Source: an uncultured Clostridia bacterium
Lineage (GTDB): Bacteria > Bacillota > Clostridia > TANB77 > CAG-508
Reading direction: 5' to 3'
Assembly (NCBI GenBank): GCA_944386745.1
Contig: CALXCG010000012.1
Location: 1 to 34,515 of the forward strand
DNA length: 34,515 bases
Shown one piece after another: positions 1-34,515 of this stretch. Numbering within the stretch: position 1 is the first letter of the stretch; the number at the start of each line of letters is the position of its first letter. The notes under the pieces are model-generated. The model was not told the DNA's origin. It worked only from the letters and a program-made list of their open reading frames with translations, and did no database searches. The translations under genes were made by a program, and so were the position numbers.

Positions 1-1068
1 TGCTGCTGCTGAATCTCCTCCACCAATTATTGTTGTTGCATCTATCTCTGATAATACTTTTGCAATTGAATTTGTTCCAACTGCGAATTGTGGAAATTCA
101 AATAATCCTAGTGGTCCATTCCATACTACTGTTTTTGCCTTTTTAAGTTCTTCTGAGAACATTTTTATTGTTTCTTCTCCGATGTCAAAACCTTCCCAAT
201 CTGCTGGAATTTCTGTATATTTTACAGTTTTGCTTTCTGTATCTTCTTTATATTCTTTTCCAACTCTTGTATCAACAGGAAGCATTAATTTAACTCCTCT
301 TTGCTTTGCTTTTTCCATTGCTTGCTTTGCTAAATCTAATTTATCTAATTCACAAATTGATTTTCCTACTTCATATCCCATTGATTTAAAGAATGTATAT
401 GCCATTCCTCCACCAATCATTAATACATCTACTTTTTCAAGTAAGCTGTCTATAACTCCTATTTTGTCAGAAACTTTTGCTCCTCCTAAAATTGCAACAA
501 ATGGTCTTTCTGGATTTGATACAGCTTTTCCTAAGAATTTTAATTCTTTTTCAATTAAAAATCCTGCAACTGCTGGTAAATATGCTGCAACTCCAGCTGT
601 TGATGCATGTGCTCTATGAACTGCTCCAAATGCATCACTAACATATATTTCTGCCATGCTTGCTAATTGTTTTGCAAATTCTGGATCATTATCTGTTTCT
701 TCTTTATGAAATCTTACATTTTCTAATAACATTATTTGACCTTTTTGTAAGTTTGCTGCTTTTGTTTTCGCATCTTCTCCTATTACGTCTTTAGCCATTA
801 TTATTTCTTTATCTAATAATCTTGATAGTTCTTTTGCTACTGGTTTTAATGAAAATTCTGGTTTAAATTCTCCCTTTGGTCTTCCTAAGTGTGAGCATAA
901 AATGATAGCACAATTTTGCTCTAATAGGTATTTTATTGTTGGTAATGCTGCAACTATTCTTGTGTTGTCTGTTATGTTTCTGTTTTCGTCCATTGGTACA
1001 TTAAAGTCACAACGTACTAATACCTTCTTTCCTTTTAAGTCAATGTCTTTTACTGTTTTTTTATTCAT
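1..1068 (-). CDS. pgk: Phosphoglycerate kinase, C-terminal end outside the window
   Basis: Phosphoglycerate kinase moves phosphate between 1,3-bisphosphoglycerate and ADP, making ATP and 3-phosphoglycerate in glycolysis; it is cytoplasmic. The translation has the family N-terminus ([12 protein letters not shown] near residue 20), the SHLGRPKG substrate loop near residue 60, [11 protein letters not shown], the [14 protein letters not shown] segment, and the nucleotide-binding [12 protein letters not shown] and VWNGPLG motifs. It ends in GGGDSAAA at the window edge, so 356 of about 395 residues are present. The ATG at 1066-1068 follows AGGAGG at 1077-1082. It is the last glycolytic gene here, after gapA and the pilin-like gene. 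Two possible promoters and a 5' UTR hairpin lie upstream. Identification is secure. Confidence 0.97.
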
Positions 1069-1088
1069 AATTAAAACCTCCTCTTTTT

Positions 1089-1117
1089 GTATAAATGTCT
1101 TTTTATCTCATTTATAC
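1089..1117 (-). promoter_or_regulatory. Hairpin in the pgk 5' leader
   Basis: A perfect 9-bp inverted repeat (GTATAAATG / CATTTATAC, 11-nt loop) ends seven bases upstream of the pgk Shine-Dalgarno. It would form in the leader RNA just before the ribosome site, so it could affect RNA stability or initiation. Function is inferred from position only. Confidence 0.35.
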
Positions 1118-1137
1118 ATGCCTTTCTAGGCTTTTTT

Positions 1138-1165
1138 GTAGTATTTACATTTTTCTCAAAGTCAA
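1138..1165 (-). promoter_or_regulatory. Candidate proximal pgk promoter
   Basis: On the minus strand TTGACT (1160-1165) is followed after 16 bp by TACTAC (1138-1143). The -35 is good and the -10 is weak. The same TTGACTTT start of a -35 recurs before rsmD and sepF. It lies inside the leader of the stronger upstream candidate at 1170-1198. Confidence 0.4.
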
Positions 1166-1169
1166 TACC

Positions 1170-1198
1170 ATTGTATATCAAAAAAGAACACTTTTCAA
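1170..1198 (-). promoter_or_regulatory. Candidate distal pgk promoter embedded in a terminator
   Basis: TTGAAA (1193-1198) is followed after exactly 17 bp by TACAAT (1170-1175) on the minus strand. The -35 sits in the loop and stem of the hairpin at 1180-1207, and the -10 lies just past its U-tract. The same arrangement recurs at 1705-1733 and 2913-2941. Confidence 0.5.
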
Positions 1199-1207
1199 GT
1201 GTTCTTT
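1180..1207 (-). terminator. Intrinsic terminator after the pilin-like gene
   Basis: A perfect 11-bp stem (AAAGAACACTT / AAGTGTTCTTT) with a 3-base loop is followed on the minus strand by six T. It ends the transcript of the pilin-like gene and overlaps a candidate pgk promoter. Confidence 0.8.
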
Positions 1208-1233
1208 AAAGTTTTTTAATGTTATCTTTCTAG

Positions 1234-1620
1234 CTATTCCCATCCAATAATTTCATTATAATTAATAGTATGTCCTCCATCTTTAGTTACGAAGCTATCT
1301 TCTCCTACAGCTCCTTCATTATATCCGTTTTCTTCAATAATTTTTTTCAAGTCTTCTTTAGATGGTGTATTTCCCGTTTTTGTTTTTTCTTTAAATAAAT
1401 CTGACTCAATTTTTTCTATTATACTTTCTCTTTGAGCATTTGATGAATTATTTCTGGCTTGGTTTATAAGTCCCTTTTTACCAGTTAAAGTTGTAATTGA
1501 TATTCCTGCTAAAATCAATAATACAATTATTGTAATAACAAGCGCTATTATAGTAATGCCCTTTTCTTTTTGTGAATTATTTCTCATAATTACCTTTAAA
1601 TCATCTTTTTTATTGTGCAT
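1234..1620 (-). CDS. Type IV pilin-like / prepilin N-terminal methylation domain protein
   Basis: A 128-residue protein with the class III signal of prepilins: a short basic leader ending in KEKG, then the hydrophobic helix ITIIALVITIIVLLILAGIS, followed by a soluble acidic tail. Prepilin peptidase normally cuts after that glycine. The first ATG (1620) has GGAGG 6 bases away; an internal ATG at residue 12 also has AAAGG upstream and would give a more typical 10-residue leader, so the start is ambiguous. It stands alone between gapA and pgk with its own promoter-like module and terminator. No other pilus gene is visible in the window. It could be a pilin, a pseudopilin or a related anchored protein. 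Confidence 0.8.
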   Translation of the reverse strand: MHNKKDDLKVIMRNNSQKEKGITIIALVITIIVLLILAGISITTLTGKKGLINQARNNSSNAQRESIIEKIESDLFKEKTKTGNTPSKEDLKKIIEENGYNEGAVGEDSFVTKDGGHTINYNEIIGWE

Positions 1621-1704
1621 TAAAATTCCTCCTTTGTATTTAATTAAATATTCTATATTGTGTCTTTTAAATAAATTACGATTTTATGATTTATACTCTT
1701 TTAT

Positions 1705-1733
1705 ATTCTATACAAAAAAGAATACTTTTTCAA
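1705..1733 (-). promoter_or_regulatory. Candidate promoter of the pilin-like gene, embedded in a terminator
   Basis: TTGAAA (1728-1733), 17-bp spacer, TAGAAT (1705-1710) on the minus strand. As at pgk, the -35 lies in the hairpin loop and the -10 just past the U-tract. The start codon is about 85 bases downstream. Confidence 0.5.
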
Positions 1734-1741
1734 GTATTCTT
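1714..1741 (-). terminator. Intrinsic terminator after gapA
   Basis: A 10-bp perfect stem (AAGAATACTT / AAGTATTCTT), 4-base loop, then a T-run on the minus strand. It differs from the 1180-1207 hairpin by paired changes (GAACAC/GTGTTC to GAATAC/GTATTC) that keep the stem. Confidence 0.8.
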
Positions 1742-1787
1742 TTCAAAGATTTTCATTTTTTTTAATTTGTGTTTTTTATTGTATAAA

Positions 1788-2869
<1,082 letters not shown>

Positions 2870-2912
2870 TCATCTTTTATTTATTATTACCCATTTTTTC
2901 TTGGGCAATTCC

Positions 2913-2941
2913 ATTCTATACCAAAAAAGAATTTTTTTCAA
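2913..2941 (-). promoter_or_regulatory. Candidate gapA promoter
   Basis: TTGAAA (2936-2941), 17-bp spacer, TAGAAT (2913-2918) on the minus strand, 74 bases from the gapA ATG. It has the same layout as the modules before the pilin-like gene and pgk, but the surrounding hairpin is degenerate here. Confidence 0.55.
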
Positions 2942-2952
2942 GTATTTTTTTT

Positions 2953-3013
2953 GGTCAGTTTGGGGACAGGTTCGGACTGACCATTTTTGGATAGTTTGGG
3001 GACGCCACTTTTT
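2953..3013 (+). repeat. GGGGAC-core palindromic repeat, GGTCAG stem family, left flank of RAYT
   Basis: The first module (2953-2982) has GGTCAG / CTGACC arms around TTTGGGGACAGG. After ATTTTT comes a half module, GGATAGTTTGGGGACGCC. An inverted near-identical copy lies at 4047-4106 and a third copy at 16382-16441. Confidence 0.85.
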
Positions 3014-3069
3014 ATATTCAAAATGTTTTTATGCATTATATTATTAGTGTTTTTATTTTTTTCTTGTAT

Positions 3070-3876
3070 TTATATATCTTTATTTTTCTTTTGCATTGCT
3101 CTTTGTATGATTCTAATATTTAATCCTAAAATTCTTGATATTTGATTTTGAGTCGCTCCCTTAATTTTGCTTATTTTACATATAATTTCATCTCTAAAAT
3201 TAGGAGAATAATGTTGTATTTCTTGAATATTTTCTATCTTTAAATATTCTTTTATAAAATAGATAATCTCATCATCTGTTAAATTATTTTTCATTTCATA
3301 TTCTAGTAATTCTTCGCTATTTTTAAATTTATAACTTTCTTGATTAAACAAAATAAATTGTGCTTTTGCATCTTTATTATCTAAAGAAAACATTTCCAAT
3401 ATTTCTTTTGTGTCTATTAGTTTGTTTTTTTCTTCATTTTCTTCTAAATATTCATTATAACTACTCCAATTATATGTATCAATCTTACTAATCCCTGCTT
3501 TTACAGGATTTTGGTGAATATATCTTACTAAATTTAATTTATATATTTCTCCTTCTACAGTTTTACTTTTAAATCTATTTTCAAACAAATGACCTGTTCT
3601 TTCATATTTTTTATTAAAATAGCTAGAATATCTTAGTTGCAAACTTTGCATTATTTTTGCTAATTTATCATTCTCATCTTTAATCTATAAATGAATATGG
3701 TTTGGCATTAAAACATACGAATATAATTTATATGAAAAAAAATCCTTTGTTTCATTTAGTTCTTTCTTGAATTTTAAATAGTCTTGTGAATCAAAAAATA
3801 TTTCTTGCTTGTTTATTCCTCGTAACATGCAATGATATACTTTATTTTTACTTATTTTTCTTGATTTTCTAGGCAA
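3070..3876 (-). pseudogene. REP-associated tyrosine transposase (Y1_Tnp / IS200-like), interrupted by an in-frame amber codon
   Basis: The family cuts and rejoins single-stranded DNA at small hairpins through an HUH motif and a catalytic tyrosine. The first part has the family start (MPRKSRKISKNKVYH, then MLRGINKQEIF) and the HUH motif in VLMPNHIHL. A TAG at 3685-3687 follows directly, and the same frame continues after it with KIMQSLQLRYSSYFNKKY (candidate Tyr), ERTGHLFENRFKSK and a C-terminal helix-turn-helix (ATQNQISRILGLN). Total length of 268 codons fits the family. A TTG start follows AAGGAGG. Elsewhere in this window TAG ends gapA and ftsK, so it is a real stop. Either a dead copy or a sequencing error; the flanking repeats are intact. 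Confidence 0.88.
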
Positions 3877-4046
3877 TCACATTCCTCCTTGTATTTTTAT
3901 TATTTATCATGGATATTCATTATTGAATTTAATTAAATTATAGAATTATAATTTTAATTGAAACAATATAATAGATATAATATAAATAAGTATAGCATAA
4001 ATTCAGTAATTTGGCTATACTTATTTACATATTTTTACATTTATTT

Positions 4047-4106
4047 AAAAGTGGCGTCCCTAAACTGACCAAAAACGGTCACTCCGAACCTGTCCCCAAA
4101 CTGACC
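4047..4106 (-). repeat. GGGGAC-core palindromic repeat, GGTCAG stem family, right flank of RAYT
   Basis: On the minus strand it reads GGTCAGTTTGGGGACAGG, closes with GTGACC, then GTTTTT and a second half module GGTCAGTTTAGGGACGCC. It starts six bases past the GH15 stop codon. It matches 2953-3013 in inverse orientation with a few differences. Confidence 0.85.
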
Positions 4107-4111
4107 ATAAC

Positions 4112-6082
4112 TTAGCCGTACAGTTTTTCTAATACTATTATGAACATCGCATGTGACCAGCCAAGTCCTAGTACCCAACATGGTTTTAGTGTATTGTTGT
4201 CTATTTGTTCTCCCAATAAACTGTGCTTTCCTGCTGTTTTTACTACAAAGTCAAATGTTTCTTTTGCTTTTCTCTTTTCTCCTGTTTCTAAGTAATATAG
4301 TGTCATCCAAAGATTTGCTATTGGCCATGGGTTTCCATTCATGTAGTGGTCTTGTTCAAATCTTTGATATCCTCCTGTGTATGTTCTTAGTGTTAAATTG
4401 ATTTTTTCTACGGTATTTACTATTTTCTTTTCTTTTGGTTTGAATACATTAAATGGTGTAACTGCTCCTATCATACTGATATCCATTTTTTTGTCTTCTG
4501 TGTTTCTTAGATAAGAGTTGCTATCTTTGTCATATAAGTTGTTGTTTATATATTCTTTTATTCCTAATTGTAGTTTTTCTAATCTTTTCTTTGTCTTGTT
4601 TATTTTTTCTTCTTTTAATCTATTATTTTCAAATTCTGATACATTTTTTCCTAATGTATTATATATGTTTATCATGTTTTCAAATGCTGCATATATACTT
4701 GCTAATGAATATAAATGGATTCCTTCATGCATTTCCCATAAATCATAACTTACATGGTATTTATGTTTCATTCCTAATCTTTCTTTTGTTTCTTCTTCTA
4801 TTTCTTCTTTTACAACATCTTTGTCTCTTTCTTCAATTCCTTCTAATCCCAACCAATCTTTAACATATTTTTCTAGAAAGTCTGTTGCTTTTTCACACAT
4901 ATGAAGGCAATCTTTTAGGAATTTTTCTGATTTTGTGTATTTATAATGTTCATATACTCCATATACTACACTTGCTGTTTCATCTACTTGATATCCCCAA
5001 CATGGTGCTAATTTTCCATCTGTGAAGAATCTTTGCTCCCACATTCCATTTTTACTTTGTGTTTTCTTACAAAAGTTTCTATAAAATTTATCTGCATCTT
5101 TTTCCATTTTTAGTATGTCTAATGCTCTTGTTATAAATACTGCATCTCTTGGCCAACAATATGCATATCTTCCACATTTTGTGAAGTTTTCGTCTATTTC
5201 TGGTGAAGCAATTATCCCACCTGTTTCTTGGTTTGTTAATAGCGGAAACAGTAATATGCTTCTTTTATATATTTCATATATTTTTTCATCATAGCTATTT
5301 TTTTGTTCTTTTAAATCTAATCCGTTATGTGCTTTTACATATTTTCTCCAATATGATTTTGTATTTGTATATTCTTTATTTAAATCTATTCTTTTTATTC
5401 TGTCTATCTCATCTTCTATTTCTGATATGTTTTTGTTTTCTCCAATTGTGATGCAAATTTCTAATACTTTCTTTTCTTGTGGTTTGATAGTTCCTATTTC
5501 ATAGCAAATACTACTATCTTTTGACATTCCTATATAGTCTTTGTCATTTATTTCTCCTCTTTTGATTGTGTTGTAGCTTCCATTTATTTGGTGTCTGCTT
5601 ATTTCATTTCCTTTTGCAAATGTTGAAACTGTGAAATCATGTGCATATTGCATCATTCCACCATCTATTATTTTGCAACCTACTAAATTGTTTTGGTCTG
5701 ATAATAATTCTGAATGGATATAAAAACTTACATTCAAGTCAATTTTACTTTCATTTAGGAAAACATATCTTTTAACTAGCACATTTTCTTTTAATAAAAC
5801 ATAGTCTGTTTGGACTGTTGTTAGGTTAAAATATGTGTTAGTGATTTCAGTATTTATGATGTTTGTATCTGCTTCATAATATTGTTTGTATACGTTATTG
5901 ATATCATCATGTAAATATATTAAATCTGATTCATTGATTTTTACACCTGTATGAAAAAAGTTGATATATTGCCTATTGTCTTTGTTTGGAAAGTATAACC
6001 TTTGTAATTCTCCTTTTGATGTTAGTGTTGCTATCATATTTTTGTTTCCTATTATTGCTTCATTTAAATATTTTTCTTCCAT
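4112..6082 (-). CDS. Glycoside hydrolase family 15 (glucoamylase-like) protein
   Basis: GH15 enzymes release glucose from the non-reducing ends of alpha-glucans by inversion. The 656 residues divide into an N-terminal beta-rich part (about 1-260) and an alpha/alpha-barrel catalytic part. Visible signatures are YCWPRDA (about 308-314), the general-acid region YDLWEMHEGIHLYS (Glu near 450), GGYQRFEQDHY with GNPWPIANLW, and the second catalytic carboxylate region LLGEQID (Glu near 625). There is no signal peptide, so it probably acts in the cytoplasm on glycogen or imported oligosaccharides. The ATG follows AAAAAGGAG. It lies 45 bp after the beta-CASP gene with one palindromic repeat between them, so the two are probably cotranscribed. 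Exact substrate is unknown. Confidence 0.88.
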   Translation of the reverse strand: MEEKYLNEAIIGNKNMIATLTSKGELQRLYFPNKDNRQYINFFHTGVKINESDLIYLHDDINNVYKQYYEADTNIINTEITNTYFNLTTVQTDYVLLKENVLVKRYVFLNESKIDLNVSFYIHSELLSDQNNLVGCKIIDGGMMQYAHDFTVSTFAKGNEISRHQINGSYNTIKRGEINDKDYIGMSKDSSICYEIGTIKPQEKKVLEICITIGENKNISEIEDEIDRIKRIDLNKEYTNTKSYWRKYVKAHNGLDLKEQKNSYDEKIYEIYKRSILLFPLLTNQETGGIIASPEIDENFTKCGRYAYCWPRDAVFITRALDILKMEKDADKFYRNFCKKTQSKNGMWEQRFFTDGKLAPCWGYQVDETASVVYGVYEHYKYTKSEKFLKDCLHMCEKATDFLEKYVKDWLGLEGIEERDKDVVKEEIEEETKERLGMKHKYHVSYDLWEMHEGIHLYSLASIYAAFENMINIYNTLGKNVSEFENNRLKEEKINKTKKRLEKLQLGIKEYINNNLYDKDSNSYLRNTEDKKMDISMIGAVTPFNVFKPKEKKIVNTVEKINLTLRTYTGGYQRFEQDHYMNGNPWPIANLWMTLYYLETGEKRKAKETFDFVVKTAGKHSLLGEQIDNNTLKPCWVLGLGWSHAMFIIVLEKLYG

Positions 6083-6098
6083 CTCTTATTCTCCTTTT

Positions 6099-6129
6099 TG
6101 ATGATTTTTGCTCCGTCCCCAAATCATCA
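6099..6129 (-). repeat. GGGGAC-core palindromic repeat, TGATGA stem family
   Basis: On the minus strand TGATGATTTGGGGACGGAG is closed by AAAATCATCA. The first three bases are the TGA stop of the upstream metallo-hydrolase gene. It is almost identical to 20550-20580, which also begins with a TGA stop codon. Confidence 0.85.
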
Positions 6130-7770
6130 TCCTTCAACAACGTTTAAAATTTGCTTCTCTAAATCCTTAATCTTTTCATTAATTCTAAATATATCCTCAT
6201 CTCTCAAATTCTTGTTGTCAATATCTTGTCTTACATAAGTATCCATATCTTTTATTTCTTCTTTTAACTTCTCTAGTCTTTGGATTATTTCTCCTCTCAT
6301 ACTTGTTGCAAGTTTTCTTTCTATCTTGTGTTCCATTGTAATTGTATCTTTTAAATCATAAGTCTCTCCAAATTCTGGTACTGTAACACCTAAACCTGTT
6401 TCTGTTTCGATTTTTTCTTTTAATATATCTTGTGATTCAGGTTCTCCATGTACTAAAAAGATGTGTTTTGGTTTCTTTAAAAATGAATATATAAAATTCA
6501 TTAATCCTTCTTGGTCAGCATGTCCAGAATATCCTTCAATATATTCTATTCTTGCATTTACTGCTATTTCTTCTCCAAAAATTTTTACTGTTTTTGCTCC
6601 ATTTACTATGTTATATCCTAATGTTCCTGGTGCTTGGTATCCAACAAATAATATCGTTGATTTTGGATTCCACAAATTGTGTTTTAAGTGGTGTTTTATT
6701 CTTCCAACTTCACACATTCCACTTGCAGATATTATTATACTTGGTCTTGTGTCTTCATTTAATGCTTTTGATTCATCTGCTGTTTGTGTAAATTTTAATC
6801 CTGGAAATTCAAGTGGATTATCTCCTTTTTCTATTTCCTTTTGTGTTTCTTCATCGAATAGATTCATATTTTCTCTAAATACTTCTGTTGCTGAAATTGC
6901 AAGAGGACTATCCACAAATACATTTGCTTTCATTAATGTTTTATATTTTCTCCTAAATTCTTCATCCTTATGTTCATCTTTTAATTTATTTATTTCATAT
7001 AATATTTCTTGAGTTCTTCCAACCGCAAATGATGGTATTACTACTGTTCCGCCATTATCTAACGTTTCTGATACTATGTCCAAAAACATTTGAGCCTTTT
7101 CATCATTTCTCATATGCAATCTGCTTCCATATGTTGACTCCATAACTAGATAATCTGCACTATCAATCATAGTTGGTTCAGATAATAGTGGAATATCATT
7201 ATTTCCTAAGTCACCTGTAAATACTGTTTTTGTTTCTTTCCCATCTTCATTTGTCCACAATTCAATAATGCTTGAACCTAGCATGTGTCCAGCATCATTG
7301 AATCTAACATGAATATCTGGCGTTATTTCTATTATTTGATCATATTGTACTGGTTCAAAAATTTCTAGCGATTTTGCTGCATCTTCTGCTGTATATATTG
7401 GTGGTATTTCTTTTTCACCTTTTCTTAGTCTTTTCTTATTTTTCCATTGGCTTTCCATTTCTTGTATATGCCCACTGTCTGGTAACATTAAAGCACATAG
7501 GTCGCATGTTGCTTTATGTGCATATATTTTATTTCTAAATCCTTCGTTATATAATTTTGGAATTCTTCCTGAGTGGTCAATGTGTGCATGTGTTAATAGC
7601 ATAAAATCAATTTCTTGTGGATTAAATGCAAAATCTTCTGCATTTTCTTCCTCTATTTCTGCTTTTCCTTGCCACATTCCACAGTCTACTAAGAATTTCT
7701 TCCCACAGGCTTCAACTAAAAAGTTTGAACCTGTAACTGTTCTTGTTGCTCCTAAAAAAGTAATTTTCAT
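6127..7770 (-). CDS. MBL-fold metallo-hydrolase with beta-CASP domain, RNA-processing type
   Basis: This is a two-zinc metallo-beta-lactamase fold protein of the CPSF73-like group, whose known members are mostly RNA endo- or exonucleases. It starts MKITFLGATRTVTGS, typical of the group. The metal motif THAHIDHSG is at about 60-68; further ligands are in DAGHMLGSS, FTGDLG and VHGE near the C-terminus. The beta-CASP segment includes PSFAVGRTQEILYEI and ASGMCEVGRIKHHLKHN. The C-terminal 70 residues are charged and helical. I chose the ATG at 7770 because GGATGAAGTTA is properly spaced there; an ATG at 7779 has no room for a ribosome site. It is next to the unknown gene 7788. The substrate is not shown by the sequence. 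Confidence 0.9.
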   Translation of the reverse strand: MKITFLGATRTVTGSNFLVEACGKKFLVDCGMWQGKAEIEEENAEDFAFNPQEIDFMLLTHAHIDHSGRIPKLYNEGFRNKIYAHKATCDLCALMLPDSGHIQEMESQWKNKKRLRKGEKEIPPIYTAEDAAKSLEIFEPVQYDQIIEITPDIHVRFNDAGHMLGSSIIELWTNEDGKETKTVFTGDLGNNDIPLLSEPTMIDSADYLVMESTYGSRLHMRNDEKAQMFLDIVSETLDNGGTVVIPSFAVGRTQEILYEINKLKDEHKDEEFRRKYKTLMKANVFVDSPLAISATEVFRENMNLFDEETQKEIEKGDNPLEFPGLKFTQTADESKALNEDTRPSIIISASGMCEVGRIKHHLKHNLWNPKSTILFVGYQAPGTLGYNIVNGAKTVKIFGEEIAVNARIEYIEGYSGHADQEGLMNFIYSFLKKPKHIFLVHGEPESQDILKEKIETETGLGVTVPEFGETYDLKDTITMEHKIERKLATSMRGEIIQRLEKLKEEIKDMDTYVRQDIDNKNLRDEDIFRINEKIKDLEKQILNVVEG

Positions 7771-7787
7771 TAACTTCATCCTTTCAC

Positions 7788-9371
7788 TTATCTAAAGATT
7801 TTAACTTTTTTGTTTAGTCTAATTTCTAAGTCTTTTTTGCTCAAGTTTTCACTATCTTGTATTTCTATCTTTTCTTCAAAGATGTTTTCATCAAATAGTT
7901 GTATATAGTATTTTTCTTTTTCTTTTATAACTTTTATATATAAATCTTCTAAGCTAATAACTCTTATATCAAATATATTTTTCATTAGTTCATAATGTAT
8001 CTCATCTTTTTTTGCAAATTGCTCTGTTACCTTCATTTCATATGCTCTTTTTAGTAATTTCTTCTTTAGTTCTTCTAATTCTTTTTGTATTTCTTTTATT
8101 TGGCATATATTTTTTTCTTGTGTATATGGTAATAAGTTATAATATCTAATCTCATATAATAATGTTATAATTTCTTGTTTTGTTTGTGCTTTTTCGACTT
8201 TTATGTTATAGCATTTTATGAATTCTTTTTGTATTTTTAATAAATATTTTTCTATTTCTTTTTCAATATTTTCTGTTTCTATATATTTTAGATATTTTTC
8301 TTTATCTTCTAATTCTTTTTTATATTTAACAAATTCTTGTGGCTTTAAAAGTTTATTAATTTCTTCAATTTTTTCTATCTTTTCTTCTCTTTCTTTTGCC
8401 ATCATTTGTGATAATATTCTGCTACTAAATATTTTCTTTTCTAATGTTAAAAATTCATTTCTTTTTTCATATTCCTTTTGTAATAAATCTTTGTTATTTA
8501 ATGTTTCATCTATTTGTTTTATTTCATCTGCTAATCTTTTCTTTTCTCTTGTCTGTATTTGTACAAATTCTTGATTATTATCAATCTGCTTTAATTTTTC
8601 GTCTATTTCATTTTTTTCTTTCTTAATTTTATCTTTTATTTTAGAATTGAATCTAATAGCTAATAGGATTGATAATTCAATTAATTCTTTTACAAATTTA
8701 TCTTTATGTTCTTCTCCATAAAGTGCTTCGAATTTATTTTCAAATTCTTCCATATAGTCTATTATGAACTCTTTGTTCTCAATCCATTCATTTAGGAATT
8801 GATATCCTACTAACATTCTTAAATCTTGATATATTAAATTATGTGGTATACTTTCAATTTCTCTTGGTATTGTTGTCCAAGAGTAGCCATTAAAGTCTCT
8901 CATAGGTTCTACTGTGTTTATGTTGTTTCCTACATTTATTAATTCTGATAATGTTTCGTTTATTAGATAATATTTGTCTTTTATTATTGTTTCATGTTTG
9001 TCAATTTTTGCTATACAGTATAGCAATTTTCTTTCAATTGGATAGCATATAATTCTTTTTTTATCTCTTTCAACTAAAAAAGTATGATTTCCTAGCATTT
9101 CTGCTTCTTTTGATTTTAATTTAACAACTTTTATGTCATCACATTGAGTTTGGATTATATCTATAATTTTTTGAATAAATATTTCTTTTGGCTCAACTGT
9201 TTGTTTTACTTTTTCATAGTCTTTATACGCTGTTTCAATTTTGTACATGATACTTAGAAGAAGGCTTTTTGTATTTTCATCAAAATACTTTTTTTCTAGC
9301 ACTTTTTCTAATTCATTGTTATAGTTCTTTTTGACAAACTTATCTAATAACTTATCATTCTTCTTTGGCAA
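7788..9371 (-). CDS. Unknown coiled-coil-rich protein, 527 aa
   Basis: I do not recognise the family. It has no signal peptide or membrane helix. Residues 1-240 look globular (GNHTFLVERDKKRIICYPIERKLLY in part, then YSWTTIPREIESIPHNLIYQDLRMLVGYQFL). Residues about 240-400 are strongly charged and heptad-like (KIKKEKNEIDEKLKQID, REKKRLADEIKQIDE), so long coiled coil is likely. A smaller mixed domain closes the protein. The ATG follows AAAGGAGAAGTAA. It lies between ftsK (28 bp upstream) and the beta-CASP gene (17 bp), so all three are probably one transcript, which points to a housekeeping or DNA/RNA-related role. That is inference from context only. Confidence 0.8.
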   Translation of the reverse strand: MPKKNDKLLDKFVKKNYNNELEKVLEKKYFDENTKSLLLSIMYKIETAYKDYEKVKQTVEPKEIFIQKIIDIIQTQCDDIKVVKLKSKEAEMLGNHTFLVERDKKRIICYPIERKLLYCIAKIDKHETIIKDKYYLINETLSELINVGNNINTVEPMRDFNGYSWTTIPREIESIPHNLIYQDLRMLVGYQFLNEWIENKEFIIDYMEEFENKFEALYGEEHKDKFVKELIELSILLAIRFNSKIKDKIKKEKNEIDEKLKQIDNNQEFVQIQTREKKRLADEIKQIDETLNNKDLLQKEYEKRNEFLTLEKKIFSSRILSQMMAKEREEKIEKIEEINKLLKPQEFVKYKKELEDKEKYLKYIETENIEKEIEKYLLKIQKEFIKCYNIKVEKAQTKQEIITLLYEIRYYNLLPYTQEKNICQIKEIQKELEELKKKLLKRAYEMKVTEQFAKKDEIHYELMKNIFDIRVISLEDLYIKVIKEKEKYYIQLFDENIFEEKIEIQDSENLSKKDLEIRLNKKVKIFR

Positions 9372-9399
9372 TTTACTTCTCCTTTCGTCTCCTAAATCC

Positions 9400-11868
9400 C
9401 TATTCTGTTGTAGTGCTCCTTCCCATTTTTAGTTCATTTAGCTTTTCTAGTGTCATTAGTACTTCTCTTGGTTTGCTTCCTTGGTAACCAGATATTACTC
9501 CTCTTTCTTCCATTTGGTCTATTATTCTTCCTGCTCTTGCGTATCCTACTTTAAATCTTCTTTGTATAAATGATGTTGATGCTTGTCCGGTTTCTACTAC
9601 TGTTTGTATAGCATCCATTAAAAATGGATCTGTTTCGTCATCTTCTGCTTGTTCTTGTGTTAATTCTTTTTCTGTTTTATTATTATTTTCTATGCTTTCT
9701 AATATATCTTCACTATATGTTGCTGTTCCATTTGATTTTATGAAGTCTACTATTTTTTCTACTTCGTCATCTGATACAAATGCTCCTTGTACTCTTGATG
9801 GCTTTGGCGCTCCTGATGGAAAATATAGCATATCTCCTTTTCCTAGTAGTTTTTCTGCTCCTACACTATCTAGTATTGTTCTTGAGTCTACTTGTGATGA
9901 TACTGCAAATGCTATTCTTGATGGTATATTTGCTTTGATTAGTCCTGTGATTACATCTACTGATGGTCTTTGTGTTGCAATTACTAGGTGCATTCCTGCA
10001 GCTCTAGCTTTTTGTGCTAAACGACATATTGCATCTTCTACATCATTTTTTGCTACCATCATTAAGTCTGCTAACTCGTCTATAATTATTACTATTTGTG
10101 GTAGTTTTCCCATTCCTTCTTCTTTTTCTATTGCTTTGTTATACCCTTTTAAGTCTCTTACTCCTTTTTGTGCAAATAGATTATATCTGTTGTCCATTTC
10201 TTGTACTGCCCATGCAAGTGCACCTGCTGCTTTTCTTGGGTCTGTTACTACTGGGATTAATAGATGTGGTATCCCATTATATACTGATAATTCAACTACT
10301 TTTGGGTCTACCATTACAAATTTAACCTCACTTGGTTTTGCATGATAAACTATACTTGTTATTATTGTATTTATGCACACACTTTTTCCTGAACCTGTTG
10401 AACCTGCAATTAATACATGTGGCATTTTTGCTATATCTGCTAACTGGATTTCTCCTGCAACGTCTTTTCCAAGTGCTATTGTTAGTTTCGAATCACTTTT
10501 TCTAAATTCATCACTATCTAGTACTTCTCTCAGATGTACTGCTTCTTTTTCACGGTTTGGTACTTCAATTCCTACTGCTTGTTTTCCTGGTATTGGTGCT
10601 TCTATACGTATTGTTTCTGCTGCTAAGTTTAGTGCTATATCATCTGCTAGGTTTGCTATTTTGCTAACTCTAACTCCTTCTGCTGGTTTAAGCTCATAAC
10701 GTGTTATTGCTGGTCCTACTGATACATTTTCAACTTTTGCAGATACTCCAAAACTATATAATGTTTTTTGAAGTTTTGTTGCAGTATCTGTTAACGCTTT
10801 TGCTCCACCTTTTAGTGTTTTCTTTCCTGCTTTGCTAAGTAACTCTACTGGTGGATATTCATAATGTTCATCTTCAACTGTCATTGCATGTTCTAATTGT
10901 AAAACCTCTCTTTTCTTTTCTTCTTTTTGTTCATCTTCTTGCTTGAATAAGTTGTTTTCTAAAACATCTGGTTCAATTACTTCTTGTTTATTTTCAGCTT
11001 GTTTTCTTGCTAATAATCCTTTTTTACTTTCTTTTGTTAATGGCTCTAAATCGTCATTACTATGGTCATATTTCTTTAATCCTTGTTTTTCGTCTCCATT
11101 ATCCACAATTCGTCCACCAAAGTTGATTTTTATTTGATTTTCCATTGGATTGTTTTGCTGTTTTTCTAATTCTTTTTGTGCTAATCTTTCTTGTCTTTCT
11201 CTTCTCCTTCTTTGTGCTGGTGTTTCTTTTTCTTCTTCTGTCATTTGTGCTAATTCTTTTTTCCTTTGTTCACGATATTCTAATTTTTCTTCTCGTTTTT
11301 CTTCCATTTTGTCAGCCATTTCTTGAATTTTTTCTGACAAGTTAATTCCAAATGTAAATACTATTAATATTACTGCAATTCCTAAACATAGTATAATTGC
11401 TCCTACAACTCCTAATAGGTTTACTAATGGAACTGCTCCAAGTGCACCTATTGCTCCTCCACCTTTACTTTGTGAGCCTAAATAATATGCATCTTTTATT
11501 ATGCTTGAATTTTCTCCATTTGTTTGTAATTCTCCTCCAGATATTTGGAACACGCTTAATACAATGGATAATGCTATTAAAAGCACTCCATATTGTACTA
11601 ATTTCATTTTAAATTCTTCATTTCCATTTGATGCTATTTTTATGGCAATCACAAAAATACCAATAGGTAATATGTATTGTACTATTCCGAATATTCCGCC
11701 TAATATTTCATTTAATTTTGTTCCTACCATCCCTGATTTTGTATATATTAAAACTGCTAAAAGGATACTTACAACTATTAATATAACTACTGCCATATCC
11801 ATTTTAGAAGTTGCTTTTTTTCTCTTTTGATATCTTCTTTTTCTTTTTGCTGCCACTATTTTAACCAT
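9400..11868 (-). CDS. ftsK: DNA translocase FtsK/SpoIIIE
   Basis: Membrane-anchored ATP-driven double-stranded DNA pump that clears chromosomes from the division septum. The N-terminus carries about four membrane segments (about residues 24-42, 58-78, 88-107 and 136-166) after a basic tail. A charged linker follows (170-320). The motor has Walker [10 protein letters not shown] (478-486) and Walker [13 protein letters not shown] (Asp/Glu near 587-588), and the [18 protein letters not shown] segment. The C-terminal gamma winged helix ([26 protein letters not shown]) reads orientation sequences. Length of 822 is usual. The ATG at 11868 abuts AAAGG, so a GTG at 11856 with better spacing may be the true start. 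TAG stop. Confidence 0.95.
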
Positions 11869-11883
11869 CCTTTCTTTACTTTA

Positions 11884-12102
11884 TTATCTATCTAAATCAT
11901 ACAATTCTTTTTCCTTATCATCTAAAGTTTTGATTGATAATCCATTCATTTTAGCGCCTTTAGGCCAAGTCATTTTTTTCCCTGTTTTCTTCTCAATATA
12001 TGCATCTATTTCTTCATCACTCATATTCTTTAATTCTTCATAACTTAACCCTATTCTTTTTGATATTAATTTTTTAGTTTCATCTTTTAATTGATAACTC
12101 AT
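11884..12102 (-). CDS. Small unknown charged protein, 72 aa
   Basis: I do not recognise a named family. The sequence is soluble and charged, with helical segments such as LSYEELKNMSDEEIDAYIEK followed by KTGKKMTWPKGAKMNG and an acidic tail. I chose the ATG at 12102 because GGGAGAG sits seven bases upstream; an ATG at 12117 has no ribosome site. It ends 15 bp before ftsK and is probably cotranscribed with it. Its role is unknown. Confidence 0.65.
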   Translation of the reverse strand: MSYQLKDETKKLISKRIGLSYEELKNMSDEEIDAYIEKKTGKKMTWPKGAKMNGLSIKTLDDKEKELYDLDR

Positions 12103-12210
12103 TATAATCTCTCCCATCTCAATAAATTTTTTATTCCAATCTTTGGTAAAGAATTGTTTTTTATTTTTAAAACTAATTATTAAAATTAAATATAATAATT
12201 AAAAAAAGAA

Positions 12211-12310
12211 TTAGTATATTGCTAGGCAAACGAACTTAAAATTTATGAGGCGTACTAGATGTACGTTGATTAAATTTTAAGTGAAGTTTAACGACGCAAG
12301 ATCCTGATTA
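12211..12310. repeat. 100-nt nested palindrome, long copy
   Basis: Three nested inverted repeats: outer AGTATATTGC / GCAAGATCCT (two mismatches), middle ACTTAAAATTTA / TAAATTTTAAGT (12 bp perfect, 12234-12245 and 12271-12282), inner CGTAC / GTACG around TAGAT. A shorter copy with the same ends and no inner hairpin lies at 13665-13712. Both are bounded by A- and T-runs, so they could act as bidirectional terminators or be miniature mobile elements. Confidence 0.75.
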
Positions 12311-12323
12311 TTTTTTTAATTAA

Positions 12324-12381
12324 AAGTCGGAAACCAAAAGCCTTGCCCATAGCCCACGACTTCTGATATCCGACTTCTGAT
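12324..12381. repeat. GC-richer hairpin with an 11-nt direct repeat
   Basis: AAGTCGG (12324-12330) pairs with CCGACTT (12370-12376), and CGACTTCTGAT occurs twice 14 bases apart (12357-12367 and 12371-12381). The segment between, including CCTTGCCCATAGCCCACG, is much richer in GC than its surroundings. It lies seven bases past the stop of the 12388 gene. Confidence 0.55.
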
Positions 12382-12387
12382 TGCTAT

Positions 12388-12891
12388 CTATTTCAACTCT
12401 TTTCTACTATTTTGAATTGTTTTAATTGTATCCTCCAAAGAAATTTGCATTAAATTTAATGCCTCTGTCATATTAGTTCCTAGTTTATTTAAAGTATCAT
12501 TTAATACATTTTCAGTATTTGCAAGAAGACTATCTGCATATTCTTTAGTACCTTTAGAAATTTCTCTTGACATTTCATTAGCTGTTTCAATAATTTCTGT
12601 TTTTTGGTCATATGCTTTTCTTGTAATTTCATGTTCATCTATCATTGCAATTATTCTGTTTTCTGCTTCTTTAACAATTCCATCTGCTTCTTTTTGGGCT
12701 TCTACTAATATACGTTGTCTTTCTTCTTTAACCCATTTAGCTTGTTTTAGTTCATCTGGAAGTTTTAATCTAATTTCTTTTATTAAATCAAGCATTTCAT
12801 CTTTATCTACTATCCCCTTTGAAGAAAATGGCAGATTTCTGCTTCTTTCTAATAAATCCTCCAATGTTTCTAATAATGTAAATATTTCCAT
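12388..12891 (-). CDS. Coiled-coil protein resembling F-type ATPase subunit b-like proteins, 167 aa
   Basis: The protein is soluble, with no membrane segment. Residues 1-50 are a helical head (LLETLEDLLERSRNLPFSS, DKDEMLDLIKEIRLKLP), followed by a long heptad region (VKEERQRILVEAQKEADGIVKEAENRII) and an amphipathic tail. Such Clostridia proteins are commonly given ATPase-like names because their coiled coil resembles ATP synthase subunit b. There is no nucleotide-binding motif and I would not call it an ATPase. Start ATG follows AAAGGGG with 7-bp spacing. It lies after rsmD and could share its transcript, unless the hairpins between the two terminate it. Confidence 0.75.
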   Translation of the reverse strand: MEIFTLLETLEDLLERSRNLPFSSKGIVDKDEMLDLIKEIRLKLPDELKQAKWVKEERQRILVEAQKEADGIVKEAENRIIAMIDEHEITRKAYDQKTEIIETANEMSREISKGTKEYADSLLANTENVLNDTLNKLGTNMTEALNLMQISLEDTIKTIQNSRKELK

Positions 12892-12939
12892 GGTTTTACC
12901 CCTTTCTTATCCTATGCCTTCTTTCTTGACAAATCGTTG

Positions 12940-13022
12940 GACAAATCTCGCTTTGTGAGAACTTTTTGTATTTTTTATTTTATTATACTTATTTTAGTTC
13001 TCAAAAAGCGTAAAGATTTGTC
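12940..13022. repeat. 83-nt long imperfect hairpin
   Basis: The left arm (GACAAATCT, CGCTTT, GTGAGAACT; 12940-12963) pairs with the right arm (AGTTCTCA, AAAGCG, AGATTTGTC; 12996-13022) with a few mismatches and a 32-nt AT-rich loop. It is the first of three consecutive palindromes between the 12388 gene and rsmD. Confidence 0.65.
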
Positions 13023-13027
13023 GTCGC

Positions 13028-13050
13028 GAAAAATTGCCATGCAATTTTTC
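13028..13050 (-). terminator. Perfect 10-bp hairpin after rsmD, possible terminator
   Basis: GAAAAATTGC / GCAATTTTTC with a three-base loop. On the minus strand the right arm ends in TTTTTC, which could serve as a short U-tract. It lies 21 bases past the rsmD stop. It could equally be part of a mobile repeat. Confidence 0.45.
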
Positions 13051-13062
13051 TGTGCATTATTC

Positions 13063-13103
13063 TTTTTACATTATAGGGAATGCAATTCTCTATAATGTAA
13101 AAA
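13063..13103. repeat. 41-nt palindrome overlapping the rsmD stop
   Basis: TTTTTACATTATAG (13063-13076) and CTATAATGTAAAAA (13090-13103) form a perfect 14-bp stem, and the 13-nt loop is itself nearly palindromic (GGAATGCAATTCT). The last eight codons of rsmD and its TAA stop lie inside it. Confidence 0.75.
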
Positions 13104-13638
13104 TATCAGATTTGCCCTTCCATATTTTCTTTCATCTATAATATTTATATCTATATTTTCTAGTTGCTGTTTTATTTCTTCCTTTTGGTCTGTTTCTATT
13201 ATTATTATACTATCAGTTTGTAAAATCCCCTTTTTAATTAGTAGTTTGATTGCATCAATTGCATAATTTGTTTTATAAGGCGGATCTAAATATACAATAT
13301 CCACTTTTTCTTTTAATTTGTTATCTATTAATTCATTAAACTGCATTTGATAAAGTTCTACTTTGTCTTGATATCCGTGTTTTTTCAATATTCTTTTTTA
13401 TTATCTGTATTGCTTTTTTATTGTTATCACAAAGTATTGCTTTTTTTGCGCCTCTACTTACTGCTTCTAATCCTATTGCGCCACTTCCTGCAAATAGGTC
13501 TAAAAAAATACTGTCCCTTATTTCTGATTGTATAATATTAAATAAAGATTCTTTTACCCTATCTAGCGTAGGTCTTGTGTTTAATCCTTCTAGTGTATAT
13601 AGTTTTGTGCCACGCTTTTCTCCTGCAATAATTCTCAT
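13071..13638 (-). pseudogene. rsmD: 16S rRNA (guanine(966)-N(2))-methyltransferase, frameshifted
   Basis: RsmD methylates G966 of 16S rRNA using S-adenosylmethionine. The 5' part has the family start RIIAGEKRGTKL, RPTLDRVKESLFNII and the SAM-binding LDLFAGSGAIGLEAVSRGA. The 3' part, in another frame, has the catalytic VYLDPPY motif. The frames join if one base is removed from an A6 run (T6 on the given strand, 13380-13385): the reading then goes KKNIEK to HGYQDKVEL without a gap. The span of 568 bases is 3n+1. It may be a homopolymer assembly error or true inactivation. No good ribosome site adjoins the ATG; AAAGGA lies about 90 bases upstream, beyond the repeat at 13665-13712. The C-terminus HYRELHSL comes from a palindrome. 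Confidence 0.88.
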
Positions 13639-13664
13639 GATTTCTTATTTCAATTTTAAAAAAA

Positions 13665-13712
13665 TTAGTATATTGCTAGTCAAACGAGCTTAGCAACGCA
13701 AGATACTGATTA
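13665..13712. repeat. 48-nt palindrome, short copy of the 12211 element
   Basis: Same ends and orientation as 12211-12310: TTAGTATATTGCTAG, CAAACGA, then GCAAGATACTGATTA. AGTATATTGC pairs with GCAAGATACT with one mismatch. The inner 12-bp hairpin of the long copy is absent. It lies between a purine-rich AAAGGA and the rsmD start codon. Confidence 0.75.
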
Positions 13713-13744
13713 TTTTTTCAAATTGTCCTTTCTTTGATAATACT

Positions 13745-13772
13745 ATTTTATTCTTTTTTCAATCAAAGTCAA
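13745..13772 (-). promoter_or_regulatory. Candidate rsmD promoter
   Basis: TTGACT (13767-13772), 16-bp spacer, TAAAAT (13745-13750) on the minus strand. The rest of the 321-bp gap 13639-13959 holds the short palindrome, this promoter, two TGTAAC half-sites and the divIVA terminator; I see no gene in it. Confidence 0.5.
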
Positions 13773-13787
13773 TAGTATTAATAGAAA

Positions 13788-13815
13788 TGTAACATATATT
13801 TAATAGTTCTGTAAC
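13788..13815. promoter_or_regulatory. Paired TGTAAC half-sites upstream of the rsmD promoter
   Basis: TGTAACATAT occurs at 13788-13797 and 13810-13819, 22 bp apart (two helical turns), upstream of the -35 at 13767. The same half-site is doubled at 15048-15064 before sepF with the tighter spacing of a WalR box. Binding protein is inferred. Confidence 0.35.
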
Positions 13816-13903
13816 ATATTTTTGTTATTTTTACATTAACCATTATATTACCGTCTAATATGACATTTTTATATAACATATATATTACAAATATTTATTT
13901 TAA

Positions 13904-13937
13904 AAATACAAAAATAAGACTATCTTTTTGGATAGTC
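13904..13937 (-). terminator. Intrinsic terminator after divIVA
   Basis: GACTATC / GATAGTC stem with a six-base loop, followed on the minus strand by TTATTTTTG. It lies 23 bases past the divIVA stop and ends the sepF-divIVA transcript. Confidence 0.75.
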
Positions 13938-13959
13938 CTCATCTTTCGTAATAAATAAT

Positions 13960-14424
13960 TTATGCATCATCTTTGTTAATATCTTTTAATAATTCTAGTT
14001 GAGAAATTAATAATGATTCCATTTTTGCTTTATATATATCAAATTGTTTTTTTACGTCTTCTAGTTCTTTCTTTTTTGCAACTATTTCACTATCTAAATC
14101 ACTTGCTTGTTTTTGAGCTGTCCCTTTTGCTTCATTTATTATTTGGTCTGCTTGTTGTCTAGCTACTTTTTTGACATCTTCAGCTGTTGATTGAGCCATT
14201 ACTAATGTGTTTTGAAGTGTTTCTTCTATTGTTTTGTAATGTTCCAAAGTTTTATTTAATTCATCAACTTTATCTCTTAATTCATTTACTTCTTTATAAT
14301 TCTTTGTGTAATCTAATGTTAATTCGTCTAAAAACTCATCTACATCTTCAACATTATATCCGTTCATCATTTGCTTAGAAAATTTTTTATTCTCGATATC
14401 TAATGGTGTAATCAAATTTATCAT
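13960..14424 (-). CDS. divIVA: DivIVA-domain protein
   Basis: DivIVA proteins bind negatively curved membrane at poles and septa through an N-terminal crossed helix and then form a long coiled coil. The N-terminus ITPLDIENKKFSKQMMNGYN followed by VEDVDEFLDELTLDY is the family signature. Residues from about 45 on are coiled coil (DKVDELNKTLEHYKTIEETL and later). At 154 residues it is normal. The ATG at 14424 nearly abuts its ribosome site; a TTG at 14415, starting right at ITPLD, fits the family start and spacing as well. It follows sepF by 28 bp in the same operon, the usual arrangement in Bacillota, and ends at a terminator. Confidence 0.93.
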   Translation of the reverse strand: MINLITPLDIENKKFSKQMMNGYNVEDVDEFLDELTLDYTKNYKEVNELRDKVDELNKTLEHYKTIEETLQNTLVMAQSTAEDVKKVARQQADQIINEAKGTAQKQASDLDSEIVAKKKELEDVKKQFDIYKAKMESLLISQLELLKDINKDDA

Positions 14425-14452
14425 TCCTTCCCTTAGGTATAAAATAGCGTTA

Positions 14453-14941
14453 TTAGTTTATTCCATTATTTTTTAACCAAGATACAGAAAGTTTGCTTTT
14501 CATTTCTTCTCTTGCCATTTCATTTGTTATTTCATAATTTGATGGTGCAACTAAGAATATTGAGTTTGAAACTTTTTGGATATATCCATCTAATGCATAT
14601 ACTCCACCACTAATAAAGTCAACAATTCTTCTTGCTACATCTTTGTTAACATACTCTAAATTTACTATAACAGATTTTTTCTCTTTTAAGAAACTACATA
14701 TTTCATCTGATTGTTCAAATGCAGTTGGTTGTGATATAACCATTTTTATCGCATTATTTTGATTTTGTGGCATTGATACCACTTTTTCTTTTTCTCTATT
14801 TTTTCTTCCAAATAATTTTTTATCTTCTACTTCTTCATCCTCATCATCATATTCATAGATGTTTTCATCCTCGTATTCTTCTGGCTCAGCTGAGTCCATC
14901 CCAAATAAATCCCATACTTTATTCATTAAAGCTCCTGACAT
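14453..14941 (-). CDS. sepF: Cell division protein SepF
   Basis: SepF binds FtsZ and the membrane and organises the Z-ring. The 162 residues have a short amphipathic N-terminal helix (MNKVWDLFGM), an acidic linker (EEYEDENIYEYDDEDEE), and the C-terminal SepF domain from about residue 70, with SVIVNLEYVNKDVARRIVDF, SGGVYALDGYIQKV and FLVAPSNYEI. The ATG follows AGGAGG with seven-base spacing. It has its own promoter (14984-15012) and a WalR-like box upstream, and is cotranscribed with divIVA. The HlyD-like gene lies upstream on the same strand. Confidence 0.96.
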   Translation of the reverse strand: MSGALMNKVWDLFGMDSAEPEEYEDENIYEYDDEDEEVEDKKLFGRKNREKEKVVSMPQNQNNAIKMVISQPTAFEQSDEICSFLKEKKSVIVNLEYVNKDVARRIVDFISGGVYALDGYIQKVSNSIFLVAPSNYEITNEMAREEMKSKLSVSWLKNNGIN

Positions 14942-14983
14942 AAAAAAACCTCCTAAATTTACTTCCTTTGTTTTGACATACTA

Positions 14984-15012
14984 AGTATCTACTTTTTTTG
15001 CCATAAAGTCAA
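14984..15012 (-). promoter_or_regulatory. Promoter of sepF-divIVA
   Basis: TTGACT (15007-15012), 17-bp spacer, GATACT (14984-14989) on the minus strand, 43 bases upstream of the sepF ATG. Confidence 0.6.
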
Positions 15013-15047
15013 TATTTTTTACGAATGTAATTGAATTTTAATATTTT

Positions 15048-15064
15048 TGTAACATTTCTGTAAC
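15048..15064 (+). promoter_or_regulatory. WalR-type box (TGTAAC-N5-TGTAAC) upstream of sepF
   Basis: Two TGTAAC half-sites separated by ATTTC match the known WalR/YycF recognition pattern TGTWAH-N5-TGTWAH. The box lies 36 bp upstream of the sepF -35, in the opposite orientation, and ends three bases short of the stop codon of the HlyD-like gene. WalR control of division genes is known in Bacilli; here it is inferred. Confidence 0.5.
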
Positions 15065-15066
15065 AT

Positions 15067-16362
15067 TTATTCTACTTCATTTAAATCTGGATTTAATACA
15101 ATTTCATCATATAAAGAAATTTTTCTATATGAATTTATTTCTTCATTTGAAAATCCTAATTCTTTTAATTCTTCTGTTGTGTATGGCTGTACAATTGAAT
15201 ATTCTTCACCTTGTTTTGTAACATTTACAAGTATTTTATTCAAATATCCAGCTCTATTTCTAACAACATAATTTAGCCCATCTATTTCTACAATTGCTTC
15301 ATTTGGTATTTTTAATCCTGTTTCATCCCACCATATTAAGTCAAATGATATTTTTCTATAATTTATAAGTTCTTCTATTTGTTCATTTACCTGTAATATC
15401 AGCATAACTTCTTCATCATTTTCTTGTGATATACTGGTTATTTCTGCTGATATTTCCGCATTATTCGATAATCTAATTTTTACATCATCTCCAACTTTGG
15501 CTTGTTTTGCTTCTTCAGTTGATGATATTGTTGCAATATAACAATTAAAGTTATCAATAACTTTTCCAGCTTCTTCGCTTGTTGCCACAATCTCTCCTGT
15601 TTTTAAATTCAAATTTTCTAAAACTTCTTTATTAATGCTTCCAAAATTATCTGGTGTTAAAGTTTCTTCTAATCCGTCAACTTTATATGACACTATCCCA
15701 CTCATAGGCGCTTTAACATATTCAGCTCCAGAATTTAATTGACTCTCATATTGTTTTCTTTCTTCTATTAATTGATTTAAATATGAACCTTGTGGGCTTA
15801 AATCTCCTGCTATTTTAGCCTTTCTAGTAATCAGATTGTCAATTTCTTTTTTATATTCAGTTAGTGTTGTTACATCTGTAATTTTATTAATTTCTTTTAA
15901 TTTTTCATCTATTTGATCTTCTAAAGATTTCATGTCAGCTGAAAATATACTTGTATCTTCTGTCATTGCTGTTTGGATTTGTTCATCTAGTTCAGCAATT
16001 TTTTGTTTTAAACCTTCTTCATTTGTACTGTAATATCTAAATATATTTTCATCTTTAGCCGCTCTTTCTCCTTCTGCTTTTATTTGCTCCATTCCGTTTT
16101 TATAGTTATTTCCTCTTACTACTGTTTCTTTTCTTATAACATATCCAATGTCTGTTTCTTCTTGATATAATGTTCCTTCTTCTATTGTAAATATGTTTGT
16201 TGGCTCTTTAATAAGAAGATATATCGCATATACAACATAAATAAGAACTGCCACAATTATGATATTTAATATAATCTTCTTTTTTTGGTTTACTGTTGTT
16301 TTTTTAGTTGTTTTCACTTGTTCTTTATTTTGCTTTTCCAATATCTTCTTCATTCCTTTCAT
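15067..16362 (-). CDS. HlyD-like membrane-anchored adaptor protein of the sepF locus
   Basis: A basic N-terminus (KKTTVNQKKK) precedes one membrane helix (about residues 28-48, IILNIIIVAVLIYVVYAIYL). A beta-barrel-like segment with TDIGYVIRKETV follows, then helical hairpin sequence with two coiled-coil stretches (about 110-210), and a lipoyl-type return YVKAPMSGIVSYKVDG. This order is that of HlyD/RND-adaptor proteins, though a Gram-positive cell has no outer membrane to reach and no exporter gene is next to it. Such proteins are frequent next to sepF in Clostridia. The start is unclear: ATGs at 16362 and 16353 both lack a properly spaced ribosome site, probably because the repeat at 16382-16441 entered the leader. 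Confidence 0.8.
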   Translation of the reverse strand: MKGMKKILEKQNKEQVKTTKKTTVNQKKKIILNIIIVAVLIYVVYAIYLLIKEPTNIFTIEEGTLYQEETDIGYVIRKETVVRGNNYKNGMEQIKAEGERAAKDENIFRYYSTNEEGLKQKIAELDEQIQTAMTEDTSIFSADMKSLEDQIDEKLKEINKITDVTTLTEYKKEIDNLITRKAKIAGDLSPQGSYLNQLIEERKQYESQLNSGAEYVKAPMSGIVSYKVDGLEETLTPDNFGSINKEVLENLNLKTGEIVATSEEAGKVIDNFNCYIATISSTEEAKQAKVGDDVKIRLSNNAEISAEITSISQENDEEVMLILQVNEQIEELINYRKISFDLIWWDETGLKIPNEAIVEIDGLNYVVRNRAGYLNKILVNVTKQGEEYSIVQPYTTEELKELGFSNEEINSYRKISLYDEIVLNPDLNEVE

Positions 16363-16381
16363 TGGTTAGTTTGGTCGCTTT

Positions 16382-16441
16382 GGTCACTTTGGGGACAGGT
16401 TTGGACTGACCATTTTTGGATACTTTTTGGACGCTACTTTT
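16382..16441 (+). repeat. GGGGAC-core palindromic repeat, GGTCAG stem family, solo copy
   Basis: GGTCACTTTGGGGACAGG closed by GACTGACC (16382-16411), then ATTTTT and a degenerate half module GGATACTTTTTGGACGC. It is the same composite as the RAYT flanks but without a transposase. It fills the gap between the miaA stop (TGA, 16442-16444) and the HlyD-like start. Confidence 0.85.
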
Positions 16442-17413
16442 TCAAATATTACAATCACTACAAATTAAATTCACGTTATAATTTGTTGTTTTTTCTCCAT
16501 CTAGCCAAATAGTTTGCTTATTTTTTCTAAACCATGTTAGTTGCCTTTTTGCATAGTGTCTCGTTTCTTTTTTTATTTTTTTTATCATTTCTTCTTTTGT
16601 ACAATTTCCTTTTAAATATTCCACAACTTCTTTATATCCTAATCCTTGCATTGCTGTTGGAAATTTGTTATATTTCTTTGATATTTCCTCAACTTCTTCT
16701 ATTAATCCTTGTTCTATCATGTTATCTACTCTTTTATTTATTCTTTCATATAGAGTTTCTCTATCCCAATTAATAGCATAAACTTTGTAATCATATTCTA
16801 CTTCTTTTTTTCTTGATTCAATTTCTTGCTGGGTTTTGTTTTTTCCTGTTGCATGATATATTTCTAAGATTCTTAGAATCCTTTTTGCATCATTTTTGCT
16901 TATTTTTTCTATCGCTTGTGGATCTATTTCTTTTGCTTCCTCATATACATATTCTAATCCTTTTTCATCAACTATTTTTTCTAGTTCTTTACGATATTCT
17001 TCATCAAATTCTATTTCTGGATATTCTATTTCATATATCAAACTATCAACATATAATCCCGTCCCTCCAACAACAATTGGTGTTTTTCCTTTATTGATAA
17101 TTTCTTTTATTGCTTTTTTTGCATCTTTTTTATAATCTGCCACACTGTACCTTTCGTCAGGGGAAACAAAGTCTATTAAATAATGTTTTATTCCTTGCAT
17201 TTCTTCAGTTGTTGGTTTTGCAGTTCCTATATTCATATCTTTATATATTTGCATTGAATCTGCTGATACTATTTCTCCATTTATTTTTTTTGCCAGTTCA
17301 ATTGAAAGTCCTGTTTTTCCTGATGCTGTAGGTCCACAAATCACTATTACTTGTTCTTTTTGTCGCATTGGGGACGTTTCTGTTGAGACATTTTTATCCT
17401 GTTTTGAACACAT
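16442..17413 (-). CDS. miaA: tRNA dimethylallyltransferase
   Basis: MiaA adds a dimethylallyl group to A37 of tRNAs that read UNN codons. The P-loop GPTASGKT is at 27-34, followed by the family motifs IVSADSMQIYKDMNIGTAKP, HYLIDFVSPDE and PIVVGGTGLYVDSLIY, and QTRHYAKRQLTWF-like sequence near the C-terminus. The ATG at 17413 has GGAGGG nine bases upstream, but the first 15 residues (MCSKQDKNVSTETSP) are unlike the family and are encoded largely by a GGGGAC repeat (17361-17390). An ATG at 17368, where homology begins, has no ribosome site. So translation probably still starts at 17413 and the repeat adds an N-terminal tail. It lies 25 bp after the 17439 gene. Confidence 0.95.
   Translation of the reverse strand: MCSKQDKNVSTETSPMRQKEQVIVICGPTASGKTGLSIELAKKINGEIVSADSMQIYKDMNIGTAKPTTEEMQGIKHYLIDFVSPDERYSVADYKKDAKKAIKEIINKGKTPIVVGGTGLYVDSLIYEIEYPEIEFDEEYRKELEKIVDEKGLEYVYEEAKEIDPQAIEKISKNDAKRILRILEIYHATGKNKTQQEIESRKKEVEYDYKVYAINWDRETLYERINKRVDNMIEQGLIEEVEEISKKYNKFPTAMQGLGYKEVVEYLKGNCTKEEMIKKIKKETRHYAKRQLTWFRKNKQTIWLDGEKTTNYNVNLICSDCNI
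17361..17390 (+). repeat. GGGGAC-core palindromic repeat, TGTCGC stem family, inside miaA
   Basis: TGTCGCATTGGGGACG closed by GAGACA, 30 nt. It matches the TGTCGC modules at 31935-31964 and 32008-32037. It lies inside the 5' coding part of miaA without breaking the frame. Confidence 0.8.
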
Positions 17414-17438
17414 CTTATTCTTCCCTCCAATATTAATC

Positions 17439-17876
17439 CTAATTTGAATTCTGTAAAGAATGTTGTATATTTACTATTCCTTGTTGAGTGCTTTCCATAT
17501 ATCCACATTCAAAAATGATACATATTATTAATACTATAATCCATAGAATAATTCTATTTCGTATTTGATTTTTTTCTAAATCTCCATTTTTTGCTTTTTC
17601 TAGTATTTTTGCAAATTGTGGCATAATTATAACTCCATTAATTCCTGTAAATATTGCTACTAATACATTTCTAATTAGCTGTGTTTGTCCTTGATGTTGA
17701 TACGCTACATTTTTTGTAGATATATTAAATGTTATTAGTGTTATTATGAGTAAAATTAATAGTCCTACTATGATAAATATCACTTTTTGACTTTTCTCGA
17801 TTTCTCCAAGACTTTTCCAGGTCCAGGCTATGTTTATAAAGTATATAATTAATGCAATTACAATTATAAATGCCAT
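17439..17876 (-). CDS. Unknown four-helix membrane protein, 145 aa
   Basis: I do not recognise a named family. Four hydrophobic segments are visible at about residues 2-20, 32-50, 66-86 and 108-126, with a polar loop (SLGEIEKSQK) after the first and a basic loop (KILEKAKNGDLEKNQIRNR) before the last. The C-terminus is a polar tail. The start has AAGGGA twelve bases upstream. It sits between mutL and miaA, which are often adjacent in bacteria, so this gene is an insertion into a conserved pair. Function unknown. Confidence 0.7.
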   Translation of the reverse strand: MAFIIVIALIIYFINIAWTWKSLGEIEKSQKVIFIIVGLLILLIITLITFNISTKNVAYQHQGQTQLIRNVLVAIFTGINGVIIMPQFAKILEKAKNGDLEKNQIRNRIILWIIVLIICIIFECGYMESTQQGIVNIQHSLQNSN

Positions 17877-17898
17877 GTTTTTCTCATTCCCTTCTACT

Positions 17899-17920
17899 AA
17901 AATTGTAATTATTTTTCAAC
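17899..17920. repeat. 22-nt repeat after the mutL stop
   Basis: AAAATTGTAATTATTTTTCA plus AC, identical to 22795-22816. Both copies lie just past a stop codon on the minus strand (mutL here, the HD-domain gene there). Here GTAATTA / TAATTAC also forms a short hairpin. Confidence 0.55.
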
Positions 17921-17923
17921 TAA

Positions 17924-20413
17924 TTACTTTCTAGCAAACTTTCTCTCAATATCATACTTCGTCATTTTAATTACTGTTGGTCTTCCATGTGGGCATGTAA
18001 ATGGATTTGGTAATTGAAGTAACTTGTCCATTAAACTTTCTACTTCTTCTCTTGTTAATGCCATATTTGCTTTTACTGCTGCTTTACATGCTACTGTTGC
18101 AATAAATTTTTCTTCTTTTTCTTGCTTTGCAGTTCTTGCAACTGTATTAATTTCATCTAATGTTTCTAAAAATAGTTCTTTTGTATCTAAGTCAATGCAT
18201 ACAGTTGGCACTCCTGTTAGCTTAATTGTATTTTCTCCAAATTCTTCTAAACTAAATCCTGCTTGTTCAAACATTTTCATATTATCTTTTGCTATATCCA
18301 TTTCTTTGTGTGTTAGTGTTATAATGTCTGGTAATAACAACATTTGTGAATCTTTATTAGTTTCACTATAATAATTTTTCTTTACTTTTTCATACATTAT
18401 TCTTTCATGTGCTGCATGTTGGTCTAAAATGTACATTTCATTTCCTATTTCAAGGATTATATATGTTTTGAATACTATTCCAATAAATTTATATGTTGGT
18501 TTTTTGAATTCTTCTGTTTGCTCAAATACTGATAAATTGTCTTTTACTATGTCTACTGCACTCATTTTTGATTCTTGTTTTGCTTTTTCTTTTTCTTCTG
18601 CTGTTTCTTCTGTTATTGGTTTTCTTCCAAACATTTTTGCATACATTTCATTGAAATCATCTGATACAACTTGCGGATTATCATTCAGCTCTTGCATTTT
18701 TTGTTTTATTTCAGTAAATTCTTTTTGTACTTCTTCGTCTTGTATTTCTTCTATTGCTTTATGAGCATCTGCTACTGGTTCTTTTTGTTCTTCTTTATTT
18801 ATTTCATTTTTATTTGCTTCATCTTTATTTTCTTCGCTTTGTTTATTTTCTCCACCATTTTCAGTATTTTTTTCATCACTATTTGCATTTTCTGTACTTG
18901 ATGTTTCTTTTTCATCATCTTCTTTGTTTTCTACATTTTCAGTATTATTTTCATCCAAACTTCTATTTACATTTTCTTTACCTAGTTTATATTCTTCACT
19001 GTTATCCATTAAAGTTGCTGGCACAATATTCTTTTCTTGTAATTCTTGTTCAATTTTTTCTTTCATTTTCTTTAATTGCGTTAGTACATCAGATGTATCT
19101 AATGGTTTTGTATAATCAATTTTGTTGCTTGTATTTTGTGAATCTATTTTTTCTTCTGATTTTTCTGTTGAAGCTTTTGTTTCTTCCATATTTTCATGTT
19201 TATTTTTAAACAAATCTTCAATTATATTAGTTTTTATTTTACTTTCTTCATCTGTATATTCTTCAATTTGTTTTTCGTTTTGCTTTCTGAAAGAAAATAG
19301 TCCGCCTTGTTGCTGATTTTCTTTTTTAGATTCTCTTAAATTCTTCAATCTTTCATCAAAACTTAATGCTCTTTTATTTATTGCTGTGCTTATTTCTTCT
19401 GGTTTTGAAGTATCTGCAACTAATTCACTTTTTAGTAGTGTATCCTTTATTGAATGATAAATTGCTTGGAATACTTTGCTTTCTTCTTCAAATCTAACCT
19501 CTAGTTTTGCTGGATGTACATTAACATCAACTTTTGCAGGATTCATTTCGATATTTAATACTACAAAACCAAATTTTCCTATTGGTATTAGTCCTTTATA
19601 ACTTTGCTCTGTTGCAGCTGTTAGCGTTTTGTCTTTGATATATCTTTTATTTACAAAGAATAGCTGGTTAGAACGGTTTGATCTTGCTATTTCTGGTTTT
19701 CCTATTACTCCTGTTACATGTATATCTTCATATTTGTAATCTACATCTAATATTGCATTTGCTACATCTTTCCCATAAATACTGTATATTACACTTTTCA
19801 TGTCACCATTGCCATTTGTTTGTATTACTGTTTTTCCTGTGTTTATTAATTTTATTGCTATATTTGGATTTACTAAAGCAATTCTTGTTATTGCATCTTC
19901 AATATATCCTGCTTCTGTGTAATCTTTTTTCAAGAATTTGTATCTTACTGGTGTATTAAAAAATAGGTTTCTTACTGTGATTGATGTTCCTACTTGGCAA
20001 GCTGTTTCTTCTTTTTCTAGCACATCTCCTGCTTGTACTACTATTTTATATCCTACATCTTGATCTTTTGTTTTTGATACCATTTCTACATTTGCTATTG
20101 CTGCTATACTTGCTAATGCCTCACCTCTAAACCCCATTGATGTTACTGTGTCTAAATCATCTGCACTTCTGATTTTACTTGTCGCATGTCTTTCAAATGC
20201 TATTTCTAAGTCGTCTTGTGCTATTCCTTTTCCATTGTCTGTTACTTTTATATATGATATTCCTCCATTTTTTATTTCTACTGTTATGTTTGTTGCTCCT
20301 GCATCTATTGAGTTTTCTACCATTTCTTTTATTACAGATGCTGGTCTTTCTATTACTTCTCCTGCTGCTATTTTGTTTATTGTTAGTTCATCTAGTAATA
20401 CTATATTTCCCAT
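17924..20413 (-). CDS. mutL: DNA mismatch repair protein MutL, endonuclease type
   Basis: MutL links mismatch recognition by MutS to strand incision. The N-terminal GHKL ATPase shows EMVENSIDAGA (31-40), VTDNGKGI and GFRGEALASI. The C-terminal domain carries the metal-binding endonuclease motif DQHA-x2-E-x4-E at about 664-675, plus VACKAAVKA and CPHGRP, so it is the nicking type found in bacteria without MutH. At 829 residues it is about 200 longer than usual; the excess is an acidic, low-complexity linker (about 340-600, rich in E, N, K and S). A -10-like TATAAT (20453-20458) lies upstream but no good -35. GGAGG precedes the ATG. mutS is not in the window. Confidence 0.97.
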   Translation of the reverse strand: MGNIVLLDELTINKIAAGEVIERPASVIKEMVENSIDAGATNITVEIKNGGISYIKVTDNGKGIAQDDLEIAFERHATSKIRSADDLDTVTSMGFRGEALASIAAIANVEMVSKTKDQDVGYKIVVQAGDVLEKEETACQVGTSITVRNLFFNTPVRYKFLKKDYTEAGYIEDAITRIALVNPNIAIKLINTGKTVIQTNGNGDMKSVIYSIYGKDVANAILDVDYKYEDIHVTGVIGKPEIARSNRSNQLFFVNKRYIKDKTLTAATEQSYKGLIPIGKFGFVVLNIEMNPAKVDVNVHPAKLEVRFEEESKVFQAIYHSIKDTLLKSELVADTSKPEEISTAINKRALSFDERLKNLRESKKENQQQGGLFSFRKQNEKQIEEYTDEESKIKTNIIEDLFKNKHENMEETKASTEKSEEKIDSQNTSNKIDYTKPLDTSDVLTQLKKMKEKIEQELQEKNIVPATLMDNSEEYKLGKENVNRSLDENNTENVENKEDDEKETSSTENANSDEKNTENGGENKQSEENKDEANKNEINKEEQKEPVADAHKAIEEIQDEEVQKEFTEIKQKMQELNDNPQVVSDDFNEMYAKMFGRKPITEETAEEKEKAKQESKMSAVDIVKDNLSVFEQTEEFKKPTYKFIGIVFKTYIILEIGNEMYILDQHAAHERIMYEKVKKNYYSETNKDSQMLLLPDIITLTHKEMDIAKDNMKMFEQAGFSLEEFGENTIKLTGVPTVCIDLDTKELFLETLDEINTVARTAKQEKEEKFIATVACKAAVKANMALTREEVESLMDKLLQLPNPFTCPHGRPTVIKMTKYDIERKFARK

Positions 20414-20514
20414 TTATTTTTCCTCCATTTTTCCTTCTTCCATTTGATGCATATTATATCATTAGTTTTTTGTTTTTTGTATAGTTTTTTGGTAATTTTT
20501 TTATTTTCAGTTTT

Positions 20515-20544
20515 AAAAAGGCATCCATGTATAGGATGTCTTTT
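20515..20544 (-). terminator. Intrinsic terminator after the SecF-like gene
   Basis: AAAAGGCATCC / GGATGTCTTTT (one G-U pair) with a seven-base loop, followed on the minus strand by a T-run. It separates the secDF transcript from mutL. Confidence 0.7.
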
Positions 20545-20549
20545 AATTT

Positions 20550-20580
20550 TGATGATTTTTTCTCCGTCCCCAAATCATCA
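20550..20580 (-). repeat. GGGGAC-core palindromic repeat, TGATGA stem family
   Basis: On the minus strand TGATGATTTGGGGACGGAG closed by AAAATCATCA, 31 nt. It differs by one base from 6099-6129. The TGA stop of the SecF-like gene is the first triplet of the repeat. Confidence 0.85.
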
Positions 20581-21243
20581 TTTACTTTCTTTGTTTTCTG
20601 TTTTATTTTCTTCTAATCTTTTTTCAAATCTTGCAGTTAAACCAACCATCGTTAGTAAATATATTGCAAGAACCATTGGAATAGTTAATCTACCAAATGG
20701 AATTCTAGTAATTGCGATTACACTTATTAGTGTTGCTTGTGCTACAAGATTTATTCCAATTGTTTTTGCAATTATTTTTATACTTCCCAATTTGTGATAA
20801 CGTACTGCCATATATGCTAAGATAATTATTGTTGCAATTGCAAATGGCCATGCATATGGTTTAACAATATCTCTTGCTCTTGTGTGTGGTATATTTTCTA
20901 TTTCTGTACTATCTGCTGATAATTCTGTTCCATATTTTTCGTTTATTTTTGTTATCAAGTTTGATTTTTCTTCATCTGTAATTTCTTTTGCTGTTATGCT
21001 TACACTATCTTCAAATACTTCTACTTTTTGTATTATTACTTGTTTTCCTGGCATTACTTCATCTGTTATTGCTTTTATATCACTTATATTAAAATCTTGC
21101 TCTATATATAGTTCAACTTTTTGTGATTTTTCATATTTTAAATCAAAGTTGAATCCTTTTGTTGCGATCACTATAATTCCAGCAATTATAATTATTGCTA
21201 ATATTATACTCAAAATTTTTGCTTTTTTACTTATATTTTTCAT
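20578..21243 (-). CDS. secF: SecF-like protein-export membrane protein, short and divergent
   Basis: SecD and SecF form a proton-driven accessory of the Sec translocon that pulls exported proteins outward. This 221-residue protein has an N-terminal membrane helix (about 10-27), the SecF-type sequence FNFDLKYEKSQKVELYIE where the family usually has DFKGG, a small extracytoplasmic domain to about 120, and only about three C-terminal membrane segments (FAIATIIILAYMAVRY, INLVAQATLISVIAIT, IPMVLAIYLLTMVGLTA) instead of five. It follows the SecD-like gene by 63 bp. Assignment rests on this pairing and the N-terminal pattern. Function as a true SecF is likely but unproven. The stop lies in a palindromic repeat. 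Confidence 0.72.
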   Translation of the reverse strand: MKNISKKAKILSIILAIIIIAGIIVIATKGFNFDLKYEKSQKVELYIEQDFNISDIKAITDEVMPGKQVIIQKVEVFEDSVSITAKEITDEEKSNLITKINEKYGTELSADSTEIENIPHTRARDIVKPYAWPFAIATIIILAYMAVRYHKLGSIKIIAKTIGINLVAQATLISVIAITRIPFGRLTIPMVLAIYLLTMVGLTARFEKRLEENKTENKESK

Positions 21244-21306
21244 TTATATATCATTCCTTCCTTTGACAATTGTTTTACTGTTAGTTTTATTTAGTTTTGT
21301 TAAATG

Positions 21307-22761
21307 CTAATCTTTTTTGGCTTTTAATTTTAATAAGTTATTTGTAAATATTACATTATATAATGCAATTAAAGCTATTCCCCAAATCATTACCATTCCA
21401 AAACTACTAATAGGTGTCCATTGTACAAAAGAAAATGCAATTACCATTATTATTACTGGTATTATTCTTATGAAGAACTCTTTGTATGTTTCTTTGTTTG
21501 CTTTTATTACTTCTTCTTTTGATAGGTCTTTTCTATTGTCTTTTAATTTGTTTAAGAATTTATTTACAAAAATGTAGTTTAGTATTAGTACTATTGCAAT
21601 TCCGAATATTCCTTCCATTGATAAAACAACATTTGCATATCTAATTACTAATAACAAGATTGACATTAGTCCAACATAACTAAATGCTCCTAGTAATCCC
21701 AATAGTTTATATCTAATTATTAATATTATTAGTGCTAGTCCTACGATTCCAAGCATTACATAGCCTGCTATTTGTAATTCATTTTGTGTTATGTCTGATT
21801 CAATAAATTCATTCGTATCTACTTCATATCTAACTGGCATATTTCCTGTATCTAATACTACAGCCATGTTTGATGCTTGATTTATATATCCATTTAATGT
21901 ATCTGTATCTGTTGTGGCGCTTCCTATTGAAAGTTGTAATCTTCCTGTTCTGATTGGTTCATCAAAACTTGTTGTCATTATCTCTTCACCATCAATTTTC
22001 ATTGTTATTGTTTTTTCTGTTGTATCATCTGATGTTTCGTCTGTTGTTGCATTTTCATCAGTTGTATTAGCATCTTCTGATGTTGTATTTGTATCTTCAG
22101 TTGTTTTTGTATAATTTGTACTGATTTCTTCTAATTTACTTTTTCCTTCTTTTGTAAATTCAATGTTTAGATATACCATTGTTCCTGAACTTGTTGCAGA
22201 ACTTGAATCTGCTCCATACATTACATTAGCAAGTTTTATATCATTATTATCCATTAGAACTTCTTGTGTTTGGCTATCTACTATCTCAAATTTACCTGTT
22301 GTTGCTAAATTACTTACAATGCTATCTGTATTTTCATTTTCAGTAACTTCTACTATTATATCGCCTGTTTCTTCATCTAATTTTGTAATATAGTTTGATA
22401 TTCCAAGTTCATTGAATCTTTTTTCTATTATTTCTTTTGATTTTTTATAATTATCAACTGTTTTTACTTCATCACTATTATATGGTGTTTCTTCTTTAGT
22501 GTAACCTTTTTCTGCTATTTCGTCATCTGTTAAATTTTCACTATCTTCTACAACATTTCCTTCAGAGTCTTTGACTGTAGTTTCGTTTTCGTCACTTACA
22601 ATTAATCTAACTACTCTGCTTCCTGCTAAATCCATTGCATAAGAATAGTCTTTTACTTGATTTTCCATTCTATTTTGCACTTGTGTGTATATTCCCCAAA
22701 ATGCAACCATTGTGATTAATATTATTAATAGTATTATTGTTAGTATTTTAATTTTTTTCAT
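21307..22761 (-). CDS. secD: SecD-like protein-export membrane protein
   Basis: It has an N-terminal membrane helix (about 4-24), then the SecD pattern MDLAGSRVVRLIV (family: GLDLxGG), a periplasm-side domain with NYKKSKEIIEKRFNELGI, GDIIVEV and TGKFEIVD, and a low-complexity Thr/Asp/Glu stretch (TTEDTNTTSEDANTTDENAT) inside it. Five C-terminal membrane segments follow, ending in FGMVMIWGIALIALYNVIFT. Length of about 485 fits SecD. I chose ATG 22761 because AAAGGA lies nine bases upstream; a GTG at 22785 and an ATG at 22770 lack proper spacing. It is transcribed with the SecF-like gene and downstream of the HD-domain gene. Confidence 0.82.
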   Translation of the reverse strand: MKKIKILTIILLIILITMVAFWGIYTQVQNRMENQVKDYSYAMDLAGSRVVRLIVSDENETTVKDSEGNVVEDSENLTDDEIAEKGYTKEETPYNSDEVKTVDNYKKSKEIIEKRFNELGISNYITKLDEETGDIIVEVTENENTDSIVSNLATTGKFEIVDSQTQEVLMDNNDIKLANVMYGADSSSATSSGTMVYLNIEFTKEGKSKLEEISTNYTKTTEDTNTTSEDANTTDENATTDETSDDTTEKTITMKIDGEEIMTTSFDEPIRTGRLQLSIGSATTDTDTLNGYINQASNMAVVLDTGNMPVRYEVDTNEFIESDITQNELQIAGYVMLGIVGLALIILIIRYKLLGLLGAFSYVGLMSILLLVIRYANVVLSMEGIFGIAIVLILNYIFVNKFLNKLKDNRKDLSKEEVIKANKETYKEFFIRIIPVIIMVIAFSFVQWTPISSFGMVMIWGIALIALYNVIFTNNLLKLKAKKD

Positions 22762-22794
22762 CTTTCCCATTCCTTTCTCAAACACCTTGTCACA

Positions 22795-22816
22795 AAATTG
22801 TAATTATTTTTCAACC
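22795..22816. repeat. 22-nt repeat after the HD-domain gene stop
   Basis: Identical to 17899-17920. The flanks here add ACAAAATT / AATTTTGT arms (22792-22799 and 22832-22839), giving a larger imperfect hairpin that includes the HD gene stop codon. Confidence 0.5.
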
Positions 22817-22821
22817 GGAAA

Positions 22822-23482
22822 TTATAATAATTTTGTCCCATTAATAACTAATTCAAACCATATTTTTAGATATTTTGCTGCGTATTTACTCATCATTGTT
22901 CTATCCATAAATATTTCAAAATAGTCTAATACTGGACATAGTTTTGTATCTATTGTTAAATTTAATATTACTTTTCTTTCTTCTGCATTTAGTTCTAGTT
23001 CAGCATTTGTAACTGCATAATTTACTCTGTCATGTATATCAAATGTTGATAAATTAGTGTTTGTAACTCTATTTCTATGAACATCTGATTTATCTGCTAG
23101 TATTAATGCTGCTGATATGTCACTAATTGCTGTTCCTGTGTTTTCGTCATGGTTTCCTATTGCCATCATTATTTCTGTTCTTTCTTCTACTGGCATACCC
23201 ATGTCTTTTAAAATGTTGTATGCTAATATTGCTCCACTATGTGCATGGTCTGTTCTGTTTACACAATTTCCTATATCATGCATATATCCTGCAATTTTTG
23301 CAAGTTCTACGGTTCTTTTTGGATATCCGCAGTTTTTCTAAAATTTCTCCTGCTCTTTCTGATACTATTGCTATATGTCTATGACTATGTTCTGTATATC
23401 CTAAGCTGTCCAATTGTTTTTGTGCACCTTTTATTAAGGCTTCTATCTCTTCGTTTTTTATAACGTCTTGTAATGTTATCAT
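22822..23482 (-). pseudogene. HD-domain phosphohydrolase, frameshifted
   Basis: HD proteins bind metal through spaced His and Asp residues and mostly hydrolyse nucleotides or phosphoesters. The 5' part has HSHRHIAIVSERAGEIL; the 3' part, in another frame, has MHDIGN (the HD pair), HAHSGAILAYNIL, GNHDENTG and LADKSDVHRNRV. Frames join if one base near 23329 is removed: the reading then runs EKL-GYPKRTVELAKIAGY-MHDIGN without a gap. Total 661 bases is 3n+1. It has a candidate promoter at 23509-23537 and AAAAGGAGG before the ATG. It may be an assembly error, because the downstream half keeps all its motifs. Such HD genes are often near secDF in Clostridia. Confidence 0.85.
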
Positions 23483-23508
23483 CTTTTGTCCTCCTTTTGT
23501 CTTTTTAG

Positions 23509-23537
23509 ATTTTATATTAAATCTGGAAAAATATCAA
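23509..23537 (-). promoter_or_regulatory. Candidate promoter of the HD-secD-secF group
   Basis: TTGATA (23532-23537), 17-bp spacer, TAAAAT (23509-23514) on the minus strand, 27 bases upstream of the ATG. Confidence 0.5.
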
Positions 23538-23560
23538 CTGTTTTTTTGAAATTTACACTA

Positions 23561-23607
23561 AAAAGCGAGAGAACTTTCATAAAAATATTTTTTATAACAG
23601 TTCTCTC
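23561..23607 (-). terminator. Intrinsic terminator of the TasA/SipW-like operon
   Basis: GAGAGAACT / AGTTCTCTC (23567-23575 and 23599-23607), 23-nt loop, followed on the minus strand by GCTTTTTAG. Outer arms AATTTACA / TGTAAATT extend the structure. Confidence 0.65.
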
Positions 23608-23633
23608 AAATGTAAATTTCATTTTCGTTTTTT

Positions 23634-24266
23634 CTATATCTTTTCTTCTCCTCTTGCTATAATTAAAAAGTTATATTCTTTTAATTCATTTCCATCTTTT
23701 GTATCTTGCATATCTCCACTTTCATTTGTTTCATATTTCCATTGCCATTCAATGGAAACTTCCTTTACTTCTCCTTTCTTTATATTTCCATTTAAAGTCT
23801 CACCTAAATCTTCTAGTGTTTCATAATAATTATCTCTTCCTTTTTCATTAAACACTAAATTTTTAGGTTTTTGATTTTTGCTTTGGAATATAATCTGATA
23901 ATTTAAATTTTCTTGTCCATATAGCTTTATTGAAAATTCTCCTTTTGTTCCTGGATATATTATTCGATTCCAATTTGTTTCATTTGATATGTTTGAAAAT
24001 AAAGATATTTCTCTTGTTTCAGATTTTTTAGTAGATATTCTAAACACATTATCTGAATTTGAATTATAAATTTGACTATTTTGATTTTCTTCATTTTCTT
24101 TATTGTTTTCACCTATACCTTGTGAAGAATAAAAATTTTTAAAAAATATTATATCATCTTTGAAAAAGTTTAAATTGCTTTTTGATAAAAACCAGATTAA
24201 TATTATAAAAAGAATTATCAATATAATTATTATTTTTTTCTTTTTGTTTTTACTTTTTGCTTCCAT
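23634..24266 (-). CDS. Membrane-anchored TasA-like protein
   Basis: A lysine-rich start is followed by one hydrophobic helix (about residues 11-28), an Asn/Glu-rich spacer, and a beta-rich domain. That domain shares a pattern with the 25316 protein: IIYPGTKGEFSIKLYG compared with KIAPGTEGNFQIKVDA, NYQIIFQS compared with DYKIKFTD, LEDLGETLNGNIKKGE compared with LELGDALSGTINADDE, and IEWQWKYET compared with IKWKWNYET. They are thus paralogues. TasA-family proteins are exported through SipW and polymerise into matrix fibres; this one, with a probable uncleaved or SipW-cleaved helix, may anchor or cap them (inference). AAAGGA precedes the ATG. It is the last gene of the operon. Confidence 0.78.
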   Translation of the reverse strand: MEAKSKNKKKKIIIILIILFIILIWFLSKSNLNFFKDDIIFFKNFYSSQGIGENNKENEENQNSQIYNSNSDNVFRISTKKSETREISLFSNISNETNWNRIIYPGTKGEFSIKLYGQENLNYQIIFQSKNQKPKNLVFNEKGRDNYYETLEDLGETLNGNIKKGEVKEVSIEWQWKYETNESGDMQDTKDGNELKEYNFLIIARGEEKI

Positions 24267-24317
24267 TTAGTTGTTTTCCTTTCTGTTTTGTTCCTTTAAT
24301 ATTGTTTAATTTTTGAC

Positions 24318-24866
24318 CTAAACTTTTCTTTGTTCTGTATGGACCTTTATTTGCACATCTTGAAAAATATCTCTTCCTTGTGCTTTTCCTTTATCATATA
24401 GGATTTTTAGTTTGTAATTATCTTCTTGCTTTTCGTCTTTTGATAATAAAAATTCTTCGCTTTTGTTTTCTTCTAAAGGTATTTCTTCATCATTTTTATA
24501 TAATTTGAAAGTAATACTTTCATCTGTTTTTGTTAATATTTCTATTGTATATAATAAATCAACCTGTGTAATTTCTTCATTTGCATTGTAATTTTTCACT
24601 TTAAAATCATATGTACTTTCTTTATTTGTTGATGTTATTGTTATTTCTGGATTGTTTTCAACTTCTAAAATTGGTTTTGCAATTCCTGTAGTTGAATTTA
24701 TTTGTGTTGTACTCATACTTTTTCCCATACTATATCCAGATATAAAAAGTGAAATTACCATTAATACTATTAATAATAAGGCTACTTCTCTTTTTTTAAT
24801 TTTTCCTTTTTTTATGTTTAATTTTATAATTTTATTTTCTTCATTTAACTTTTCAGTTTTTTTAAT
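24318..24866 (-). CDS. Exported beta-rich protein of the TasA/SipW-like locus; start codon unusual or frameshifted
   Basis: After a lysine-rich N-terminus comes a membrane helix (REVALLLIVLMVISLFISGY) and a beta-rich domain (ITITSTNKESTYDFKVKNYN, ITQVDLLYTIEIL, DESITFKLYKNDEEIPL). I recognise it only as a type often found beside SipW. The frame is open up to 24869 but contains no ATG, GTG or TTG upstream of an ATG at 24761, which lies inside the helix. A strong AAAGGGGAG at about 24874-24882 is spaced seven bases from an ATT (24866), which may be the start. Alternatively an ATG at 24873 is followed by a stop after two codons, as if one base had been lost. It lies between sipW and the 23634 gene. 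Confidence 0.65.
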   Translation of the reverse strand: MKKTEKLNEENKIIKLNIKKGKIKKREVALLLIVLMVISLFISGYSMGKSMSTTQINSTTGIAKPILEVENNPEITITSTNKESTYDFKVKNYNANEEITQVDLLYTIEILTKTDESITFKLYKNDEEIPLEENKSEEFLLSKDEKQEDNYKLKILYDKGKAQGRDIFQDVQIKVHTEQRKV

Positions 24867-24924
24867 AAATCATCTCCCCTTTCTAGCTTTACTATTGCAA
24901 GATATTGTTGCATTTTGAATTAAG

Positions 24925-25332
24925 TTATTGGCTAGTATTTTCTCTTGTTTTGGATGAATAAAGAATAGTTTTGAATTTACCAATAATGCTATTTGAATGG
25001 ATTAAAGTTTCATCTTTAGTATTATTGTTGTCACCTTTGGTGTAAAACCCATTTTCATTTTTTTCTATAATTCTGTGTGTTACTATATTGCCATCATCAG
25101 CAATATATGCCACTATATCTCCGACTTTATATTCATTTTGTTCTTGGATAATGATGATATCATTTTTCTTAAATACTGGGTTCATACTATCAGACATAAC
25201 TCTTAGAACCTCTATTCCAAAAGGTTTTATATTCATTTCACTTGAAAAAAATTGGATATAAATAATCATGAGAACTAATAAAATACTACAAATTAACAAC
25301 AAATTCCACAAAATTCTATGCTTGTGGTACAA
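24925..25332 (-). CDS. sipW: Signal peptidase I, SipW (ER-like) type
   Basis: SipW-type peptidases use a Ser-His pair, not Ser-Lys, and mature TasA-family proteins. The membrane helix WNLLLICSILLVLMIIYIQF is followed by the serine motif VMSDSMNPVF, DIIIIQ, then VGDIVAYIADDGNIVTHRII with the catalytic His, and GFYTKGDNN with conserved Asp. A C-terminal membrane segment is missing. The frame stays open to an ATG at 25386 inside the TasA-like gene, but a TTG at 25332 with GGA upstream, right before the helix, gives the usual start and only 17 bases of overlap. Overlap implies translational coupling with the TasA-like gene. Length is about 135. Confidence 0.88.
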   Translation of the reverse strand: MYHKHRILWNLLLICSILLVLMIIYIQFFSSEMNIKPFGIEVLRVMSDSMNPVFKKNDIIIIQEQNEYKVGDIVAYIADDGNIVTHRIIEKNENGFYTKGDNNNTKDETLIHSNSIIGKFKTILYSSKTRENTSQ

Positions 25333-25897
25333 CTTGTGTTCCTGAAACGATGACATCAAATTCATAGTTTGTAATTTCTTGTGCATTTTGTGTATCTATT
25401 TTATCATTAGAAGCTACTTCTGTTGGATTACTTCCTGTTTCATAATTCCATTTCCATTTAATATCAAATGTTTTGGATTTGTTTTCATCATCTGCATTGA
25501 TAGTTCCAGATAAAGCATCTCCTAATTCTAAAACAGAATTATATTCTACCTCCTGATAATAAAATTTTAAATTAGCTGGTTTAGTTGTTTCGTCAGTAAA
25601 TTTAATTTTGTAATCAATCCCTACATCTGAACCTGTTGCATCAACTTTGATTTGAAAATTCCCTTCTGTTCCTGGTGCTATTTTTCCATTTACTAATGTA
25701 GAGCTATCATATGTAGAACCTAGAGATATTGTTTGTACTTCTTCTTTTTGCCCATTTACTTTAAAGTCCCATGTTGCAATTTGTGCTATTCCATCACCTC
25801 TAACTTCTGTTACATATTTTGAATAGGTTTGTCCACCTACAAATGATAAAACAATTGCTACTAAAATAGCGATAATTATTACTGCTTTCTTTTTCAA
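25316..25897 (-). CDS. TasA-like secreted fibre/matrix protein
   Basis: A signal-type helix (VIIIAILVAIVLSFVGGQTY) is followed by SKYVTEVRGDGIAQIATWDFKVN, the typical start of mature TasA/camelysin proteins, where export signals are cut by SipW. The body is beta-rich (KIAPGTEGNFQIKVDATG, DYKIKFTDET, LSGTINADDENKSKTFDIKWKWNYE, EITNYEFDVIVSGTQ). Length 193 is somewhat short for TasA. A TTG start follows AAGGAGG with good spacing. It is the first gene of a minus-strand operon with sipW and two relatives, driven by the promoter at 25999-26027. A structural role outside the cell is inferred from family. Confidence 0.85.
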   Translation of the reverse strand: MKKKAVIIIAILVAIVLSFVGGQTYSKYVTEVRGDGIAQIATWDFKVNGQKEEVQTISLGSTYDSSTLVNGKIAPGTEGNFQIKVDATGSDVGIDYKIKFTDETTKPANLKFYYQEVEYNSVLELGDALSGTINADDENKSKTFDIKWKWNYETGSNPTEVASNDKIDTQNAQEITNYEFDVIVSGTQVVPQA

Positions 25898-25998
25898 TAA
25901 GCATCCCTCCTTTTTTATTTTTTATTTTGATTTTTCTTGAAATGTTTTTCGATTAAAAATTTTGAAAAAAATTATAGAAAAATGAAAATGTTAAATTA

Positions 25999-26027
25999 AT
26001 TATAATTCCATATTTTGGAAATGTCAA
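25999..26027 (-). promoter_or_regulatory. Consensus promoter of the TasA/SipW-like operon
   Basis: TTGACA (26022-26027), 17-bp spacer, TATAAT (25999-26004) on the minus strand: a perfect sigma-A match. A leader of about 95 bases leads to the TTG start. Confidence 0.85.
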
Positions 26028-26094
26028 CTATTTTTTACAAATTTTTATAATTTTTCATCGCAAAATTCGACAAAAAATACCAGTTGACATTTCC
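26017..26094. promoter_or_regulatory. Mirror-image operator: 13-bp perfect inverted repeat across two -35 boxes
   Basis: GGAAATGTCAACT (26017-26029) and AGTTGACATTTCC (26082-26094) are exact inverse copies, 52 bp apart. Each contains the -35 of one of two divergent promoters plus the six bases after it. One regulator could bind both, or loop between them. Confidence 0.6.
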
Positions 26095-26112
26095 ATTATT
26101 TTACATTATAAT
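26084..26112 (+). promoter_or_regulatory. Consensus promoter of the divergent secreted-protein gene
   Basis: TTGACA (26084-26089), 17-bp spacer, TATAAT (26107-26112): a perfect sigma-A match. The leader is about 40 bases. Confidence 0.85.
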
Positions 26113-26159
26113 ATGTATATCTCTTCCAAAAATTATATTAATTTAAGGAGGTATTCTTA

Positions 26160-27479
26160 TTGAAAACAAAGCTATTTATTATTCTTAGTTTTTTCGTCGT
26201 CTTTATAATTCCTTTCTTTTCTTTCTTCTCATTATCTAAATATCAATTTGAAAATTCATTTCTAGTTGCAAAGTTAAAACTTGACAATACTCCACCAGAA
26301 ATAAAATTAATTAGTTATAGTAACACTAACACTCAATATCCCAAATATGCTAATAAAACTCATACAATTACAACTAGAATTCAAATAATAGAAGATCATA
26401 TTTCACAAATTAATCTTGATTCTAATCATATTAAAATCAAAGTTCATAATAAATTAGTTTCTGTTAATTTTAAAAAGATTACTTGTATTTCTGAAAGTGA
26501 ACATATCTATGATATTGTTTTTACAAATGTTCCTGGTGATGGGAAGTTAAGTATTACGTTTTTAGAAGGTACAGTTATTGATACATCTTTGCAAAATAGT
26601 TCGGAAAAAACATTTTCTTCTGATATTTTAATTGATAATACCGCTCCAGTTACTATTTTTTCTGAAGAATTAATATCTGATAATTATTCTAGAGGAACTA
26701 TTAAAGTAAATGAAGGTATTCAGCCTGTTAATGGTTGGGATATTTCTTCAGATAATATGATTTTATCTCGTAATTTCCCTAATCCTATTGAATATGAATT
26801 ACCAATTAAAGATTTTGCTCAAAATCCAGCTTCGGCATTAGTATCAATAAAAAAAGCTAGTAATATCGTTTTGGAATATGCTGCATATGATGCAGGCACT
26901 AATAATTATGATATTGTTAAATCAGGAGAAATTTCTGGTAGTAAAGTGATAAATTCTGATAGTATTTGTAAAACAGAGGCTTTATTTATTAGAACTTCTG
27001 GAAATATTGATTCTTCTTCATTAAAAGGCAGAGCTTTTCTTTATACTTATTATGGTGAAGGTTCATCTGGAAATTGTAAATCTACTGAGCTTAGATATAA
27101 TTATGGCTATAACCCATTAACTTCTTGGAGAATTGTAAATAAAGAACATTTAGCTGGTATAACATCTGGTAAAGGCTTTACTGAATTTGGAGGAACTGGA
27201 GTGAATTATTCGGCTAAAGGTGGTTCTAATACCATACCAGAAGAAATTGCAAAACAATACCTTTTTGGACTTTCAGGAATTGCGTTATCTTTAGATGATT
27301 ATTCTGAATATTCAATTGTTTATCAGATTTATGTTTTAGGCGTAGGTTGGCTTCCTTGTAAATATAATGGTGAAGAAACTATGTATAGTTATGATAAGCC
27401 TATGTCTGCAATTCGTATTAATATTGTTCCTAATTCTCAAAGGCAATATTTAATTGATTATTGGAATGCTGGCAATTAA
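26160..27479 (+). CDS. Secreted protein with Ig-like segments and a C-terminal ChW-like module
   Basis: The only plus-strand gene. A signal helix (FIILSFFVVFIIPFFSFF) is followed by two beta-rich stretches opened by LDNTPPEIKL (about 41-50) and LIDNTAPVTIF (about 157-167), as in bacterial Ig-like domains. Near the C-terminus (about 380-424) IVYQIYVLGVGWLPCKYNGE followed by YDKPMSAIRINIVP resembles the clostridial hydrophobic-W (ChW) repeat of surface proteins. No LPXTG anchor is present. TTG start after AAGGAGG, with a leader (ATTCTTATTG) much like that of the TasA-like gene (ATGCTTATTG). It is divergent from the TasA/SipW-like operon under a mirror-image promoter, so it is probably expressed with it. 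Function unknown. Confidence 0.8.
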   Translation: MKTKLFIILSFFVVFIIPFFSFFSLSKYQFENSFLVAKLKLDNTPPEIKLISYSNTNTQYPKYANKTHTITTRIQIIEDHISQINLDSNHIKIKVHNKLVSVNFKKITCISESEHIYDIVFTNVPGDGKLSITFLEGTVIDTSLQNSSEKTFSSDILIDNTAPVTIFSEELISDNYSRGTIKVNEGIQPVNGWDISSDNMILSRNFPNPIEYELPIKDFAQNPASALVSIKKASNIVLEYAAYDAGTNNYDIVKSGEISGSKVINSDSICKTEALFIRTSGNIDSSSLKGRAFLYTYYGEGSSGNCKSTELRYNYGYNPLTSWRIVNKEHLAGITSGKGFTEFGGTGVNYSAKGGSNTIPEEIAKQYLFGLSGIALSLDDYSEYSIVYQIYVLGVGWLPCKYNGEETMYSYDKPMSAIRINIVPNSQRQYLIDYWNAGN

Positions 27480-27522
27480 TGTATTATTATATTTAACTAT
27501 GGTTTGTTATGCTAATATTTCT

Positions 27523-27906
27523 TTACCTATTTACTCCAATTATTCCTCCAAGCATTCCAAATATCATGCCAACTACTATCATTATTATACTTTGCAAGTT
27601 CAAACTAAATCTCCAGTTTAAAAGGCTTGAAATTAGGTATATTATGACCATATATATGATTCCAACTAAAGCTCCATTTAGTAGTCCATTTTTCTTAATT
27701 TTGTTGTTTCCTATTGAACTCCCGATTAGTATGCTTATTGCAGTGACTGTTATTATAACTGGACTTATGACATTTTCGCTTATATTAGAAAATGTTAAAA
27801 CTGCTGAAAATATGAGCAATAATATTAGTGTAATTGCAAAGGCTATTCCTATTCCTTTGAATATATTAACTAAAAAGTTATTTTCTGCTACTTGATGTAC
27901 TTCCAT
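27523..27906 (-). CDS. TIGR04086 / YrzE-like membrane protein
   Basis: A 127-residue protein with four membrane helices (about 15-36, 46-62, 73-92 and 104-124); the last ends in GMIFGMLGGIIGV, the glycine-rich closing pattern of TIGR04086 membrane proteins. In Clostridia this family commonly lies near yajC and secDF, which fits the SecDF-like genes here 4.7 kb away. No enzymatic motif is visible. AAGGAAGG precedes the ATG. It converges with the plus-strand secreted-protein gene, 43 bp apart, with no clear terminator between them. Function of the family is unknown. Confidence 0.75.
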   Translation of the reverse strand: MEVHQVAENNFLVNIFKGIGIAFAITLILLLIFSAVLTFSNISENVISPVIITVTAISILIGSSIGNNKIKKNGLLNGALVGIIYMVIIYLISSLLNWRFSLNLQSIIMIVVGMIFGMLGGIIGVNR

Positions 27907-27946
27907 ATTATCCTTCCTTGTATAATATATTTAGGTTTTTATAAAG

Positions 27947-27962
27947 GGTTTACCTATAAACC
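27947..27962. promoter_or_regulatory. Palindrome upstream of the TIGR04086 gene
   Basis: GGTTTA / TAAACC around CCTA, within a region holding TATTATA-like -10 sequence. It could be an operator. Weak evidence. Confidence 0.25.
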
Positions 27963-28013
27963 TTTTGCATAAATTATTAATATTGTATTTGTAATACATT
28001 TTATTCTCCATGT

Positions 28014-28053
28014 AAAAAAATAGAACTTTAATTGGTTTAAAGCTCTATTTTTT
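28014..28053 (-). terminator. Intrinsic terminator that contains the birA stop codon
   Basis: A 14-bp stem with one mismatch (AAATAGAACTTTAA / TTAAAGCTCTATTT), five-base loop, then seven T on the minus strand. The last birA codons and TAA form the upstream arm. Confidence 0.8.
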
Positions 28054-28633
28054 CAATATTTTCTAAAATTTTAGCTATTATTTCTTCTCTTTTAAATTCT
28101 TTTTTAAATTCATGTTTTAAAGAAGTTGCAATCTGTTTTAATTTCATTTCTTCACTATCATAATTTACAAAATTATCTTCATTAACATTGAAGCCAAAAC
28201 TAATTAAAATATACTGAATTTCTTCTCCTAAAGTATTAATTTGAGTTAAAATTCCACATATTTTCTTTCCATTCAACATTAAATCATTTGGTGGTTTTAT
28301 CTTTAAAGTATATCCATATAAGTCATATATAGATTTTTGAATTGCTTTTGCTATTTCTATTGGCAAATCTTTTAAATCTTTTGCCTTTTTATCAGTATTT
28401 AAAATTATTGTCATAGCAATGTTTTTGCCTTTTCCTGTGTACCATTGCCTTCCTTTAGTTCCTATTCCATCTGTTTGTACTTCTGCTATTATTACTTTTC
28501 CATCATTTTCTCTATTTTTTTCTTTTTCAGCAATTCTTTGTGCATATTTATGTGTTGAATCAATTTGCTCATAATATTCTATCTTTTTTCCTATTCTATT
28601 TGTTTTTGCTTTTTTTATTTCGTCAATTTCCAT
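28037..28633 (-). CDS. birA: Biotin--[acetyl-CoA-carboxylase] ligase, catalytic-domain-only type
   Basis: BirA makes biotinyl-AMP and attaches biotin to a carboxyl carrier protein. The ligase motifs are present: EQIDSTHKYA (22-31), the biotin/ATP loop DGIGTKGRQW (55-64), NIAMTIIL, KIKPPNDLMLNGKKICGIL (111-129; KPPND replaces the usual KWPND), and FGFNVN. The N-terminal helix-turn-helix of E. coli BirA is absent, so this is the non-regulatory class. Length of 198 is a little short because the C-terminal small domain is reduced. AAAGAAAGG precedes the ATG. It lies downstream of the ABC permease, separated by a palindromic repeat, and ends in a terminator. Confidence 0.9.
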   Translation of the reverse strand: MEIDEIKKAKTNRIGKKIEYYEQIDSTHKYAQRIAEKEKNRENDGKVIIAEVQTDGIGTKGRQWYTGKGKNIAMTIILNTDKKAKDLKDLPIEIAKAIQKSIYDLYGYTLKIKPPNDLMLNGKKICGILTQINTLGEEIQYILISFGFNVNEDNFVNYDSEEMKLKQIATSLKHEFKKEFKREEIIAKILENIEKIEL

Positions 28634-28652
28634 ATTTCTACCTTTCTTTGCC

Positions 28653-28681
28653 GGGATTAGGGGGACGGTCCTAAAAATCCC
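28653..28681 (+). repeat. GGGGAC-core palindromic repeat, GGGATT stem family
   Basis: GGGATTAGGGGGACGGTCC, closed by TAAAAATCCC; 29 nt, one base different from the first module of 1788-1843. Its last base is the first base (reading from the plus side) of the permease stop codon. Confidence 0.85.
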
Positions 28682-31600
28682 TATTCTATGCTTTTCAAAC
28701 TTTCTATCATATCTATTTTTTTCAATGCAAAATATGTGAAAATATTTACTACTACTGTGAAAACTACTGTTATCAATATAGCATACAAATAACTTATTGG
28801 ATGAATAACTTTGCTAAATCTAAGCATATCAATTTCACAAGTTCCAATAATAAAGTAATTTAGGAAATATCCTCCAACTAAGCCTAAAGCTATTCCGATT
28901 AATGTTAGCAAAATAGTTTCTCTAGTTACATAGGTATATACTTCTTTATCGTAAAATCCTAAAACTTTTATTGTTGCAAGCTCTCTAATTCTTTCGCTTA
29001 TATTTACATTTGATAAATTATACAAAACTGCAAATGCAAGTAATCCTGCTGAAACTATTAGTACTAGCACAACATAATTTAATGAATTCATTGTTGTATT
29101 CATTACCCCTTCAACGTCAGAATTTCTAGTTATTGATGAAACCTCATTTTGATTCATAATTTCTGTTGATAAACTATTTTCTTGTTCTTCATTCATATCT
29201 ATATTTTTTGTTAGTATTGCATTTGTTTCGTATTTCTTTCCAAATAATTCTTCATATGTTTCTCTTGTCATGTATGCATAATGATATACATAGTTTTCTG
29301 CAACATTTGAAATCACTATTTCTTTTTCTTCATCATCACTTTTTAATGTTATTTTATCTCCCTGTTTTACATCAAGAAGTTCTGCTAATTTATCTGTGAT
29401 AACTATTTGACCTTTTTGCAATTCAATTTTTTCTTTCGAATTAATATCTATTAAGCTAATCATTTTTTCTAATTCGTCTTGATTTTTTGGCACTATTATT
29501 TGTACATCTTCCTCATTTTCACCGTTGATAGCAGTTCTTGTTAACATTTCTGTTTCTAATGTGTCTTCTATTTGTTCTTTTTGATTTAGTCCAGCTATAT
29601 ATTCACTTTTCTGTGTTTCATCTAATCCGTCTTTTAGATTGATTTGCATGTCATATTTAAATATTTTCCCATATTGATTTGGCATTAAGCTACCTATTGA
29701 GTCTTTTAATCCAAAGCCTGCTAAGATTAATGATGTACATCCAAATATTCCTATTATTGTCATCATAAATCTCTTTTTATATCTGAATATGTTTCTTATT
29801 GTTACTTTTTGGCTGAAACTTAATCTTTTCCATATAAAGTTTATTCTTTCTAAGAATACTCTTTTCCCGATTTTTGGAGCTTTTGGTCTCATTAGTGTTG
29901 CTGGTTGTTGCCTTAATTCTTTTATACATGAATAAACTGTTGCTCCTATTATACATACACTAATTAATATTAGTCCTGCTCCTCCATATTCCCAATTAAA
30001 GCTAATTAAGAATTCTGGTACTTGATATACAACTTCATACATGTGCCATATAAGTGATGGAATTAATATAAATCCTACTGCCATTCCTAATAGTCCACCA
30101 ATTATACATGCAAGACTTGAATATAGCATGTATTTTCCTGCAATTTGTATTTTGTTATATCCTAATGCTTTTAAAGTTCCAATTTGTGTTCTTTGCTCTT
30201 CAACCATTCTTGTCATTGATGTTAGTGAAATTAATACTGCTACAAGGAAAAATACTATTGGGAATACTTGACCTATATTGTATACACTTTCTTTATCTTG
30301 TGCAAAACTTGAATATCCAGAATTTGCATATCTATCTAGTATGTACCATTCAGGATTTTCTATTTCTGATATTTCTTGTCTTGCATCAATCAATTCTTTT
30401 TCTGCGTCTTGTAACTGCTTTTCTACATCTTGTTTTTGTGTTTCTAACTCTTGTTCTCCTTGTTGTAATTCTATTTTTGCTTGTTCTACTTGCTCTTTTG
30501 CATCTTCTAATTGTGCATATGTACTACTTTTTTGCTGATTTAATTTTCTTTCTTGTGATGATAATTGATTTTTTGCAGTTTGTAATTTATTTTTTGCTTG
30601 TGTAATTTCTGTGTTTGCTTGATTAATCCCTTGTTCAATTTGTGTTATTCCTGAATTTAATGATGTAATTGTAGTGTTTAGTGTTTGTATTTGACTTTCT
30701 AATTGTTGTTTTTGTTGTTCTAATTGTTCTCTTGTTTTATCATCTAGTGCCTCATTTTGAAGCTGTGATACAATTGAATTATATGTGTTTTGTAATGTCG
30801 ATAATTGGCTACTTAGAGAGTCTTTTTGCTCTGTTAAACTTTGTTTTTGTGTTTCTAATTCTGAAATTTGACTGTTTGCTTCTTGTTCTTTTGATTGTAA
30901 TGTTTTCTCATTTGTCTGAATTTCTTGTTTTGCAGAAGCAATCTGTTTTTCTGCATTTGCAAATTCTGAATTTGCTTTTTCTTCATTTTCTTTTATTTCA
31001 GCTTCTGAACTCTCAATTTCTGCTTTTCCATCATCTATTTTCTTTTGTGCTTCTGCTATTTGTTCATCTGCTTCTTGTTTCTTTTCATTAAATTCTGTTT
31101 CTGCATCATTTAATTTATCTGTTGCCTTTTGCACTAATTCATCATGTCTTGCTGTCTCTCTGTCTTCTTTTATTTCTTTAATTTTATTTTTTACTTCTTC
31201 TACACAATCTTCATATTTCGAGCTTGCTGTTTCATATTTTGTTGCATTCTTTAACGTTACATATATATTTGTGTATGTATCTTTTGATTGAATATTGTCT
31301 TTTGAGATATAGATATAATAATCTATTTTTCCATCTCCTAAGCTACTGCTTCCTCTTTCATTCGAAATATATAGTGGACTTTTCACAGTTCCAACTATTT
31401 TTAATTCTTTATTATATAGATATTCAATTTCTTCGCCTTCATCATTTTGTGTATTTTCTATTTCAACTGTTATTGTATCTCCAATTGCCTTGTTATTTTG
31501 TGTTAAGAAATTTTCTTCAACTACACATTCATTACTATTTTGTGGCAACTCTCCTTCAACTAATAATGGCTGATTTAATTCATCTACACATAAAACTTTT

Positions 31601-31911
31601 GTTATAATCTCTTTGTTTTCTAATTCGACTATTCCCTCTGTTTCATATGTTCCTTCTACAATATCAACTCCATCAATTTGTTTTATACTATTAATGTCAT
31701 CTTCTGTTAATCCAAGTGTTGATATTACTTGTATATCATACATCTTTTGTTGTTTATAATATGTGTCTATTGTATTGACCATATCTGGAGAAGTAGCCCT
31801 TATTCCAGCAAAAAAGCCCACCCCTAAAAACGCCATTAATAAAAGAGATAAAAATCTTTTATAGGTATTTTTTATTTCTTTTACACTGTCTTTAATTAAG
31901 GCCTTTTTCAC
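28681..31911 (-). CDS. FtsX/MacB-type ABC transporter permease with a long coiled coil
   Basis: A first membrane helix (FLSLLLMAFLGVGFFAG) is followed by an extracytoplasmic region. This has a MacB-like start and then about 300 residues of coiled coil rich in Gln, Glu and Lys (EQLEQQKQQLESQIQTLNTT and similar). Two FtsX-type domains follow, with about seven more helices (for example FPIVFFLVAVLISLTSM, VVLVLIVSAGLLAFAVLYNL). Such permeases act as mechanotransmission or export complexes. I chose GTG 31911 because AAGGAGG lies eight bases upstream; the ATG at 31965 would add 18 residues encoded by a palindromic repeat. It pairs with the ATPase at 32044. Substrate unknown. Confidence 0.88.
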   Translation of the reverse strand: MKKALIKDSVKEIKNTYKRFLSLLLMAFLGVGFFAGIRATSPDMVNTIDTYYKQQKMYDIQVISTLGLTEDDINSIKQIDGVDIVEGTYETEGIVELENKEIITKVLCVDELNQPLLVEGELPQNSNECVVEENFLTQNNKAIGDTITVEIENTQNDEGEEIEYLYNKELKIVGTVKSPLYISNERGSSSLGDGKIDYYIYISKDNIQSKDTYTNIYVTLKNATKYETASSKYEDCVEEVKNKIKEIKEDRETARHDELVQKATDKLNDAETEFNEKKQEADEQIAEAQKKIDDGKAEIESSEAEIKENEEKANSEFANAEKQIASAKQEIQTNEKTLQSKEQEANSQISELETQKQSLTEQKDSLSSQLSTLQNTYNSIVSQLQNEALDDKTREQLEQQKQQLESQIQTLNTTITSLNSGITQIEQGINQANTEITQAKNKLQTAKNQLSSQERKLNQQKSSTYAQLEDAKEQVEQAKIELQQGEQELETQKQDVEKQLQDAEKELIDARQEISEIENPEWYILDRYANSGYSSFAQDKESVYNIGQVFPIVFFLVAVLISLTSMTRMVEEQRTQIGTLKALGYNKIQIAGKYMLYSSLACIIGGLLGMAVGFILIPSLIWHMYEVVYQVPEFLISFNWEYGGAGLILISVCIIGATVYSCIKELRQQPATLMRPKAPKIGKRVFLERINFIWKRLSFSQKVTIRNIFRYKKRFMMTIIGIFGCTSLILAGFGLKDSIGSLMPNQYGKIFKYDMQINLKDGLDETQKSEYIAGLNQKEQIEDTLETEMLTRTAINGENEEDVQIIVPKNQDELEKMISLIDINSKEKIELQKGQIVITDKLAELLDVKQGDKITLKSDDEEKEIVISNVAENYVYHYAYMTRETYEELFGKKYETNAILTKNIDMNEEQENSLSTEIMNQNEVSSITRNSDVEGVMNTTMNSLNYVVLVLIVSAGLLAFAVLYNLSNVNISERIRELATIKVLGFYDKEVYTYVTRETILLTLIGIALGLVGGYFLNYFIIGTCEIDMLRFSKVIHPISYLYAILITVVFTVVVNIFTYFALKKIDMIESLKSIE

Positions 31912-31934
31912 TTTTGCCACCTCCTTTTTTCTTT

Positions 31935-31964
31935 TGTCCTTTTGGGGACGTTTCTCATGCGACA
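31935..31964 (+). repeat. GGGGAC-core palindromic repeat, TGTCGC stem family, left half of an inverted pair
   Basis: TGTCCTTTTGGGGACG, closed by GCGACA. With 32008-32037 it forms a perfect 25-bp inverted repeat (31942-31966 and 32006-32030) separated by 39 bp, like a BIME pair. Confidence 0.85.
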
Positions 31965-32007
31965 TTTATATTCTAAAATCACTAAATATTAATTATTTAA
32001 TACTCAA

Positions 32008-32037
32008 TGTCGCATGAGAAACGTCCCCAACGCGACA
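32008..32037 (-). repeat. GGGGAC-core palindromic repeat, TGTCGC stem family, right half of an inverted pair
   Basis: On the minus strand TGTCGCGTTGGGGACG, closed by GCGACA. It begins six bases past the ATPase stop codon. Confidence 0.85.
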
Positions 32038-32043
32038 CCACCA

Positions 32044-32745
32044 CTACCATTCAATTTCTTCTATTGGTAATGGATTTTCATTGTATTCTACTTTTTGTAC
32101 TGTTCCGTTTTTAAAATGTATTACTTTATGTGCCATTGGTGCTATCGCACTATTATGTGTTATTATTATTACTGTCATATTTTCTTTTTTGCTTGTATCT
32201 TGTAATAGTTTTAATATTTGTTTTCCAGTCTTATAGTCTAATGCTCCTGTTGGTTCATCACATAATAATAATTTAGGATTTTTTGCAATGGCTCTTGCAA
32301 TGGCTACTTTTTGTTGTTCTTCTCCTGATAGTTGTGAAGGGAAATTTTTCATTCTGTCTTTTAATCCTACTTTTTCTAATACTTCTTCTACATCTAGTGA
32401 ATCTTTACAAATTTGTGTTGCTAATTCAACATTTTCTTTTGCTGTTAAGTTTTGTACTAAATTATAGAATTGAAATACAAATCCTATGTCTTCTCTTCTA
32501 TATTGAATTAGTTGTTTATTTTTTAATCTTGTTACGTCTTTACCATCAACTACCACTTTTCCTGATGTTGCTGAATCCATTCCCCCTAAAATATTTAGGG
32601 CTGTTGTTTTTCCAGCTCCTGATGGTCCAACTATTACTACTAATTCTCCTTTTTCTATTTCAAAGTTTGTGTTGTTTAGTGCATTTATTGTTATTTCTCC
32701 CATTGTGTATTGTTTACACACATTTTTGAATTCTATATATGACAT
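32044..32745 (-). CDS. ABC transporter ATP-binding protein, MacB/LolD type
   Basis: Cytoplasmic ATPase of 233 residues. Walker [10 protein letters not shown] (40-48), Q-loop in [10 protein letters not shown], signature [14 protein letters not shown] (usual LSGGEQQ; the second Gly is Glu here), Walker [13 protein letters not shown], and switch His in VIIITHN. The pattern [20 protein letters not shown] is typical of the LolD/MacB/FtsE group that works with FtsX-like permeases, and the permease gene follows directly. It has AGGAAGTG before the ATG. The transport role is unknown; in Bacillota such pairs often deal with antimicrobial peptides or cell wall control. Confidence 0.93.
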
Positions 32746-32862
32746 GGAATCACTTCCTATTCTTCTTAGATATTTTTATTCTTTATTTGTATTTTTTATA
32801 TCATATTTTTTTGTTTTTTTACAGTCTTTTTTGGAAATTTTTGCGAATTAAATTAAAGTTTC

Positions 32863-32892
32863 AAAAAGCTCTACTTTTGTGGTAGAGCTTTT
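32863..32892 (-). terminator. Terminator after the alpha/beta hydrolase gene
   Basis: AAAAGCTCTAC / GTAGAGCTTTT, perfect 11-bp stem with a seven-base loop, T-runs on both sides, so it could act in either direction. The reductase-hydrolase transcript ends here; the remainder of 32746-32940 holds only AT-rich leader of the ABC operon. Confidence 0.75.
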
Positions 32893-32940
32893 ATTAATTT
32901 TATTTATATTTAGTTATATCTTTATTTTCCATTACATCAT

Positions 32941-33927
32941 TTATTTTAAATTTGCTTTAAAAAATTCTTCTATTTTGTCAAAAGGAATTATATCTACTTT
33001 ATCATATAAATCAGTATGAACTGCATTTGGAATAATCATTAATTCCTTATTATCTTTATAATTGCTATCCTTTATCATATTATTATAAGCATCTTTACTA
33101 AAATAACATGAATGAGCTTTTTCTCCATGTATCATTAGGACTGCACTTCTTATTTCATTACTATATTGCAAAATAGGTTGATTAACAAATGACATTGTTC
33201 CTGTTACATTCCAACCATCATTTGAATTTCCTGATCTGATATGATATCCACGTTTTGTTTTATAATAATCATGATAGTCTTTTACATAGAAAGGTGCATC
33301 TTCTGGAAGTGGATCTACAACTCCGCCTGCTCTTTTATATTCTCCTGTTTTGTAATCTTCTATTCTTTGAGCATTTAAACTTTTTTTCATTTCATAACGC
33401 TCATTTTCGTCCATTCTATCAAAATATCCATTTGCATTTACACGACTCATATCATACATTGTAGATGTAACTGTTGCTTTAATTCTTGTATCTATTGCTG
33501 CAACATTTAACGCCATTCCTCCCCATCCACAAATTCCAATAATACCAATTCTTTCTGGGTCTACGTTATATTGTACTGATAAGAAATCTACCGCTGCTGA
33601 AAAGTCTTCTGTATTTATATCTGGTGATGCAACATAACGAGGTGTTCCTCCACTTTCTCCTGTAAATGAAGGGTCAAATGCTATTGTTAAAAATCCTCTT
33701 TCTGCCATAATTTGTGCATATAGTCCTGATGCTTGTTCCTTTACTGCCCCAAATGGTCCACATACAGCAATTGCTGGAAGTTTTCCTTCTAAATCTTTTG
33801 GTTCATATAAGTCTGCTGCTAGTGTTATCCCATAACGATTATGAAAAGTTACCTTTCTATGGTTTACACTTTCACTTTTTTCGAATGTTTTGTCCCATTC
33901 TTGTGTTAAATTTAATTTTTCTTCCAT
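32941..33927 (-). CDS. Alpha/beta hydrolase with a cysteine nucleophile, dienelactone-hydrolase-like
   Basis: A 328-residue cytoplasmic protein with the alpha/beta-hydrolase order: PAIAVCGPFGAVKEQ (oxyanion strand and loop), FLTIAFDPSFTGESGG, then the nucleophile elbow IGIIGICGWGGMALN with Cys133 where serine is usual, a cap region, VLMIHGEKAHSCYF and a C-terminal His in NAVHTDLYD. Cysteine nucleophiles are known in dienelactone hydrolases. There is no signal peptide. GGAAG precedes the ATG. The aldo/keto reductase gene is 36 bp upstream on the same strand, so the two form an operon of small-molecule detoxification or metabolism genes (inference). Substrate unknown. Confidence 0.87.
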   Translation of the reverse strand: MEEKLNLTQEWDKTFEKSESVNHRKVTFHNRYGITLAADLYEPKDLEGKLPAIAVCGPFGAVKEQASGLYAQIMAERGFLTIAFDPSFTGESGGTPRYVASPDINTEDFSAAVDFLSVQYNVDPERIGIIGICGWGGMALNVAAIDTRIKATVTSTMYDMSRVNANGYFDRMDENERYEMKKSLNAQRIEDYKTGEYKRAGGVVDPLPEDAPFYVKDYHDYYKTKRGYHIRSGNSNDGWNVTGTMSFVNQPILQYSNEIRSAVLMIHGEKAHSCYFSKDAYNNMIKDSNYKDNKELMIIPNAVHTDLYDKVDIIPFDKIEEFFKANLK

Positions 33928-33963
33928 AATTATACCTTCTTCCTATAATATATTTTTTTAATT

Positions 33964-34439
33964 TTAATACCAATCATGTTTTTCATCACGATTTAAACTT
34001 TCTATTTTTTGCATTTCTTCATCTGTCAATTTAAAATCATAAATTTCTGTATTTTCCTTTATATGTTCTGGATTACTTGAACCAGGAATTACTACAACTC
34101 CTCTTTGCAAGTTCCATCTTAAAATTACTTGTGCTGCTGTTACATTATGATTGTTTGCAATTTCAGTAATTGTTTCATCATTTAAAAGCTCTGATGTATG
34201 TCCTCTTCCACCAAATGGGTACCAACCTTGCACTACTATTCCTTTACTTTGAATATATTGTACAACATCTAATTCTTGATAATATGGGTGTATTTCATTT
34301 TGAACAAGAGCAGGCATTGTATCTACTTGTGGTAAAAATTCTTCTAGTTCTTCTATATACCAATTAGATAATCCAATAGAATGTATCTTTCCTTCTTCTA
34401 CTGCTTGTTCCATTGCTTTATATGCCTCCACATCATTAG
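33964..34439 (-). CDS. Aldo/keto reductase, 3' exon only (interrupted by a group II intron)
   Basis: Aldo/keto reductases reduce carbonyls with NADPH in a TIM barrel. Present are NDVEAYKAMEQAVEEGKIHSIG, the strand-7 motif LSNW, ALVQNEIHPYYQ, GIVVQGWYPFGG and the coenzyme loop VVVIPGSSNPEHIKEN, then the C-terminal EMQKIESLNRDEKHDWY. This is about the C-terminal 158 residues; the N-terminal half with the catalytic Tyr and Lys is not in the window. Homology ends at 34439, exactly where a group II intron 3' end begins. A GTG at 34458 lies inside the intron and is not a true start. The gene is either restored by splicing or truncated. It precedes the hydrolase by 36 bp. Confidence 0.85.
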
Positions 34440-34515
34440 ATTGAGTAGAGGATAACACTTAGTGTGCTTTTCCCCTCTCACACCACCACTCAAGCGGTTC
34501 TCGCAAGTGGCGGTT
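34440..34515 (-). mobile_element. Group II intron 3' end (domains V and VI), partial
   Basis: On the minus strand ACCGCCACTTGCGAGAACCG with CTTGAGTGGTGG is a domain V-type hairpin (CCGCCACT / AGTGGTGG). It is followed by TGTGAGAGGGG, a domain VI-like stem (GCACAC / GTGTTATCC) and the terminal CTCTACTCAAT. This matches the conserved 3' end of bacterial group II introns (CGGTGGTGTGAGAGG ... CTACTCGAY). The reverse transcriptase would lie beyond the window. Confidence 0.82.

Follow-up and report, generated by a model that had tools for sequence, protein, structure and literature searches.

In B. subtilis, Spo0A~P reaches the matrix genes indirectly, through SinI-SinR-SlrR (PMC10134886). The published 0A box is TGTCGAA, with base contacts at G2, C4 and G5; this heptamer predicts Spo0A binding in C. 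difficile, whose own Spo0A also recognizes the box (PMC3485338). In C. perfringens, the BsaA/SipW pellicle operon, sipW-bsaABCRSD, owes its activation to BsaRS, a two-component system that it encodes itself (PMC7395162). The locus described here lies in a window of 34,515 nucleotides, the whole stretch of DNA analysed, from an uncultured Clostridia bacterium. Like the tapA-sipW-tasA operon of B. subtilis, it combines a TasA-like protein, a SipW-like peptidase and more exported proteins in one operon, with Spo0A as the ultimate regulator, here a proposed one. It differs from that operon in that a direct site is proposed, in its gene order and in a TasA-like protein that Pfam does not recognize. 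With the C. perfringens operon it has in common a clostridial SipW and an exported polymer-forming protein; no two-component genes like BsaRS were seen beside the window locus. The main finding of the comparison across the genus is a genus-wide, helically phased, composite candidate 0A-box operator at matrix and surface genes.

The leftward operon of the window, on the minus strand, encodes a TasA-like exported protein of 193 aa with a TTG start (25316-25897), a SipW-like signal peptidase I (24925-25386), an exported or membrane protein with no family match (24318-24761) and a second, distant TasA-like paralogue (23634-24266; 36% over 146 aa). The SipW-like ORF as listed overlaps that of the TasA-like protein, and its true start is probably further in. 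On the plus strand, a divergent gene (26160-27479) encodes an exported protein of 439 aa with a signal-peptide end like that of SipW substrates and a weak Ig-like match; it has a protein match in 68 of 98 sampled genus genomes. The predicted structure of the 193-aa protein (mean pLDDT 74.7, alignment of 23 sequences) finds its best solved matches in 5of1 and 5of2, both B. subtilis TasA, with a Z of 6.4, an rmsd of 3.5-3.8 over 132-140 residues and a Foldseek probability of 0.99; the middling Z supports, rather than proves, a TasA jelly-roll fold. No Pfam or NCBIfam family scored above cut-off for this protein, and the profile of the TasA-like family gave no significant sequence match in the PDB; as the sequence-family test failed, it is named TasA-like and not TasA. 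By the same reasoning, the peptidase, which adjoins the gene of its TasA-like substrate and is placed in signal peptidase I by TIGR02228 (E 3e-25, over cut-off), is called SipW-like rather than SipW, since the SipW equivalog model from Bacillus, NF046067, gives 74.4 bits, below its cut-off of 190.

The first-pass annotation of this DNA had described a TasA/SipW-like locus, a character that the TIGR02228 match and the predicted fold nearest TasA bear out, with two perfect TTGACA-17-TATAAT promoters pointing apart at 25999-26112, a perfect 13-bp inverted repeat over both -35 boxes, and leaders that end on both sides in AAGGAGG and a CTTATTG start. All of these are present exactly as claimed. The leftward promoter, that of the TasA-like gene, has its -35 at 26022-26027 and its -10 at 25999-26004 (minus strand), and the rightward one at 26084-26089 and 26107-26112 (plus strand), each pair 17 nt apart. 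The arms of the repeat, GGAAATGTCAACT (26017-26029) and AGTTGACATTTCC (26082-26094), are fully complementary over 13 bp. The ribosome-binding sites lie at 25906-25912 (minus) and 26145-26151 (plus), and the TTG start codons at 25897 (minus) and 26160 (plus). In a half-window scan, just these two among 104 promoter-like sites scored 12/12. Perfect promoters number 63 in the genome, against 6 for the reversed control, so an outward-facing consensus pair is not rare. Neither structured RNA nor tRNA was found in the window. The spacer of the TasA-like promoter (25999-26027; L089-L118) contains a conserved TTCCA-N5-TGGAA (AAAATATGGAATTATAAT) between -35 and -10, possibly a second operator.

Midway between the promoters lies an asymmetric 21-bp element, the putative central operator TGTCGAATTTTGCGATGAAAA (26052-26072, minus strand). 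Read on the minus strand from 26072 to 26052, the conserved element is TGTCGAANNTTGCGATGAAAA; it is composed of a first half with the exact 7-bp 0A core TGTCGAA (26072-26066), a second half, TTGCGATG (26063-26056), and an A-tract (26055-26052). The most strongly conserved block between the promoters is TTTTCATCGCAAAATTCGACA, or TGTCGAANNTTGCGATG in the other reading, and conservation runs on into AAAAGT. The 17-mer core CAYCGCAAN2TTCGACA occurs in 177 of 211 genus genomes, at one to thirteen copies per carrying genome, and its reversed control in 0. Outside the genus it is rare in the family, with the exception of G276, which has nine copies. When TasA-like loci were fetched by protein similarity rather than by motif, all 29 with a recognized start carried the site with three mismatches at most and at the correct spacing. 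In the papers searched the composite motif is not printed, the one string match being an unrelated plant paper. In G276, a member of another genus, most of the nine copies (L326-L334) stand before genes for PDDEXK_2-like nucleases, whose TTTACT/TAAAAT promoters lie 19 nt away; regulon transfer and contamination are both possible.

In invertons, too, a promoter region ahead of surface genes is flanked by inverted repeats. Here, however, the repeats contain the -35 boxes, which inversion would therefore not switch, and no inverted orientation is seen in relatives. The orientation of the site relative to the TasA-like gene is the same in 29 of 29 loci, and invertible DNA was rejected on this ground.

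The distance from the site to the -35 box is 8, 18-19 or 27-29 nt in 125 of the 128 copies that are followed by a strong promoter; for promoters next to control words the figures are 3 of 189 and 4 of 260, with no pattern. Judged from sequence, these classes are a strict 10-bp helical phasing. Because neighbouring sites are not independent where the genomes are related, the formal probability makes the case look stronger than it is, but the phasing recurs across several gene families and several genera. On the divergent side, 15 of the 20 promoters found within 75 nt sit 10-12, 21 or 31 nt from TGTCGAA. In the window itself, the operator stands 28 nt from the leftward -35 and 11 nt from the rightward one. 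The phasing of the divergent side implies that one site can serve both promoters, and one bound protein could touch the polymerase at either of them. In the divergent loci L029, L025 and L114 the right promoter is distant (229-269 nt), which shows that the right gene is not in every case dependent on the site.

Across the genus, the targets of the site comprise TasA/SipW-like matrix operons, sortase-adhesin operons, Rpn-type nucleases and OppA-like proteins. The clusters of downstream genes are TasA-like proteins (44), sortases (34; PF04203), PDDEXK_2 (25; PF12784) and Transposase_31/YhgA-like proteins (24; PF04754). The genome of the window has a second exact copy, before genes for a sortase and for a thioester/SpaA adhesin with LPVTGM at its end, and two near-copies with 28-nt spacing, ahead of an OppA-like and an Rpn-like gene. 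At L119 (G000 C6, 1562-2846), the thioester/SpaA adhesin beside the sortase is spread across two overlapping reading frames, the result of either gene breakage or faulty assembly.

Spo0A is the best candidate for the reader of this site, and we lean, if cautiously, towards a composite Spo0A operator. Spo0A_C matches are found in 210 of 211 genus genomes, and the DNA-binding domain of the organism's full-length Spo0A, including SRVERAIRHAIEVAW, matches 1lq1/1fc3 (E about 1e-52), with a recognition helix identical to that of these structures and to that of B. subtilis. Seven spoIIA promoters of the genus have a common TGTCGAA...TCGACA pair, with TGTCGAA 39-40 nt from the -35. A tandem spacing of 10 bp is the pattern of 0A boxes. 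An extra CGAA stands exactly 10 bp upstream in 13 of 144 sites, against a mean of 0.3, and such an extra box, 10 bp upstream, is also present in three TasA loci whose main box is degenerate. The second half, TGCGATG, also lies 10 bp from the 0A box and is not itself one. In G543, of another genus, the site precedes spo0A itself. With the Spo0A regulon of B. subtilis and C. difficile (PMC3485338), the system has in common the exact 7-bp core, A/T flanks, an identical recognition helix, a box at spoIIA promoters and possibly tandem boxes 10 bp apart. It differs in its invariant second half TTGCGATGAAAA, in three fixed positions upstream of sigma-A promoters, in targets that are mostly surface and matrix genes, and in a composite form nearly limited to one genus.

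Other observations speak against Spo0A. The 17-mer is almost confined to the genus and G276, yet Spo0A is universal, for which reason the factor is not identifiable by co-occurrence. Invariance is as high in the second half, TTGCGATGAAAA, as in the 0A box, so that a second or a different protein may bind; this half is not a known 0A box, and we know of no precedent for it. The centre of the site, at about -52, -62 or -72, is further upstream than at classic Spo0A-activated promoters. No TGNCGAA was found next to the spoIIGA and spoIIE promoters of the genus, nor was a box found at its spo0A promoters. A second Spo0A_C paralogue as a required reader was rejected, as G004 has the site and one Spo0A_C gene only. 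Some side observations concern the sporulation promoters of the genus. Those of spoIIA (L361, L362, L365-L369) have in common TGTCGAAAACTTCTT...TCGACAAAACTTCTT and a TTGGAA -35. In place of a 0A box, several spo0A promoters (L139, L141-L148) share a palindrome resembling TGGAAAAATTTTCCA close to the -35. The spoIIGA and spoIIE promoters (L149-L162, L346-L358) have in common blocks of the AAAAGACA and GTAGTAAAATA type, which may be weak Spo0A sites.

The inverted repeat had suggested other explanations to the first-pass annotation, namely a repressor bound over both -35 boxes or descent from an inverted duplication. A repressor dimer on GGAAATGTCAACT/AGTTGACATTTCC that shuts both promoters would suit a repeat that is perfect and symmetrical in the window and kept at 12/13 in G062 and L196. 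Given two TTGACA boxes, the seven further matching bases have a P of about 3e-4 by composition, which is moderately unlikely; the match was noticed after the fact and is lost in relatives. The 38-nt inverted repeat around the arms has a match of 76%, which is explained by both promoters being consensus. Among 25 loci where the TasA-like operon lies divergent to a gene related to that of the 439-aa protein, the arms match perfectly or nearly so around the -35 boxes in three (the window and two near relatives, L196 and G062), and the repeat is lost in the other 22, whereas promoters and central site persist. It is already broken in G004, where the divergent protein is 87% identical and the right arm reads GGTTGACTTTTCC, and in most other loci the arms agree over little beyond TTGAC. 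The genome holds no further copy of the 13-mer, and with up to two mismatches 54 sites were found against 42 in the control, so there is no enrichment; the repeat was rejected both as a regulon motif and as a conserved feature. We regard the repressor as very improbable. The left promoter consensus, ATAaTTGACAATt.cAAAAtATGGAAtTATAAT (also given as TTGACAATt.cAAAAtATGGAAtTATAAT), differs from the right one, TTGACTTTTcc.tTtTTtcACtaTATAAT, in the divergent loci compared, and the window repeat is thus best read as two separately conserved promoters grown alike over seven adjacent bases. Descent from an inverted duplication is not supported either: once the -35 boxes and TTTCC are set aside, each promoter half has a conserved consensus of its own. 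The genes on either side are not copies of one another, the 193-aa and 439-aa proteins having no common family match and resembling each other just at their signal-peptide ends. What survives of the proposal is that both sides are probably under one control, exerted through the central site, another element than the one put forward. It is also conceivable that this site has nothing to do with transcription and marks, for example, a place of recombination or insertion that has travelled with Rpn/transposase-like genes; of the 198 sites sampled, roughly one in four stands in front of a PDDEXK_2 or Transposase_31 gene, and an unrelated gene end often comes just before the site. Its strict 10-bp phasing to -35 boxes, the equal service of TasA-like and sortase operons and an orientation to the TasA-like gene that is never flipped make this reading most unlikely too.

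A weightier alternative, which we hold to be possible and short of probable, is that some other, unrelated activator, for instance of the AraC or OmpR type, binds the whole 21-bp two-part site, which would then resemble the 0A box by chance. Such a protein would account for two halves of equal invariance and for a composite site that is nearly genus-specific while Spo0A is universal; steps of 10 bp suit any activator touching RNA polymerase, and where TTGCGATG occurs without the box it is accompanied by three promoters, each 28 nt away. It would, however, leave to chance the exact 7-bp 0A box, the extra CGAA at exactly 10 bp, TGTCGAA at spoIIA and the site upstream of spo0A in G543. Rather doubtful, in our estimation, is the fuller proposal that the operator is read by Spo0A together with a second DNA-binding partner and wires sporulation control directly to matrix, sortase-adhesin and Rpn genes from three helical positions.

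With Spo0A as the preferred reader, its phosphorylated form would bind the TGTCGAA box of 26052-26072 and probably also, in tandem and 10 bp on, the adjoining TTGCGATG half, and would activate sigma-A RNA polymerase from one and the same helical face. Leftward, from 28 nt upstream of the -35, the output would be the TasA-like protein, SipW and two exported proteins; rightward, from 11 nt upstream, the 439-aa exported protein. The same site would drive sortase-adhesin, Rpn nuclease and OppA-like genes across the genus. Sequence comparison shows the site, its conservation across the genus, its targets, the phasing on both sides, the 0A core, the conserved recognition helix of Spo0A and the box at spoIIA; the factor, activation instead of repression and the joint response of both sides are what we infer. 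If this is true, Spo0A directly controls matrix and adhesins in a large genus of mostly uncultured gut Clostridia, with no SinI/SinR relay, unlike in Bacillus, and Rpn nucleases fall under a developmental regulator. An operator so invariant and strictly phased makes the regulon readable from genomes alone, and the set of operators constitutes natural data on the upstream distances from which an activator can work.

Some further observations concern other parts of the DNA. Two identical copies of a perfect promoter, TTGACAGATGACTTAGAATTACATATAAT, are separated by 1.6 kb (G000:C13:701-729 and 2278-2306), and a similar one is present in C19. Within the window, two genes were recognized by eye: a REP-associated-transposase-like gene (3070-3876), apparently split over two ORFs, and, between pgk and gapA, a gene for a prepilin-like protein (KGITIIALVITIIVLLILAGI; 1234-1620).
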